The notes beneath the pieces are model-generated. The model saw only the letters and a program-made list of their open reading frames with translations. It was not told where the DNA came from and made no database searches. The position numbers were made by a program, and so were the translations under genes. Positions 1 through 54,362 of a stretch of DNA of 54,362 nt are shown here, one piece after another. Location: contig JADBKJ010000018.1 in NCBI GenBank assembly GCA_014896455.1, forward strand, positions 1-54,362. Direction: 5' to 3'. Every line of letters begins with the position of its first letter. Within the stretch, counting starts at the first letter, position 1. Origin of the DNA: Thermoanaerobacter sp. GTDB taxonomy: Bacteria; Bacillota; Thermoanaerobacteria; Thermoanaerobacterales; Thermoanaerobacteraceae.

Positions 1-2
1 GA

Positions 3-104
3 GGCGATAGATATAAAAAATATTTTGAAAAAGAGAAAGACAATAGGTTCACCGAGGATGTTTTAATCCTATCAAGATATATGAGATCCTGTTTTGGAGA
101 ATAA
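3..104 (+). pseudogene. C-terminal end of an unidentified protein (partial or fragment)
   Basis: A frame open from the window edge encodes about 33 residues rich in Lys, Glu and Arg, ending ...ILSRYMRSCFGE and a TAA stop. The composition is protein-like and the other frames close early, so this is probably the tail of a gene that begins outside the window or was truncated. No family can be named. It is followed by ~100 bp of non-coding DNA and then a hairpin terminator. Confidence 0.35.
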
Positions 105-218
105 AACGCAGGAGCTTAAATTTTGTTCTGTCAAATAGACTTAATCCTTAAATCGAGTGTTAATTGTAATAATTTTGTAACCTAATTAAGAACTTTTTAA
201 ACTTTGTCAACAAACTGT

Positions 219-246
219 AAAATGCGGGAAACCGCATTTTTTTATT
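219..246 (+). terminator. Intrinsic terminator with GAAA loop
   Basis: AAATGCGG (220-227), loop GAAA, CCGCATTT (232-239), then a T-rich run. The 18 bases just before it (200-217, AACTTTGTCAACAAACTG) are the exact reverse complement of the left end of the fold-back repeats at 1323 and 2800. The same motif flanks other hairpins in this region. Confidence 0.75.
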
Positions 247-261
247 TATTTTGCATAAGAT

Positions 262-475
262 ATAATAAGAAAAGGAGGATAAATATTTGAGATTATCGGC
301 GCCTGGTTAAGTATTATTTCAGTTGTACCTACATGGTCAAAATGGGCAGATAAAACTAATGCGTTATTTTGCTACTGCCTCTATTTTTTCCAACAACGTT
401 ATCGTTTTTATTTCTTGCTGTAATTTGCTTTCTATAACTGTGAGGCTGTTAAATGGGACTTTGGATTTTTAATAA
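262..475 (+). pseudogene. Frameshifted small membrane-protein fossil (tentative)
   Basis: A TATAAT-like box and an AAGGAGGATAAA ribosome site are followed by a hydrophobic reading frame (EIIGAWLSIISVVPTWSKWA) without a canonical start. After about 28 codons the sensible reading moves to another frame (FATASIFSNNVIVFIS) and stops near 475. This pattern suggests a small membrane protein with a lost start and one frameshift. The family is not recognised. Confidence 0.25.
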
Positions 476-559
476 ATCATATACCTTTTAATTTAGTTAA
501 GGTATAGTTTCTTTTGTTCTTGCATTCTTTGTAAAATTATTTTCTATTAAAACCAACTT

Positions 560-800
560 AGCTACCATAAACTTTCACCAATATTTTTCTATCCTCAGAA
601 CAACCGCTTTTCTTTTAAAGGGTCATTTATATCAAACGTTATAGGGCAGTTTAACATAATATCGTTTACGGGATTGTTTTCAAGATAATCTATTCCGTAT
701 AATAGTTCCTTTTGTTGCCATCTTTAAATTTTACACATTCATAACATGTACCTGCTTTTTCTCATCAAATACAGGTTGTTTATATTCATATAAATTAATT
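560..800 (-). pseudogene. Decayed unidentified gene, several frameshifts
   Basis: Read on the minus strand, protein-like pieces appear in different frames: YEYKQPVFDEKKQVHV, then YECVKFKDGNK, then NDIMLNCPITFDINDP, then VLRIEKYW and a stop. The order and composition fit one gene broken by small indels. I do not recognise the family. The rest of 476-848 shows no other supportable feature. Confidence 0.3.
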
Positions 801-848
801 CCGGGCGTCACGCTGGCTCATGCTAACTCTTTAAATATTGATTTAAAA

Positions 849-1235
849 TTATTCAACTTGAACAGAATGGCTTAAAAGGCTAAAGGGTAGAGATATTAAC
901 CTTAAAATTACCCATAAGGCAATGAAATATAAAAAGACATTCACATAGTATTTACCTGAAGCTAATTTTTCGGTATAGTATGAAAGCTTAATAGCATTAT
1001 TCCCAAATACAAGCCATAACAAAAAAGCTACTTTTGTCAAAAAAGAAGTTATGTAAATCAATCGATTTACTTTGTGATACTTTTGCGCTTTTGATATTTC
1101 TGAAGGGGAAAAATATTTGTAGACTTCATGAGATATATTTCCTGGGAATAATGTATAATAAAGGTATAAAACAGAAAATATTGTGGCAATTAATATAAGT
1201 ATTAGCCATAATTTATTGAATTTTATAAAAACCAT
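849..1235 (-). pseudogene. Truncated M48-family (Ste24/CAAX-type) peptidase, N-terminal membrane domain only
   Basis: The product of about 128 residues has an N-terminal membrane segment (residues ~8-25), then YFSPSEISKAQKYHKVNRL and further membrane segments, ending ...LRLISLPFSLLSHSVQVE. This matches the N-terminal part of M48 membrane peptidases, where the 'SP.EI.(K/R)A..YH...R' stretch precedes the catalytic domain. The zinc-binding HExxH and all later parts are missing, so the protein should be inactive. I chose the ATG at 1235 because the AAAGGA site lies just upstream; a GTG at 1253 is possible. A TATAAT box lies ~35 bp upstream on this strand. Confidence 0.6.
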
Positions 1236-1322
1236 AGTCTTCAATCCTTTCACAAAGTTTTACTTAACAATATTATATCTCATTGGAGGAAAAAATAGTT
1301 ATGCAAATAAAATTATTTGCTT

Positions 1323-1585
1323 CAGTTTGTTGACAAAGTTAAAAAATATTCAAAGGAGATATTTTGCATCGTCGCTCCGATGTTCCAAAGCGACAAAACT
1401 AAACTCGACTTTCGGGTTCCGGCAGGGTACCCCGTCAGGCGACGTCCTGTCTCAGGTGCCCGCCTCCGCCCTCCTTGGCTTCGGCCCTGCCTCCACCCTC
1501 AGTCTCGCTAAGTTTTGTTGCCGCTTTGTCACAAGTCGCTCCGATCGCAAAATATCTCCTTTACGAAAGTTTGTCTACAGTCTGA
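1323..1585. repeat. GC-rich fold-back repeat, copy 1
   Basis: This ~263-bp unit is nearly identical to 2800-3060. Its ends are inverted: AAAGGAGATATTTTGC (1352-1367) pairs with GCAAAATATCTCCTTT (1547-1562), and CAAAGCGA.CAAAACT pairs with AAGTTTTGTTGCCGCTTTG further in. The outermost CAGTTTGTTGACAAAGTT faces TTTGTCTACAGTCTGA as an imperfect inverted repeat. The core is visibly GC-rich against AT-rich flanks. It begins a few codons into a short frame (ATG at 1301, good SD), as if inserted in a gene start. Open frames across it differ between copies and are not likely genes. Confidence 0.85.
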
Positions 1586-1613
1586 AAGTCAGTCATTATT
1601 GGCTGACTTTTTT
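1585..1613 (+). terminator. Hairpin terminator abutting repeat copy 1
   Basis: AAAGTCAG (1585-1592) and CTGACTTT (1603-1610) flank a 10-base loop, followed by T's. It directly adjoins the repeat's TTTGTCTACAGTCTGA end, the same arrangement as at copy 2. Confidence 0.7.
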
Positions 1614-1751
1614 GCTGTGATTTTATATTTTTTTAATAATTAATTAATAATTTGTTACAAATTGGACATAAAAACTGATATAATTTATGATATAATCTAT
1701 ATTGACAAAATGTGACGTGTGAACAGAGTATTTTTAATATGGGGGATCGAT

Positions 1752-1928
1752 ATGGAAAATAATGCAAATTTAAAGCGAAGTGAAAGGAGAAAGCATAAAA
1801 GAAAAAATGAAAACAACAGTACCATTAGAAATATATTAAAATTTTTAGGATATGCAATATTGATTTATTCTTTTGTGAACCACAAAATTAATTCTTCACA
1901 GACCTACTTAAATGCATCATTGTTATAG
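1752..1928 (+). CDS. Short membrane protein, probably a truncated gene
   Basis: The start at 1752 follows a GGGGGATCGAT ribosome site and gives 58 residues. It has a charged Lys/Arg-rich N-terminus (residues 1-28) and one hydrophobic segment (about 31-46, ILKFLGYAILIYSFV), and ends soon after. This layout resembles the first part of a single-pass envelope protein whose outer domain has been lost; the next ~500 bp hold an argH fossil on the other strand. No family can be assigned. Confidence 0.4.
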   Translation: MENNANLKRSERRKHKRKNENNSTIRNILKFLGYAILIYSFVNHKINSSQTYLNASLL

Positions 1929-2436
1929 GAGGCGAAGCTTAAAAATTCTATTACAAAGTCTCTATCGCTTACACCATCAATGCTGTTTAAGGATTATATC
2001 ATCAAACCCTAAAAGAGATGCCACATATTTTCTATCAATATCAAATGTGGTACCCGCAAACGCGCCAGGGCCTAAGAAGGGCGTTACGTACTAAAACTCT
2101 TTTCATCTATCATCGAAACCTTGACAAGATACTCTTTTAAACACTTGTTTCAACATAGGCAAGAAGATGATGGCCCAAAGTCACAGGCTGTGTGCCACTC
2201 TGTAAATGTGTATATCCCGGCATAATCTTCTTTATAAGTTTCAGCCATTTCTTTTAAGGTATCTATAAGTTTTTATTAAATCCTCTTTTATTTTGTATAT
2301 CTGCATAAAATATAATACTTAATAAAGCCTTTCATCTGTCGCAACTTGGTCGTTTCGGCTGCCTGTGTGATTTACGCCCTACATCGCCTTATTTTCTCTA
2401 CAAGCCTTTCTACATAGGATGGAACATCTTCTAGAA
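1915..2436 (-). pseudogene. argH: argH (argininosuccinate lyase) fossil
   Basis: On the minus strand, pieces of argininosuccinate lyase occur in the right order but different frames. They are an EDVPSYVERLVEKI segment, a degraded HTGRSRNDQVATD-type signature, a [17 protein letters not shown] piece, an eroded [14 protein letters not shown] motif, then [21 protein letters not shown] and GVSDRDFVIEFLSFASYNND. These cover roughly residues 90-240 of a ~440-residue enzyme. Many indels and stops rule out function. The 5' end is joined at about 2436 to the start of pstC, showing that a deletion fused two unrelated fossils. Confidence 0.75.
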
Positions 2437-2615
2437 AACAAAAACTCTTTTATCGATATGCCATCTTTTATAAAAGTAGAAAGGCCTTTAGATGTCACAA
2501 ATAAAAATAGTGAAACAGTAATAATTATTAACAATAAAGCAGAGATGAAAACGATAACTCTTCCAAATACGTCAGCCGCTTTTCGCTTACTTTCATATTT
2601 TTTATCAACTGTCAT
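2437..2615 (-). pseudogene. pstC: pstC (phosphate ABC permease) N-terminal fossil
   Basis: The start at 2615 has GGGGG six bases upstream. About 58 residues remain: a charged cytosolic head, one membrane segment (VIVFISALLLIIITVSLFLF), then VTSKGLSTFIKDG and KEFLFS. This fits the beginning of PstC, including the GL..F..DG...EFLF region. Real similarity ends at ~2437, where the frame passes into argH-derived sequence, so this is the first fifth of the permease. The Pho box upstream supports the identification. Confidence 0.65.
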
Positions 2616-2689
2616 ATCCATCCCCCGTTTGAGAAATCTAAAGACAATAATCACACTCATTTCATGATAACAACTTAAAAAAAAATATT

Positions 2690-2729
2690 CATTAAATCTA
2701 TGTTAAATTTATGTTAAATCTCTGTTAAA
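2690..2729 (-). promoter_or_regulatory. Pho box: four TTTAACA-type repeats at 11-bp spacing
   Basis: On the minus strand TTTAACA occurs at 2723-2729, 2712-2718 and 2701-2707, and TTTAATG at 2690-2696, each exactly 11 bp apart. PhoP boxes in Bacillus are TTAACA-like direct repeats with 11-bp periodicity, so this is a textbook match. It lies about 75 bp upstream of the pstC start. Confidence 0.75.
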
Positions 2730-2773
2730 TTTATTCGTTTTTTACAAATCCCATTATTTCTCAATTTAAAAAT

Positions 2774-2795
2774 GAGCTGGAAAATAAATCAGCTC
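2774..2795 (-). terminator. Hairpin terminator beside repeat copy 2 (minus strand)
   Basis: GAGCTG (2774-2779) pairs with CAGCTC (2790-2795), and on the minus strand T's follow. CAGTTTGTTGACAAAGTT (2800-2817), read on the minus strand as AACTTTGTCAACAAACTG, immediately precedes the hairpin, as at 200-246. Confidence 0.6.
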
Positions 2796-2799
2796 CTTT

Positions 2800-3060
2800 C
2801 AGTTTGTTGACAAAGTTAAAAAATATTCAAAGGAGATATTTTGCATCGTCGCTCCGATGTTCCAAAGCGACAAAACTAAACTCGACTTTCGGGCTCTGGC
2901 AGGGTACCCCGTCAGGCAACGTCCTGTCTTAGTGCCCGCCTCCGCCCTCCTTGGCTTCGGCCCTGCCTCCACCCTCAGTCTCGCTAAGTTTTGTTACCGC
3001 TTTGTACAAGTCGCTCCTTATGCAAAATATCTCCTTTACGAAAGTTTGTCTACAGTCTGA
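2800..3060. repeat. GC-rich fold-back repeat, copy 2
   Basis: Second copy of the unit at 1323-1585, same orientation, with scattered substitutions and small deletions in the core. The arms AAAGGAGATATTTTGC (2829-2844) and GCAAAATATCTCCTTT (3022-3037) are intact. Both ends abut hairpins (2774-2795 and 3061-3090). Confidence 0.85.
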
Positions 3061-3090
3061 GGGTCAGTTCTTTGTTAAAAGAACTGACCC
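3061..3090. terminator. Perfect hairpin next to repeat copy 2
   Basis: GGGTCAGTTCTTT (3061-3073) and its complement AAAGAACTGACCC, with a short loop, form a strong hairpin between the repeat end and the 3' end of the anti-sigma gene. No long T-run follows on either strand, so termination is plausible but not certain. Confidence 0.5.
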
Positions 3091-3102
3091 CATATTTAAG
3101 TG

Positions 3103-4200
3103 TTATTTTACAGGCAATTTTACTTCAAATTTACTGGATTTGATATTTATATATGCAGTATCGGGGCTGACAGGAGAGAATTTTATTAATCTAGGATAGG
3201 CTTTGTCTTTTTCTACTTTGCCATTTATATCAAAAAGATTATACTCTGCTTCCCACTTAAGGATATTGCCTTTATCGTCAGTTACAGTCCATAGACTTGG
3301 CTGCATATATTGATATTCGTCTGTGTATTCGTACCAACCTACTACAGGGTCTTGTGGTGCTTCAATTTCTATGCTGGTGGAAAAGGGTGAAAGAATTATT
3401 TTATTAAATTTGATTTCACCTAATTTGTCATTGATTACAATTTTTGATTCGAGTATTTTTAAATCTACTTTAGTTTTGGAGGCAGGAATTGTAAAATTAA
3501 AATTCCAATTGCCTTTAATAGGGTGTCTATTTGTTCCTTCATAAAAAGTTATTTCTCTTATGTTTATTTTTACATCTATAGAAGAAGGAATTTTATCAAG
3601 ATATCCTCGTACAAGTTCATATTTCGCTACCGCTACAAAAGTGCTGTCTTCAGTTAAAATTCCTGAAACGGTATTGCTACCAGCAGATAATTTTTCATCA
3701 TTTATTGTGGCTTCAGCAGTGCTATCAATGAAGATTTGATCTTTTTTGATTTTTTGAGAAATATTTTCACCTTTTATTGTATATCCTACTACCAATCTGG
3801 AACCATCGAAAGCTGCTTCATTTAATGTCACTTCAATACTTTTGGAAGTTTGAGAGGCACCTATTCCTACAGCATATTTTTGATAATCGGCTTTTTCAAC
3901 ACCAATATTTGACAAATACTCAAATACTGATTTAATCACAGGGATGTTTTTCCCTATGGCAGGGTTTATTATCCCTATTGTCAGTGCTCCTATAACTAAC
4001 AATGAAGCTACTTTTAGAAATGTCCTTTCAGCAATTTTCTTAGGAGCATTCTTTTTTATCATTTCATTTTCTCCTTTCCTTTCTTTTATCATATTTAGGG
4101 TATTTTCTATTCTTTTATGAAAGTTTTCAGGCACTTCAATATTGCTCTTTTGTAAAAGGTCACGTATTTGTCTGTCAAATTTTCGATTCATAGGACACAT
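3103..4200 (-). CDS. Anti-sigma factor, DUF4179-type membrane protein
   Basis: The 365-residue protein has a cytosolic N-terminal region of about 70 residues, one membrane segment (FLKVASLLVIGALTIGII, about 62-80) and a long extracytoplasmic part. The NPAIGKNIP..KSVFEYL stretch after the membrane span is typical of DUF4179 proteins, and the outer part is beta-rich. Proteins of this type follow ECF sigma genes and hold the sigma factor at the membrane. The gene overlaps the 3' end of the sigma gene by 26 bp, which suggests translational coupling. A GGAGG site sits just upstream of the chosen ATG; a second ATG three codons later is possible. The signal sensed is unknown. Confidence 0.75.
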   Translation of the reverse strand: MCPMNRKFDRQIRDLLQKSNIEVPENFHKRIENTLNMIKERKGENEMIKKNAPKKIAERTFLKVASLLVIGALTIGIINPAIGKNIPVIKSVFEYLSNIGVEKADYQKYAVGIGASQTSKSIEVTLNEAAFDGSRLVVGYTIKGENISQKIKKDQIFIDSTAEATINDEKLSAGSNTVSGILTEDSTFVAVAKYELVRGYLDKIPSSIDVKINIREITFYEGTNRHPIKGNWNFNFTIPASKTKVDLKILESKIVINDKLGEIKFNKIILSPFSTSIEIEAPQDPVVGWYEYTDEYQYMQPSLWTVTDDKGNILKWEAEYNLFDINGKVEKDKAYPRLIKFSPVSPDTAYINIKSSKFEVKLPVK

Positions 4201-4708
4201 CTACCCCCTCCAAACTTAATATTTCTCTCATTCGCTTTCGTGCCCTTGAAAGTCGTGACTTTACAGTACCCGCCGGAATATCCAATATTTTAGAAATTTC
4301 TTTGACTGGCATGTCTTGTAAATAATACATTACCACTATTACTTTTAAATCACCTTCTAATTTGTTCAACACTTGATACAATTCTGTGTTATTGTATTCT
4401 TCCTGGGATATAGGAATATCAGGGAAGTCATCTACTGTTATTACTCTTTTCTGGAGGCGTTTTATTTGGTAGCAATTGTTTACTAAAATTTTCATAAGCC
4501 ATGTTTTAAAATACTTTGGATGCTTTAATTGAGAAATAGATTCATAAGCTTTTAGTACAGTTTCAGATACGGCATCAGCACAGTCATTGTCGTCCTGCAA
4601 TATGCTTTTTGCCACTATATACATGTCTTTTTCAAAATGGTATATGAGTTTTGCAAAGGAGGACTTGTCTCCTTGCTTAGCTTTCTTTACTTCTTGTACG
4701 ATTTCCAA
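4175..4708 (-). CDS. ECF-family RNA polymerase sigma factor
   Basis: The 177-residue protein has the two-domain ECF layout. Region 2 (about 10-80) includes DADNDCADAVSETVLKAY-like core-binding sequence and the TWLMKILVNNCY helix. Region 4 (about 115-165) includes DMPVKEISKILDIPAGTVKSRL, the helix-turn-helix that reads the -35 element. It directs RNA polymerase to a small regulon, presumably including its own operon, and is controlled by the downstream anti-sigma protein. The start follows an AGGAGGTGTAAG site. A perfect palindrome (4739-4752) lies ~35 bp upstream. Confidence 0.88.
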   Translation of the reverse strand: MEIVQEVKKAKQGDKSSFAKLIYHFEKDMYIVAKSILQDDNDCADAVSETVLKAYESISQLKHPKYFKTWLMKILVNNCYQIKRLQKRVITVDDFPDIPISQEEYNNTELYQVLNKLEGDLKVIVVMYYLQDMPVKEISKILDIPAGTVKSRLSRARKRMREILSLEGVDVSYESKI

Positions 4709-4738
4709 TCTTACACCTCCTATTTTGCGATGAGATGA

Positions 4739-4752
4739 GTCATCCGGATGAC
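4739..4752. promoter_or_regulatory. 14-bp perfect palindrome upstream of the sigma gene
   Basis: GTCATCCGGATGAC is a perfect palindrome located ~35 bp before the sigma-factor start, with GAG/CTC extending it imperfectly. It could be an operator or a small hairpin in the leader. I cannot assign a protein to it. Confidence 0.4.
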
Positions 4753-4855
4753 CTTCTCACTTTATAGATGATTGTGGAAGGAGTTTGGTTCTCGGATAAG
4801 ATTATATCTTGTCGGATAAATGATTGTTTTTATAAGGATACAAGTATACATATTT

Positions 4856-4925
4856 TCAGACGAAGGGACGGTTCCCTTTGTCTGATTCTTAGATTTCAGA
4901 CAAAAGGAACCGTCCCCTTTGTTTG
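4856..4925. repeat. Tandem GGGACGGTTCC-type palindromic repeat
   Basis: Two adjacent palindromic units, AGACGAAGGGACGGTTCC... and AGACAAAAGGAACCGTCCCC..., are inverted relative to each other and separated by about 10 bases. The AAGGGACGGTTCC(C/T)TTTGTC sequence is, from general knowledge, a widespread extragenic palindrome in clostridia. Open frames crossing it on both strands are artefacts. Confidence 0.6.
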
Positions 4926-4994
4926 TGTAAGTGCTAACCAAGGGGGGTAAATCTACTTTTTTGCGAAGCATAGGTTTGGAAAAGACAGCCCTTA

Positions 4995-5393
4995 TCAATA
5001 CTCTTTTAATCTTTCATCAACTTGTGCAATTAAAGAAAAATCTTTATCATCGTGTAACAAATATAAATTATTTTCAATGGCTGTTTCTGCTATAAGTAAA
5101 TCTATAGTGCTGCGAATAGTGATTCCTTTTTTCTTACACTTGGAATACAATTTTGCAGCGTTTTCATAAGATTTGGTGCCATATTTTAGGTCATAGAATT
5201 TTTGTGTGGCTAAATATTCTTTAATTAAGTTAAATTCATTTTCAGTTTTTGCTCCTTGTAATAATTCTTGATAGATAAAATTGTTTATTCCAAAGGGGAT
5301 ATTATTCTGTATTATTTCTTCAAATTTTTTTACTTTTTCATTTTCTATGCCTTTCAGAAAAGATATTAGAACAGATGTATCTACCAAAATCAT
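4995..5393 (-). CDS. vapC: VapC-type PIN-domain toxin
   Basis: The 132-residue PIN domain has the acidic residues expected of the RNase active site: D5 in MILVDTSVLISFLKG, a Glu near residue 43 (QELLQGA), D99 (RSTIDLLIAETA) and D116-D117 (LLHDDKDFSLIA). VapC toxins cleave tRNA or rRNA when released from their antitoxin. The start overlaps the stop of the VapB gene by 4 bp, the usual antitoxin-first operon. Length is normal for the family. The RNA target cannot be deduced. Confidence 0.85.
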   Translation of the reverse strand: MILVDTSVLISFLKGIENEKVKKFEEIIQNNIPFGINNFIYQELLQGAKTENEFNLIKEYLATQKFYDLKYGTKSYENAAKLYSKCKKKGITIRSTIDLLIAETAIENNLYLLHDDKDFSLIAQVDERLKEY

Positions 5394-5590
5394 TTGCCTT
5401 CCCTCATTTTTTTGTAATCATAATTTTCATCAAACTGTATTTTTCCTTTTATCTCCATTAAATTTTTTCTTCTGCGATTTTCTACAAATTCTTTTAAAGC
5501 CAAATTGACAACTTCTTTTTTAGTTTTTAATCCTGAGATTTTTAACGCTTCTTTGATGAGATTTTCATCTATGACTATATTTGTTCTCAT
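5390..5590 (-). CDS. vapB: VapB-type antitoxin
   Basis: The 66-residue protein starts MRTNIVIDENLIKEALKISG, the ribbon-helix-helix pattern of the VapB family that begins MRTN(I/V)(V/I)(I/L)D. KTKKEVVNLALKEFVENRRR forms the second helix, and the acidic/aromatic tail (FDENYDYKKMREGK) would wrap the toxin. I chose the ATG at 5590, behind the AGGAGGTG site, over an ATG three codons upstream. The palindrome at 5608-5623 is the likely autoregulatory operator. Confidence 0.85.
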   Translation of the reverse strand: MRTNIVIDENLIKEALKISGLKTKKEVVNLALKEFVENRRRKNLMEIKGKIQFDENYDYKKMREGK

Positions 5591-5607
5591 CACGTACACC
5601 TCCTAAT

Positions 5608-5623
5608 GTGTATTGTAATACAC
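5608..5623. promoter_or_regulatory. Palindromic operator of the vapBC operon
   Basis: GTGTATT-GT-AATACAC has perfect 7-bp arms, lies 17 bp upstream of the vapB start and overlaps the expected -10 region. VapBC complexes usually repress their own promoter at such sites. Confidence 0.6.
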
Positions 5624-5778
5624 TTAATCTTTTAAGTCAAGGGAGAATGGAATTTTATATTTCTTAAATAAAAATTTATACTGTAACCATTTTGTAATCA
5701 AAACTTAATAGTTTTTTAATAAATTTTAACATTTAATGGGTTACAATGGGAAAGGAAGAAGGAGATGGGAGGGAAAAG

Positions 5779-6099
5779 ATGAGTTGGCTTGAAAAATTTT
5801 TCAAATTGGCAGTTATTCTATTTGTCTTAATTAATTTGTTATCTGGTTGTTCTTATATTCTTAAAGATGATAAGGATTTAATCAAAAATACAATTGAGAG
5901 ATTTTACGATACACAGTATAAAGCTTACTTGAAAATGGAGTGTATAGATATAACCCCCTATTTATATATGTCGAGAATACAGAATCAGAATAAAGTTACA
6001 GCATTAAAGGAATTAACTTTTAGAAGAAAATATACTGCTGAAAAAGGGTATGGATATGTAGAAAAAAGACGTTTTCCTTTAGAATTTAAATGTTTTTAA
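5779..6099 (+). pseudogene. Truncated lipoprotein (N-terminal part)
   Basis: The start at 5779 lies behind a GGGAGGG site. The 106-residue product has a lipoprotein signal (FKLAVILFVLINLLSGC, lipidation at the Cys) and then an alpha-helical segment, DLIKNTIERFYDTQYKAYL. Segments of this kind begin several clostridial extracytoplasmic proteins, including ones with a C-terminal amidase-like domain. The frame ends abruptly at EFKCF and the following AT-rich DNA has no coding signal, so the C-terminal domain seems lost. The exact parent family is uncertain. Confidence 0.5.
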
Positions 6100-6184
6100 A
6101 AATTATTTCTTTTTTTGATTTTATTTTATCAATTTTATCAATACATTCCTTAAAATTGGCTTTTCTCATTATAAATTCACCTAA

Positions 6185-6255
6185 TAAGAATAATTATCAA
6201 TATTGTTGGAATCAGGAGAATAATTGAAATATAATTAAGAAAACAGGATAGGGTA
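6185..6255 (+). promoter_or_regulatory. Promoter with Fur/PerR-like box, duplicate A (apparently orphan)
   Basis: TAAGAATAATTATCAATA (6185-6202; reverse complement resembles TGATAAT-n-ATTATCA) precedes TTGGAA (6206-6211), an 18-bp spacer and TATAAT (6230-6235), then AAGAAAACAGGATAG. The same arrangement recurs ~191 bp downstream. Nothing codes directly after this copy. The rest of 6100-6508 is AT-rich and empty. Confidence 0.5.
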
Positions 6256-6376
6256 TAGTAAGCAGGGACTATGTGTTGAGAATTAGTAATCTGGCAATAC
6301 CTATTATTTTATCAAAAATCACATAAATAGATAGTATTTCATAAATATGGATTTTCAGATACATATAAATCTTAGA

Positions 6377-6446
6377 TAAGAACAATTATCAATACTATTG
6401 TGTTTAAGTTTTAAGTGAGATATAATTAAGAAAACAGGATAGAGTA
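6377..6446 (+). promoter_or_regulatory. Promoter with Fur/PerR-like box, duplicate B (in front of phosphoglycerate mutase)
   Basis: TAAGAACAATTATCAATA (6377-6394), TTGTGT (6398-6403), a 17-bp spacer, TATAAT (6421-6426), then AAGAAAACAGGATAG as in copy A. It should drive the mutase gene at 6509. The Fur/PerR-like dyad is imperfect, so iron or peroxide control is a suggestion only; ferritin lies next downstream. Confidence 0.55.
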
Positions 6447-6508
6447 TGTAAACACAGAAAATCTTTGTATAAATTTTTGATATATAATATGTGAAAGGTG
6501 GGAAAAGT

Positions 6509-7264
6509 ATGCATAAGGTTGTTTTACTGCGGCATGGAGAAAGCCTGTGGAATATGGAAAATAGATTTACTGGCTGGACGGATGTGGATCTGTCACCGAG
6601 AGGTATTGAAGAGGCGAGAGAAAGTGGCAGGACTTTAAAGGCAGAAGGATACACATTTGATTGTGCTTACACTTCAGTACTTAAAAGGGCTATAAGAACT
6701 TTGTGGATTGTTTTAGATGAACTGGATTTGATGTGGATATCGGTTTATAAATCATGGAGGCTCAATGAAAGGCATTATGGAGCACTCCAAGGGCTCAATA
6801 AAGCTGAAACTGCTCAAAAATACGGTGAAGAACAGGTAAAAATATGGAGAAGGTCTGCTGATGTAAGGCCTCCTGCATTGACAAAAGATGACCCAAGATA
6901 CCCCGGCTTTGACCCCAGATATGCTGACCTTTCTAAAGATGAAATTCCCCTCACTGAAAACTTGATTGACACAATTAATAGGGTTATTCCGTATTGGGAA
7001 TCAAAAATTGCGCCGACGATAAAATCCGGTAAAAAAGTCCTCATAGTTGCCCATGGCAACAGTTTAAGAGGGCTTGTGAAGTACCTTGACGATCTTTCAA
7101 ATGAAGAGATAATGGAACTTAATATACCTACAGGTATTCCCTTAGTTTATGAGCTTGATGATGATTTAAAGCCTATAAGACATTATTATCTTGCAGATGA
7201 AGAGAAAATAAAAGAGAAGAAGAAATTAGTAGAAAACCAAGGGAAGATTCAAGGAAATTCTTAA
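6509..7264 (+). CDS. gpmA: 2,3-bisphosphoglycerate-dependent phosphoglycerate mutase
   Basis: This glycolytic enzyme interconverts 3- and 2-phosphoglycerate through a phosphohistidine. The 251-residue product has the family signature [18 protein letters not shown] (catalytic His9 and Arg8), a [16 protein letters not shown] segment (Arg, Glu, Tyr of the active site) and VAHGNSLRG (second catalytic His). Length is normal. I chose the ATG at 6509, behind AAAGGTGGG, over an upstream GTG at 6491 that lies inside the ribosome site. Expressed from the promoter at 6398-6426; ferritin follows but has its own promoter-like sequence. Confidence 0.93.
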
Positions 7265-7280
7265 AATACTGGACTATTAC

Positions 7281-7309
7281 TTGTTTTTTGGCTTCTAAAA
7301 GTGTACAAT
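7281..7309 (+). promoter_or_regulatory. Sigma-A-type promoter for ferritin
   Basis: TTGTTT (7281-7286), a 17-bp spacer and TACAAT (7304-7309) lie ~50 bp before the ferritin start. Confidence 0.5.
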
Positions 7310-7359
7310 AGAAATATAAGGAAGTACAATAATACTGTAGAAGGAGAGGGGTGTTTTGT

Positions 7360-7884
7360 ATGTTGAGTAACAGGATGTTAGAAGGATTAAATAAACAGTT
7401 GAATTACGAAATTTATTCTGCATATCTATATGTAGCAATGGAAAATTATTTTCAAGAGAAAAACTTAGAAGGTTTTGCTAATTTTTTCAAAGTTCAGACA
7501 CAAGAAGAACTTGCACATGCGAGAATTTTTTACGAGTACATATATCGCATGGGTGGGAAAGTGACTCTGTACCCGATAGAAAAACCAGAGGGAAACTTTG
7601 AAAGTATTTTAGACCTTTTTAAAAAAGCTTTGAGTCATGAAAAGAGTGTAACTGAAAGGATTCATAAGCTTGTTGATATAGCAATTGAGGATAAAGACCA
7701 TGCCACAAATGCATTTTTGCAGTGGTTTGTCAATGAGCAGGTAGAAGAAGAAGAGAGCTTCCAGAGACTTGTTGACAAGTTAGAGCTTATAGGAGACAAC
7801 ATACAGCCTATATTCATGCTTGATGCTGAATTGGCTCAAAGGACGTTTGTATTACCTGCTCCACTTGCTCAAGGACAGCAATAA
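7360..7884 (+). CDS. ftn: Non-heme ferritin
   Basis: Ferritin oxidises Fe(II) and stores it as a ferric core inside a 24-subunit shell. The 174-residue product has ferroxidase-site residues in the expected places: Glu and Tyr of LNYEIYSAYLYVAMENYF, E..H of QTQEELAHARIFYEY (EExxH), and Glu/Gln of NEQVEEEESF. Length fits bacterial FtnA-type proteins without heme-binding Met. I chose the ATG at 7360, with AAGGAGAGGG at good distance, over a GTG at 7351 that would abut that site. Together with desulfoferrodoxin at 15413 it points to iron and oxygen stress handling. Confidence 0.93.
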   Translation: MLSNRMLEGLNKQLNYEIYSAYLYVAMENYFQEKNLEGFANFFKVQTQEELAHARIFYEYIYRMGGKVTLYPIEKPEGNFESILDLFKKALSHEKSVTERIHKLVDIAIEDKDHATNAFLQWFVNEQVEEEESFQRLVDKLELIGDNIQPIFMLDAELAQRTFVLPAPLAQGQQ

Positions 7885-7965
7885 ACGATGTGATTTTGTT
7901 TAAATTTAGGCATTTTTAAAACGATGGCTCTGCTTATGGAAACTTAGTGAAATCGCAAAATACGG

Positions 7966-8010
7966 TATGGGGGTATGCTTTTTTGATAAGGCATATCCCC
8001 ATATTTTTTT
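7966..8010 (+). terminator. Terminator after ferritin
   Basis: TATGGGGGTATGC and GGCATATCCCCATA pair across a short loop and are followed by a run of T's. Confidence 0.75.
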
Positions 8011-8047
8011 AAAAGAATATAAGATAAAGTTTTTTGTTGTTAAACTA

Positions 8048-8076
8048 TAGACAAAGCGTAAGTTATATAGTAAAAT
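8048..8076 (+). promoter_or_regulatory. Promoter of the electron-transfer operon
   Basis: TAGACA (8048-8053), 17-bp spacer, TAAAAT (8071-8076), 48 bp before the first gene of the cluster. Confidence 0.5.
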
Positions 8077-8123
8077 TTATAGAAGGAATACTGTTATAAA
8101 TATATCAAATAAGAGGTGTTTTT

Positions 8124-9914
8124 ATGAGTAGTCATAAAAGAATTGTCGTCATTGGGGCCGGGTATGGGGGCGTGCATGCCGCCAAACTATTAAGCAAAAA
8201 ATTTAAAAATGACAGCACTGTAGAAATAACTCTTATTGACAAGAAACCTTATCATACTTTGTTAACAGATTTACATGAAGTAGCTGGTTCTAGAATAGAA
8301 CCTGATAGCGTTCGTGTATACTTACACAAAATTTTCGCAAACAAAAAAGTAAAAGTCATAACAGATGAAGTGGAAAAAATTGATTATGAAAGGCAAAGTG
8401 TAATTGGAAAAGACGGAGAGTATGATTATGATTATTTGATTTTAGGAATTGGAAGTGAGCCTTGCGATTTTGGCATACCTGGTGTATTTGAATACGGGTT
8501 TACAGTAGGAACATTAGAAGCTGCTATTAAAACAAAAGAACATATTGAGGAAATGTTTAGAAAAGCAAGTGCTGAAAATGACCTTGGGAAAAAAAGAAAA
8601 ATGCTTACCTTTGTAGTAGCTGGCGCGGGTTTCACAGGAATTGAGACTGCGGGTGAATTGATGGAATGGACAAAAAGTTTGTGTGATAAATATCATTTAG
8701 ATCGCAATGATGTTAAAATTATGGTGGTAGAAGCGTTGAATACCATACTTCCTAATTTAAATGCAAGATTAGCTACTAAAGCTCAAAAGTTTTTGAATAA
8801 AAAAGGAGTAGAAGTTTTGACTAATGCTCCTATAGTGGAAGTAGCAAAGGATTATATAGTTTTAAAAGATGGGAGAAAGATTGAGACAAAAACTTTAATA
8901 TGGACATGTGGAGTTCAGGGTAACAAATGCGTTGAGAATTTTGGCTTAGAGTTAGGTAGAAGATGCAGAGTCCAAACAAACGAATACATGCAAGCAGTAG
9001 GAAAAGAAAACATTTATGTGATAGGTGACTTGGCGTATTATGAAATAGATGGGAAACCTATACCTCAAGTTGTAGAGACAGCGCTGCAGTCAGCGGAAAC
9101 TGCTGTTTATAATATAGTGGCAGACATAAAAGGGGAAGAGAAAAAACCTTTTAAACCTAAATATCATGGATTTATGGTATCCATAGGAAGTAGATATGCA
9201 GTAGCAGAACTTATGGGTGTGTCTTTGACGGGTTTTTTAGCAATGGCTATTAAGCATCTTGTGAACATGCACTACCTTTTTGGGGTAGCTGGCATTGATG
9301 CTGTGTTATCGTACATTTACCATGAGTTCTTTGAAGTCAAAAACAATCGCTCAATATTGGGAGGGCATATTGCAGCCCATGTTCCTACTTTTTGGCTTGT
9401 CCTTTTGAGAATATATGTAGGCGCTTTGTGGCTTATTGAAGGCATAAATAAAATACAGCAAGGATGGCTTGACCCGTCAAAAATATTTATTATAACTACC
9501 TCTGATGTATCCGGCGCAACTGCTAATGCTACTTCTGGAGCTACTGCTGTTCAAACTTTGCAGCCTTTATTAAAGGAACCGCCGGCTTTTTATAAGTGGT
9601 TTATGGATACTTTTGTAGTACCCCATGCTTTCTTATTCCAGGTCATGGTAGTATTAGCAGAGGTGGCAATAGGATTGGCTTTAATAGCGGGTTTGTTTAC
9701 TTTCCTTGCATCTGCTGGTTCTATATTCTTAGCACTTAATTTCATCTTGTCAGCAATGGCAGATAAGTCAATATTGTGGTATATCTTCGCTGCTATAGCT
9801 TTAATGGGAGGAGCAGGGAGGTCTTTTGGCCTCGACTATTATGTAATTCCATGGATAAAAAATTGGTGGAAGAAGACTACCTTTGCTCGAAAAACATATC
9901 TTTATATAAGTTGA
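8124..9914 (+). CDS. ndh2: Type II NADH:quinone dehydrogenase fused to a DoxX-like membrane domain
   Basis: The 596-residue protein starts with an FAD-binding Rossmann motif (VVIGAGYGGVHAAKLL, residues ~5-20). It has a second NAD(P)H-binding motif (FVVAGAGFTGIETAGELM, ~165-182), ATG-like TLIWTCGVQGN, and the FAD-binding YVIGDLAYYEIDGKPIPQ (~297-315). This is the NDH-2 fold that oxidises NADH and reduces membrane quinone without proton pumping. The C-terminal third (~425-585) adds about four hydrophobic helices with a DoxX-like layout. A fused membrane domain is also a feature of the Ndh2 in Listeria's extracellular electron transfer locus. It heads an operon with eetA/eetB-like, polyprenyl synthase, ApbE and MenA-type genes, implying a dedicated quinone branch. 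Confidence 0.88.
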   Translation: MSSHKRIVVIGAGYGGVHAAKLLSKKFKNDSTVEITLIDKKPYHTLLTDLHEVAGSRIEPDSVRVYLHKIFANKKVKVITDEVEKIDYERQSVIGKDGEYDYDYLILGIGSEPCDFGIPGVFEYGFTVGTLEAAIKTKEHIEEMFRKASAENDLGKKRKMLTFVVAGAGFTGIETAGELMEWTKSLCDKYHLDRNDVKIMVVEALNTILPNLNARLATKAQKFLNKKGVEVLTNAPIVEVAKDYIVLKDGRKIETKTLIWTCGVQGNKCVENFGLELGRRCRVQTNEYMQAVGKENIYVIGDLAYYEIDGKPIPQVVETALQSAETAVYNIVADIKGEEKKPFKPKYHGFMVSIGSRYAVAELMGVSLTGFLAMAIKHLVNMHYLFGVAGIDAVLSYIYHEFFEVKNNRSILGGHIAAHVPTFWLVLLRIYVGALWLIEGINKIQQGWLDPSKIFIITTSDVSGATANATSGATAVQTLQPLLKEPPAFYKWFMDTFVVPHAFLFQVMVVLAEVAIGLALIAGLFTFLASAGSIFLALNFILSAMADKSILWYIFAAIALMGGAGRSFGLDYYVIPWIKNWWKKTTFARKTYLYIS

Positions 9915-9941
9915 TAAAAGTTAAAGAGAGGGCTACTTGAT

Positions 9942-10322
9942 GTGAAAAAAGGTGATATTTTTATTATACTTTTTGTAGCGGTTTTATCTGTTGGGTTGTT
10001 GGTGTTTTATAGAATATCAGCAACCCAACAGTATCACCATAAATATGCGGTAATAATGATAGATGGTAAAGTGTACAAAAAGGTGTCATTGGATGATGTA
10101 AATCATAAAGAAGAAATACCTATAGTTACAAAGCAAGGTAAAAATATATTGTTAGTCAAAAATGGGGGAGTTCAGGTTATTCATGCCGAGTGTCCGGATA
10201 AAATCTGTATGAAAGAGGGATTTATTGATAAACCAGGGCAAAGCATAGTGTGCCTCCCCTTTAGGATTGTGGTAGAGATAAGGGGGGATAAAAGTGTGGA
10301 GATCGACGAAGTTACCTATTGA
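9942..10322 (+). CDS. eetA: EetA-like NusG-domain-II membrane protein
   Basis: The 126-residue protein has one N-terminal membrane anchor (IFIILFVAVLSVGLLVFY) and an outer domain with the NusG domain II pattern ending CPDKICMKEGFID...IVCLPFRIVVEI. The CPDKxC and IVCLP cysteines are conserved in this family. In Listeria the corresponding gene, eetA, is needed for extracellular electron transfer, although its chemistry is not settled. The start is GTG at 9942 behind AGAGAGGG. Its 3' end overlaps the next gene, and the pair eetA-eetB occurs together in many Firmicutes. Confidence 0.82.
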   Translation: MKKGDIFIILFVAVLSVGLLVFYRISATQQYHHKYAVIMIDGKVYKKVSLDDVNHKEEIPIVTKQGKNILLVKNGGVQVIHAECPDKICMKEGFIDKPGQSIVCLPFRIVVEIRGDKSVEIDEVTY

Positions 10323-10845
10323 ATATACAAATATGTCCAGGACCAAGAAAATGGTTTTTTTGTCAATACTAGTTTCTACTTCATTGATTTTATATATTAT
10401 AGAAGGAATGCTGCCTGTTCCTTTTATTGCTCCTGGTGCTAAATTAGGCCTTGCAAATATAATCACTGTTACTTCTTTGTATTTATTTGGTTTTATTGAT
10501 ACATTAATTGTTCTCATTGTGAGAATACTATTAGCTACTTTTTTTGCTTCTTCGCCTTCTACCTTTTTCTACAGTTTAGGAGGGGGCTTGTTAAGTCTTG
10601 TTGTTATGCATCTTGTCAAAAACATTGGGAAAAATCATGTTAGTGAAGTAGGAGTAAGTGTTTCAGGGGGAGTATTTCACAATATTGGGCAGATGTTGGT
10701 GGCTTCTGCAATAGTTCAAAATATAAATATAATGATATACCTGCCTGTGTTGATGATAGCAGGGATAGGAACTGGTATCTTTGTGGGTTTATCTTCTAAA
10801 TTTCTTTTAAAACACTGGAATAAATTTAAAATATTAAAATACTAA
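10294..10845 (+). CDS. eetB: EetB-like Gx transporter family protein
   Basis: About 183 residues with five or six membrane segments. It shows the pattern of the 'Gx transporter / heptaprenyl diphosphate synthase component I' family (VPFIAPGAKLGLANIITV, then GGGLLSLVVMHLVK and GGVFHNIGQMLVAS), which resembles ECF-type substrate-binding subunits. The Listeria counterpart, EetB, is required for extracellular electron transfer and lies next to EetA. I use the GTG at 10294 because AGGGGGG lies six bases before it; this overlaps eetA by 29 bp. An ATG at 10333 would also work and fits the first membrane helix, but has a poor ribosome site. Confidence 0.8.
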   Translation: MWRSTKLPIEYTNMSRTKKMVFLSILVSTSLILYIIEGMLPVPFIAPGAKLGLANIITVTSLYLFGFIDTLIVLIVRILLATFFASSPSTFFYSLGGGLLSLVVMHLVKNIGKNHVSEVGVSVSGGVFHNIGQMLVASAIVQNINIMIYLPVLMIAGIGTGIFVGLSSKFLLKHWNKFKILKY

Positions 10846-10876
10846 ATTTTTCTTGATAAAGGTTAAAGGTGGTTAA

Positions 10877-11845
10877 ATGGATAAGTTTTGGAATGATAAT
10901 TTAGAGGTAAAAAAAGAACTTGTAGAAGTTGTAAAAATCATGAAAAAGGGTGTAAAAAGTTCAAACAAATTAATTAGCGATATACTACTAGATATGGTAA
11001 ATAATAGTGGCAAAATGTTAAGGCCTGCTTTTGTAATTATATCGGCTAAATTTGGAGATTATGATAGAAAAAAGATATTACCTTTAGCAGCTGCTATTGA
11101 AATGCTTCATATGGCTACTTTAGTGCATGACGATATAATTGACAGTGCTTTAATAAGGCGCAGTAAACCCACTATTCAGGCAGAATATGGTAAAGATTAT
11201 GCAGTGTTTATTGGAGATTTTCTTTTTTCACAGAGTTTTTTGCTTTTATCAGATAATATCAATGTTGCGAATTTAAAAAAAGTCTCTAAAGTGGTTTCAA
11301 GAATATGCAAAGGAGAGATTGCTCAATTTGAAAGCCGATATGACATAAATATTACAATAATCGATTATTTAAAAAGAATAGCTGCAAAAACTGCTGTTCT
11401 CTTCGCTTTAAGCTTTTATGTGGGAGCTTATGAAAGCAACTGTGGAGAAGAGTTGTCCAAAGTATTGGCTAGTATAGGCTATAATATTGGAATAGCTTTT
11501 CAAATTATAGATGATATTTTAGACTATACTGGGGAAGAAAGTGTTGTGGGGAAGCCTTTGTGTAATGATATACGACAGGGTGTCTTTACACTTCCTTTAA
11601 TCTATTCTTTAGAAAGGAATAGAGATGAAAAAATTATATCGTTGATAAAAAAGAGAAATTATTGTGAGGATGACATAAAACGCATTGTTGCATTTGTTCA
11701 ACAAAATGGTGGGATAACCCAATCAAAAATGTTAGCAGAGAAGTATACTAAAAAAGCTTTTGGCAAAATAGCTATGTTAAAAGATTCTCCACCAAAACAA
11801 ATTTTGATTGATGTGACGACTAAGCTTTTATATAGAAATTACTAA
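10877..11845 (+). CDS. dmkB: Polyprenyl diphosphate synthase (quinone side chain)
   Basis: This trans-prenyltransferase lengthens farnesyl- or geranyl-diphosphate with isopentenyl diphosphate. The 322-residue product has both aspartate-rich motifs: LVHDDIIDSA (first DDxxD-like site, ~85-94) and QIIDDILDYTG (second, ~212-222), plus the GKMLRPAF lead region and CKGEIAQFE. The neighbouring MenA-type prenyltransferase would attach the chain to a naphthoate head group. In the Listeria locus the same pair is called DmkB and DmkA. The chain length cannot be predicted reliably. Confidence 0.88.
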   Translation: MDKFWNDNLEVKKELVEVVKIMKKGVKSSNKLISDILLDMVNNSGKMLRPAFVIISAKFGDYDRKKILPLAAAIEMLHMATLVHDDIIDSALIRRSKPTIQAEYGKDYAVFIGDFLFSQSFLLLSDNINVANLKKVSKVVSRICKGEIAQFESRYDINITIIDYLKRIAAKTAVLFALSFYVGAYESNCGEELSKVLASIGYNIGIAFQIIDDILDYTGEESVVGKPLCNDIRQGVFTLPLIYSLERNRDEKIISLIKKRNYCEDDIKRIVAFVQQNGGITQSKMLAEKYTKKAFGKIAMLKDSPPKQILIDVTTKLLYRNY

Positions 11846-11882
11846 AATTGGTTAAAGGCCTTATTCTTGGAGGAGTTATTAT

Positions 11883-12908
11883 ATGAAAAAATTTACAGCA
11901 TTTTTCGGTATTTTTCTACTGATATTTATATTTTCTGGGTGTTCAAATAAAAATTCTCAACCTATATCTGATACTAAATTTGCACTGGATACTTATTGTA
12001 CTTTGACTGTATACGACAAGGTTCCCAAAAAAGTATTGGATGATGGATTTAAAGCCATTGAAGATATAGAAAAGAAAATGAGCGTCACTATAGAGGATAG
12101 TGAAGTAAGTGAAATTAATAAAAACGCAGGGATTAGACCCGTAAAAGTGTCTCCTGATACTTTTTACGTTATAAAAAAAGCAATACATTTTTCTGAAATT
12201 GAAAAAGGCTATTTTGATATCACGGTAGGTCCTATAGTAAATCTTTGGAATATTGGTACCGATAAAGCCAGAGTGCCTTCAGCGGAAGAAATAAAAGCTA
12301 AACTTCCTCTTGTAAACTATAAAAATATAGTTTTAGATGAAAAGAATATGACCGTTATGTTAAAAGATAAAGGTATGAGCATAGACTTGGGAGGTATTGC
12401 GAAAGGCTATGCTGCAGATAAAGTGGCAGAAGTTTTAAAAAAAGAAGGTGTAAAGCATGCTATTATAAATTTGGGCGGTGATGTCCTTACAATTGGTACA
12501 AAACCTGATGGAACTAATTGGCGCGTAGGGATTCAAACTCCTTTTAAACCCAGAGGTGAATATTTTGGGATAGTAGAGGTTGGTGAAAAAGCTGTCGTCA
12601 CTTCAGGGGTATATGAAAGATATTTTGAAAAAGACGGAAAATTATATCATCATATATTAAATCCTTTTACCGGTTATCCTGCGGATAATCACTTATATAG
12701 CGTTACTATAATAACAGATACTTCTATAGATGGTGATGCACTAGCAAAAGTTTTTGTTATGGGTTTAGATGAGGGTATGAGGGTTGCAGAAAATTTACCT
12801 GGAGTAGAAGCAATATTTGTGACAGATGATAAAAAAGTGTATATAACTTCTGGGTTAAAAGGAAATTTTAGGATTACAGATCCAGAATATACTTTAATGA
12901 CTAAGTAA
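11883..12908 (+). CDS. apbE: ApbE: FAD:protein FMN transferase (lipoprotein)
   Basis: ApbE transfers FMN from FAD onto a Thr/Ser of target proteins outside the membrane. The 341-residue product has a lipoprotein signal ending FIFSGC, then KFALDTYCTLTVYD and DLGGIAKGYAADKV, the family signatures. INLGGDVLTIG and HHILNPFTGYPADN (substrate and Mg binding) follow. Its likely target is the FMN-binding lipoprotein two genes downstream, which carries the flavinylation motif. It corresponds to FmnB of the Listeria locus. SD TTGGAGGAG before the ATG. Confidence 0.93.
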   Translation: MKKFTAFFGIFLLIFIFSGCSNKNSQPISDTKFALDTYCTLTVYDKVPKKVLDDGFKAIEDIEKKMSVTIEDSEVSEINKNAGIRPVKVSPDTFYVIKKAIHFSEIEKGYFDITVGPIVNLWNIGTDKARVPSAEEIKAKLPLVNYKNIVLDEKNMTVMLKDKGMSIDLGGIAKGYAADKVAEVLKKEGVKHAIINLGGDVLTIGTKPDGTNWRVGIQTPFKPRGEYFGIVEVGEKAVVTSGVYERYFEKDGKLYHHILNPFTGYPADNHLYSVTIITDTSIDGDALAKVFVMGLDEGMRVAENLPGVEAIFVTDDKKVYITSGLKGNFRITDPEYTLMTK

Positions 12909-12932
12909 TTCTATATTTCTGGAGGAAGTTTT

Positions 12933-13862
12933 ATGGATAAAAAAGAATTTTTAAGGGTATGGAAGGGTTTTTGGCAGTTGGCAGACCCTAAGATATGGAT
13001 AGCATCTACTGTGCCTATGTTTGTAGCGGCTGCCTATGCTTATGGTAAAACGGGAGAGTTTGACTTGTTCTGGTTTGTTGTCTCAGTTATAGGCATTTAC
13101 CTTATTGAGATAGGTAAAAATGCAGTCAATGAATTTATTGATTATAAATCTGGGGTAGATACTTTTGTAACTCCAGATAAAAGAACTCCTTTTAGTGGAG
13201 GGAAGAAAACTATAGTCGAAGGTAAACTTACAGTCGAAGAAACAGTAATTATTGCCTTAGTGACAATACTTGTAGCTTGTGCTATAGGGCTAGCTATTGT
13301 CATATTTAGAGAACCTCGCGTATTTATTGTAGGGCTTGCTGGAGTTTTAATAGCAGTTTTTTATAGTTTGCCTCCTTTTAAATTAAGCTACAGAGGCTTT
13401 GGAGAAATAGCTGTAGGAATAACTTTTGGGCCTTTGATAGTTATAGGGATGTATTTAGTGATGACTCATCATGTAAGTATAGATGTTTTATTAGTTTCTT
13501 TGCCTATTGGGTTTTTAATAACCAATGTTCTTTGGATAAACCAGTATCCAGATTATGAAGCAGACCTCAAAGGACATAAATACAATTTGTTAGTTAGAAT
13601 TGGCAAACAAAAAGGAGTGATAGTGTACGCATCTCTTTATGTAGCAGCCTATCTGTCTCTTGCTTTAATAGCTTTAGTTACTAAAAATCCAATATGGATT
13701 GTGACCTTTATAACAATTCCATTAGCTGTGAGGTCTGTAAATGTTGCCCGCAAATATTATGACGAAATACCAAAGCTGGTAAAAGCAAATGCCGATACGA
13801 TAAAAATATATCAAATTGTAGGACTCATAATGATTTTATCTTCACTGGCATCAAGATTTTAG
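12933..13862 (+). CDS. dmkA: MenA/UbiA-family prenyltransferase (demethylmenaquinone type)
   Basis: This integral membrane enzyme attaches a polyprenyl chain to an aromatic head group such as 1,4-dihydroxy-2-naphthoate. The 309-residue product has eight or nine hydrophobic segments and the two Asp-rich sites of the superfamily: NAVNEFIDYKSGVD (NxxxDxxxGxD, ~67-80) and NQYPDYEADLKGHKYNL (~203-219). It lies directly after apbE with 24 bp between, in the same operon. No men genes for head-group synthesis are in the window, so the exact substrate is inferred from the analogous Listeria enzyme. Confidence 0.88.
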   Translation: MDKKEFLRVWKGFWQLADPKIWIASTVPMFVAAAYAYGKTGEFDLFWFVVSVIGIYLIEIGKNAVNEFIDYKSGVDTFVTPDKRTPFSGGKKTIVEGKLTVEETVIIALVTILVACAIGLAIVIFREPRVFIVGLAGVLIAVFYSLPPFKLSYRGFGEIAVGITFGPLIVIGMYLVMTHHVSIDVLLVSLPIGFLITNVLWINQYPDYEADLKGHKYNLLVRIGKQKGVIVYASLYVAAYLSLALIALVTKNPIWIVTFITIPLAVRSVNVARKYYDEIPKLVKANADTIKIYQIVGLIMILSSLASRF

Positions 13863-13905
13863 GTTTTATTAAGATATTTTTTAGAAGGGAGGTGAGCGAA
13901 AAACA

Positions 13906-13934
13906 TTGACATTATTTTAACAAAACAGTATAAT
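13906..13934 (+). promoter_or_regulatory. Consensus sigma-A promoter before the FMN lipoprotein
   Basis: TTGACA (13906-13911), exactly 17 bp, TATAAT (13929-13934): perfect consensus. It implies that the last gene of the cluster is also expressed separately and strongly. Confidence 0.85.
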
Positions 13935-13976
13935 ATTTTTACACAAAATTTGTATTAAAAGGGAGGCTGTGATTTT

Positions 13977-14393
13977 ATGAGAAGGATTTTAACACTCGTA
14001 TTAGTGGGATTATTTTTGGTGTTTGCAATAAGTGGCTGTTCTTCTAAAACAGCAACTGGTACTTACAAAGATGGTACTTACAAAGCGGAACAACCTAATT
14101 TTGACGAGCACGGATGGAAGGGACAGATTGAGATAACTGTAAAAGACGGTAAAATAGCATCCGTAACTTATAATGAAGTAAATAAGGATGGCCAGTTAAA
14201 GAGAGATGACCAGCAATATGCAGAAAATATGAAGGCTAAGTCAGGTGTTACACCAAAAGAAGCATTTGAGAAATTGGAACAGCAGCTTATTGAGAAGCAA
14301 GACCCTGATAAAGTAGATACTGTTACTGGAGCTACACATACATCTCAAACTTTTAAAGAATTAGCTGCAGAGGCTTTAAAGAGTGGAAAGTAA
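13977..14393 (+). CDS. FMN-binding domain lipoprotein (PplA-like electron shuttle)
   Basis: The 138-residue protein has a lipoprotein signal (LTLVLVGLFLVFAISGC) and one FMN-binding domain. The domain shows YKDGTYKAE, GQIEITVKDGKIASVTY and the flavinylation site DTVTGATHTSQTF, in which ApbE links FMN to the Thr of the (S/T)GAT motif. In Listeria the double-domain protein PplA carries FMN at the surface and passes electrons to iron or soluble flavins; this version has a single domain. It has its own consensus promoter and a terminator, so it may be made in excess over the membrane enzymes, as expected for a surface carrier. Confidence 0.9.
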   Translation: MRRILTLVLVGLFLVFAISGCSSKTATGTYKDGTYKAEQPNFDEHGWKGQIEITVKDGKIASVTYNEVNKDGQLKRDDQQYAENMKAKSGVTPKEAFEKLEQQLIEKQDPDKVDTVTGATHTSQTFKELAAEALKSGK

Positions 14394-14407
14394 TTTTTGA
14401 ATAGAGA

Positions 14408-14446
14408 AAATAAAAGGGACAGTTTTTAAAGCTGTCCCCTTTAAAA
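14408..14446 (+). terminator. Terminator closing the electron-transfer cluster
   Basis: AAAAGGGACAG (14412-14422) pairs with CTGTCCCCTTT (14432-14442); A/T-rich on both sides, so it may act in both directions. Confidence 0.75.
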
Positions 14447-14450
14447 TTTA

Positions 14451-14534
14451 TTAAGACATAAGTCTCTTTTCTCCTTCTATTGCTTTTATAGGAGCGATAT
14501 CTTGCGATATAAAGAAGAAGAGATATTTAAGCTC
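14451..14534 (-). pseudogene. C-terminal tail of an unidentified gene
   Basis: An open frame of 27 residues (ELKYLFFFISQDIAPIKAIE then GEKRLMS) without start lies downstream of the chimeric thiF gene on the same strand. It may be the tail of a gene lost in the same deletion. The family is not recognised. Confidence 0.2.
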
Positions 14535-14567
14535 ACAGCTGCAATATACTTTATTATATCATCATTT

Positions 14568-15239
14568 TTACTCAAGCTCATTTATCATCCTTAATACTTC
14601 ATCTGCTTGTATGGCGGCGACTGCCATGACTTTGGGTGCCAAAGGTTTCTTTTCATTAATCGATGTAACAAAATCCCCCACAATTGAAAAGTTTTTACCC
14701 CGTTTTATTTTAATATTTTCACAATCACCAAATCCTGCGACACCTGAAGCCAAAACCACTTTTTTATTGTGTTTTTGTGCTTTTTTAAAAATCAGCGTTT
14801 TGGTAAATTCATTGTCAACAGCTTCCACAACTATATCATGTTGAGGGATTAACTCATCTAAATTTGACTCATCAATTTTTATATTTTTGGCTGCTATGTT
14901 TGCATGGGGATTGATTTTAAAGAGAGTATCTTTAAGGGCTAATACCTTTTTTTCTCCTACATGATGTAAAAAGTAATTTTGTCGGTTGAGATTTAAGATA
15001 TCTACCTCATCAAAATCGACTATTGTGAGGTTTTTAATACCACTTCTTATAAGCATCACTGCAACATTTGAACCAAGTCCACCACAGCCAATGAGAAGAA
15101 TTTTTACTCTTGAAAGCTTGTCAAGCATCTTTTTATCAAAATAATTTTTAAGAATTACATCAAAAGGATAAGCACAGAAGGCTGCATTATGCCTTTTTAG
15201 AGTGATAACTGCTTTTTTCTTACATCTTATGCACTTCAA
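14568..15239 (-). CDS. thiF: ThiF-family adenylyltransferase with a foreign zinc-ribbon N-terminus
   Basis: ThiF activates the C-terminal Gly of a small sulfur carrier (ThiS type) by adenylation. From about residue 30 the 223-residue protein matches the short clostridial ThiF: NYFDKKMLDKLSRVKILLIG, the CGGLGSNVA nucleotide loop, DFDEVDILNLNRQNYF with the Arg/Asn of the active site, and VVEAVDNEFTK. The first ~22 residues (MKCIRCKKKAVITLKRHNAA) look instead like the N-terminal zinc ribbon (CxxC...H..FC) of TtuA/TtcA-type tRNA thiolation enzymes. The fusion is in frame with no start or ribosome site at the ThiF part. This seems to be a deletion chimera; activity of the ThiF part is possible. 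Confidence 0.75.
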   Translation of the reverse strand: MKCIRCKKKAVITLKRHNAAFCAYPFDVILKNYFDKKMLDKLSRVKILLIGCGGLGSNVAVMLIRSGIKNLTIVDFDEVDILNLNRQNYFLHHVGEKKVLALKDTLFKINPHANIAAKNIKIDESNLDELIPQHDIVVEAVDNEFTKTLIFKKAQKHNKKVVLASGVAGFGDCENIKIKRGKNFSIVGDFVTSINEKKPLAPKVMAVAAIQADEVLRMINELE

Positions 15240-15384
15240 TTGATAAAGCCTCCTTCGACTAACCTCCAGAAACTACCGATATTTATTATATCAAATTTAC
15301 CTTCTATAATTATACTAAACTTAATTGTGTTTAATAAATATTCTTTGACAGAAAAAGAATTGGAGAGGTATAAGCTAGATAGTA

Positions 15385-15413
15385 AAAAATAAGGGCTTTT
15401 TTGCCCTTATTTT
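15385..15413. terminator. Hairpin terminator of the desulfoferrodoxin gene
   Basis: AAAATAAGGGC (15385-15395) pairs with GCCCTTATTTT (15403-15413). The hairpin overlaps the dfx stop codon and has T/A runs on both sides. Confidence 0.7.
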
Positions 15414-15790
15414 CATTCAGATTTCCATAGACCGTGCAAATTGCAGTAGGACCAGGCTTTTAAATCTTTTGCCTCTGTTACAAAAACTGCTTCTGGCTTT
15501 TCACCTGGTTTTAATACTTTTCTCATATATAACCCATCAGCTAAGAGAGAAATCCATTCAATCCAATGCTTTTCTTCCATTGGGTGAGGTATACTTCCTA
15601 CTTTTACTGTTACAATATTTCCATTTCTTTCAATAACAGGTGTGTGCTTTTCTGTGCCTGTATCTCCTGTTTTTTCTTGCATTTTTACCATTGGCTCGCC
15701 ACAGCAGACTAAAGTGCCAACCCCTTCGTAAAGCACTTCTACTATATTTCCACATTTTTCACATTTGTAAACTCCATATAAATCAGCCAT
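15413..15790 (-). CDS. dfx: Desulfoferrodoxin (superoxide reductase, two-iron type)
   Basis: Reduces superoxide to hydrogen peroxide without making oxygen, as suits an anaerobe. The 125-residue product has the N-terminal desulforedoxin site ([12 protein letters not shown]...LVCCGEPM: CxxC and CC bind one Fe) and the catalytic site II ligands ([22 protein letters not shown] with His residues, and CNLHGLW with Cys and His). The presence of site I makes it class I (Dfx) rather than neelaredoxin. It is a single gene with an AGGAGG site; a long palindrome lies upstream. Confidence 0.94.
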
Positions 15791-15837
15791 TTTTATTCCT
15801 CCTTCTATGTAAAAATATGAAATTAAAATTAAGTTTT

Positions 15838-15875
15838 AGAAGATAATATATTTTAACAGAAATATATTATCTTCT
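15838..15875. promoter_or_regulatory. Long AT-rich palindrome upstream of dfx
   Basis: AGAAGATAATATATTT (15838-15853) and AAATATATTATCTTCT (15860-15875) are perfect 16-bp arms around TAACAG. It lies ~50 bp upstream of the dfx start on the minus strand. It may be an operator for a redox or peroxide regulator, or a leader hairpin. It is not a clear PerR box. Confidence 0.5.
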
Positions 15876-16020
15876 ATATTTATGATACATTAAAATTTTT
15901 TAAGTTTCAAGGGGTAAGGGAAAATTTTTTATAAATTGGGTTACAAATATCGGATAATTGAAAAATGCAATTGTTAATTTTTATAAAAGTATGATAATAT
16001 AATGGTGAGGAGGTGGCAAA

Positions 16021-16710
16021 ATGCACAAAATATTGGTAATTGAAGACGATGTTAATATAGCTAAATTTGTAAAAATAAATTTGGATAAATACTACGAGAC
16101 TGAAATAGTGCATGAGGGTGAGAAGGCACTTTATTTATTAGAGAGGGAAAGGTTTTCTGTTATAGTGTTGGATATAATGCTTCCGGACATAAGCGGTTTT
16201 GAAATTTTGAAAAAGATAAGAGCCATGAAAGTGAATACTCCAGTAATTATCTTGACAGCCAAAAGCCAGGATGTGGATAAAATCTTGGGCTTAGAGCTAG
16301 GAGCAGATGACTATATAACAAAACCTTTTAACCCGAGAGAACTTGTCGCCAGAGTAAGGGCGGTTATAAGAAGGGTTTATGAATTTAATGCTTTAAGTAA
16401 AAGTATCAATTTGTTGGAATATGATGAAATAAAATTGGACTTGCTCCAGAATAAGGCTTTTGTAAGAGGAAAGGAGGTTTTTCTTACTCCGAGAGAATTT
16501 CAGATTTTAAAGATGTTGATGACAAATAGGAAAAAAGTTGTAAAGAGAGAGGAACTTATTGCTTCTATATGGGGCGACTCTTTTATGGAGGATACGAAAA
16601 CTTTGGACGTACATATACGAAGATTGAGGGAGAAAATTGAAGAAAATCCTGACCAGCCGAAATATATACATACCCAATGGGGAGTTGGGTACTATTTTGG
16701 GGGAAACTAA
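16021..16710 (+). CDS. OmpR/PhoB-family response regulator
   Basis: The 229-residue protein has a receiver domain (MHKILVIEDDVNIAKFVKI, with Asp9-Asp10) and the phospho-acceptor Asp in VIVLDIMLPDISGFE. ILTAKSQ has the conserved Thr and DDYITKPF the conserved Lys. The C-terminal winged helix (~130-228) includes LTPREFQILKMLM and KTLDVHIRRLREKI. It should bind DNA as a dimer when phosphorylated by the kinase encoded directly after it. Its regulon cannot be deduced; the Pho box at 2690 makes PhoP one option, but nothing in the sequence proves it. Confidence 0.93.
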   Translation: MHKILVIEDDVNIAKFVKINLDKYYETEIVHEGEKALYLLERERFSVIVLDIMLPDISGFEILKKIRAMKVNTPVIILTAKSQDVDKILGLELGADDYITKPFNPRELVARVRAVIRRVYEFNALSKSINLLEYDEIKLDLLQNKAFVRGKEVFLTPREFQILKMLMTNRKKVVKREELIASIWGDSFMEDTKTLDVHIRRLREKIEENPDQPKYIHTQWGVGYYFGGN

Positions 16711-18096
16711 ATGAGTATAAAGATTAAACTTACCATTTCATATATTTTATTGATTACAATGATAATAATTTTTTTCGGAGTCATATCTACTTTAACTCTT
16801 GAAAAATATTATATTGACAATATAATTGAGATATTAACTTCTCAGGGCACTTCTTTTTCTCGTGTGTTTGACAGCTACATTGATGCAGATATATATACAA
16901 TAAGCCAAGATGTAGTTAAAAAGCTTGCTACAGATACTAATGCTCAAGTTCAGGTTTTAAATATGGAAGGTATGCTTTTAGGAGATTCCACACTTTCATC
17001 TACTCCTGTCCCTGTCAAAATACTCACCCCGGATGTCATACAAGCTATTTCTGGAGAAAGTGGAGTTTATACAGAAAAAATCAATAATGAAAGAGTTTTA
17101 CACGTTTCGGTTCCTATAAAAAACAAATTAAATTATGTGGCAATTTTGAGGCTTTCTTCTTCTTTGGAGGAAGTTTCCAACATAATAAAAAGACTGGTTT
17201 TATTTTTAGCGCTTGTTTTGACAGTGTCTTCTTTAGTTGCGTTGATAATAGGATTTTTTATAGCAAATAAATTAACAAAACCTCTTGAAATGGTAAAAAA
17301 GGCAACTCAGGAAATGGCAAAGGGCAATTTTAAAGTGAGAGCGGAGAAAACTTCAAATGACGAAATAGGAATACTTGCGGATTCTTTTAACAAAATGGCC
17401 GAAGAATTGGGACAGTTAGAAGAGATGAAAAATGAATTTATAAGCAATATTTCTCATGAATTAAAAACACCTCTTACTTCTATAAAAGGATTCGCAATAA
17501 CTGCGATGGATTTGGTAGAAAAAAATAGTGAACTATATAAGTATTTGAACATTATTGATGAAGAAACAGATAGACTTTCTTGTTTAGTGGATGAACTTTT
17601 GGATTTTTCTAAGATAGAATTAAATAAGGTTAAACTAAGTTTTGAAGAAGTAGAGTTAGATAAATTGATAGAGGATACAGTCGCAATTTTAAGACCTCAT
17701 GCTAGCAATTATGGAGTAAATTTAATTTGCAAAAAAAAGATTGATAGGGTTGTCATAAATGGGGATGTAAATCGATTAAAACAAGTATTAGTGAATATAA
17801 TTGACAATGGAATAAAAGCTTGTAGTAGAGGAAAATATGTTAAGGTGTTTCTTGACATAAAGGACAAAAAAGCTGTAATAAGGATTGAAGACCAGGGGCA
17901 AGGAATTTCGCAAGAGGAAATAAAATATATATTTGATAAATTTTATAGAGGTAAAAATAATAAATACAGTGGCACAGGATTAGGACTTGCTATTTCTAAA
18001 AAGATAATTGAAGAACACAAAGGGATTATTACTGTAGAAAGCGAGGTAGGAAAAGGTAGTGTTTTCACTATTGAGTTGCCTTTAAAAGATAGATAA
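16711..18096 (+). CDS. Sensor histidine kinase (HAMP-HisKA-HATPase)
   Basis: The 461-residue membrane kinase starts one base after the regulator's stop codon. It has a membrane segment (~8-28), an extracellular sensor region of ~135 residues, a second membrane segment (~162-185), HAMP (KPLEMVKKATQEMAKGNFKV), HisKA with the phospho-His in FISNISHELKTPLTSIKG, and an ATPase domain with N-box (NIIDNGIKA), G1 (DQGQGIS) and G2 (GTGLGLAISKKI). It senses an unknown external signal and phosphorylates the partner regulator. There is no PAS domain, which many PhoR proteins have. Confidence 0.93.
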   Translation: MSIKIKLTISYILLITMIIIFFGVISTLTLEKYYIDNIIEILTSQGTSFSRVFDSYIDADIYTISQDVVKKLATDTNAQVQVLNMEGMLLGDSTLSSTPVPVKILTPDVIQAISGESGVYTEKINNERVLHVSVPIKNKLNYVAILRLSSSLEEVSNIIKRLVLFLALVLTVSSLVALIIGFFIANKLTKPLEMVKKATQEMAKGNFKVRAEKTSNDEIGILADSFNKMAEELGQLEEMKNEFISNISHELKTPLTSIKGFAITAMDLVEKNSELYKYLNIIDEETDRLSCLVDELLDFSKIELNKVKLSFEEVELDKLIEDTVAILRPHASNYGVNLICKKKIDRVVINGDVNRLKQVLVNIIDNGIKACSRGKYVKVFLDIKDKKAVIRIEDQGQGISQEEIKYIFDKFYRGKNNKYSGTGLGLAISKKIIEEHKGIITVESEVGKGSVFTIELPLKDR

Positions 18097-18164
18097 ATTA
18101 TTGACACCCCTCCTGATTTGTATTATTCATATATAGGTCATTTTTTATGAAAGGAGATTTAAAT

Positions 18165-18297
18165 ATGAATACTACGCCTACCTCATCTAGACTTCATATT
18201 GTGCTTTTCGGTAAAAGAAATGCGGGAAAATTAAGTCTCATTAATGCTTGATGTAGGACCTCTTGAGAGCTGAGAGTAAAATTAGAATAAAAAAACA
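18165..18297 (+). pseudogene. hydF: hydF ([FeFe]-hydrogenase maturase) fossil
   Basis: Behind an AAAGGAG site, an ATG at 18165 opens MNTTPTSSRLHIVLFGKRNA then GKLSLINA and a stop. This is the start of HydF with its GTPase P-loop (usual form GKRNAGKSSLINAL). About 40 bases on, DVGPLES resembles the G3-side 'DDVG.LGELRV' region and KKT follows, so an internal deletion is likely. Only ~30 intact codons remain, so no function is possible. The gene's presence implies hydrogen metabolism in the lineage, with a working copy presumably elsewhere. Confidence 0.75.
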
Positions 18298-19530
18298 TCA
18301 TACTTTATATACTTTTTTATATTGAAACACTAAGACATAAAGTGTATACGAAAGGGCGATTATTCCACTTACTATAAAAGTTATGTTGGAGCCAAACCTT
18401 TGAGATAATGTACCAGCATACAATGAGCCTATAGGAGTTACTCCACCAAAAACCAAAGAATAAACACTCATTACTCTTCCTCTGAATTCATCTGCAGAGT
18501 TAATTTGTATAGTAGTGTTTGCGGAGGAACTAAAAGTTATCATAGACCACCCTGCTAAAGCTAAAAGTAAAGCTGTTAATAGATAATTACTCTGTATTCC
18601 TATAAGGATTTGAAAAATTCCAAGACCTATGCCACCGCCAAACAAATAAACGGGTTTTACTCCTCTTCTGCTTATTGAAGCCAGTACCAATGCTCCAATT
18701 AGTGCTCCTGTTCCCATTGCTGACATAAGCATACCATAACCAGTAGCTTCTCTGTGAAGTACATCTTTAGTAAAAACGGGAACTAATACATTGAAATTCA
18801 TTGAGAAAGTGCTTAAAATTGCAATCATGAGTATCGTGGTGAGTATAATTGGAGTATTTTTGATGTATATTAAACCGTCCTTTAAGTCATCAAAAATCTT
18901 TGCTTTGTCATCAATAGTTTTTGGCGTTTTTCCATCTACGGTAATTAATAGGAGTCCTATTATTACAGCAATAAAGCTTGCAGAATTTAAATAAAAACAT
19001 ACAGCATATCCTAATTTGCCAATTAATATTCCTGCAATTGCTGGTCCTACTATTCTTGCTGCGTTAAACACTGCAGAGTTTAAAGCAATGGCATTCATTA
19101 AATCTTTTTTGCCCACTAAGTCAATGATGAAAGATTGCCTTGCTGGCATATCTATTGTATTCAAAAAGCCATTAAACAAAGCCAAAGCCAAGATTTCCCA
19201 ATAATTTATTATCTTTAAAGCAGTCAAAGTGGCCAAGATAAAGGCAGAAATTGCAAAACTTGACTGTGTAAATAAAATTAGTTTTCTCTTTGGGAATCTA
19301 TCTATTACAACGCCTGCGAATAGAGAAAAAAGCATCACAGGTAAAAACTGAACAGCACTTACTAGCCCCAATAAAAAAGACGAATTTGTCAGTTTAAGAA
19401 CTAGCCAACCTTGGCCTATATTTTGCATCCATGTGCCTATAAGGGAAATCATTTGTCCAAACCAGAAGAGCCTAAAATTTCTGTGTTTAAGAGCAGGAAA
19501 AGAATACTCTAATTTTTCCACTGTATTCAT
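18298..19530 (-). CDS. MFS exporter (DHA3/enterobactin-exporter-like)
   Basis: The 410-residue protein has 12 hydrophobic segments. FPALKHRNFRLFWFGQMISL and LFAGVVIDRFPKRK (the MFS loop 2-3 motif with D-R-x-x-[KR]-[KR]) are typical of the DHA3 branch, whose members export drugs, siderophores or macrolides by proton antiport. It lies 18 bp downstream of a TPR-type regulator on the same strand, so the two form an operon in which the regulator probably controls the exporter. The substrate is unknown. Confidence 0.85.
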   Translation of the reverse strand: MNTVEKLEYSFPALKHRNFRLFWFGQMISLIGTWMQNIGQGWLVLKLTNSSFLLGLVSAVQFLPVMLFSLFAGVVIDRFPKRKLILFTQSSFAISAFILATLTALKIINYWEILALALFNGFLNTIDMPARQSFIIDLVGKKDLMNAIALNSAVFNAARIVGPAIAGILIGKLGYAVCFYLNSASFIAVIIGLLLITVDGKTPKTIDDKAKIFDDLKDGLIYIKNTPIILTTILMIAILSTFSMNFNVLVPVFTKDVLHREATGYGMLMSAMGTGALIGALVLASISRRGVKPVYLFGGGIGLGIFQILIGIQSNYLLTALLLALAGWSMITFSSSANTTIQINSADEFRGRVMSVYSLVFGGVTPIGSLYAGTLSQRFGSNITFIVSGIIALSYTLYVLVFQYKKVYKV

Positions 19531-19548
19531 TTATTTTTCACCTTTCTA

Positions 19549-20859
19549 TTAATTTTCGTATAACAGCTCTATTGATTGGTTAAAATATTTTTTAGCTTCT
19601 TCTGGATTATTTAGGGCAATATACAGATTTCCCAATCCTTTATAGGCTTCAGACAAGTCCTTTTTAAGGCCAAGGGTTTTGAGTATTTCTACAGATTTTA
19701 AAAGTTCTTTTTCACTTAATTCAAACTGACCTTGCTTTAAATGTAAATTTCCTAATATTGTATAAATTCTACCCATTTCTTCTTCTTCTCCTAGTTTTGT
19801 TACGATTTCTAAAGATTGATTTAAATATTCTAATGCTTTGGGATAATCTTCTTTTAAATAGTAAATTCTTCCGATTTCTGTGAGGTTGTATGCCATTCCT
19901 CTTTCATTTCCTAAATCTTTATACATCGAATAGCTCTTTACAAAATATTTTTCTGCAATATCATACTTTTTTAAATCTGTATATACAAAACCTAAATAAT
20001 TGTATTCATTAGCAATATCTTCTTTTAAGTTTAGGGTTTTACTTATCAGAATAGCACGCCTTATATATTTTAAAGCATCCTTATATTGTTTAAGCTCGTG
20101 ATTTACAAGTCCTAGTCCATTATTTGACAAAGCAATAAAATCTACTGCTTTAATTTGAGTAGAATATTCAAGGCATTTCATATAATAATCTCTTGCTTTA
20201 ATAAATTCCCCCATTTTACTGTATAAATTTGCTATACTATAAAGTATGCGGGATTTCAAATGTGTGTGTTTTAAAGAGTATTTTTCAAAACCATCTAAAG
20301 CTTTTAAATAATTTTCCAATGATGATTGAAATTTTTGCAGATTGCCCAAACACAATCCTTTCATGTAATGCATTTCTACTGTAATTTCAGTCAATGAGCT
20401 TTTTTCAAAATATGGAGATATTTTATCTAAAATTTCAAGAACTTTTGTATAGTCTTTGATAGCAAAATAAGATTTGGCTAGGTAAAAATTTATCAAATTT
20501 GTCGAATACTCATCTATTGCATTGTCTAAAATATCGATGTATAATTTAATAGCTTCTTCATAATTTTTGTTATCAAAAGCTTTTTGAGCAGTTAAGAACT
20601 TTTCTAAAATATTTTTGTATTTTGCAAGTTCTTTTTTTAATTCTTCTTTTTCGACATAATCCTCATCTAAAAAATAAACAACTGGCTTATTTAACTTTTG
20701 AGCTATGAAATTTAAAGCTTTCAAGGAAGGGCTTATCTTACCTTTTTCTATGAGACTTATATAGCCCTTTGAAAATTCATTCCCCGATAAATCTCCTTGT
20801 TTTAAAAATTGCCTTTTTCTTTCTTCCCTGATTCTTTTGCCTAATTCTACCATATCCAT
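19549..20859 (-). CDS. XRE-type transcriptional regulator with TPR repeats
   Basis: The 436-residue protein has an N-terminal Cro/cI-type helix-turn-helix (~5-65: LGKRIREERKRQFLKQGDLS, then YISLIEKGKISPSLKALNFI). It is followed by about eight to ten TPR units of ~40 residues (for example YSIANLYSKMGEFIKARDYY and YKGLGNLYIALNNPEEAKKY). This architecture is shared by peptide-responsive regulators of the RRNPP group and by related TPR regulators. It may bind a signal peptide through its TPR domain, but no small peptide gene was seen nearby. Cotranscribed with the MFS exporter. Confidence 0.85.
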   Translation of the reverse strand: MDMVELGKRIREERKRQFLKQGDLSGNEFSKGYISLIEKGKISPSLKALNFIAQKLNKPVVYFLDEDYVEKEELKKELAKYKNILEKFLTAQKAFDNKNYEEAIKLYIDILDNAIDEYSTNLINFYLAKSYFAIKDYTKVLEILDKISPYFEKSSLTEITVEMHYMKGLCLGNLQKFQSSLENYLKALDGFEKYSLKHTHLKSRILYSIANLYSKMGEFIKARDYYMKCLEYSTQIKAVDFIALSNNGLGLVNHELKQYKDALKYIRRAILISKTLNLKEDIANEYNYLGFVYTDLKKYDIAEKYFVKSYSMYKDLGNERGMAYNLTEIGRIYYLKEDYPKALEYLNQSLEIVTKLGEEEEMGRIYTILGNLHLKQGQFELSEKELLKSVEILKTLGLKKDLSEAYKGLGNLYIALNNPEEAKKYFNQSIELLYEN

Positions 20860-21011
20860 GTAATACCACTCCTTAATGCAGCTGCTAAAATATATTATAA
20901 TTTAATTTGGCAACTTTTTCAACAGATTTGTACAGAGTAAATTTAATTATATAAAAATTATGATAAGTGATATAATATTGTTTGTACATTTTAATGTTAG
21001 AGGTGGTTTTC

Positions 21012-22499
21012 GTGAATAAACTATTTATTGTAGGATTAGGACCAGGCTCACCAGATACTATTACAGTAGGAGTATTGGAAAAGATGAAAAGTGCTGATAA
21101 AGTCTTTTTAAGGACCGAAAAACATCCAATTGTTTCATATCTTAAAGAGCAAGGGATCATTTTTGAAACTTTTGATAAAATATACGAAAAAAGTATGACT
21201 TTTGAGGAAGTTTATGAAGATATTGCTCGGGAAATAAAAGATATAGCAAGAAAATATCGAAATGTGGTATATGCTGTGCCGGGGCATCCCCATGTTGCAG
21301 AAAAATCAGTAGAGTACATATTAAACTTTTGTAAAGACTGTGCCGATATATCAGTAGAAATTATACCAGCTGTTTCTTTTATTGATGCAATTATAAGCGA
21401 TTTTAAAATTGACCCTATTTATGGGTTGAAAATAATCGACGCTTTATCTTTAGATACTCAAAAGCCGGATAAAAGATGCCATAATATAGTAGTGCAAATA
21501 TATGATAAATTTGTCGCCTCAGAAGCGAAATTAAAGCTGTCAGAAATATATGGCGATAATTATCTTGTAACTTTAATAAAAAATGCAGGAATTAATGGTA
21601 GACAAGTGATAGAAACGATGCCACTTTATATGATTGATAGAATTGATTGGATCGATTACCTTACTTCGCTATATATTCCTCCTGTTCAAAAAATTTTTCA
21701 AGAAAAGTATGACATATATGACCTTTTAGAGATAATGAGAATTTTAAGAAGTGAAAAGGGATGTCCATGGGATAAAAAGCAGACTCATCAAAGCCTTGAA
21801 AAATATTTGGTGGAAGAGAGTTATGAGTTAATTGATGCTATTGAGAAAGAATCTGAGGATAAGATGGCAGAAGAGTTAGGAGATGTGCTTTTACAAGTTG
21901 TATTCCATTCACAAATTGCAAAAGAGAGGGGAACATTCAATTTTTGCGACGTAGTAGATGGCATATGCAAAAAGATGATTTGGAGGCATCCTCACGTTTT
22001 TGGGACCGTAGAATTAAAAACTTCTAAAGCCGTATTAGAAAAATGGGATGAGTTGAAGAGAGAAGAGAAAAATTTAAATTCTTATACGGAAATTTTAAAA
22101 GATGTGCCAAAGCATATGCCTGCCCTTATCAGAAGTTATAAGGTCCAGGAAAAAGCAGCAAAGGTGGGTTTTGATTGGGAGAGGGTTGAGGATGCAATTT
22201 CTAAAGTTTATGAGGAGTTAGAAGAATTAAAGGAGGTGTATAAAGGGAAAAATAAAGAAAAGATTGTTGAGGAAGTTGGAGATTTAATTTTTGCAGTGGT
22301 AAATGTAGCTAGATTTTTAGATGTAGAACCAGAAAGTGCAACTCACAACACAGTGGAAAAATTTATAAAGCGATTTGAATACATAGAAAAAACTGCAGCA
22401 AAAAATGGACAAAAATTAGATGAAATGACTTTAAATGACATGGATAAGCTGTGGAATGAAGCAAAGATGAATAATTTTAATAAAAAAAATGAAAAATAA
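21012..22499 (+). CDS. yabN: YabN: tetrapyrrole-methylase-like domain fused to MazG pyrophosphohydrolase
   Basis: The 495-residue protein has a tetrapyrrole methylase-like N-terminal half (LFIVGLGPGSPDTITVG; YAVPGHPHVAEKS) and a MazG half (LRSEKGCPWDKKQTHQSLEK, VEESYELIDAIEKESED with the EExxE metal site, then a second helical repeat). MazG proteins hydrolyse non-canonical or excess NTPs to NMPs. The gene is the usual first member of the mazG-HU-rqcP-yabP cluster. I chose the GTG at 21012 behind AGAGGTGG. Confidence 0.9.
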   Translation: MNKLFIVGLGPGSPDTITVGVLEKMKSADKVFLRTEKHPIVSYLKEQGIIFETFDKIYEKSMTFEEVYEDIAREIKDIARKYRNVVYAVPGHPHVAEKSVEYILNFCKDCADISVEIIPAVSFIDAIISDFKIDPIYGLKIIDALSLDTQKPDKRCHNIVVQIYDKFVASEAKLKLSEIYGDNYLVTLIKNAGINGRQVIETMPLYMIDRIDWIDYLTSLYIPPVQKIFQEKYDIYDLLEIMRILRSEKGCPWDKKQTHQSLEKYLVEESYELIDAIEKESEDKMAEELGDVLLQVVFHSQIAKERGTFNFCDVVDGICKKMIWRHPHVFGTVELKTSKAVLEKWDELKREEKNLNSYTEILKDVPKHMPALIRSYKVQEKAAKVGFDWERVEDAISKVYEELEELKEVYKGKNKEKIVEEVGDLIFAVVNVARFLDVEPESATHNTVEKFIKRFEYIEKTAAKNGQKLDEMTLNDMDKLWNEAKMNNFNKKNEK

Positions 22500-22576
22500 G
22501 CGTAAATTAGCAGGATTTTTCGATTTTGTGAAGAATAAATAAGAGTAAAACATATTTAAACTAAGGAGGTATTGTT

Positions 22577-22852
22577 GTGAATAAGGCAGATCTTGTTGCG
22601 AAAATTGCAGAAAAAAGTGAGTTAACAAAAAAGGATGCTGAAAAGGCATTAAATGCTTTCATCGAGGCAGTAGAAGAAGCATTGAAGAATGGTGACAAAG
22701 TTCAATTAGTAGGATTTGGCACATTTGAAGTAAGAGAAAGAGCAGAAAGAAAAGGAAGAAATCCTCAGACAAGAGAAGAAATAACAATTCCTGCTTCAAA
22801 AGCTCCTATCTTCAAAGCAGGGAAAGCGTTGAAGGATTTAGTAAATTCTTAA
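22577..22852 (+). CDS. hup: HU-family DNA-binding protein
   Basis: The 91-residue protein matches HU throughout: [40 protein letters not shown], then [13 protein letters not shown] with the DNA-intercalating Pro of the RNPxT arm. It packages and bends DNA and is abundant in the cell. GTG start behind AAGGAGG; a strong terminator follows. Confidence 0.96.
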
Positions 22853-22884
22853 GAAAATCAGGTCTTTATGACCTGATTTTCTTA
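22853..22884 (+). terminator. Terminator after hup
   Basis: AAAATCAGGTC and GACCTGATTTT form a perfect 11-bp stem with a short loop, followed by CTTACTTTT. Confidence 0.8.
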
Positions 22885-22910
22885 CTTTTACATGGGGGGG
22901 TAAAAAGCTC

Positions 22911-23156
22911 ATGAGAGTTGATAAGTTTTTGAAAGTTTCAAGGCTTATCAAAAGGCGTACAATTGCAAAAGAGGCCTGTGACAAAGGATTAGTTTTTATA
23001 AATGGCAAGCAGGCAAAAGCTAGTGACGAAGTAAAAGAACATGATATAATAGAGATAAGCTTTGGAGATAAAATTGTTAAAATAGAGGTTATAGATGTAA
23101 AGGAACGTGCTTTAAAAGACGAGGCTTACAAAATGTATAAATTGATAGAAGAATGA
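22911..23156 (+). CDS. rqcP: RqcP (YabO): S4-domain ribosome quality-control factor
   Basis: The 81-residue S4 RNA-binding protein begins MRVDKFLKVSRLIKRRTIAK and contains GLVFINGKQAKASDEVKEHD. In Bacillus, RqcP works with RqcH in adding Ala tails to stalled nascent chains on 50S subunits. Position after HU and before the spoIID/yabP genes matches the conserved Firmicute order. Length is normal. Confidence 0.9.
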   Translation: MRVDKFLKVSRLIKRRTIAKEACDKGLVFINGKQAKASDEVKEHDIIEISFGDKIVKIEVIDVKERALKDEAYKMYKLIEE

Positions 23157-23166
23157 ATGATTTGTG

Positions 23167-23209
23167 AAAATCCCTCAAATACTATAAACAAAAGTATAGG
23201 AGGGATTTT
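23167..23209 (+). promoter_or_regulatory. Inverted repeat that buries the ribosome site of the next gene
   Basis: AAAATCCCTC (23167-23176) pairs with GAGGGATTTT (23200-23209), with a smaller inner stem (ACTATA/TATAG). The 3' arm includes the TAGGAGGGA ribosome site of the TTG-started spoIID-like gene at 23212. It may act as terminator for rqcP and as translational control of the next gene. Confidence 0.55.
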
Positions 23210-23211
23210 AA

Positions 23212-24192
23212 TTGTATAGGAACATACTGAAATTAATTGCGGTGTTAGTAGCTTTGTTATTTGTCATGACTTCCTGTAAGCCGCCTGCCAAAAAACCTGA
23301 ACCTATAAAAAAGCCTCGAATGGAACTACCTAAAATACCCGCCAAAATAAATGCAGGAGAGAAGAAAGAGCCTATTCTTAAAGTTTATGTTGTGCAAACG
23401 GGCAAAATAGAAAAAATGCCTCTAGAAAAGTATGTTGAAGGAACGGTGGCAGGAGAAATAAAGAATGACTGGCCAATTGAGGCTTTAAAAGCACAAGCGA
23501 TTTTAGCAAGGACATATGTTCTAAATTTTGTAAGCACTAAAAAGTCTAAATATCCAGGAGCTGATATATCAACAGATTTTGAAGAGGCTCAAGCTTGGAA
23601 CCCTTCAAATATAAATTCTAAAATAAAAGAAGCAGTAAAAGATACAAGAGGTGTAGTTGCTGTCTATGACGGAAAATTTATAAATGCATGGTTTCACTCT
23701 CATGCAGCAGGACAAACGGCTTTAGCAAAAGAAGGCCTTAATTATAAAAATGCGGAACCTCCTTACATTGTAAGTGTAAAGTCAAATGATAGTCCTGATG
23801 CACCGGATAGTGTAAAGCATTGGACAGCTACTTTTACAAAAAGTGAAGTGATAAATGTGTTAAAGAAAATGGGACTTGGAATAAATGACTTTAAAACTGT
23901 CAAAATAGGAACAAAAGGAGCTTCAGGCAGGACGATAAACCTTCTTTTCGATAAGATTCCTGTAAATGCTCCCGATTTTAGAATGGAAATTGGAAGTGAA
24001 AAACTAAAATCTACCATGATAGATGAGATTTCCTATGATGGAAGTAAAATAGTGATAAAAGGGAGAGGGTTTGGGCATGGTGTTGGAATGTCTCAATGGG
24101 GAGCATATCAGATGGCTAAAGAGGGGAAAAAGGCGAAAGACATACTAAACTATTACTTTAAAAGCATAAATATAGTAAAGATTTGGGATTGA
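23212..24192 (+). CDS. SpoIID/LytB-domain lipoprotein
   Basis: The 326-residue protein has a lipoprotein-like signal (AVLVALLFVMTSC) followed by a Lys/Pro-rich linker. Its SpoIID domain shows MPLEKYVEGTVAGEIKNDWP, EALKAQAILARTYVL, WFHSHAAGQTA and GRGFGHGVGMSQWGAYQMA. SpoIID trims peptidoglycan glycan strands during forespore engulfment, and LytB relatives modify amidases. Start codon is TTG behind TAGGAGGGA. Between rqcP and yabP, so a sporulation role is likely. Whether it is the orthologue of spoIID itself is unclear. Confidence 0.85.
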   Translation: MYRNILKLIAVLVALLFVMTSCKPPAKKPEPIKKPRMELPKIPAKINAGEKKEPILKVYVVQTGKIEKMPLEKYVEGTVAGEIKNDWPIEALKAQAILARTYVLNFVSTKKSKYPGADISTDFEEAQAWNPSNINSKIKEAVKDTRGVVAVYDGKFINAWFHSHAAGQTALAKEGLNYKNAEPPYIVSVKSNDSPDAPDSVKHWTATFTKSEVINVLKKMGLGINDFKTVKIGTKGASGRTINLLFDKIPVNAPDFRMEIGSEKLKSTMIDEISYDGSKIVIKGRGFGHGVGMSQWGAYQMAKEGKKAKDILNYYFKSINIVKIWD

Positions 24193-24194
24193 AG

Positions 24195-24217
24195 TCCTCC
24201 TATTGGAGGATTTTTTT
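24195..24217 (+). terminator. Terminator after the SpoIID-domain gene
   Basis: TCCTCC-TATT-GGAGGA followed by seven T's. Confidence 0.8.
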
Positions 24218-24280
24218 GTTCTAAAAAAAGTACAAGATTCATAGATAATAATAGTCAATTAAAAAGAGAGGAGGTTTAAA

Positions 24281-24577
24281 ATGGAAGATAAAAGGAACTT
24301 TTTAAGAGCGGGAAAACCTCATAATATTACAATTGAAAATAGAGAAAAAATCAGTATTTCTGGTGTAACAAATGTTGTAAGCTTTGACGAAGAAACCGTA
24401 ATATTGGAGACGGATTTGGGAATTTTGACAATAAGAGGTCAAGGGCTTCACATTAATAAATTGAACCTTGATGATGGACAAGTGTCAATTGATGGAGAAA
24501 TAATAAATTTAAATTACAGTGACAAAAGTGGCCTTATAGGAAAATCAGGGGGATTCATAAGTAGAATGTTTAGATAA
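24281..24577 (+). CDS. yabP: YabP sporulation protein
   Basis: The 98-residue protein has the YabP/YqfC fold pattern (HNITIENREKISISGVTNVV, ETDLGILTIRGQGLHINKLN, DDGQVSIDGEIINLNY). YabP is a mother-cell protein needed for spore coat and cortex formation in Bacillus. SD AGAGGAGG. YabQ normally follows directly, but here three genes lie between. Confidence 0.9.
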   Translation: MEDKRNFLRAGKPHNITIENREKISISGVTNVVSFDEETVILETDLGILTIRGQGLHINKLNLDDGQVSIDGEIINLNYSDKSGLIGKSGGFISRMFR

Positions 24578-24604
24578 GTCGCATGTTGCGGCTTATTTTG
24601 TTTT
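24574..24604 (+). terminator. Terminator after yabP
   Basis: ATAAGTCGC (24574-24582) and GCGGCTTAT (24588-24596), one G-T pair, followed by TTTGTTTT. It cuts yabP off from yabQ. Confidence 0.7.
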
Positions 24605-24685
24605 ATATACTCGATTTTAAAAGGTTTAATTGCTATAATAAATTTAGATATTTTTGCGAAAAGGAAATAAAGAGGTGTGAAACAA

Positions 24686-25345
24686 ATGAGTGAGGAGAGA
24701 AAAAATTGGTTTAGAAACATGACTGCAAAAGAAAAAGTGGAATATATATGGGACTATTATAAAGTTCATATTATCACAGGCATATTGGTGATTTATCTAT
24801 TAGGCGCTTTTACAAGCAGTGTCTTAAATAGAAAAGAATATGTATTGAATATTGCCTTCGTGGGGGAATATATGGACTTTGATAGGTTAAATGAATTTAG
24901 CAAAGAGGTTACTAAAGAATTGATTGGCGATCCTTCAGGCAAAAAACAAGCTTCTATTGATTTTTATGGGCTTGTAAAAAATCCAAATGGCAATTTTACT
25001 CTTGACCCTGCCTCAACTCAAAAATTAATGGCCAGAATGGGAGCGCAAGATATAGATGTCATTATTTTAGATAAAAATAATTTTGATGTATTGGCAAGTC
25101 AAGGAGCTTTTTTGCGATTGGATGAGATAAAGGAGTTAAATTTATCAGGGTTAAATGTGGCAAAAGTAGAGAAACCCTCTAATAAGGTAAAACCAGGTGC
25201 TTATGGAATATACGTCGGATGGAATAATAAATATTTGAAAAATTTGGGATATGACTATAATGATAAAATTGTTACAATTATTGCGAATGGACAGCACAAA
25301 GATTTGGCTATAAAATTTGTAAAATGGCTTTTGAATATAAAATAA
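24686..25345 (+). CDS. Single-pass membrane protein with solute-binding-like outer domain
   Basis: The 219-residue protein has a cytosolic N-terminus with TAKEKVEYIWDYYKVHIITG, one membrane segment (GILVIYLLGAFTSSVL) and an extracytoplasmic domain. The outer part, with DIDVIILDKNNFDVLASQGA and a 'G.YVGWNNK' stretch, is reminiscent of extracellular solute-binding proteins in clostridial membrane-anchored proteins of this kind. The function is unknown. I chose the ATG at 24686, about 8 bases after AGAGGTG. It lies between yabP and a HAD phosphatase in the same direction. Confidence 0.65.
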   Translation: MSEERKNWFRNMTAKEKVEYIWDYYKVHIITGILVIYLLGAFTSSVLNRKEYVLNIAFVGEYMDFDRLNEFSKEVTKELIGDPSGKKQASIDFYGLVKNPNGNFTLDPASTQKLMARMGAQDIDVIILDKNNFDVLASQGAFLRLDEIKELNLSGLNVAKVEKPSNKVKPGAYGIYVGWNNKYLKNLGYDYNDKIVTIIANGQHKDLAIKFVKWLLNIK

Positions 25346-25361
25346 AGGGGGAGAAAATTAA

Positions 25362-25991
25362 TTGAAGAAAGTCTTTTTAGTAGATTTTGACGGTACTGTT
25401 ACTAAAGTAGATACTGTTGATTTGATGGTGAATAAGTTTGCAAAGGATGGTTGGCAGTATTATGAGGAATTATGGGAAAAGGGGGAAATGTCTACTGAAG
25501 AATGCGCAATTGAGACATTAAAGCTTATGGAAATGAACGAGAAAAAACTTTTGGATTTGCTTTACACTATTGAGATAGATGATTATTTCTTGGAGTTTTT
25601 AAATTTTTGCAAAGTAAAGAATTATGAAGTTGTAATAGTGAGTGATGGATATGACTTTAATATAAAGGCCATTATGGACAAGTATGGGTTTAATGTAGAG
25701 TTTTATAGCAATAAGCTTTGGTTTGACAAGGGAGAAATAAAAGTGGATTTTCCATATAAGAGCAAGGATTGTAACAAATGTGGTATGTGTAAGCTGGAAG
25801 TATTGAATAGATACAAAAATAAGGGGTATTATGCAGTATATATAGGAGATGGATATTCAGATATTTGTGTTGTGAAATATGCTGATGAGGTTTTTGCAAA
25901 GGGGGTTTTAGAAAAATATTGCAAAGAAAATGATATTCCATGTATTTCTTTTAAAAATTTTGGCGATATAATAGAAAAGTTAAAGCGATAA
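25362..25991 (+). CDS. HAD-family phosphatase, MtnX-like
   Basis: The 209-residue HAD hydrolase has motif I VDFDGTVTKVDTVD (nucleophile Asp and general-acid Asp), motif II VIVSDGYDFNI and motif IV YIGDGYSDICVV. The helical cap and the CNKCGMCK insertion fit the MtnX (2-hydroxy-3-keto-5-methylthiopentenyl-1-phosphate phosphatase)-like subgroup of the methionine salvage pathway. No other salvage genes are nearby, so the substrate is uncertain. TTG start behind AAGGGGGAG. The stop codon lies within a hairpin shared with the convergent pyrophosphatase gene. Confidence 0.8.
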   Translation: MKKVFLVDFDGTVTKVDTVDLMVNKFAKDGWQYYEELWEKGEMSTEECAIETLKLMEMNEKKLLDLLYTIEIDDYFLEFLNFCKVKNYEVVIVSDGYDFNIKAIMDKYGFNVEFYSNKLWFDKGEIKVDFPYKSKDCNKCGMCKLEVLNRYKNKGYYAVYIGDGYSDICVVKYADEVFAKGVLEKYCKENDIPCISFKNFGDIIEKLKR

Positions 25992-26014
25992 ACTTATTGG
26001 GAGTTTATCGCTTT
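25982..26014. terminator. Bidirectional terminator covering two stop codons
   Basis: AAAGCGATAAACT (25982-25994) pairs perfectly with AGTTTATCGCTTT (26002-26014). The stop of the HAD gene (25989-25991) and that of ppaC (25994-25996) both lie in or at this hairpin, so two convergent genes share one compact terminator. Confidence 0.8.
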
Positions 26015-27613
26015 AATAATAGGTGGCAATACTTGTTTTTTTCTTGATATGACATATGGAAGGTAAAAACTGTTATTTTTTATTTGTACGTTGAAGGCTC
26101 TTTCCAACAATTCTTTATTATTTCCTACAAAAAGTATTTCAGATCCTTCGTTTATTATGTCTGTAAGCATAAGTAGTAAAATATCATAACCTTTAACTTT
26201 TTTTACTTTTTCCATAAAATTTATTAGGTCTTGTTTTAATTTTCCTGCATCTGTGAGAGTATTTACCTGGCCTATGCCAATTTTATAATTATTTATTGTA
26301 AATTCTTTAAAATCTGTATAAAATATTTCTTCAACAGTTTTCCCTTCTAAAGAGGTACCTGCTTTGAACATTTCAGTTCCAAACTCATTTATGTCTATGT
26401 TAGCAATTTCTGCAAGTTTCTTGGCTGCTCTTACGTCTTCTGGTGTGCAAGTGGGGGATTTAAATACAAAAGTATCTGATAAAATAGCAGCGCACATTAT
26501 TCCCGCTATTTTCGGTTCTGGGATTAGCCCTTTTTCCTCAAAAATTCGATTTATAATTGTAGCGGTAGAGCCTACTGGATGGTTTCTAAATAGTATTGGC
26601 TGCTCTGTTTCTATCGTCCCAATCCTGTGATGGTCAATTATTTCTAATATTCTTGCTTGTTCTATTCCTTCAACTGCTTGAGAGAATTCATTATGGTCTA
26701 CCATTATTACATTTTTTCTTTCATAGTCTAAAATATGTCGCCTTGCAAGTAGTCCTACAACTTTTCCTTCTTCATCAACAACTGGAAAGTTGCGGTATCT
26801 ATATTTTAACATTACTTCTTTTACATCATCAATATAATCGTTGACTCTAAATGTCACTAGATCTTCCTTTTTTATTACATATGATAATGGTATACTTTGG
26901 TTTAATAATTTAACAGTGTCAAAAGTATCTGGTACAACTTTTATAATTGTTACTTTGTATTGTTTAGCTAGTTCAAAAATTTTTTCTGAAATTTCGTTAT
27001 TGCCAGTAATTATGAGAGCTTTTATTCCTTGTTGAATTGCAGCTTGCTGTATATCATCTCTGTCTCCAACGATTAAGATATCTCCTTTTTTTATTCTTTT
27101 TAACACATTTTCTTTGGACATTGCAGCTACTAAAATGTCACCTTCAAGATAATCTACATATCTTAAAATTTCTTCTCCTTTCAAAGTAGCTAATATATTG
27201 TCAATAGGAATTTTATATTTAGATAATTCATGAGAAGAGGAAAGATATGTTTTTGCCAAATCTCCTACTGTTGCAATTCCTATTAATTTGTTCTCCTCAT
27301 CTACTACTGCTATTGTTCTAATATTTTTTTCCATCATAGCGTTCCATGCTTCAAACATGGAGGCGTTTTCTTTAAAAACAAGAGATTTATCAAATTTAAT
27401 GTCGTGCACTTGGGTATATACATTTTCAATAAAAGTAGGCTTTTCGACTCCAAAATAGTCTAATACAAATTTTGTCTCTCGGCTTATAGGACCTAATCTA
27501 ACAGGTATAGCATTTATACCTTCAGATATGCGCTTTAGATAGGCATAAGCAATAGCTGAGCAAATAGAATCGGTATCTGGATTTTTATGTCCAGAAACAT
27601 ATACTGTTGTCAT
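25994..27613 (-). CDS. ppaC: Manganese-dependent inorganic pyrophosphatase with CBS and DRTGG domains
   Basis: The 539-residue family II PPase splits pyrophosphate and drives biosynthetic reactions. It has N-terminal DHH motifs (VSGHKNPDTDSICSAIAY), a first CBS domain (~70-125), a DRTGG domain (~185-250), a second CBS domain (~255-305), the EIIDHHRIGTIE metal/catalytic motif and a DHHA2 C-terminus ending SRKKQVLPPI. In characterised CBS-PPases the insert binds AMP/ADP (inhibiting) and ATP or diadenosine polyphosphates (activating). The size equals that of other regulated forms. Monocistronic, with an intact start near 27613. Confidence 0.93.
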   Translation of the reverse strand: MTTVYVSGHKNPDTDSICSAIAYAYLKRISEGINAIPVRLGPISRETKFVLDYFGVEKPTFIENVYTQVHDIKFDKSLVFKENASMFEAWNAMMEKNIRTIAVVDEENKLIGIATVGDLAKTYLSSSHELSKYKIPIDNILATLKGEEILRYVDYLEGDILVAAMSKENVLKRIKKGDILIVGDRDDIQQAAIQQGIKALIITGNNEISEKIFELAKQYKVTIIKVVPDTFDTVKLLNQSIPLSYVIKKEDLVTFRVNDYIDDVKEVMLKYRYRNFPVVDEEGKVVGLLARRHILDYERKNVIMVDHNEFSQAVEGIEQARILEIIDHHRIGTIETEQPILFRNHPVGSTATIINRIFEEKGLIPEPKIAGIMCAAILSDTFVFKSPTCTPEDVRAAKKLAEIANIDINEFGTEMFKAGTSLEGKTVEEIFYTDFKEFTINNYKIGIGQVNTLTDAGKLKQDLINFMEKVKKVKGYDILLLMLTDIINEGSEILFVGNNKELLERAFNVQIKNNSFYLPYVISRKKQVLPPIIKAINSQ

Positions 27614-27690
27614 GATGCATCGCCCCTATTTTAATTTCATTCTTGTTGAAGTGGATAAATATAATATAACAAGAAAAGGAGGGTATGTAA

Positions 27691-28167
27691 ATGGTAATAA
27701 CCATACAAAGTCAAATTTATGCATTTTTAGTTACAGTGTATGGCGGTTTTGTGCTGGGATTTATATACGATATTTTTAAAGTGACAAGGCAAGTTTTTAA
27801 GCTTAAAAAAACTTTTTCTAATATTGCCGATATTATATTTTGGCTTTTTGGGACAATTACTATGCTTTATTTTATGTATATAAGCAATTACGTTGAAATT
27901 AGGCTTTATAGTTTTTTAGGATTTGCAATTGGAGTTATTCTTTATTATGTGCTACTAAGTTATTTCATCACCCAAGCTTTAATTGTAATTTATGAATTTA
28001 TACTAAAGTTTTTAAAAAAGATGGCAGAAATTATTATATACCCTGTTAAAATAGTAGTCAATTTTTTTATTCTTCCTTATAGGTTTACAAGAAAAATTTT
28101 AACTTTGCCTGGTGCTTTTCTAAAAAATAATTTAACCTATTTTGAGATTTTTAAGAGGAAAAAATAG
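27691..28167 (+). CDS. yabQ: YabQ spore cortex protein
   Basis: The 158-residue membrane protein has about four hydrophobic segments (YAFLVTVYGGFVLGFIYDIF, IFWLFGTITMLYFMYI and so on) and a basic C-terminus, as in YabQ, which is required for spore cortex formation. Its AAAGGAGGG site is strong. It precedes divIC, as in other sporulating Firmicutes, although a terminator and three unrelated genes separate it from yabP. Confidence 0.85.
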   Translation: MVITIQSQIYAFLVTVYGGFVLGFIYDIFKVTRQVFKLKKTFSNIADIIFWLFGTITMLYFMYISNYVEIRLYSFLGFAIGVILYYVLLSYFITQALIVIYEFILKFLKKMAEIIIYPVKIVVNFFILPYRFTRKILTLPGAFLKNNLTYFEIFKRKK

Positions 28168-28235
28168 AGGATTTTTTAAAGAGACGTCGAATAAAAATAA
28201 TAGATTAATCCGCATTGTGAAAGTAGGTGTTTTGA

Positions 28236-28523
28236 GTGAAAAAACTAAAGAAGATATTGTTTTTTGCCTTTATTGTATATATTGGATTTACTTTTTTTCA
28301 GCAGCAAGTTGCATTAGAGAAACTTAATAATAGGTATAGGGATTTGAAAAATAAAGAAGCTGCAGTAATGAAAGAAAATAAGTATTTAAATGAATTACTT
28401 CACCAGATAAATAGTGAAAGTTTTATTGAAAATGAGGCAAGGCAAAAATTAGGGTTGGTTAAAAAAGGAGAAATAATTTATGTAGATATTTCAAAAACTA
28501 AGACTCAAGAGACAAAAAAGTGA
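28236..28523 (+). CDS. divIC: DivIC/FtsB-type septum formation protein
   Basis: The 95-residue bitopic protein has a short cytosolic head, one membrane span (ILFFAFIVYIGFTFF) and an extracellular coiled coil (LEKLNNRYRDLKNKEAAVMK) ending with NEARQKLGLVKKGEIIY, the conserved tail. In Bacillus, DivIC partners FtsL and DivIB in the divisome. GTG start behind a weak AGTAGGTG site. It sits between yabQ and the S1-domain gene yabR, its usual place. Confidence 0.9.
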   Translation: MKKLKKILFFAFIVYIGFTFFQQQVALEKLNNRYRDLKNKEAAVMKENKYLNELLHQINSESFIENEARQKLGLVKKGEIIYVDISKTKTQETKK

Positions 28524-28609
28524 TTTCGAAAATTTATCTTGAAATATTTTGTATTTTAATATATAATGAACTCATTAATAAAATTTTGAGAGGGAGGATC
28601 TTTATTTAT

Positions 28610-29038
28610 ATGCCATTTGAGGTTGGAGATGTTGTTGAGGGCACTGTGTTAAACATCACAGACTTTGGAGCTTTTATTCAGCTACCAGAGGGAAAAACTG
28701 GGTTGGTGCATATTTCGGAAGTTGCTAATACCTATGTAAAAGACATTAGGGAGCATTTGAAGGAGCATGATAAAGTAAAAGTAAAAATATTGTCCATGGA
28801 TGCTAATGGAAGAATAAGTTTGTCAATCAAAAAGGCTTTGCCTAAAAAAAATAATAATAAAGAAGGAGATCCAAAGGATTTTGTATGGCAGAGCAGTAGG
28901 AATTATAATACTAATAGCTCTTTTGAAGAGAGATTGCTTAAGTTTTTAAAGGATTCAGACGAAAAACAGCAACAGCTGCGAAAGAATTTTGATTCCAAGA
29001 GAAGAAACACAGGCTACAGAAGAAGCAATGGATATTAA
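28610..29038 (+). CDS. yabR: YabR-type S1 RNA-binding protein
   Basis: The 142-residue protein starts with an S1 domain (MPFEVGDVVEGTVLNITDFG, GAFIQLPEGKTGLVHISEV, RISLSIKKAL), followed by a basic, low-complexity tail ending RRNTGYRRSNGY. Related proteins (YabR, YugI) bind ribosomes or RNA. I chose the ATG at 28610, 12 bp after GAGGGAGGATC, rather than an upstream start at 28520. A terminator follows. Confidence 0.9.
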   Translation: MPFEVGDVVEGTVLNITDFGAFIQLPEGKTGLVHISEVANTYVKDIREHLKEHDKVKVKILSMDANGRISLSIKKALPKKNNNKEGDPKDFVWQSSRNYNTNSSFEERLLKFLKDSDEKQQQLRKNFDSKRRNTGYRRSNGY

Positions 29039-29063
29039 CTTCGGGTTATGCCCGAAGATTTTT
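29039..29063 (+). terminator. Terminator after yabR
   Basis: CTTCGGG-TTATG-CCCGAAG followed by ATTTTT. Confidence 0.8.
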
Positions 29064-29100
29064 CATAAAGGTTTTTTATCCGTGGTAGTTGGGGGTTATT

Positions 29101-30006
29101 ATGAGAATTTGTGCGATTGATATAGGGACAAATTCAATACGCCAACTTATATGTGACATAGATAATGAAAATGTAAACAAGATACAAAAAGACGTTGAAA
29201 TAACTCGATTAGGGGAAGGAATTTCTAAAACGGGGAAGTTAAATAATAATGCGATACAAAGAAGTATTGAAGTGATTGAACACTTTGTGGAATTGGCCCA
29301 AGAAAAAGGTGCAGAAGTTATATATGCTTTTGCAACATCTGCGATGAGGGATGCTAAAAATAAAGATGCTTTTTTTGAGCAAATTGGAAAACTTGGGCTA
29401 GAGGTAGAAATTATAGATGGAGAAACAGAGAGCTTGTTTGGATACATCGGAGCGGTGATGGGAGTTAATAAGGAAGATGCTCTGGTGTTAGATATAGGAG
29501 GAGGAAGTACTGAATTAGCGTACAAAGGTAGAGAATTTGTAAAAGAAAGTTTTGATATAGGGGCTGTGAGGCTTACTGAAAAATTTATTAAAAATGATCC
29601 TCCTACAACTGAGGAATATGATGAAATTAGGTTACACATAATAGATGCAGTGGTAAATTCCATTGATAAGTACAAAGAGGTTGAAAATGTTATCGGCATA
29701 GGAGGAACGATAACAACTCTTGCGGCAGTTTCTCAGCAATTAGAAATTTATTCTCAAGAAAAAGTCCATGGCTATCAGTTAAAAAAGGAAGAAATTAAAA
29801 GGATTTTAGATAAATTTATGTCTGTTACATTGGAAGAACGAAAAAAAATTTTTGGATTGCAGCCCCAAAGGGCTGATATAATAATTGCGGGAACTGCTAT
29901 ATTACTGACTATATTAGAAATGTTGAGTTTCAAAGAAATAACGGTTAGTGAGTGGGATAATTTGGAAGGAGCAGTCCTCTACAAATTTGGGGAATTTAAG
30001 CTATAG
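29101..30006 (+). CDS. ppx: Ppx/GppA-family exopolyphosphatase
   Basis: The 301-residue protein has the ASKHA phosphate motifs of Ppx/GppA: MRICAIDIGTNSIRQLICDI, EVIYAFATSAMRDAKNKD, VLDIGGGSTELAY and VIGIGGTITTLAA. These enzymes hydrolyse polyphosphate or the gamma/5' phosphate of pppGpp. It is a short form without the C-terminal HD-like domain, and the ATG at 29101 has GGGGGT nearby. The cell role could be polyphosphate or alarmone turnover. Confidence 0.9.
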   Translation: MRICAIDIGTNSIRQLICDIDNENVNKIQKDVEITRLGEGISKTGKLNNNAIQRSIEVIEHFVELAQEKGAEVIYAFATSAMRDAKNKDAFFEQIGKLGLEVEIIDGETESLFGYIGAVMGVNKEDALVLDIGGGSTELAYKGREFVKESFDIGAVRLTEKFIKNDPPTTEEYDEIRLHIIDAVVNSIDKYKEVENVIGIGGTITTLAAVSQQLEIYSQEKVHGYQLKKEEIKRILDKFMSVTLEERKKIFGLQPQRADIIIAGTAILLTILEMLSFKEITVSEWDNLEGAVLYKFGEFKL

Positions 30007-30050
30007 AAATGGAATCTTCATTTGAAGTTGCAAAAGTGGATAAAAAACTA

Positions 30051-30079
30051 TTGACTTAAAGATATAGATATAATATAAT
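30051..30079 (+). promoter_or_regulatory. Promoter of the tRNA cluster
   Basis: TTGACT (30051-30056), 17-bp spacer, TATAAT (30074-30079), 23 bp before tRNA-Leu. Confidence 0.8.
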
Positions 30080-30102
30080 AAATACTGTCTCAAGAAGATG
30101 AA

Positions 30103-30192
30103 GCCGGAGTGGCGGAACTGGCAGACGCACAGGACTTAAAATCCTGCGGGCCCTAAAAGCCCGTACCGGTTCGAGTCCGGTCTCCGGCACCA
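30103..30192 (+). tRNA. tRNA-Leu (anticodon TAA)
   Basis: A 90-nt class II tRNA: acceptor GCCGGAG/CTCCGGC, long variable arm (GCGGGCC...), anticodon loop CTTAAAA, T-arm GGTTCGAGTCC and encoded CCA (30190-30192). Confidence 0.95.
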
Positions 30193-30196
30193 ATGG

Positions 30197-30273
<77 letters not shown>

Positions 30274-30280
30274 AAAATAT

Positions 30281-30357
30281 GGCGGCGTAGCTCAGTTGGC
30301 CAGAGCATGCGGTTCATACCCGCAGTGTCGGTGGTTCAAATCCACTCGCCGCTACCA
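30281..30357 (+). tRNA. Elongator tRNA-Met (anticodon CAT)
   Basis: 77 nt, acceptor GGCGGCG/CGCCGCT, anticodon loop TTCATAC, T-arm GGTTCAAATCC, encoded CCA. It resembles elongator tRNA-Met rather than tRNA-Ile(CAU). The integrated element begins in its 3' half. Confidence 0.9.
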
Positions 30358-31834
30358 GCAAAGAACGGAAATCGTCACCTATCCAGAAGTAGAATTCACA
30401 CTTTATTTCATCTGGGGTGACGATTATTTTTTTTATGTAGTTTTTAAGCACTTCTTTAATTTCATGAGGATCCTTCGATGAATTAATTATTTCCCTATCC
30501 TTTTCAAAGATTTTTAAAATCATCTCTGGTGTAACAAAGCTTGTTTCTTTTTTATTTTCCAGCTCTTTAATTCTGTAAGCAAGTTCATTTCTCATTGCCT
30601 CTAATTCGTTCATTTTTTCTTTCATAATCGGCTGGAACATCCCCTGAGCTATTGCTTCTACTATGTTTCTCATCTGCTCTTCAACCTCCTTATAGCGCTT
30701 TTTTAAAAAAGTAATTTCTTCTGCTCTTTCTTTGTTCAACTTCTGATTTTCTTCGTTTAGAAGTTTGGCCAGCACTGGTGCTACTTTTGGGTCAAGCACT
30801 CTCTTGTTCAGCTCATCTATAACAAAAGCTTCTAGTTTTTCTTTGTTTATATCTCTATTTGTGCACTGCTTGGTTCTGTCTTTTCTGCTGCACCTATAAG
30901 TTACATACTTCCCTCTGCTTAAACACCCTACCATTTTAGAACCACATAATCCACAGTAGACAAGGCCTGATAAAAGATATACTCTTTTTGCAGAGTTAGC
31001 TCCTCGTGTTATTTTTCTTTCTTCCATTTTCTTTTGTACTTGTTCGAACAAGTCTTTATCTATTATTGGAGGGATAGCATCCTTTATGACAATTACGTCT
31101 TCTTTTACTATTCTATGATTTTTCTTTGTACCTTTGTTGAATATGTATTTACCAATGTATTTTTCATTCCTTAAAATTTCATAAATACTGTTTTTGCCAA
31201 ATGGATTGCCTTTTTTAGTTTTATAACCTCTTAAATTTAATTCATCAATTATGTGTCTATATCCATACCCCTGTGCATATAATTCAAAAATCAATCTTAC
31301 TGCCTCAGCTTCTTTCTCATTTATTACATATTCTCCATTTACAATATCATATCCTAAAGGTGGTATACCTCCATTAAATTTGGCCTGAAAAGCATTTTCT
31401 TTCAATCCCTTCATTACCTCCCTTGCAAGGTTTTTAGAATAGTACTCGGCCATTCCTTCTAAAACACTTTCCAATATAATGCTTTCTGGTGAATCGTCTA
31501 ACTGTTCAAGTACTGAAATGAGTTTTACGCCGTTCTTTTTTAACTGTCTCCTGTAGAAAGCGCTGTCATATCTGTTGCGGGCAAACCTGTCCAGTTTATG
31601 AACAATAACAGCGTTAAACAGCCCCAGTGAGCTGTCCTTTATCATCTGCAGGAATGCCGGCCTGTCATCAGTTGTTGCACTTTTTGCTTCATCAGTGTAT
31701 ATCTTTACTAGCTGGATATTATTCTTTTCGCAGTACTCTTTTATAGCTCTTAATTGAGCTTCAATACTTTCCTCCCTTTGATTGTCGCTGGAGTATCTTG
31801 CATATGCAGCAGCTCTTATTTCTGCACTTGACAT
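30314..31834 (-). CDS. Large serine recombinase (site-specific integrase)
   Basis: The 506-residue protein has a resolvase catalytic domain (AAAYARYSSDNQREESIEAQ with the catalytic Ser; VHKLDRFARNRYD; LEGMAEYYSKN) and a recombinase domain (GGIPPLGYDIVNGEYVINEK and KNSIYEILRNEKYIGKYI). A zinc ribbon (YCGLCGSKMVG...RCSRKDRTKQC) and a C-terminal coiled coil (EEITFLKKRYKEVEEQMRNI) follow. It catalyses integration, and excision with a helper factor. The last ~18 residues come from tRNA-Met antisense and host flank, so the C-terminus is set by the integration site. It lies at the left end of the element. A decayed inverted copy of its first ~65 codons exists at 35248-35442. Confidence 0.9.
   Translation of the reverse strand: MSSAEIRAAAYARYSSDNQREESIEAQLRAIKEYCEKNNIQLVKIYTDEAKSATTDDRPAFLQMIKDSSLGLFNAVIVHKLDRFARNRYDSAFYRRQLKKNGVKLISVLEQLDDSPESIILESVLEGMAEYYSKNLAREVMKGLKENAFQAKFNGGIPPLGYDIVNGEYVINEKEAEAVRLIFELYAQGYGYRHIIDELNLRGYKTKKGNPFGKNSIYEILRNEKYIGKYIFNKGTKKNHRIVKEDVIVIKDAIPPIIDKDLFEQVQKKMEERKITRGANSAKRVYLLSGLVYCGLCGSKMVGCLSRGKYVTYRCSRKDRTKQCTNRDINKEKLEAFVIDELNKRVLDPKVAPVLAKLLNEENQKLNKERAEEITFLKKRYKEVEEQMRNIVEAIAQGMFQPIMKEKMNELEAMRNELAYRIKELENKKETSFVTPEMILKIFEKDREIINSSKDPHEIKEVLKNYIKKIIVTPDEIKCEFYFWIGDDFRSLLVAASGFEPPTLRV
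30330..30360. other. Probable left attachment site of the integrated element (in tRNA-Met 3' end)
   Basis: The serine recombinase frame on the minus strand ends with residues encoded by the antisense of the tRNA 3' half (AASGFEPPTLRV). This shows element DNA joined to the tRNA gene within or just after these bases. No second copy of the tRNA 3' end was seen in the window, so the matching right end must lie beyond it. Confidence 0.55.
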
Positions 31835-32910
31835 ATAACTCCTCCTCTAGATTTATTTTGAGTTTGCTGTAAGATTGCTTTCAACACCTCTTATTACCAA
31901 TCATCAAATTCATTGTCGTTAAATTCTTCTTCTTGATTTTCAAAAGTTAATAAAGTAAGAACCATATTTAAATTTGGCATTTGTAGAGATTCTTCTTTAA
32001 TATATTCATAAAAAGAACCATTTTCGAGCCAGCCTATTGAATAAACCATTTGAGGACCTGCGGGGATACAATTTCCATTAAAAAAGTCAAAAGCAAAAGA
32101 TTGTTCTCTAAGATAAGTGCCATTAGGAAGGATCTTTTTTAAAAAAGATTTGGACTTTATTGACCATTTTATTTTCCCATTTTCACTTAAAACTAATGCT
32201 ATGGGGTTGTAAGTATTTTCGACAATTCTTATGCCAATAGAAGTTAAAGAAACTTTATATTTTTCAGCTAGTTGTTTAATTAAAGCAATATTTATTTCTT
32301 TATTTTTAATGTCATCCAGCAGATATTCAGTAGGAATTAATAACTCTGCTGCAAAACGATTAGCTTCAACTTCTTCTGATTTTTTAGATTGGAATGATTG
32401 AATGTCAATAGAATCACATATATACATTGTTTGTTTATGCCAGGGTAATATATAATGGCCAATTTCATGAGCAATAGTAAAATTTTTACGTGTTTCATAA
32501 TTGATATTTTCATTTAGTACTATCTTTTTTGCGCCTTTATGTAATATGAAAACTGCTTCAAAATCTCGGAGTTTATCGTTTTTGATAATTATATTAAAAT
32601 TATCACAAATAAAAAAAACATCAATTGGAGGTTTGAGGTCCAGCTTATGTAAAAGTTCCCTGGCAAAAGGACCAGGGTCACTAATCGTAGACATTAAATT
32701 CACCTCACATATTTGATATATGTTTTTTTATTATTTCATAATCATGGTCAGATATTTCGCCGTTTGAACTGCGCGCAGCTATTTGAGTGGAATTATCAGG
32801 GTCTAAGATGCTTTCTATATCTTTCCTCATAAATTTCCATTCTCGCCCTACTTTTGTTGCTTTTAACCGCCCATCTTTTATCATATTGTATACAGTCTGG
32901 TTGCTTACTC
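31638..32910. repeat. Inverted duplication, intact arm
   Basis: This stretch (integrase 5' end, ImmA-type gene, most of the YgiT-HTH gene) is repeated in inverted orientation at 34180-35442. The copies share long near-identical blocks, for example around the integrase start and the IAARSSN end of the HTH gene. This arm keeps open reading frames. Confidence 0.8.
31894..32694 (-). CDS. ImmA/IrrE-type metallopeptidase
   Basis: The 266-residue protein has the zinc protease motif NFTIAHEIGHYILPW (HExxH), then EEVEANRFAAELLIPTEYLL, which supplies the third ligand and the family's EANRFA..LL(M/I)P signature. ImmA-type proteases cleave repressors or antitoxins to switch mobile elements on. It is the third gene of the DUF4258 / YgiT-HTH / ImmA operon: its ATG lies ten bases after the stop of the HTH gene with GAGGTG in between. 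A plausible substrate is the HTH protein encoded just upstream. A broken inverted copy lies at 34385-35183. Confidence 0.85.
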   Translation of the reverse strand: MSTISDPGPFARELLHKLDLKPPIDVFFICDNFNIIIKNDKLRDFEAVFILHKGAKKIVLNENINYETRKNFTIAHEIGHYILPWHKQTMYICDSIDIQSFQSKKSEEVEANRFAAELLIPTEYLLDDIKNKEINIALIKQLAEKYKVSLTSIGIRIVENTYNPIALVLSENGKIKWSIKSKSFLKKILPNGTYLREQSFAFDFFNGNCIPAGPQMVYSIGWLENGSFYEYIKEESLQMPNLNMVLTLLTFENQEEEFNDNEFDDW

Positions 32911-33160
32911 TTAATAAGTCAGCTACTTCAGAAACATTTAATATATCTGGACGTTCTTTTTCATTTAAATTAGAAAGGCTTTTGCCTAATTCTTGGAGCA
33001 TATGAACTTCTTCGGCGGAAAATACTATTTCTCCACAGTTAGGGCACACATAGGCCTTTACACCATCTATTGTTAATCTATATTTTCCCCATCCTGCTAC
33101 AGTAGAAATTGTCCTTTCCTCCATATCAGTACCACACATAAAACATTTTCTCCTTATCAC
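32705..33160 (-). CDS. YgiT-type zinc finger plus excisionase-like HTH (predicted antitoxin/regulator)
   Basis: The 151-residue protein has an N-terminal zinc finger (KCFMCGTDMEE...YVCPNCGEIVF, two CxxC) of the YgiT/MqsA type, a linker helix, and a C-terminal MerR/excisionase-like helix-turn-helix (VADLLRVSNQTVYNMIKDGR, LKATKVGREWKFMRKDIESI). Proteins with a YgiT finger commonly act as antitoxin and autorepressor for a small RNase-like partner. The partner here is the DUF4258 protein, whose gene overlaps it by 4 bp. An alternative role is recombination directionality factor for the integrase. Confidence 0.8.
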   Translation of the reverse strand: MIRRKCFMCGTDMEERTISTVAGWGKYRLTIDGVKAYVCPNCGEIVFSAEEVHMLQELGKSLSNLNEKERPDILNVSEVADLLRVSNQTVYNMIKDGRLKATKVGREWKFMRKDIESILDPDNSTQIAARSSNGEISDHDYEIIKKHISNM

Positions 33161-33483
33161 TTTTTCCTCCTCCTTTTTAAAAGGCCATTAATCTCTTCCC
33201 AAACCTCGGAATCAGTTTTGCATACAGTTACTACAACAGGATATGGATACGAGGCCGCTACAACAACATATATTTCTGGATTTTTATCTGTTGCTTCCTG
33301 AAAAAGTACATGTATATCTTCAAAATTTGTCTGAATTTCAATTACCTTTCCATATAATATACATTCTATCACTTTTTTATCTTCTATTTCTCTTTCTATC
33401 ATTCTATCTAAAGCATGCCCAGAAAACTCAATGAAGCCCTTTTTAGTAAGTTCTTTAATCCATTGAACACTTATTTCATTCAT
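33157..33483 (-). CDS. DUF4258 protein (predicted toxin)
   Basis: The 108-residue protein matches the DUF4258 pattern: FIEFSGHALDRMIEREIEDK, VIECILYGKVIEI and a C-terminal VVAASYPYPVVVTVC sheet. DUF4258 proteins resemble small RNase toxins of the RelE/BrnT/MqsR kind and are often paired with YgiT-finger proteins. First gene of a three-gene operon. The 10-bp periodic array directly upstream is a candidate operator. Confidence 0.8.
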   Translation of the reverse strand: MNEISVQWIKELTKKGFIEFSGHALDRMIEREIEDKKVIECILYGKVIEIQTNFEDIHVLFQEATDKNPEIYVVVAASYPYPVVVTVCKTDSEVWEEINGLLKRRRKK

Positions 33484-33513
33484 TAGTATTTACTTCTCCC
33501 TTCTTCATTATAC

Positions 33514-33569
33514 TATAAAATATTATAAAATGCTATAAGATATTATAAAATTTTATAAAGTTTTAATAA
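33514..33569. promoter_or_regulatory. 10-bp periodic TATAAAA array (candidate operator)
   Basis: TATAAAA-type words start at 33514, 33524, 33534, 33544 and 33554, with a weaker TAATAAAA at 33564: six turns of exact helical phasing. It lies 30-85 bp upstream of the DUF4258 start and may both bend DNA and bind the HTH protein. The rest of 33484-33763 shows nothing else. Confidence 0.55.
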
Positions 33570-33763
33570 AAGTTGATAAGTTTTTATTAAAATTCATAAA
33601 TAGGCGTTCAAAATAAAAAAATTTTTATTAAAAATAAAGCAGCAATCTCTTTAACTCTACAGGTGGGAGATAAGTTGTCCGCCTATACTGCGCAAAAACC
33701 TTTCCTGAATATGTATGACTTTACTAAAGTATAAATACAAAATTATAAACAAAATTAGCTATA

Positions 33764-34123
33764 TCATAAAAATTGTGACGATGCTAAATACTCTAAAACT
33801 GTTTCAGCTACTCTATCTGCTGCTTCTTCCAACTCAATATATTCCATGTCTAAGCCGATAAAATAACTTATCTTCGGCATATCGTTTAATATGTGATGTA
33901 TTTCATGAAGGAAAACCTCAACTTGGGTTCTGTAATTTACATTGCCGTTGAGGAGGAGGTGATAGTTACCTCGTCGGCTTACGTATGTAAAGCCGAGCAC
34001 TGATGGAGGAAGATTGAATAAAATATGCGTTCTAATATTAAAAGCATTCATTACCTCATGAAAGGATATTGTTTCCTCCATCAGTGCTCTCATAAGCGGT
34101 GTGCTAATTAAGTCAATGTTCAT
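33764..34123 (-). CDS. Small ImmA/IrrE-like zinc peptidase
   Basis: The 119-residue protein has VEVFLHEIHHILNDM (HExxH) and a downstream acidic helix IELEEAADRVAETVLEYL with the third metal ligand, as in minimal ImmA/IrrE domains. SD AAGGGGGAATG overlaps the stop of a truncated upstream frame (34127-34183), so it was the downstream partner of a gene now lost. The substrate may have been that lost regulator. Confidence 0.7.
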   Translation of the reverse strand: MNIDLISTPLMRALMEETISFHEVMNAFNIRTHILFNLPPSVLGFTYVSRRGNYHLLLNGNVNYRTQVEVFLHEIHHILNDMPKISYFIGLDMEYIELEEAADRVAETVLEYLASSQFL

Positions 34124-34126
34124 TAA

Positions 34127-34183
34127 TCATTCCCCCTTATCTTCTTCATCTTCTATAGCCTTTATTATTCGAATTATCTGAGT
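34127..34183 (-). pseudogene. C-terminal remnant of the gene upstream of the small ImmA gene
   Basis: An open stretch, TQIIRIIKAIEDEEDKGE and stop, ends in the ribosome site of the next gene. It is cut off at ~34180 exactly where the inverted duplication begins, so the duplication destroyed this gene. Confidence 0.45.
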
Positions 34184-34184
34184 A

Positions 34185-34375
34185 ACCAGACTGTATACAA
34201 TATGATAAAAGATGGGCGTTAAGAAAGCAACAAGTAGGGCGAGAATGGAAATTTATGAGGAAAAGATACTTAGAAGCATCTTAGACCCTGACCAATTCCA
34301 CTCAAATAGCTGCGCGCAGTTCAAACGAGCGAAATATCTGACCATGATTATGAAATAATAAAAAACATATATCAA
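34185..34375 (+). pseudogene. Fossil copy of the YgiT-HTH gene (C-terminal part)
   Basis: Readable pieces VYNMIKDGR, KVGREWKFMRK and STQIAARSSN occur in order but in shifting frames, matching residues ~85-150 of the protein at 32705-33160. The zinc-finger half is absent. Confidence 0.7.
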
Positions 34376-34384
34376 ATATGTGGG

Positions 34385-35183
34385 GATAATTTAGTAAATA
34401 CGATTAGTGACCCTGGTCGCTTTTGCCGGGAACACATAAGCTGTGGACCTCAAACCTCCAATTGATGTTTTTTATTTGTGATAATTTTAATATAATTATC
34501 AAAAACGATAAATTTCAATATCTTATTTACTATTTCTTGTAGGATTGCTTTTTATCTTCATTATTGTAAGTAAGAAGTCAATAGGATTATATTTTTACGA
34601 TATATGCACAGAGCCAATTGAAAAAATATTTTTAAAAAATATCTTAAGAGGAAAGATTAATGTTTATAAATGATTTTATAAATAGAACTATTTAAACATA
34701 AATTGGGTAAAAACATCTATAAACATTTTTGAAAAAGCAGAAGATTTCCTACTGAATATCTGCTGGATGACATTAAAAATAAAGAAATAAATATTGCTTT
34801 AATTAAACAACTAGCTGAAAAACTATAAAGAAAGTTTCTTTAGCTTCTATTGGCATAAGAATTGTCAGAAAATAACACAACCCCATAGCATTAGTTTTAA
34901 GTGAAAATGGGAAAATAAAATGGTCAATAAAGTCAAATCTTTTAAGATCCTTCCCTAGTAGCGCTTATCTTAGGTAAAACAATCTTTTGCTTTTGACTTT
35001 TTTTAATGGAAATTGTATCCCCGCAGGTCCTCAAATGGTTTATTCAATAGGCTGGCTCGAAAATGGTTCTTTATGAATATATTAAAGAAGAATCTCTACA
35101 AAACAATTAAATATGGTTCTTACTTTATTAACTTTTGAAAATCAAGAAGAAGAATTTAACGACAATGAATTTGATGATTGGTA
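34385..35183 (+). pseudogene. Fossil copy of the ImmA-type protease gene
   Basis: Pieces homologous to the protein at 31894-32694 include STISDPG, PTEYLLDDIKNKEINIALIK, ALVLSENGKIKWSIKS and FENQEEEFNDNEFDDW. About 215 bp of unrelated AT-rich DNA replaces the catalytic centre, and frameshifts are frequent. Confidence 0.75.
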
Positions 35184-35247
35184 ATAAGAGGTGTTGAAGC
35201 AATCTTACAACAAACTCAAAATAAATCCTAGAGGGAGGAGTTATGCC

Positions 35248-35442
35248 ATGTCAAGTGCAGAAATAAGAGCTGCTGCATATGCAAGATACTCCAGCGACAA
35301 TCAAAGGGAGGAAAGTATTGAGCTCAATTAAGAGCTATAAAGTACTGCGAAAAGAATAATATCCAGCTAGTAAAGATATACACACTGATGAAGCAAAAAG
35401 TGCAACAACTGATGACAGGCCGGCATTCCTGCAGATGATAAA
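35248..35442 (+). pseudogene. Fossil of the serine recombinase N-terminus
   Basis: The ATG at 35248 opens MSSAEIRAAAYARYSSDNQR as in the integrase, but a deletion shifts the frame after EESIE. Sequence similarity stops in the TDDRPAFLQMI region, where an unrelated HTH gene begins. Confidence 0.8.
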
Positions 35443-35825
35443 TATTAGGAGTTAATAAATCTACAGTTTCAAGAGTTTTAAAGCAGTTTCCGGAATTTGA
35501 GAAAGAAAAAGAACGCCGCAAAAAAGAAAGCGAAAAAAGAGCAAAAGAGTGGAGGAACGAGTATAAAAAGCAAAAGAGAAATGAAGAAAAGGAAGAAGAG
35601 GAAGCACTCTATGCAGGTATGATGAACCTTCAAAGACAGAATGCGATGTCAATGTCTAAGAGAAGGATATTAACCACTGACACTCTGGTAAAATTATGCA
35701 TAACTCACTACGACTACAACAAAGAAAAACAAAGGCTTATCTTCAATGAAAGTGCCGGAAAAGGGCCTGCGGACCTGCCTAGGTCGGTGTATGTACATAA
35801 AAATGTGTTAAAACAGTTTAGATAG
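35443..35825 (+). pseudogene. HTH protein lacking its N-terminus
   Basis: The open frame encodes ILGVNKSTVSRVLKQFPEFE (second half of a helix-turn-helix), then a long, highly charged coiled coil with many Lys/Glu (KEKERRKKESEKRAKEWRNE), and a C-terminal part with LPRSVYVHKNVLKQFR. The start has been removed by the junction with the integrase fossil at 35442; a shorter frame could begin at ATG 35619. It may be an element-borne sporulation-type or plasmid regulator, but the family is not recognised. Confidence 0.5.
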
Positions 35826-35905
35826 TTGTAATTATAAACATAGTTGTTTATAATAAGTTCTAGAATATTTTAAACTTAATTGGTTAAAATAAGAAGGTGT
35901 TATAG

Positions 35906-36514
35906 ATGGTTATATATGAATATAATATTCGTCAGGTATTACACGACGAATTTTTAAATAATAAAGATTTTATTTCTGATCCAGACACTATACTTGTAAA
36001 TGAGTTAGACGTATGTTTTGGAACAGCTAGAATTGATGTAGCGGTTATAAACGGGAAAATGCATGGATTCGAAATAAAAAGTGAACAAGATAACCTTGAA
36101 AGGCTTCCAGCACAAATTGAAGCATATAATAAAATATTTGACACCCTTACTGTTGTTGTAAGTGAAAAACATGTTTCAAATGTGATAAAAATGATCCCAG
36201 AGTGGTGGGGAATTTATTGTGTGTCAAAAGAGAAAGATTCATTAATATTAAAAAAAATACGTTTACCGCAAATTAATAATGAGGTAAGTACTTTTTATTT
36301 ATCTCAACTTTTATGGAAGAATGAGTTACTTGAATTGCTTCATAAATTTGGCATAAAAAAAGGAACAAAGAGCAAAAGTAGATTTGCTCTTTGTGAAATA
36401 GTTGCTGGTAACATCAATGAAGAAGAAGTTAAGAAATTTGTGAGGGAAAAACTTAAATCGAGAAATTGGAAAGCTGTGAAACTACGACAGCTGTATGATG
36501 ATTTGCACTTATAG
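35906..36514 (+). CDS. sce7726-family protein (predicted nuclease-like)
   Basis: The 202-residue protein fits the sce7726 family: NELDVCFGTARIDVAVINGK then MHGFEIKSEQDNLERLPAQI, a D...E-x-K pattern like that of PD-(D/E)xK nucleases (Asp, then EIKSE), followed by ALCEIVAGNINEEEVKKFVR. Proteins of this family are often found beside beta-family proteins in accessory islands; a role in defence is only a suggestion. Its 3' end overlaps the 3' end of the convergent beta-family gene by 62 bp. Confidence 0.75.
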   Translation: MVIYEYNIRQVLHDEFLNNKDFISDPDTILVNELDVCFGTARIDVAVINGKMHGFEIKSEQDNLERLPAQIEAYNKIFDTLTVVVSEKHVSNVIKMIPEWWGIYCVSKEKDSLILKKIRLPQINNEVSTFYLSQLLWKNELLELLHKFGIKKGTKSKSRFALCEIVAGNINEEEVKKFVREKLKSRNWKAVKLRQLYDDLHL

Positions 36515-37496
36515 TAACCCATTGGCGATGATTACCGGGCCCCTTTTTACCTGTGGCGCGCTCTTTTATTTCTAAATCTCCAAAAGAAAAATTTTCACCA
36601 AAATAGTAGTTGGAATTTAATATCTCTGATGCTAAATCCGCATAATCTTTAATGTTTTTTCCTAATATATGATCGCGCTTCCCTTTTAAAACAATGTATT
36701 CATTATAAGTTGTATATCTTACTTTGGGGAGTATGGAATATTTAAGACGTGAAAAATCTATATCTGAGTCTGTAAATTTAGTTACGCCGTAATCTGAATA
36801 GATAAATCTGTCTGCAATAGATGTAAAATTTCTATCTCGAATTAAATTGTAAAATAGTTTTATATCATATCTTGGAAAATGTTTTTTATCACCAGCTTGC
36901 AAAAGTGAGGAAAGATCTTCTGGTAGAGAGGTAGAAGATATAATAATTGAATTATAAAAAGTTTCTTTTAGTAAATAATGATTTAAAACCTCCTTTATTA
37001 CAGTTAGAAGTATGTTGGCAATATTTTTTTCTGTGATTATGCCTACATCTAAGATTATATCAACAATTGTACTTGTATAATTACTTTTAAGCGTTTTTAT
37101 TGTATTAAAAAGTTCGTTATATGTGGGACCTTCGATACCTTCTGGAACAGGTATTTTTATTGCAATGCGATTTGTTAGAGAAAGTAGTTGAGGAAGAGTA
37201 TCTAAATTTAAATCATTAAAATACAATACAGGATATAGCTGCTGGTTAGTTTGTTTTGAAGTATTTAATATAGTTGATAGAAAGGATCTATCGTTTTCTT
37301 CTACTTGAATAGTATCAATAAATATGGGGTTCTCATAACAATTTCTTAATGAATCCAAAATTACTTTAGCTTCTTCATCTTCTATAATTTCTATTAAAGG
37401 AATAATTTTATTTTTTTGCTCTGAAAATAAATTTTTCAAAGCTTCTTGTTCTCCTTTTTTCCATTTTAGAATTGGAACATATAAAATCTTACTCAT
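36453..37496 (-). CDS. Beta-family protein (T4 beta-protein-like)
   Basis: The 347-residue protein begins YVPILKWKKGEQEALKNL and continues KNKIIPLIEI, the start of the 'beta family protein' group. It ends GNHRQWVTISANHHTAVVVS, matching the family's W...(G/N)HH(I/T)..V tail. The tail is conserved, so the 62-bp antisense overlap with the sce7726 gene is likely real. The biochemical function is unknown. The conserved pairing suggests a two-component accessory system. Confidence 0.75.
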   Translation of the reverse strand: MSKILYVPILKWKKGEQEALKNLFSEQKNKIIPLIEIIEDEEAKVILDSLRNCYENPIFIDTIQVEENDRSFLSTILNTSKQTNQQLYPVLYFNDLNLDTLPQLLSLTNRIAIKIPVPEGIEGPTYNELFNTIKTLKSNYTSTIVDIILDVGIITEKNIANILLTVIKEVLNHYLLKETFYNSIIISSTSLPEDLSSLLQAGDKKHFPRYDIKLFYNLIRDRNFTSIADRFIYSDYGVTKFTDSDIDFSRLKYSILPKVRYTTYNEYIVLKGKRDHILGKNIKDYADLASEILNSNYYFGENFSFGDLEIKERATGKKGPGNHRQWVTISANHHTAVVVSQLSNFSI

Positions 37497-37929
37497 AAAA
37501 ACCCCTCTAATTCTGAGTTTTGCCTTATATAGTAATATTACTACATAAAGATAAAAATTTCAACTATATTGTAAAAATACATGGATACATGAGAAATTGT
37601 GTTATATGAGTAATGACTTTTTTGAGTACTCTTTTACCAATATATTATCGGCATGTGTTTTGAAAAAATCTAGAATAATTGAAATTTATTATGTAAGATT
37701 TATTAAATTTAGGACTTGAATTGTTTTTAAAAATATCATAGAATGGAAGCAAGAGTATAAAAAAGGGTCAAAATTGTGTGTAAAAAAATTGTTAGCAGAA
37801 ATGCAACCAAACTCTAATAGCCGTAATATCCCCAAAAAGTGTTACCGAAAAAGTATCAAAATACTAATACTTTCTAAAAAAGTTGCTATTGAAGATTTAT
37901 AAGCTTATAAGCAGTTGGAGGAATTATTC
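37497..37929. other. AT-rich gap with a possible HTH fossil
   Basis: About 430 bp without a supported gene. On the plus strand ~37739-37902 a startless frame reads EWKQEYKKGSKLCVKKLLAE, then NSNSRNIPKKCYRKSIKI and ends at AIEDL. It could be the remnant of an HTH protein, but the evidence is weak. Nothing else was seen. Confidence 0.25.
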
Positions 37930-38364
37930 ATGAATAATGAAGATAAAATTCTAGGGCTTTTAGAGAAAATTTATAATGACTTTAATGCTAGATTTGATGT
38001 AGTGGAAGAAAGAATAGGTGTTATAGAAGGACGAATAGGTACCATAGAAGAGAGAATGACTGTAGTAGAAAAGAGAATTGGCATTGTAGAAGAAAGACTA
38101 AAAGTGGTAGAAGAAGAAATCCACGGATTAAAAAGTGAAGTAAGCGAAGTGAAAGACGATGTAAAGAAGTTAGGTACTAAGATAGATACTGAAATTAGTG
38201 ATAAAATAAGAGCATTATTCGATGACAGACAGATTTTGCATGAAAAAGTTGATGAGATAAATGGAAAAATTGACATGCTCCAGCTGGATGTAAATAATCT
38301 AACTGTTAAGACAGTATATCACGACAACCGCATAAAAGAGCTAAGCAAAAAACTGGGTGTTTAA
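37930..38364 (+). CDS. Heptad-repeat coiled-coil protein
   Basis: The 144-residue cytosolic protein is almost all coiled coil. After NARFDVVEERIGVIEGRIGT come repeats of the type (R-I/M/L-x-x-[VI]-E-[EK]), each seven residues encoded by a 21-bp DNA repeat between 37995 and 38125. A second coiled coil (KSEVSEVKDDVKKLGTKIDT) and HDNRIKELSKKLGV follow. Similar proteins occur in phages and plasmids. The function is unknown. ATG at 37930 behind GGAGGA; a terminator follows. Confidence 0.75.
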   Translation: MNNEDKILGLLEKIYNDFNARFDVVEERIGVIEGRIGTIEERMTVVEKRIGIVEERLKVVEEEIHGLKSEVSEVKDDVKKLGTKIDTEISDKIRALFDDRQILHEKVDEINGKIDMLQLDVNNLTVKTVYHDNRIKELSKKLGV

Positions 38365-38379
38365 TAAGCCCGGTTTTTT
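38349..38379 (+). terminator. Terminator after the coiled-coil gene
   Basis: AACTGGG (38351-38357) pairs with CCCGGTT (38369-38375), followed by TTTTC. The hairpin includes the gene's last codons. Confidence 0.65.
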
Positions 38380-38417
38380 CTATTTTATTGAGGATTTTTA
38401 TGAAAGGAGATGAAAAC

Positions 38418-38528
38418 TTGAATACCCTTTACACCGCCGGCTTAGCAGCCGGTATTTTCTTTGGCATAGTTTTAGGACTAGTAATAAGTTTTGCTGCTTT
38501 TATCAATTTAAAAGGCTATGAAAATTAA
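38418..38528 (+). CDS. 36-residue single-span membrane peptide
   Basis: Too short for usual gene finding. The TTG at 38418 lies eight bases after AAAGGAG and opens NTLYTAGLAAGIFFGIVLGL, one membrane helix with small residues, ending LKGYEN. A near-identical sequence occurs at 39241-39399. Conservation of the helix between the copies argues that it is or was translated. Its role in the element is unknown. Confidence 0.55.
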   Translation: MNTLYTAGLAAGIFFGIVLGLVISFAAFINLKGYEN

Positions 38529-38555
38529 AAATTTTGTAGAAAGGTGTGATTTTTA

Positions 38556-38891
38556 ATGAAAAAATTTAAAGGTATTATACTGTTAATATTATTCATTTCT
38601 TTGATTCTAGATACACTTTTTTATATCTATATCAAAGGACTTCCTCATATAGAAATAGTCCCAGCAATTATTGCATTTACAGTGTTCCAATTAGTTTTCA
38701 TATTCCTTATACTTCTAATTAATGGGAGTAATTTCTATATTTCACCTTTTTATTTTTTTATCTCCATATTTTCATCAGGAGGTTTAGCATTACTCTTTTA
38801 TGAGTTGTTGGTAACACACACATTTTGGGCAATTTTAGGATTAATAATATTCATGATTCTCTTTTTTCTTCTCGTGATTTTATCCCAATAG
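38556..38891 (+). CDS. Small integral membrane protein
   Basis: The 111-residue protein has four predicted membrane segments (GIILLILFISLILDTLFYIY; AIIAFTVFQLVFIFLILLI; FYFFISIFSSGGLALLFYEL; FWAILGLIIFMILFFLLVIL). SD AAAGGTGTG. No family is recognised. It belongs to a group of four small membrane proteins before the replication genes. Confidence 0.6.
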   Translation: MKKFKGIILLILFISLILDTLFYIYIKGLPHIEIVPAIIAFTVFQLVFIFLILLINGSNFYISPFYFFISIFSSGGLALLFYELLVTHTFWAILGLIIFMILFFLLVILSQ

Positions 38892-39167
38892 TTCGGCTTT
38901 TACATATTCAGCATACTTGATTTGATAATCAAACATTTGTATGTAGTAAAGCCTATACGATTTAAATATTTCTACTGTAGCATAAAAACTTATTAAAACA
39001 ATTAAATAACTTATAGCAAAAATAAAGATATACTTGTATATATGCAAATTCAAAAAGTTACCAGTTTTTTTAAATATCTCAACAAGTGTGTTTGCCAAAA
39101 AACCAATTAAAAAACTCATAATCTGCATTGCCCCATTTATAAGATTCGGCATACTAGATGAATGCAT
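38880..39167 (-). CDS. Putative small membrane protein (opposite strand)
   Basis: The 95-residue frame has one strong membrane span (IFIFAISYLIVLISFYATVE) and a second N-terminal hydrophobic stretch (MQIMSFLIGFLANTLVEIF). It is convergent with the previous gene, overlapping by 12 bp. The plus strand here lacks a better gene, but its ribosome site is poor, so support is moderate. Confidence 0.4.
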   Translation of the reverse strand: MHSSSMPNLINGAMQIMSFLIGFLANTLVEIFKKTGNFLNLHIYKYIFIFAISYLIVLISFYATVEIFKSYRLYYIQMFDYQIKYAEYVKAELLG

Positions 39168-39240
39168 TTCGCTTTGTAGAGTTTCTCTCTTTTATTTCGA
39201 CAATTATTGGATTTTATTTAAAAAACAGTTATATCATCTA

Positions 39241-39399
39241 CACTTTTTATACATCGCCGGCCTAGCAGCTGGTATTTTCTTTGGAATAGTTTTAGGACTA
39301 ATAATAAGCTTTGTTATTTTAGTCAACTCAAAAAGTATGGAAGTAGGTAATCAGGTAATGAATGTGAGCAAAATGAAATATAGGAGGTATTTATTGTGA
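39241..39399 (+). pseudogene. Second copy of the small membrane peptide, start lost
   Basis: LYIAGLAAGIFFGIVLGLII repeats the helix of the peptide at 38418 with close DNA identity. The codon matching its TTG start is CTA here, no ribosome site precedes it, and the C-terminus is longer (KSMEVGNQVMNVSKMKYRRY). It is probably a decayed duplicate, though translation from another start cannot be excluded. Confidence 0.4.
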
Positions 39400-39731
39400 T
39401 AAAGGGAATACAGAAAATATTTTTTATTATCTTACCGATGCTAATTATTGTTTTTCCTTTAGCTACACTAAAGAATGTGTATGTGAATTTTATTTTTGTT
39501 AGTTTACTTAATTTTATTGCAGTGCTTTCAATATTTCATGATTTAAAGATTATGGTAAATAAAGTAAAAACAATTCAGAAAAGAAATAATATAAAATTTT
39601 TGCTATATACCGTAATTATAGCTGCAGGTATTTTAGCATATTTAATCGTTTTTTTGTGGCTTGTGTGGTGTTTTGTTGGTGCTTTGTATATAAAGGGAGT
39701 AATTTTTATTAATACCAAAATCTCAATATAA
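39396..39731 (+). CDS. Small integral membrane protein
   Basis: The 111-residue protein has three or four membrane segments (IFFIILPMLIIVFPLATL; FIFVSLLNFIAVLSIF; FLLYTVIIAAGILAYLIVFL). GTG start behind AGGAGG, overlapping the previous frame's stop by four bases. No family is recognised. Confidence 0.6.
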   Translation: MIKGIQKIFFIILPMLIIVFPLATLKNVYVNFIFVSLLNFIAVLSIFHDLKIMVNKVKTIQKRNNIKFLLYTVIIAAGILAYLIVFLWLVWCFVGALYIKGVIFINTKISI

Positions 39732-39812
39732 ACCCGCTAAACAAGATATTTACTGAATAGAACTCCTCCGGGAACCTATCAGGAATTTTTCAGTCATAAG
39801 GAGGTCAATGTT

Positions 39813-40208
39813 ATGCTTTCATCAAATTTTACTGCCAGATTTGGTGAGGTTATTGTAAGAAGCGGAATTGCCGGCATCCCAGATGCTGTTTTTTCTTTTC
39901 AAAAAGAACTAGGCCTGTCTGTCGGAGAGTGCTGGTTTATAGCACAAATTCTGCGCTTTAAATGGACGACAGAACTGCCAAGACCCTCACTAAGAAAAAT
40001 GGCAGAGTACACTGGAGTTTCCGAGCGCACTCTGCACAATTACAAAAACTCTCTCATTGAAAAAGGCTATCTTCGTGTCATCAGCCGTACTAATGAACGT
40101 GGCGGACAAATAGCAAACTACTACGACTTCACAGGCCTTTTCGAAAAAATTATATCACTTCTTGAAATAAAAGAGGATAGGAATATTAATAACATTATTG
40201 GAGAGTGA
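39813..40208 (+). CDS. HTH protein, plasmid/phage replication-type
   Basis: The 131-residue protein has a winged-helix core: AVFSFQKELGLSVGECWFIA, PRPSLRKMAEYTGVSERTLH, NYKNSLIEKGYLRVISRTNE. This is the pattern of helix-turn-helix domains in replication initiators and replisome organisers of plasmids and phages. SD AAGGAGG. Its stop overlaps the start region of the next, related gene. It probably regulates or assists replication of the element. Confidence 0.7.
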   Translation: MLSSNFTARFGEVIVRSGIAGIPDAVFSFQKELGLSVGECWFIAQILRFKWTTELPRPSLRKMAEYTGVSERTLHNYKNSLIEKGYLRVISRTNERGGQIANYYDFTGLFEKIISLLEIKEDRNINNIIGE

Positions 40209-40213
40209 GAAAA

Positions 40214-41122
40214 ATGACAGACTCCACCGTAAGGAGTAAACTTCTTTTCGAGGAAAACCCGATAGTAGTTGATAAAACATTAGCCAAAGTTATTGGTCTT
40301 AATGAAGCAATTGTCCTTCAGCAAGTGCATTACTGGCTTGTATATAATTCAAGAAACCAAATAAACTTTATTGATGGCAGGTACTGGACTTATAACAGTA
40401 TAAAAGAGTGGCATGAGCAGTATTTTGATTTTTGGAGTTATGATACTGTTAAAAGGACTTTTCAAAAACTTGAAAAAATGGGACTATTAATTTCTGCGAA
40501 ATTTAACGACGATAAGTTAGACCAAACAAAATGGTACACAATAGACTATGAAAAATTAGATTTGTTGTACGATGAGTATGAAAAAAGAAGTGTTGCCCAA
40601 TGCATTGGTGCAAATTGCACTAATGGAATGGTGCAAAATGACCCAATGCATGAGAGCATTTTGCCCCAATGTACTTATAATAACAAATATAAACATACAA
40701 ATATAAAACAAACAAATATAAACAACAACAACCCGCAAAGCGGAACAAATTCCCAGCCTTCGGCTGGGGTTGTTGTTGAAATAAATGAACAGTACAAAAA
40801 AATCACAGGGAGAGATAAGCTCTCCTTTTTTGCTGCTCTTTTAGAAGAATATTCTGCTGAAAGAGTAACAAATGCTGTAGCCTATTTAGAGAAAGCTATG
40901 TCAAGAAGCAAAATTGACAATCCAGAGGGCTTCATCGTCTCTGCTCTTAGAGAAAACTGGGATACACAGCCGTTTGAACGTAAGAGTCAAAAAGAATTTA
41001 CTCCACCTAGGAACTATTTTAACAGTTACACTCAAAGAACTTACGACGTAGAAGAGCTGGAAAGAAAGCTTCTTGAACACAGCAGAAAGGAGTTTTTCTC
41101 AAAATTTGATGATTCGTCGTAA
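40214..41122 (+). CDS. Replication protein, DnaD/replisome-organiser-like
   Basis: The 302-residue protein has an N-terminal winged-helix domain (LAKVIGLNEAIVLQQVHYWL, RYWTYNSIKEWHEQYF, YDTVKRTFQKLEKMGLLISA). A low-complexity Asn/Gln-rich linker (~165-190) and a DnaD-like C-terminal helical part (KLSFFAALLEEYSAERVTNA, DNPEGFIVSALRENWD) follow. This layout is typical of replication initiators in Firmicute plasmids and phages. The linker DNA folds as a perfect three-way junction (40723-40778), which may be an origin or RNA control element. I chose the ATG at 40214 behind GGAGAGTGAG. Confidence 0.75.
   Translation: MTDSTVRSKLLFEENPIVVDKTLAKVIGLNEAIVLQQVHYWLVYNSRNQINFIDGRYWTYNSIKEWHEQYFDFWSYDTVKRTFQKLEKMGLLISAKFNDDKLDQTKWYTIDYEKLDLLYDEYEKRSVAQCIGANCTNGMVQNDPMHESILPQCTYNNKYKHTNIKQTNINNNNPQSGTNSQPSAGVVVEINEQYKKITGRDKLSFFAALLEEYSAERVTNAVAYLEKAMSRSKIDNPEGFIVSALRENWDTQPFERKSQKEFTPPRNYFNSYTQRTYDVEELERKLLEHSRKEFFSKFDDSS
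40723..40778 (+). other. Perfect three-way-junction fold inside the replication gene
   Basis: The outer stem is CAACAACAAC (40723-40732) with GTTGTTGTTG (40769-40778), ten perfect pairs. Inside are hairpin 1, CCGC-AAA-GCGG (40733-40743), and hairpin 2, CCCAGCC-TTC-GGCTGGG (40752-40768), separated by AACAAATT. Every base but the 8-base linker and the loops is paired. Confidence 0.7.
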
Positions 41123-41162
41123 AATGAGGTAATACAGAAGCACAAATTTGGAGGTGGTAAGA

Positions 41163-41882
41163 TTGGTAATATCTTTCTGGAGTGCAGGAGGAGGTACAGG
41201 AAAAACAACATTAGCTGCTGCATTTGCTTTAGCCTTGAAAAAGTACAAAAAAGACATAGTTTTGGCTGATTTTAAGGAGGTTACACCGCACGTTCACAAG
41301 TATTTTGGGATTGAGCTTCGTGACAAATCGAATATATACGAGGCAGTGGAGAATGGAAGTAGTATAGCAGAAGCAGTTAATGAGCATTTACAGAAAAAAC
41401 AGGGTATATGGATTCTGTCTGGTTTTGGAATGAATGATTTCGCAAAGTTTGAAGAAAAGCACTTCTCTGCCGTGCTTGAAGTACTGAAAAATGAATTTGA
41501 GCATGTTGTTATTGATACAAGTGCAGGGATATTTTTCTCTTCTACCTACACTGCACTGAAAAACAGCGATGTGATTTTTGCTGTTGCAGCACCTAGTGTA
41601 TGGAGCATTGAAGATACAGCACAAATGATTGATTTTGTCTCAAATAGATGGGGTGTTGAAAAAGAGAGATTTAAGGCCATATTAAATGCTGTCGACAAAG
41701 AAGAAATAGACGCTTCTACCGCTGAAAAAATTCTTGAAATTAAAACTTTCAATGTAAGGTATGGCCCAAAAAATATAATCAGAGATGTAAGCAAGATAGC
41801 AGAGTTTTTACTTAAAAAAGACACGGAGAGAGTAATTGACATTAAAAAGGCTGAGGAGGCGAAAAGCTTTGGCATTAATTAA
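41163..41882 (+). CDS. CpaE/MinD-like ATPase of the Tad pilus module
   Basis: The 239-residue P-loop ATPase has a deviant Walker A (FWSAGGGTGKTTLAAAFALA), VLADFKEVTPHVHKYF and FEHVVIDTSAGIFFSSTYTA (Walker B). CpaE/TadZ proteins place the pilus apparatus in the cell. It lacks an N-terminal receiver-like domain, so it is a short form. I chose the TTG at 41163, five bases after GGAGGTGG; an upstream TTG at 41148 would lie before that site. Its 3' end overlaps cpaF. ParA for the plasmid is an alternative, but the position in the pilus operon favours CpaE. Confidence 0.8.
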   Translation: MVISFWSAGGGTGKTTLAAAFALALKKYKKDIVLADFKEVTPHVHKYFGIELRDKSNIYEAVENGSSIAEAVNEHLQKKQGIWILSGFGMNDFAKFEEKHFSAVLEVLKNEFEHVVIDTSAGIFFSSTYTALKNSDVIFAVAAPSVWSIEDTAQMIDFVSNRWGVEKERFKAILNAVDKEEIDASTAEKILEIKTFNVRYGPKNIIRDVSKIAEFLLKKDTERVIDIKKAEEAKSFGIN

Positions 41883-43014
41883 TCCTTTTGTGCCAGAAGA
41901 AATTAGTTATCAGAACAGAAAAGAGATAGACTCTAGTGTAAATACAGCTGTTGATGAGATTGTTACTAAAATTGTTGAAGAGTATCCTGAGCTTGTTGCA
42001 GGGGTAGAAAGTGGAATACAGTCACGGATACTACTAGAAAACAAAATAAGAGAGCTGGTGATTGATAAAAAGCTGTACAAAGGCAGTGTTGAGGAATTTA
42101 TACAAAGGGTGTTCGATGTGCTTTTTGGTTACGGGCCCTTGCAGCCATACATTGAAGATCCGGAAGTTTCAGATATACTCGTCAATTCTCCCAATATTGT
42201 CTACATCAAAAAGTTTGGCAGAAAATTTCGTGTGCCAGTGGATTTTGGCAGTGAAAAAAAGCTAACAAGATACTGCTACAGAATAGCTGCAATGTGTGGA
42301 GGAAAGCTGGATGAGAACTCTAATGCTGAAGCTGTGCTCACTGATAGAAGAAGAAACCTAAGAATTGTCATATCACTTAAGCCAATTAATGTCCTCTCCC
42401 CTTCTATTTCAATCAGAAAGCCTACCACAAGCTTTACACTGGATGAGCTTGTTGCAAAAGGAATGCTTTCTGATGAGCAGAAAGAGTTTTTTAAAAAGGC
42501 TGTACTGGACAGAAAAACTATTGTCATAGCCGGTAAGGGTGGAAGTGGAAAAACGACTCTTTTAGGTGCTTTAATTGATGTGGTTCCGCACGAAGAAAGA
42601 GGACTTTTGATTCAGGAGACGTTTGAAATTAAGCCAAGACACCCTGATATTGTATGCAAGCTTGTAAGGATTTCTGACAATCCTGAAGTAAAAGATTATA
42701 CTTTGTTTGAGCTCACAAAGATAGGTCTTCTTATGAGTATGGACAGGATTTTTATAGGTGAAATAAAGGACAGGGAAGCTATGGACTTTTTCAATGCAGT
42801 TTACACTGGCCACCGTGGAAGTATGGCAACAGTCCATGCAAACTCTGCAGGAGAAGTTGTAAACAGACTTATTCTCCTCATGAAGCGCTCAGGTACTGAT
42901 GTGCCGGTGGATGATTTAAGGGAAATGCTCTTTGCCTCATTGGATTTGATTGTTTTTATGGAAGACTACAAGGTAAAGGAAATACTGGATTTGAGGGGAG
43001 GAGGTGTTAGTTGA
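41869..43014 (+). CDS. cpaF: CpaF/TadA-type pilus assembly ATPase
   Basis: The 381-residue secretion ATPase has GYGPLQPYIEDPEVSDILVN, the conserved CpaF start. Walker A is IAGKGGSGKTTLLGALIDV; the Asp box/Walker B lie in the MSMDRIFIGEIKDREAMDFF region and the His box is HRGSMATVHANSAGEVVNRL. It forms a hexamer that powers Tad pilus extension and retraction. I chose the TTG at 41869 behind GAGGAGGCG, giving a 14-bp overlap with cpaE. Confidence 0.92.
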   Translation: MALINPFVPEEISYQNRKEIDSSVNTAVDEIVTKIVEEYPELVAGVESGIQSRILLENKIRELVIDKKLYKGSVEEFIQRVFDVLFGYGPLQPYIEDPEVSDILVNSPNIVYIKKFGRKFRVPVDFGSEKKLTRYCYRIAAMCGGKLDENSNAEAVLTDRRRNLRIVISLKPINVLSPSISIRKPTTSFTLDELVAKGMLSDEQKEFFKKAVLDRKTIVIAGKGGSGKTTLLGALIDVVPHEERGLLIQETFEIKPRHPDIVCKLVRISDNPEVKDYTLFELTKIGLLMSMDRIFIGEIKDREAMDFFNAVYTGHRGSMATVHANSAGEVVNRLILLMKRSGTDVPVDDLREMLFASLDLIVFMEDYKVKEILDLRGGGVS

Positions 43015-43904
43015 TTTATTTAGCTTTTATAGAGTATGCTCTTCTGGCTTTAGTTATATATACTGCAGCATTAGGCATTGAGCGTCTAAAGTTTAAAAAG
43101 CGCTTATCCAAATGGCAGTTTAAAAAGACAGGAGTTTTATCAGAAAAAGGGTCTAAACTTTTAAAAAGCATAGATGTGCTTTTGGCAAGGTCAGGTGTTA
43201 AAAGTAAATTACCTTTTCTTGATGCAAAAAATATGATGATTGTCAGTGCAGTGCTTTTTGCGATAGGGATTTATCTTTTTCGAAAATTAGGTTTTGCTGC
43301 TTTGTTTTATGCCTCTTCGATTGTGTATGTCCCCTATGCTGCTATGATGCTTATGTCGGCTGTAAATGCTAGAAAAATCAAAGAAGCGTATTTGTCTTTT
43401 TTGACAACATTTATGGGGTTTTACAATATTGAAGGAAATATTATCAACGCCTTAAAATCAACAGCACCTTACGTCTCTGAACCTTTGAGGTCAATCATTA
43501 AAAGAAACGTGTTTTTATATGAAAAGACTCAAATGAGTGTTGATGAATGTCTTGAAAATATGGCTGCTGAAGCAGGAAACAGAGAGTTTAGGAAGTTTAT
43601 AAATTTTGCTAAGATGAATACAAAATATGGGGGGAATTTTAATAAAGCGCTTATGAAGCTCAGGGAGCAGGGTGAAAAACTTTTCTCTCTTGAGTCTATT
43701 AAAGCAGCAAATGCTTCTGTAGGAAGTATGGTTATACTTATAATGATAGTGATAAATCTTCTTTTGATGATGAATATTTCTACTGACCCGGACATTGTGT
43801 ACATTGTGAAAAACACAATAACAGGCCAGGCTATAGCCATTTCAAATGCTGTATCAATTGTATTTGGGCTTTACATGATTAAAAACATTAATTCTTCTTC
43901 GTAA
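43011..43904 (+). CDS. tadB: TadB-type inner-membrane platform protein
   Basis: The 297-residue membrane protein has an N-terminal span, two central spans (MIVSAVLFAIGIYLFRKL; FAALFYASSIVYVPYAAMML), a T2SSF-like cytosolic domain (MSVDECLENMAAEAGNREFR, FINFAKMNTKYGGNFNKALM) and C-terminal spans (GSMVILIMIVINLLLMM). TadB and TadC together form the pilus platform. The TTG start overlaps the cpaF stop. Confidence 0.82.
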   Translation: MIYLAFIEYALLALVIYTAALGIERLKFKKRLSKWQFKKTGVLSEKGSKLLKSIDVLLARSGVKSKLPFLDAKNMMIVSAVLFAIGIYLFRKLGFAALFYASSIVYVPYAAMMLMSAVNARKIKEAYLSFLTTFMGFYNIEGNIINALKSTAPYVSEPLRSIIKRNVFLYEKTQMSVDECLENMAAEAGNREFRKFINFAKMNTKYGGNFNKALMKLREQGEKLFSLESIKAANASVGSMVILIMIVINLLLMMNISTDPDIVYIVKNTITGQAIAISNAVSIVFGLYMIKNINSSS

Positions 43905-43919
43905 AAAGGAGGGATTAAG

Positions 43920-44738
43920 ATTATCTATAGTGTCTTTCTTACACCAGCACTAGCTTTTTTAATATACAGCATGATAAAAGAATATGAGATTTACTCGCTT
44001 AAAAAAAGAATTTACCGCATAAAACCTACTGATGAGATTTCAAAAATTGTGGGTAAAACAGTAAGAAAAGATATACTGCAAAAAATAAACGATAAGCTTA
44101 AAGCAGCAGGAAATCCCTTAGGCCTTACTGCTGAGACATATATCCTTGCTCGTGCAGGGCTTTTTTTATTTTCAATTATTTACGCTTATTTGACAGGAAT
44201 GAGCGGGATTCAGGCTACTTTACTAGTTATGCTTGGATTTTTTGGACTTGACATATACATTTCTTCTGTAAAAAAAGACAGGCAGGAGAAGTTCAGAAGA
44301 GAAATGCCTGAAATAGTGGATTTATTTGAGCTGGGAGCAGCGGCCGATGTGCCGCTCGAGGATATATTTTTAATTACAGCTCAATCAGCTCAAGCAAAGG
44401 AGGTGAGAAATGCATTAACAAAGCTTGCTGCAGAGTACATCATGACCAAAGAAAAGGAGGTGGCTTTAAAGAGATTTGTAAATGAAGTGAATTTGCCTGA
44501 AGCTAATGTATTAGCTATGGCATTACTGCAGGGAGAAAGGACAGGAAGAACTTTAGAGATTTTATCTACTCTTTCGTCTTCGCTTTTTAACACTGCAGCA
44601 TCCAAAATAGCACGTCAAGATAAATCCATGGAGTACAAAGTCCTTGCAGCTGTTTTCTTTTTAATGGCTTCTATTGTGACTCTTTATGTTTACTCATACT
44701 TCACAAACATTCAAGATGGATTAAGATTAATTTTTTAA
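43920..44738 (+). CDS. tadC: TadC-type platform protein, probable ATT start
   Basis: A 272-residue reading includes the N-terminal membrane segment IYSVFLTPALAFLIYSMIKE. The T2SSF domain is EMPEIVDLFELGAAADVPLE and MALLQGERTGRTLEILSTLS, followed by two C-terminal spans. The first canonical start, ATG at 43971, has no ribosome site and would remove most of the first helix. AAGGAGGG at 43906-43913 instead points to the ATT at 43920 (seven-base spacing). ATT initiation is rare but known (infC). I give the longer form as the better fit. Confidence 0.75.
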   Translation: MIYSVFLTPALAFLIYSMIKEYEIYSLKKRIYRIKPTDEISKIVGKTVRKDILQKINDKLKAAGNPLGLTAETYILARAGLFLFSIIYAYLTGMSGIQATLLVMLGFFGLDIYISSVKKDRQEKFRREMPEIVDLFELGAAADVPLEDIFLITAQSAQAKEVRNALTKLAAEYIMTKEKEVALKRFVNEVNLPEANVLAMALLQGERTGRTLEILSTLSSSLFNTAASKIARQDKSMEYKVLAAVFFLMASIVTLYVYSYFTNIQDGLRLIF

Positions 44739-44751
44739 GGAGGTAGATTTG

Positions 44752-44949
44752 ATGTTCAGAAAGATTAAAGAGTCTATCAAAAAAGCTTTAAGAAATTCAA
44801 AAGGGTTCAGTGAAATTGTTGCAGTAGCTTTGATAATTCTATTTGTAATTCTTGTTGTAGCAAATCCTATTAAAAATACCGGCCAGACCACAAGCAGAGG
44901 AATCTCAAACCTTAACTCACAAATGGAGCAGGTATTAAATGGCCAGTAA
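44752..44949 (+). CDS. Pilin-like small membrane protein
   Basis: The 65-residue protein has a basic head (KKALRNSKGFSEIVAVALII: G-F-S-E resembles a prepilin cleavage site with Glu after the cut), one hydrophobic helix (IVAVALIILFVILVVANPI) and a short polar tail. Size and layout fit a Flp-type pilin or TadE-like minor pilin processed by the prepilin peptidase encoded at 48084. ATG at 44752 behind AGGAGGTAG. It is the best candidate for the major subunit, as no other pilin is in the operon. Confidence 0.65.
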   Translation: MFRKIKESIKKALRNSKGFSEIVAVALIILFVILVVANPIKNTGQTTSRGISNLNSQMEQVLNGQ

Positions 44950-45412
44950 GGAGGTGAAGGCAGGAAGGCTAAAAAGCCCTCCTGCCGTACTTATGAAAAA
45001 CTTCTGGAGAAGGGGAACTGCAGAAGTAATAGCTTTTGTGCTTGTGCTTCCTTTCCTTATACTCCCTATTGCCAATACAGTTAATATGCTTACAGATTTG
45101 GTGAGGTACGATACTCTGCGTCAGGCAGCAAGACAGGCAGTTTTAAGAATGGAAATTGAAGGAGGACTTACTTCTGATGGGCTTTACAATCTTGAGGCTT
45201 TTCTCCAGTCAAAAGGGATAGACCTTAATAAGGTGCACATAGATTACACACCATACCCTGTTCCTTACGGGGAAGAAGTAAAAATAAGGATAGCAATGGA
45301 TACTGTAATGAGGAGGTACACTATTACACTTGGAGGTATAAAAAGAGTTGATGAGAGTACTCAGATGGTTTATGGGCCTATTTCATCAGTCAGTAAAAAA
45401 TATGAGAGATAA
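44939..45412 (+). CDS. TadE/DUF4320-like pilus protein
   Basis: The 157-residue protein has one N-terminal membrane helix preceded by RRGTAEVIAFVLVLPFLILP (G-T-A-E pseudopilin-like segment). An outer domain of mixed helix and sheet follows (RYDTLRQAARQAVLRMEIEG). This fits TadE-like proteins and the DUF4320 group. The start is unsettled: ATG at 44939 has a poor ribosome site, while AAGGAGGTGA at 44949-44957 lies inside the frame without a canonical start at the right distance. Confidence 0.65.
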   Translation: MASKEVKAGRLKSPPAVLMKNFWRRGTAEVIAFVLVLPFLILPIANTVNMLTDLVRYDTLRQAARQAVLRMEIEGGLTSDGLYNLEAFLQSKGIDLNKVHIDYTPYPVPYGEEVKIRIAMDTVMRRYTITLGGIKRVDESTQMVYGPISSVSKKYER

Positions 45413-45908
45413 AGAAGGCATAAGCTCTATATTTATTGCACTGCTTTTTCTTATTCCTTTTATGACATTCAGTATGTTCCTGATAGAAAGCAGGTTCTTG
45501 TATACCATTAAAAACAGTGCTGATGATGCTGTTGTTGCAGCAGCCCTAGCAGCACTAAAAAGCACAAATCCAGTTGATATAGCCTATGGAGAATATGTCC
45601 TTGACCCTAATACTGCAAGGGATACTTTTTATGAATACCTCAGGAAAAACATGAAGCTTGATGAGAATATGAATCCACTGCCAGGAAGTGTTGCAGCAGG
45701 GCCGGTGCATGTTGACGAGTTTATAGTTTACAACCCCGGCAGCTACCCTACATTTTGTCCTAGAGGAACGTTTATAAAAAACACATCTATTCATGTTGTT
45801 ATAAGCTTTAAGGCTAAAAGGCCGGCTTTGACAGGTTTGTTTGGAAAATATGTTGAGATTGTTATACACCGTGATGTTGATAATTTCTATAATTTACAGG
45901 AGGAATGA
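45351..45908 (+). CDS. TadE/TadG-like pilus protein
   Basis: The 185-residue protein has DKEGISSIFIALLFLIPFMT (pseudopilin-like head plus membrane helix) and an outer domain starting RFLYTIKNSADDAVVAAALA, a repeat of Ala-rich helix typical of TadE/TadG. There is a single Cys (YPTFCPRG). It overlaps the previous gene by ~60 bp, again suggesting coupled translation. Likely a minor pilin or assembly factor. Confidence 0.65.
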   Translation: MRVLRWFMGLFHQSVKNMRDKEGISSIFIALLFLIPFMTFSMFLIESRFLYTIKNSADDAVVAAALAALKSTNPVDIAYGEYVLDPNTARDTFYEYLRKNMKLDENMNPLPGSVAAGPVHVDEFIVYNPGSYPTFCPRGTFIKNTSIHVVISFKAKRPALTGLFGKYVEIVIHRDVDNFYNLQEE

Positions 45909-45911
45909 TAG

Positions 45912-46550
45912 ATGTTTGTGAAGAAAAAAGCGATACTTATAGCATTAAGTTTAATTCTCGCAGGAGGTTTGTCATTTTTTCAGTATCAGTACTTCAAAAG
46001 CATGGCAGAAAGTGATAAAAAGGTACAGGTAATTGCTGCAGTTTCTGATATTAAAGCAGGGGAAAAGATAGATGCAAAGCTGGGAATAAAAGAAATACCT
46101 CAATCAGCATATGTAAAAGAGATGTATTTAGTAAATGAAAAAGCTATCGGCTATGCAAAAGTAGATATTTCTGCAGGGTCATATGTGCTGAAAAGCATGG
46201 TTTCACATGAAGAAGTACCTGTCTTGAAGGAGGATATGAGAAGAGTAACAATAGGTGTAAATTTGACATCATCTCTTGCAGGGAAAATTAAGCCGGGTGA
46301 TTTTGTGGATATTGGATGGGTGCCAAAGGATGAAGCTAAGGATGGTGCCTCTAAGATAGTAGCTGAGAAGGTCCAAATATATGATGTTGTAAATAAATCA
46401 GGAGAAGATGTTAGAAAGGCTGATAAGAACAATCAGTATGATAAGGAGTCTTTAATTCCTGCAGCAGTGACTTTAATTGTTACGCCTGAGCAGGCAGTTA
46501 CCATAAAAGAATACGAATCTAAAGGAAGTCTCTTTCTGATTGGGTATTAA
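45912..46550 (+). CDS. cpaB: CpaB/RcpC pilus assembly protein (SAF domain)
   Basis: The 212-residue protein has an N-terminal anchor (AILIALSLILAGGLSFFQYQ) and an SAF domain (VIAAVSDIKAGEKIDAKLGI, SAGSYVLKSMVS). The RcpC part is VTIGVNLTSSLAGKIKPGDF and the tail is TLIVTPEQAVTIKEYESKGS. CpaB supports assembly of Tad pili in the envelope. ATG behind AGGAGGAATG, 3 bp after the previous stop. Confidence 0.88.
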   Translation: MFVKKKAILIALSLILAGGLSFFQYQYFKSMAESDKKVQVIAAVSDIKAGEKIDAKLGIKEIPQSAYVKEMYLVNEKAIGYAKVDISAGSYVLKSMVSHEEVPVLKEDMRRVTIGVNLTSSLAGKIKPGDFVDIGWVPKDEAKDGASKIVAEKVQIYDVVNKSGEDVRKADKNNQYDKESLIPAAVTLIVTPEQAVTIKEYESKGSLFLIGY

Positions 46551-46623
46551 AGACTTTACAAAAAGAAGCAGCTGACCGAAAATATAATTAGAAAAGCCTA
46601 AGAAAAGGAAGCGAGGTAATAAA

Positions 46624-48036
46624 ATGATGAAAAGAACATTATCAGCGGCTTTTTTAGGTTTTTTACTCCTTTATTTTGCTTTCCCCTCCCCTTCCTTTGC
46701 TGATTCATATTACAAAGGATTTTTGTACACTTATCAGAACAACACCTACATGATGGTGCCTGCAAGGGGCGTGTTTCAGAGCATGGGAGCTGAAGTTAAA
46801 TGGTTTGGTGATACTCAAACTGTTGAAATTACAAAGGACGACCTAAAAATTGTGCTTCAAATTAACAGCACAAAAGCAGTTGTAAATGGGAAAAGCGTAG
46901 AAATGCCTGTACCGGCAATAATTAAAAATGACTCTACTTTTTTACCGCTCCGATTTTTAGCTGAGCTAATTGGCGGAAATAAAGTAAAGTGGGAAGATGC
47001 TACTCAAACAGCTGTAATTCCTTTCAATGATTCAGCTATATATGTGAGGGCAGTAGATTACGATGCTGAAATACAGAGTTTCAGCACAAAAATTAATGGA
47101 ATTTCCGTAACTGGTGTAAAGATTCCTTACAATTCACCTTATAGACCTGCTGTTGTCCTAGCTAATAATCAAATAGGAACTACTCAGAGCTTATACGATA
47201 TGGCCAAATCTTATAATGCTTCTGTAGCAATTAATGGAACATTTTTTAGTGCCTATAATGGTCATCCTGATCCGTGGAATACAATTATTAAGTCAGGGAA
47301 AGTGGTTCATGTGGGTAACATAGGGACTGTGTTTGGATTTACTGCAGATGGAAGAGTTAAGATGGAGAAATTGAGGATAAAAATAGAAGGTGGTACAAAC
47401 GGGTCTTACTCATGGCCAAATAACTGGTATGCTTATGGATTTAATCATACACCTAATGAAAATGGTGTGTACATATTTACACCTGAATGGGGAACGAGAT
47501 TAGGGTTTAGCTACGGAATAAATGTTGTGGTGGAAAATGGCGTTGTTAAAGATATCAAGGAAAACCAAGATGTTAATATTCCTGCTAATGGATATGTCAT
47601 AAATCTCACTGGCAGTGAAGAGTATCTGGCAAGAGTGTTTGAAGTAGGAAAAACAGTGGAATACAGGATTGTTTATACAGATGCCGATGGGAATAAAGTT
47701 GATTGGTCTGATGTGGTTGAGGCAGTAGGAGCAGGTCCTACTCTTGTTAGAAACGGTGAGATAAATGTTGACCCTGCTGGTGAGGGCTTTACTGAAGCCA
47801 AGATTTTGAGTCTATCCTTTGCTAGAAGTGCAATAGGAGTAACTCCTCAGGGAGACATTCTCCTTGTGACTGTACCGAATGCTACTGTATATCAGTTAGT
47901 GCAGATTATGAAACAACTGGGTGCCTATAATGCTATGAATCTTGATGGCGGAGCTTCTTCGGGATTGTACTTTAAAGGAAAGTATCTTACAGCGCCCGGC
48001 AGAAACTTAAGTAATGCACTGATATTCTACAAATAA
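46624..48036 (+). CDS. Secreted stalk-domain / NAGPA-like phosphodiester glycosidase protein
   Basis: The 470-residue protein has a signal peptide (LSAAFLGFLLLYFAFPSPSFA) and a copper-amine-oxidase-N-type stalk domain (YMMVPARGVFQSMGAEVKWF; DSTFLPLRFLAELIGGNKVK; ~35-140). The NAGPA/DUF2233 domain has ASVAINGTFFSAYNGHPDPW (N-G-T-F-F), VEAVGAGPTLVRNGEI and NAMNLDGGASSGLYFKGKYL (N-L-D-G-G-x-S). NAGPA-type enzymes cut phosphodiester sugar links, so it may trim surface glycans or teichoic-type polymers near the pilus. It lies within the pilus operon, between cpaB and the prepilin peptidase. Confidence 0.82.
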   Translation: MMKRTLSAAFLGFLLLYFAFPSPSFADSYYKGFLYTYQNNTYMMVPARGVFQSMGAEVKWFGDTQTVEITKDDLKIVLQINSTKAVVNGKSVEMPVPAIIKNDSTFLPLRFLAELIGGNKVKWEDATQTAVIPFNDSAIYVRAVDYDAEIQSFSTKINGISVTGVKIPYNSPYRPAVVLANNQIGTTQSLYDMAKSYNASVAINGTFFSAYNGHPDPWNTIIKSGKVVHVGNIGTVFGFTADGRVKMEKLRIKIEGGTNGSYSWPNNWYAYGFNHTPNENGVYIFTPEWGTRLGFSYGINVVVENGVVKDIKENQDVNIPANGYVINLTGSEEYLARVFEVGKTVEYRIVYTDADGNKVDWSDVVEAVGAGPTLVRNGEINVDPAGEGFTEAKILSLSFARSAIGVTPQGDILLVTVPNATVYQLVQIMKQLGAYNAMNLDGGASSGLYFKGKYLTAPGRNLSNALIFYK

Positions 48037-48041
48037 AGTTT

Positions 48042-48075
48042 GGGCCTGCACGAAATGTGTGAGGCCTTTATTTTA
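48042..48075 (+). terminator. Weak terminator after the NAGPA-like gene
   Basis: GGGCCT.CAC and GTG..AGGCC form an interrupted stem, then TTTATTTTATT. Confidence 0.5.
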
Positions 48076-48083
48076 TTGAGGAG

Positions 48084-48521
48084 GTGAAGGAAATAAAGTA
48101 TATCCCAGTTGCAGTGCTTCTCTTTTATTTAAGCTATATAGACCTTAAAAAGAGGGAGGTACCAGACTTTGCGGTACTTGCCCTTTTTATTTATTCTCTA
48201 TTTACCTGTAAAGATTTTAAGGAAAGCTTTTTGACAGCAGCAGCAGTTTTTATACTTTTTCTCATTCCATCAATTATATTTGAAGGAAGTATTGGAGGCG
48301 GAGATATTAAACTTTTAACTGTCTTAGCTTTCTTTATGGGAAAAGATTTTTCTATGCTGGCATTACCAATGTTTATCCTTCTTATTGCCACTCTAATTTA
48401 CGGACTAATTAAAAGAAAAGGCTTAAAGTATTCTGTGCCTCTTGTACCTTATGTGTTTGTGTCATACCTATTTTACTTTTATCTGGAGGTGTTTTCGTGG
48501 AATTTGCACTTCTCGTATTAG
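48084..48521 (+). CDS. tadV: A24 prepilin peptidase (TadV/CpaA type)
   Basis: The short, integral-membrane aspartyl protease cleaves prepilin leaders. It has both catalytic Asp sites: YIDLKKREVPD (first) and SIGGGDIKLLTVLAFF (GxGD, second), with about six membrane segments in 145 residues. It lacks the N-methyltransferase domain, as usual for Tad systems. GTG at 48084 is the first canonical start, but it lies inside the GAGGAGGTGA ribosome site, so initiation at ATA 48093 is possible. Substrate: probably the small pilin at 44752. Confidence 0.85.
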   Translation: MKEIKYIPVAVLLFYLSYIDLKKREVPDFAVLALFIYSLFTCKDFKESFLTAAAVFILFLIPSIIFEGSIGGGDIKLLTVLAFFMGKDFSMLALPMFILLIATLIYGLIKRKGLKYSVPLVPYVFVSYLFYFYLEVFSWNLHFSY

Positions 48522-49183
48522 ACTATGACGGCTACTATAAGCTTGAAATTGCTGGAGGCTACTGTGACGGAAATTGCAGTGTATGCAGAAAATGTACAAA
48601 CAACAGAAACATTGTCACACTCATCAGAGAAGAAAATGCAGAGTTTTATCAAAAGTACGTTCTAGACCACCAGACAAGAACAGCTGAGTTATGTAAAAAA
48701 GTATCAAAAGCTCTTTCTCTTGATGAAAGCGAAAAAAGAATTTTAATTCAATCTGCACTGTTGCATGACATAGGAAAATTGCTAATAAATTTTAAAATTC
48801 TATCAAAGGATACATCCCTTTCACCCTTTGAAAGGCGAATAATGGAGTTTCACCCTTCAAAGGGTGCAGGATGGCTCAAAGAAAGAGATTTTCCTGAGGA
48901 AATTGTAACTATTGTTGAAACTCATCATGAGAGATACGACGGGATGGGTTATCCTTATGGGCTAAAAGGAGATGAAATACCCTTCTTAGCAAGGGTCTTA
49001 GCTGTATGTGATGCTTTTGAAGTAATGATAAAAGGAAGGCACTATAAACCGCCTAAAAGTTTAACCGAAGCTTTAAATGAGCTTAAAAAAGAGAAAAACA
49101 TCCAGTTCGACGGAGAAATAGTAATTGCTTTCACTGAGATGTGGTATAATGAAATAAAAAGAAAAAAGAAGGTGGTTGTATGA
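48497..49183 (+). CDS. HD-GYP-type phosphohydrolase with Cys-rich N-terminus
   Basis: The 228-residue protein has HD-domain motifs LLHDIGKLLINFKIL and ETHHERYDGMGYPYGLKGDE (HH and GYP), then LARVLAVCDAFEVMI (D-A-F). HD-GYP proteins hydrolyse cyclic di-GMP or related dinucleotides. Its first ~35 residues contain CDGNCSVCRKC, a four-Cys cluster that could bind metal or sense redox state. GTG at 48497 behind GGAGGTG; overlaps the peptidase gene by 25 bp. Location in the operon suggests nucleotide control of pilus activity. Confidence 0.85.
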   Translation: MEFALLVLDYDGYYKLEIAGGYCDGNCSVCRKCTNNRNIVTLIREENAEFYQKYVLDHQTRTAELCKKVSKALSLDESEKRILIQSALLHDIGKLLINFKILSKDTSLSPFERRIMEFHPSKGAGWLKERDFPEEIVTIVETHHERYDGMGYPYGLKGDEIPFLARVLAVCDAFEVMIKGRHYKPPKSLTEALNELKKEKNIQFDGEIVIAFTEMWYNEIKRKKKVVV

Positions 49184-49437
49184 AGATAACAGGGAAAATA
49201 GAAATTCCAGCAGAAATACTTTTAAGCCTCAAGAAAAGTGAAGATGAATTTATAATTGAACTGAAAAGAACAGCAGCAGTTAGGTACTACAAAGAAAAGA
49301 AGCTTTCTTTGGGCCAATGTGCTGCACTTGCTGAGATGAGCGAAGAAGAGTTTATAAAGTACCTATCAAGTTTTGATACAAGTATCTTCTCTTTTGATAA
49401 TAAAGAAGAACTTTTGGAGGATATAAAAAATGCGTAA
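49180..49437 (+). CDS. UPF0175-family antitoxin
   Basis: The 85-residue protein matches UPF0175: EFIIELKRTAAVRYYKEKKL, SLGQCAALAEMSEEEFIKYL and an acidic tail. It is predicted to be the antitoxin for the PIN protein next to it. ATGA overlap with the HD-GYP gene and 8-bp overlap with the toxin gene indicate coupled translation. Confidence 0.8.
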   Translation: MKITGKIEIPAEILLSLKKSEDEFIIELKRTAAVRYYKEKKLSLGQCAALAEMSEEEFIKYLSSFDTSIFSFDNKEELLEDIKNA

Positions 49438-49897
49438 AGTTGTTGCTAATTCTACACCTTTAATAATTCTTTCAAATATCAACAAAATTAAAATTTTAGA
49501 GCAGTTATATGGAACAATATATGTGCCTTTTGGTGTTTTTGAAGAAGTAAATTTTGCTGGAGATTTTAAAAATTATGATTTTATAAAGATAGTAAATATC
49601 AAAAACAAAGAAGCCAAGCAGTTTTTCCCTGTAAGCCTACACAAAGGTGAGATAGAAGTAATGATTTTAGCAAAAGAGATTAATGCTGATTTATGCATAA
49701 TAGATGACTACCTCGCAAGGAAACATGCTAAAAATCTAGGATTAACCGTAACAGGTACGCTGGGAGTCCTAATAAAAGCAAAAGAAAATGGAATTTTAAA
49801 AGATGTAAAGCCAATGCTGGATGAAATGCTAAATAAAAATTTTTATATCGACAGAAAACTGTACAATGAAGTCTTAGAAATTTGTAGAGAAAATTGA
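49430..49897 (+). CDS. PIN-domain toxin, DUF3368 type
   Basis: The 155-residue protein starts VVANSTPLIILSNINKIKIL (catalytic-type N/S-x-S-P-L-I of DUF3368), with HKGEIEVMILAKEINADLCI and IDDYLARKHAKNLGLTVTGT carrying the acidic sites. DUF3368 PIN proteins pair with UPF0175 antitoxins. The pair could stabilise the element. A terminator follows. Confidence 0.83.
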   Translation: MRKVVANSTPLIILSNINKIKILEQLYGTIYVPFGVFEEVNFAGDFKNYDFIKIVNIKNKEAKQFFPVSLHKGEIEVMILAKEINADLCIIDDYLARKHAKNLGLTVTGTLGVLIKAKENGILKDVKPMLDEMLNKNFYIDRKLYNEVLEICREN

Positions 49898-49898
49898 A

Positions 49899-49925
49899 TG
49901 CGCCGATTAAGGCGTTTTTTATTTT
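49899..49925 (+). terminator. Terminator after the PIN gene, end of the pilus operon
   Basis: CGCC-GATTAA-GGCG followed by six T's and ATTTTT. Confidence 0.75.
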
Positions 49926-49955
49926 TGCAAAAAACTCAAAGGAGGCGAATTTCAA

Positions 49956-50993
49956 ATGTTTAAAATAGGGCTTGACTTGGGATATGGATATACAAAAGGG
50001 GTTAATGAATCGGGCAAAACTGTGCTTTTCCCCTCACTTGTTGGGAATGCATATCAGAGAAATTTAATAGGGCTGTTCGGGCAGAATCTAAATAATCTCA
50101 TTGAAAACATGCATGTAGTTTTAAGAAATGGGAAAGAAGAGCAGGAAGAATATTTTATTGGTGACCTAGCAAGAAGAGAAGGGCGAAATGTAAGCTATGC
50201 CTTTGATGAGAATAAAATAAATCATCCCAACACAAAAGCAGTTTTAGCCAGCGCTTCAGCACTTCTATTTCCCTCGAATGATGAACCTGTACACATTGTG
50301 TCAGGCCTTCCTTTAGAGCAGTACATCCATCAAAAAGACGAGCTTAGAGAAATGCTTAAAAATTTTAAAGCAATTGTAGAGTTTAAAGGCTACAATATCT
50401 TAAAAATAGTCAGGTTTGACAAAGTAACAGTTTTCCCTCAAGCTGCAGGCGCAGTGTATTACGCCATAATGGACGACCTGCAGAAATACCTTATAAAGGG
50501 AAGCTACATAGGGCTCATTGACATAGGCTACAGAACTACAGACTATATAGTTTTTGTTGTTGATGGAAAGCTCTCACTGAGGGAAGACCTTTCAGGTACC
50601 TTAGACATAGGCATGTCTCAGCTGAGCAATGCTGCTGATAAATTATTTACTCAGAAGACCGGTTCTAAGCTTGATATACCTGAGCTCATACAGCTTGTGA
50701 ATGAAGGAAGCATATTCTACAGAGGAAAAGTTTTAAACTTTGAAAAAGAGCTGAATGAGGTAAAGCTTGAAATATCTCGTGTAATACAAGATAGAATAAA
50801 GGCAGTATGGGGAAGTAAGCTGGACTTCTTCAACACGATTTTCTTAGCAGGAGGTGGAGCCGTAAGCCTATTTGACAGCTTAAAGAACCTGTATGAAAAT
50901 ACGGTATTAGTAAAGAATTCTCAATTTGCCAATGCAAAAGGATTTCTTAAAGTAGCTGAACTGGAGGAGAAAAAAGAGAGGGACAGGGAATGA
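49956..50993 (+). CDS. parM: ParM/StbA-family actin-like partition protein
   Basis: The 345-residue actin-fold ATPase has phosphate-1 KIGLDLGYGYTKGVNESGK, VHIVSGLPLEQY, phosphate-2 GLIDIGYRTTDYIVFVVDG and the adenosine motif TIFLAGGGAVSLFDSL. It forms filaments that push plasmid copies apart. Plasmid ParM works with a DNA-binding ParR and a repeat-rich centromere; both appear downstream (51462-51725, 51745). SD AAAGGAGGCG. Confidence 0.88.
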   Translation: MFKIGLDLGYGYTKGVNESGKTVLFPSLVGNAYQRNLIGLFGQNLNNLIENMHVVLRNGKEEQEEYFIGDLARREGRNVSYAFDENKINHPNTKAVLASASALLFPSNDEPVHIVSGLPLEQYIHQKDELREMLKNFKAIVEFKGYNILKIVRFDKVTVFPQAAGAVYYAIMDDLQKYLIKGSYIGLIDIGYRTTDYIVFVVDGKLSLREDLSGTLDIGMSQLSNAADKLFTQKTGSKLDIPELIQLVNEGSIFYRGKVLNFEKELNEVKLEISRVIQDRIKAVWGSKLDFFNTIFLAGGGAVSLFDSLKNLYENTVLVKNSQFANAKGFLKVAELEEKKERDRE

Positions 50994-51178
50994 CAAAAGA
51001 GAGGGAGCTGGATTACAAAGGAGCATGGGAGCTAATGAAGCAGATGGTTGACTACTACACGGGAGAAAAGAAGTACCTCACAAGGAGAGAAATAAAGTAC
51101 ATCATACGAGTGTGCGAAAATAAAGATGAGAAAGTTATTAAAATCATAGACGATAACAAAGGAGGAGCAAAAATATGA
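50990..51178 (+). CDS. Small charged protein in the partition operon
   Basis: The 62-residue helical protein begins MTKERELDYKGAWELMKQMV and contains KYLTRREIKYIIRVCENKDE. It overlaps parM by 4 bp and the next gene by 4 bp. The family is not recognised; an accessory partition or regulatory factor is possible. Confidence 0.6.
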   Translation: MTKERELDYKGAWELMKQMVDYYTGEKKYLTRREIKYIIRVCENKDEKVIKIIDDNKGGAKI

Positions 51179-51444
51179 TAAGAATAACTCTTCCTAGGAA
51201 AAAAGGTATGAAGAAAAAAGTTTATGAAATGTGGAATGAACTGAAGCTGACCGGCCACATGCTTATAGAGCAGAAGGATAAAAGCTATGTAGTTACGCTT
51301 GAACCTGAAAAAGAAATTTCTCTAGAGATTCTTAAAAAGAAACTGCCGAAAGAAAGCATAGTTGAAAAAGTTACATCTACTCACACCGGCAAAGCAGATG
51401 AGGACATGTTTACAGAGTTAAACCCAGAAGAAATGGACGCTTAG
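51175..51444 (+). CDS. Small protein in the partition operon
   Basis: The 89-residue protein (MIRITLPRKKGMKKKVYEMW; GHMLIEQKDKSYVVTLEPEK; KKKLPKESIVEKVTS) has a basic N-terminal part and a beta/alpha C-terminal part. It ends just before the repeat array and may be a DNA-binding partner of ParM or a filament regulator. No family is recognised. Confidence 0.6.
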   Translation: MIRITLPRKKGMKKKVYEMWNELKLTGHMLIEQKDKSYVVTLEPEKEISLEILKKKLPKESIVEKVTSTHTGKADEDMFTELNPEEMDA

Positions 51445-51461
51445 AGATTGTTTTTCATGAA

Positions 51462-51725
51462 TTTGTATTACAACCACTTTAAAATAGTGTTTACACCTTC
51501 TAAGCCTTATATTGTCCAGCCTGTAAGGCTTTATTTTATACTTTGTATTACACTTCTGATTAAACACATGTTTACATCACCAAATCCCTTAAACAACTGC
51601 TTTTATAAAGCTTTATTTTTAATTTTGTATTACACCTTTAAGCAGTTAAAAATTGGAGTTGTAATACAATTTTGCAGTTTCCCTCCCCTCCCCTACTCTT
51701 TCAACTGCTTTTGAAGGTGTAAACA
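51462..51725. repeat. Candidate centromere/origin: spaced iterons between ParM and ParR-like genes
   Basis: TTTGTATTACA occurs at 51462, 51542 and 51624 (spacing 80 and 82), with an inverted near copy TGTAATACAA at 51660. TGTTTACA occurs at 51488 and 51569, with inverted TGTAAACA at 51718. Two words alternating in ~80-bp units in an otherwise gene-free 300-bp gap suggest binding sites for the ParR-like protein or an initiator. Confidence 0.6.
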
Positions 51726-51744
51726 TAAATGGGAGTGAAGCAAA

Positions 51745-52032
51745 TTGAAAATCTACAGCTTCCGCACAAATAAAGAAGATAAAGACATTGAGGAGCTTCT
51801 TGAATCATTAAAGGAAGAGAAAAGTCAATACATAAAAAGCGCCTTGCGCTTCTACAGAGACTTTGGAGTCAAAATAGCAAAAATTGAAGCCGTATTAGAA
51901 AAGCTGGAGCAGTCAGGAATACACAAACAAATACTGCCACAGCCCACAGAGCCTGATCTAGCTGCTGAAAGTGAACCCTCCAATGATGAGAGAATTCTCA
52001 TTGAAAGCCTAGAAGATATTTTATCCCTTTAG
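51745..52032 (+). CDS. parR: ParR-like ribbon-helix-helix protein
   Basis: The 95-residue protein starts KIYSFRTNKEDKDIEELLES and continues KSQYIKSALRFYRDFGVKIA, the short strand plus two helices of ParR-type RHH proteins. It has an acidic, Pro-containing tail (PQPTEPDLAAESEPSNDERI) that could contact ParM filaments. TTG start behind GGGAGTGAAG. It lies directly after the iteron array, which it probably binds. The assignment rests on short motifs and context. Confidence 0.65.
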   Translation: MKIYSFRTNKEDKDIEELLESLKEEKSQYIKSALRFYRDFGVKIAKIEAVLEKLEQSGIHKQILPQPTEPDLAAESEPSNDERILIESLEDILSL

Positions 52033-52055
52033 GTAAACTTACTGGAGGTGTAAAG

Positions 52056-52388
52056 ATGGAGAAGCTTTATTCTATTTTGAAACCTTATGACAGTTGGTGG
52101 AACGATGAAGAAGAAGAGAAAAATTTAGAAGCAAGAAAGGCTTTACAGGAGTTTTACGCAGAATTTAAGAAATTAAAACCTTCTAAGAAATATGAAAGAA
52201 GAGATGTACTTCATATGTCATATATTTTTCACCTTGTTAAAATAAAAAAGGCTCTTGACGAAAGAAAATATATGAGAGCATGTAACGAGCTAATTTCACT
52301 AATGCATTACGAACCTTTCCTGCAGGGAAGAATTTATTATAACGTCCTTAAATTATTAGAAGACGAGGTGATACAAGATTCTACTTAA
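52056..52388 (+). CDS. Hypothetical helical protein
   Basis: The 110-residue cytosolic protein begins MEKLYSILKPYDSWWNDEEE and contains YIFHLVKIKKALDERKYMRA. Acidic and helical, family not recognised. SD CTGGAGGTG. Its last 11 bases overlap the predicted ATT start of the next gene. Confidence 0.6.
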   Translation: MEKLYSILKPYDSWWNDEEEEKNLEARKALQEFYAEFKKLKPSKKYERRDVLHMSYIFHLVKIKKALDERKYMRACNELISLMHYEPFLQGRIYYNVLKLLEDEVIQDST

Positions 52389-53076
52389 AAATTTTTTTAG
52401 AAAGAGAAAAAGAAGTTTTTTAGAGAGATTAGATCCGGCTTATGAGTTTAAGTATGCTCTTGAATTTGCTCAACAAATTTGTGAAGAAGAAAAAACAAAA
52501 GAAGACCAGATTTTAATATTAGATTATATGCTTAGCGTTATTAGAGAGGATTTAAAGTATGATGTGTTAACAAATATTTTTTATAAGGAAAAATGGTTTG
52601 ACAAAGGATTAAGACTGCCACTTCCTTTCTCTTACTACTACTACAATAAAGAAGGGATCAAGTTTTCAATATATGAAGCTGGTTTCAAACCAAAAAAAGT
52701 TGATTTAGCAAAAGAATGTGTTTTGGTTTTTCCTTGGCATAGAGAAAAAATGAGGGAAAGCATCAAAAATATAAGTAAAAATGAGTTTGTGTTTCAAAGG
52801 ACAAATCATAAAGCCTTTTATTTTTCTCCTGTAAACATCTGTTTTGTATATAATGGTATGCACTCTATAACCGCAGGTATTGGTTTTAAAAAAGGATATA
52901 TTGAAGCTGCTGAATATGATGTGTCAGAGCTCTTTGACCATGTATATACAGATGGATTATACTGGTACAACACTCATAATAACCAGAGGTTAGAAGATGA
53001 TTTACTAGACTTCCGCATAGGAATTATATATGAAATCTCAAAAATAAAGCATCATATTGAGAAAGATGTTACCTAA
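52378..53076 (+). CDS. Hypothetical protein, probable ATT start
   Basis: The frame is open from a GAGGTGA ribosome site at 52365-52371. The codon at six-base spacing is ATT (52378), giving 232 residues (ILLKNFFRKRKRSFLERLDP, then YEFKYALEFAQQICEEEKTK). The first ATG (52528) has no ribosome site and would discard 50 coding-looking codons. The later part includes FPWHREKMRESIKNISKNEF and ELFDHVYTDGLYWYN. No family is recognised. A strong terminator follows. Confidence 0.6.
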   Translation: MLLKNFFRKRKRSFLERLDPAYEFKYALEFAQQICEEEKTKEDQILILDYMLSVIREDLKYDVLTNIFYKEKWFDKGLRLPLPFSYYYYNKEGIKFSIYEAGFKPKKVDLAKECVLVFPWHREKMRESIKNISKNEFVFQRTNHKAFYFSPVNICFVYNGMHSITAGIGFKKGYIEAAEYDVSELFDHVYTDGLYWYNTHNNQRLEDDLLDFRIGIIYEISKIKHHIEKDVT

Positions 53077-53107
53077 AACCACCTCTGCAGTATGCAGGGG
53101 TGGTTTT
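53075..53107 (+). terminator. Terminator after the hypothetical gene
   Basis: AAAACCACCTCTGCA and TGCAGGGGTGGTTTT, nearly perfect 15-bp arms around GTA, then CTATCTTT. Confidence 0.8.
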
Positions 53108-53168
53108 CTATCTTTCAAAACCTGCTGAGCTTTTATGCTTGTTTTCTATAATGCAGGATAAGGGGAGG

Positions 53169-53207
53169 TGCACTTCGTGCATCACACACGTCGGGCAGTG
53201 CCCGACG
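53169..53207. other. Two adjacent GC-rich stem-loops in a gene-free stretch
   Basis: TGCAC-TTC-GTGCA (53169-53181) is followed after 7 bases by CGTCGGGC-AGT-GCCCGACG (53189-53207), both perfect. The rest of 53108-53347 shows a TATAAT-like box (~53150) and AGGGGAGG but no gene longer than about 20 codons. It may be a transfer or replication origin element, or a small RNA. Confidence 0.45.
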
Positions 53208-53347
53208 GAACTGGTTTTGTAAGAGGTGTATTTTAAGGTACTTTTCTTAGGTTGAAGGCGCATTTGTGTGCTTTAAATGACTATTAGCCATTGATAATTC
53301 TGAATTTTTTAATGATGCTTATGTGGTGCATGTGAAATTTTATGTTT

Positions 53348-53896
53348 TTAAAGTTGCTTTTTTATGACAATTTGATAAAAAGTTCTGTTTAATACTGCGG
53401 TAAGATTAGCGGTATTTTTATTTCTTAGAAAAAACTTTTTCACAAAAATTATAAAATAAATTGTGAGAGTTAGCGTTAATTTTTCCCAATAGGTAGGGCT
53501 ATATTCATGATAATCAACTGTACAAGAAACTGTAGTGAGTTTTTTTATAAACTTCTGCTTGTTAGTAAATAGGTGAGTTTTTATGATGAAAGAATCTTTA
53601 TCTTTCATTTTTTTAATGATGTTTGGTAATGTAGAATTGCTAAAATCCTTGTAGAGTTTTAGGAGAGAATCATCTGGTTTATTAAAAATAAATAGCAGTA
53701 GAGAATTTGGATGTTTTTGGAGGTGCCATTTGTGTTTAAAATAAGCAACTACAAAAAACTTACTGATCCTGATAAAAGCAAGTTTAAATGTAATCCAAAA
53801 GACCAATGGAAGAATGATATAAGGATTGATGGGGAGCAAGAGCAAAAAGAAGTCGATAATGAAGGCGATAGAAATTCTAAAATAAAAATTTTGCAT
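53348..53896 (-). CDS. Possible membrane protein (doubtful)
   Basis: The 182-residue frame has a GGAGGA site five bases before its ATG, two hydrophobic N-terminal stretches (IAFIIDFFLLLLPINPYIIL), a soluble-looking middle (PDDSLLKLYKDFSNSTLPNI) and a C-terminal span. However, its first 165 bp lie antisense to a better gene on the plus strand, and its end crosses a hairpin near 53392-53420. It could be an artefact. Confidence 0.3.
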   Translation of the reverse strand: MQNFYFRISIAFIIDFFLLLLPINPYIILPLVFWITFKLAFIRISKFFVVAYFKHKWHLQKHPNSLLLFIFNKPDDSLLKLYKDFSNSTLPNIIKKMKDKDSFIIKTHLFTNKQKFIKKLTTVSCTVDYHEYSPTYWEKLTLTLTIYFIIFVKKFFLRNKNTANLTAVLNRTFYQIVIKKQL

Positions 53897-54362
53897 AGTG
53901 TTCCTCCATTCTTGTATGATGAAGAAGAATTTGAAAGAGTGGCGTCTGAACTATATGGTTTAAAAGACCTAATAATAGGTATAACACACATTTTAGGTAC
54001 TTTCTTTGCAGTATATATACTCTATTCTATCTCTTTTCAAGATTTCCTTTTTTCTTTTTTAAATCCATCTAAAATATTTAGGATAACAGGAGAAAAAATC
54101 TATGTGTATTTATTTCTTATATGGACTGGATGGTCATTTGCGATATACGGTGTTTCGAATTTAGTTAAAGTTTTGCTTAATCTAAATGTGGAAGAAGTAA
54201 CACTTATTGATTATATAAGTTTACCAATATACTTTTTGCCTGTCATTGCTAGTTTATGGTTTATGCCTCATCAAGATTTTAAGATTTGGTACGATATAAT
54301 TTTTTATTTGATTATGTGGCATGAAATCTTTGTACGTAGAATTTTTAAGATTTTTATTATCT
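53732..54362 (+). CDS. Membrane protein, C-terminus beyond the window
   Basis: An uninterrupted frame of 210 codons runs off the right edge. The GTG at 53732 has TGGAGGTG six or seven bases upstream. The first ~95 residues are charged and soluble (FKISNYKKLTDPDKSKFKCN, PPFLYDEEEFERVASELYGL). At least three membrane segments follow (IIGITHILGTFFAVYILYSI; VYLFLIWTGWSFAIYGVSNL; YISLPIYFLPVIASLWFM). The family is not recognised; it belongs to the integrated element. Confidence 0.7.
   Translation, partial: MFKISNYKKLTDPDKSKFKCNPKDQWKNDIRIDGEQEQKEVDNEGDRNSKIKILHSVPPFLYDEEEFERVASELYGLKDLIIGITHILGTFFAVYILYSISFQDFLFSFLNPSKIFRITGEKIYVYLFLIWTGWSFAIYGVSNLVKVLLNLNVEEVTLIDYISLPIYFLPVIASLWFMPHQDFKIWYDIIFYLIMWHEIFVRRIFKIFII

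Follow-up and report, generated by a model that had tools for sequence, protein, structure and literature searches.

The closest described counterparts of the locus analyzed here are flavin-based extracellular electron transfer (EET) systems, of which that of Listeria monocytogenes (NZ_LR134400.1) allows a gene-by-gene comparison. Listeria EetB is reported to bind and export FAD as an ECF S-subunit, whereas deletion of eetA is reported to have given no EET phenotype (PMC9973259). The FLEET system of Lactiplantibacillus plantarum comprises ndh2, eet, dmk, fmn, and pplA genes; according to the accounts consulted, dmkA is present in this organism, the remaining genes needed for a full menaquinone pathway are lacking, and EET proceeds with exogenous DHNA (PMC10746273, PMC9888254). 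EET genes of the same kind have also been published for Thermoanaerobacter spp., in a 2018 list by Light as related in PMC9556394, so that neither the gene kind nor the genus group is new; the part of that account dealing with Thermoanaerobacter EET genes makes no mention of locus decay, recombination, or the NDH-2 motif described below. Thermoanaerobacter pseudethanolicus is reported to produce current (reference cited in PMC6497744).

The window analyzed here is a stretch of 54,362 nucleotides from Thermoanaerobacter sp., a thermophilic anaerobe. As the first-pass annotation had described, positions 8124 to 14393 contain seven genes in a row; all are open and lie on the forward strand. These encode an EET-type NDH-2 (8124..9914), an EetA-like protein with one N-terminal hydrophobic segment and a NusG domain II (PF07009; 9942..10322), an EetB-like putative ECF S-subunit of the FAD-export type (PF07456; 10294..10845, with a GTG start at 10294 that overlaps the 3' end of eetA), a DmkB-like polyprenyl diphosphate synthase (10877..11845), an FmnB-like ApbE flavin transferase (11883..12908), a UbiA/MenA-type prenyltransferase that is weakly DmkA-like (12933..13862), and an FMN-binding lipoprotein resembling a single-domain PplA (PF04205; 13977..14393). 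The Pfam scores were 153 bits for Pyr_redox_2 and 34 for DoxD in NDH-2, 117 for NusG_II in EetA, 166 for Hpre_diP_synt_I in EetB, 226 for polyprenyl_synt, 331 for ApbE, 121 for UbiA, and 41 for FMN_bind; since every score exceeds its own curated cutoff, chance is ruled out. Six of the proteins match the named Listeria locus at 35 to 53% identity (NDH-2, 43%; EetA, 35% over a short stretch of 81 amino acids; EetB, 42%; DmkB, 38%; FmnB, 45%; the two PplA domains, 44% and 53%), and the prenyltransferase matches weakly, which bears out both the gene identities and the Listeria likeness first proposed. The dN/dS values of 0.05 to 0.14 for the seven genes, measured against the intact copy of a related genome (G008), suggest that all of them are under constraint. 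The first-pass interpretation is thus supported in part: the locus belongs to the Listeria type of flavin-based EET, which is neither a new kind nor new to the genus, and we regard it as likely that the system is that of a quinone auxotroph.

Several features set the window apart from Listeria: there is no fmnA, the lipoprotein has one FMN domain instead of two, and all seven genes lie on one strand. FmnA, the ECF-T partner of EetB in Listeria, was not found within the 54-kb window, so that the completeness originally claimed is not supported, and among the loci compared, many of them short, it was matched in one other (L139). FmnA does not appear to be a requirement of such loci, because eetB is reported to adjoin ECF-T genes in 291 of 4,214 genomes (PMC9973259). 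The AlphaFold model of EetB is weak (mean pLDDT of 66) and gave no fold match below an E value of 0.001; 5 of its 10 top fold matches were ECF S-components, as judged by title or recall, and a profile comparison with the five ECF_trnsprt-family proteins of the same genome yielded nothing useful. By analogy with Listeria, EetB would be neither quinone machinery nor a prenyl synthase subunit, and a role as a DHNA importer was considered and dropped on the strength of the FAD binding and export reported there. The role of EetA is uncertain because of the lack of an EET phenotype in the Listeria deletion.

The ApbE protein, whose closest solved chain is 7esa (318 bits), has an N-terminal hydrophobic segment by hydropathy, consistent with an extracytosolic flavin transferase of the FmnB type. 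The lipoprotein carries a lipobox-like ISGC (identified by eye) and a single flavinylation-type site, DTVTGAT, at residues 114 to 120 within one FMN_bind domain, and thus agrees with the single-domain carrier initially predicted. It scores 120 bits against the NCBIfam PplA model (cutoff, 325) and is the sole FMN_bind match in its genome, the assembly of which is 90% complete.

The NDH-2 protein consists of an FAD/NADH domain extending to about residue 396 and a C-terminal DoxD-like membrane domain matched at residues 480 to 586, the membrane-fused arrangement of EET-type enzymes. The canonical NDH-2 of PDB 4nwz, which we take to be the Caldalkalibacillus thermarum enzyme, can be aligned with it over residues 5 to 396 (273 bits). 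That assignment also follows from the numbering in PMC6167311. In addition to the membrane domain, the window protein differs from 4nwz in having VExAxQ (E318 and Q322) where the canonical enzyme has AQxAxQ. Glutamate replaces the quinone-clamping glutamine in the EET-type NDH-2 of 50 of the 51 loci examined and in Listeria Ndh2, compared with none of 20 canonical NDH-2 sequences, so that a one-residue hallmark sets the EET type apart from ordinary NDH-2 and makes the acceptor of the EET enzyme directly testable. We tentatively suggest, as a possibility that is less than even, that EET-type NDH-2 forms a distinct class and is not simply the ordinary enzyme in another context. The class would be marked by this substitution and by clade-specific residues nearby such as H378, and it would be adapted to naphthoquinones or flavin carriers that are soluble in water and obtained from other microbes, in preference to a membrane pool of the cell's own; EET in Thermoanaerobacteria would thus be a scavenging add-on, with gain, loss, and recombinational patching depending on the quinone supplier. 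Two other candidate features were discarded. Neither Listeria Ndh2 nor the divergent loci L145 to L149 retain H383, and it is not taken as a mark of the EET type. The motif NATSGAT, which fits a flavinylation pattern, lies in a loop between hydrophobic segments (...SDVSGATANATSGAT...), and self-flavinylation of NDH-2 through it was rejected on distribution: among the loci compared outside L020 to L028 it is confined to the window and Caldanaerobacter subterraneus, and it is missing from other genus members, from the order relatives G014 and G016, and from L009 and L010, with an Ala/Ser-rich linker as the loop.

Across 10 genomes of the genus, the locus is intact in 2, damaged in 4, and absent in 4. 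A single genome, that of C. subterraneus, has two loci damaged in complementary ways: the first locus is open from NDH-2 to MenA and has a broken lipoprotein gene, whereas in the second, as in G001, apbE and the lipoprotein gene are open and ndh2, the polyprenyl synthase gene, and menA are broken or gone. An open ndh2 thereby survives in C. subterraneus at one locus and an open lipoprotein gene at the other. G009 (T. wiegelii) and G001 lose the ndh2 frame at an A-rich stretch (8585..8602, forward strand), as read from the same-strand alignment rows L007 and L031, and apbE is broken in G007. Rescue of the broken ndh2 genes by slippage is conceivable. These broken versions in sister species (ndh2 only; lipoprotein only; ndh2, polyprenyl synthase, and menA together) amount to ready-made mutants. 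The survival of apbE and the lipoprotein gene beside a ruined quinone branch could mean that these two proteins perform an envelope redox job independent of quinone and NDH-2, with the NDH-2/quinone part as an optional add-on in the course of loss. The FMN_bind and ApbE families, each present in 31 of 37 genomes of the class, against 17 of 37 with an NDH-2 match at an E value of 1e-60 or lower, might be read the same way, although both family counts take in other types. We consider this explanation unlikely, given that the first C. subterraneus locus shows the opposite pattern, that apbE is itself broken in G007, and that among the seven genes dN/dS is lowest for ndh2 (0.048 in the window-G008 pair), from which the losses look recent.

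The quinone supply bears on a second alternative, in line with the dedicated quinone of the first-pass annotation: a self-sufficient system in which the organism would make demethylmenaquinone for itself through a pathway that is divergent or went undetected. The polyprenyl synthase and UbiA genes are indeed open and constrained. However, MenD scored above its curated cutoff in none of 21 genomes, MenB in none of 37, and MqnA/D was found in none of the 37 genomes searched, and a quinone dedicated in the sense of self-made appears quite improbable. Weak matches below the cutoffs (MenD-like in 19 of 21 genomes, MenB-like in 16 of 37) are presumed to represent acetolactate-synthase- and crotonase-type enzymes; a gene could have been missed in the window's own genome, which is 90% complete, less so across all 37. 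The prenyltransferase is clearly of the UbiA family by Pfam, its match to Listeria DmkA is weak (22% over one piece of 151 amino acids; E value of 2e-8), and its best NCBIfam models among the matches listed are DHNA prenyltransferases, all scoring below cutoff; DHNA is thus an unproven candidate substrate. A prenyltransferase lacking recognizable upstream men genes is the arrangement of L. plantarum-type quinone-auxotrophic EET, and, as in that species, the precursor of the quinone is probably acquired from the surroundings. EET has been demonstrated in L. plantarum, a nonthermophile; for the organism of the window it is predicted.

The reading of the locus as Listeria-type EET in a quinone auxotroph thus draws on the gene-by-gene match, on the missing precursor genes, on the L. 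plantarum precedent, on the open ndh2 and lipoprotein genes kept by C. subterraneus, and on the clustering of the genes in relatives of the order: all seven are together, though rearranged, in G014 (L064), and six are together in G016 (L065), with apbE elsewhere. In the proposed chain, NADH would reduce the FAD of the membrane-fused NDH-2, which would pass electrons to a naphthoquinone from the surroundings. This acceptor could be a DHNA-like quinone in free form, or DHNA to which the UbiA protein has attached the product of the polyprenyl synthase. Once reduced, the quinone would deliver electrons to FMN on the surface lipoprotein and from there to free flavin, an electrode, or ferric iron; we infer such surface reduction from the gene content. 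The FAD that ApbE uses to attach FMN to DTVTGAT would be exported by EetB, possibly together with EetA and with ECF-T/A subunits whose genes lie elsewhere. The thermophilic fermenters of this class attract attention in work on metal reduction, biofuels, and electrodes, and the locus would be a case among them of an EET chain that is apparently auxotrophic for quinone.

The window is a mosaic. From a left breakpoint at 8963..8966, inside ndh2, the segment 8966 to 14393 is 98.9% identical to C. subterraneus DSM 13054, and the part upstream follows T. wiegelii. This switch suggests recombination; that the assembly instead joined two coexisting strains, so that the genome may lack this intact locus, is highly improbable, for although the window is one whole contig of a 33-contig genome and the switch is abrupt, there are 58 mismatches to C. 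subterraneus over 5,428 bases, short alternating tracts at 8894 to 8963, and a genome contamination of 0.09%.

The lipoprotein gene is preceded by a sigma-70-type consensus promoter, TTGACA-17-TATAAT (13906..13934, forward strand), the sole 12/12 match within 7800 to 14700 and the one earlier credited to this gene; such matches overall are not enriched (25 observed, 27.9 in shuffles). In an alignment of eight related loci from seven genomes, TTGACA occurs in none, TTGATA or TTGATG in seven (one with a 20-base spacer), and TATAAT is retained in seven, the eighth (G001) having an IS region there. The promoter position is thus conserved, and the perfect consensus is peculiar to the window's genome. 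A hairpin directly 3' of the last gene (14411..14443, forward strand; z = -4.26, with 0 of 200 shuffles equally stable) is a possible terminator, absent from the terminator-scan listing. The scan did identify a terminator-like hairpin on the forward strand at 7964..8005, between a ferritin gene and the EET locus.

The extracellular electron transfer (EET) locus comprises seven consecutive open reading frames on the plus strand (8124-14393), encoding NDH-2, EetA, EetB, a polyprenyl synthase, ApbE, a MenA-type prenyltransferase, and an FMN lipoprotein. The corresponding Pfam families (Pyr_redox_2 plus DoxD, NusG_II, Hpre_diP_synt_I, polyprenyl_synt, ApbE, UbiA, and FMN_bind) all scored above curated cutoffs. 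No NCBIfam model was above its cutoff for the locus proteins among the matches listed; the top match of the lipoprotein was PplA (120 of 325 bits, with part of the model covered), and those of the prenyltransferase were DHNA (naphthoquinone precursor) polyprenyltransferase models, below cutoff. The Listeria monocytogenes reference, NZ_LR134400.1, is filed among plasmids and annotated with fmnA, pplA, eetA, and eetB. BLASTP identities to it were 43% for NDH-2, 35% over 81 amino acids for EetA, 42% for EetB, 38% for the polyprenyl synthase, 45% for ApbE, and 44% and 53% between the window lipoprotein and two PplA domains. The reference record has a split dmkA, and the prenyltransferase was 22% identical over 151 amino acids to one of the dmkA pieces. 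The nearest solved chain to ApbE is 7esa, which we take to be Listeria FmnB. With these Pfam and Listeria matches, the seven-gene observation of the first-pass annotation is sound, and the Listeria comparison upholds the EetA and EetB family assignments that the first-pass annotation had named as refutable. Calling the locus complete was an overstatement, since tblastn with Listeria FmnA found no homolog in the 54-kb window; the search also covered the other loci, many of them short, and gave one match in all, in locus L139. The system is of a known kind, previously listed for the genus, and the new value lies in a glutamate hallmark of NDH-2 and an apparent quinone-auxotroph setting.

EetB is not part of a heptaprenyl synthase. 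Listeria EetB is described as a FAD-exporting ECF S-subunit, and deletion of eetA in Listeria as giving no EET phenotype, in excerpts of PMC9973259; a weak structure model of the window EetB likewise resembles the ECF S-subunit type.

A terminator-like hairpin (7964-8005) lies between a ferritin gene and the locus, and a stable hairpin (z, -4.26) directly follows the last locus gene. The perfect-consensus promoter claimed for the lipoprotein gene is present at 13906-13934; its -10 element is retained in seven of eight related loci, and the -35 element reads TTGATA or TTGATG in seven, with an insertion sequence (IS) region at that place in the eighth. The interval from ferritin to a desulfoferrodoxin-like gene (named by eye; about 7884-15413) is a variable slot that holds the EET locus in some genomes and, in G004 and G005 (L078 and L079), other genes, by eye nitrilase-like and sugar transporter-like. 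Downstream, a response regulator (Response_reg plus Trans_reg_C) and a histidine kinase (by eye) at 16021-18096 are a possible regulator of the locus; yet G004 and G005, although devoid of the locus, carry close relatives of both genes at the corresponding position.

In canonical NDH-2, Gln317 and I379 clamp the quinone head, according to excerpts of PMC6167311. The PPTAQIAIQ motif of the canonical structure 4nwz aligns with PQVVETALQ in the window, where Glu318 replaces Gln317. Glutamate was found in 29 of 29 EET-type loci and then in 21 of 22 more (one being the window itself), together 50 of 51, each from a different genome and part of the EET-type matches of a phylum scan; because these rows were picked by similarity to the window, the residue is a clade mark. 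At the same residue, 20 canonical NDH-2s, taken from lower-scoring rows of the scan, carry Gln (14), Pro (4), or His (2), and none carries Glu. It is one of 10 clade-marking positions (28 EET-type versus 20 canonical sequences); Listeria Ndh2 also carries Glu at the quinone motif and retains V317 and H378 but not H383. The scan with the window NDH-2 matched 102 of 398 genomes at an E value of ≤1e-40. By our count, 45 genomes scored at least 395 bits with alignments extending at least to residue 451. The score then drops to 264 bits for the next match; G235 additionally had a C-terminal fragment. Divergent loci L145 to L149 have VExCx instead of VExAx; these loci and rows of the scan include an EET-type subgroup with open frames of about 660 to 750 amino acids, possibly with an extra domain, and an adjoining polyprenyl synthase. 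Among the 51 EET-type NDH-2s, the sole one with Gln (L142, genome G273) has EetB, ApbE, two FMN domains, a UbiA-like gene, and a polyprenyl synthase in its neighborhood. In a survey of 1,762 NDH-2s, the main motifs are AQxAxQ, AQxAxR, and APxAxQ, and section 5 does not name the VE motif (PMC5299459). A literature search for the EET-type Glu motif found no paper among the matches listed, which is no proof of absence.

MenD was above cutoff in 0 of 21 genomes (weak matches in 19; controls matched in 14 of 14, 7 above cutoff), MenB in 0 of 37 (weak matches in 16; controls above cutoff in 7), and MqnA/D matched in 0 of 37 (controls, 4). No DHNA route is therefore recognized in the class, despite the polyprenyl synthase and UbiA prenyltransferase in the locus, and the "dedicated quinone" of the first-pass annotation claims too much. 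Lactiplantibacillus plantarum, which has the same gap, carries out EET when DHNA is supplied from outside (excerpts of PMC10746273 and PMC9888254); there, DHNA-dependent current was not reduced by deletion of dmkA or dmkB, and iron reduction fell only slightly (PMC9888254, in part). By analogy, the prenylation genes may be accessory in the window organism too.

NDH-2 matched in 6 of 10 genus genomes; G002, G004, G005, and G006 lacked NDH-2, EetB, and ApbE, with one FMN_bind match elsewhere in G002. All locus genes are open in the window genome and its relative G008. The ndh2 frame is broken in Thermoanaerobacter wiegelii Rt8.B1; ndh2 and apbE are broken and the EetB end is altered in the draft of T. 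thermocopriae JCM 7501. G001, presumably T. pseudethanolicus, has broken ndh2 and polyprenyl synthase genes, and an IS region with a transposase-like open reading frame (by eye; L061, 11530-12913) lies at the expected place of menA and the lipoprotein promoter. Caldanaerobacter subterraneus DSM 13054 has two EET loci (L006 and L063, the latter G003:C9) with complementary damage, so that at least one open copy of every part is kept: in one, the lipoprotein gene contains a stop and all else is whole, and the other lacks ndh2, has a cut eetA and broken polyprenyl synthase and menA, and retains open eetB, apbE, and lipoprotein genes. Judging by low dN/dS values (0.05 to 0.14 for the window and G008; 0.04 to 0.18 across all computable pairs), the gene losses look recent.

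The locus also appears to have recombined. From 8124 to 8963 the window is 82.4% identical to C. subterraneus DSM 13054 and 96.3% to T. wiegelii, and from 8966 to 14393 it is 98.9% (58 mismatches in 5,428) and 80.8% identical, respectively. Short alternating tracts precede the left switch (8963/8966); the right one is not placeable because the downstream thiF gene is 97 to 98% alike in both relatives. For C. subterraneus, this comparison covers 190 of the 672 bases of thiF, up to the end of the available locus sequence. An assembly join is a less likely explanation than recombination.

In the most likely scheme, NADH would reduce NDH-2, which would pass electrons to an exogenous naphthoquinone, free or prenylated, and thence to the FMN lipoprotein and an outside acceptor; the gene content is observed, and we infer every transfer step. 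Current production by T. pseudethanolicus has been reported (in a reference cited in PMC6497744, in excerpt). If the identity of G001 holds, current arises with broken NDH-2 and quinone genes and the chain is thus not needed there, a caution against overreading gene presence.

Elsewhere in the window, a small minus-strand two-gene unit (4995-5599) is by eye VapBC toxin-antitoxin-like. A tRNA Leu-Met-Met cluster (30103-30357), its last tRNA overlapped by a large minus-strand serine recombinase gene, is followed by a gene block (30314-54362) encoding an M78 peptidase, Beta_protein, AAA_31 (ParA-like), T2SSE, T2SSF, RcpC (Flp pilus), and actin-like ALP_N; from profile scans of 20 window open reading frames, this block resembles an integrated mobile element that carries a pilus module.
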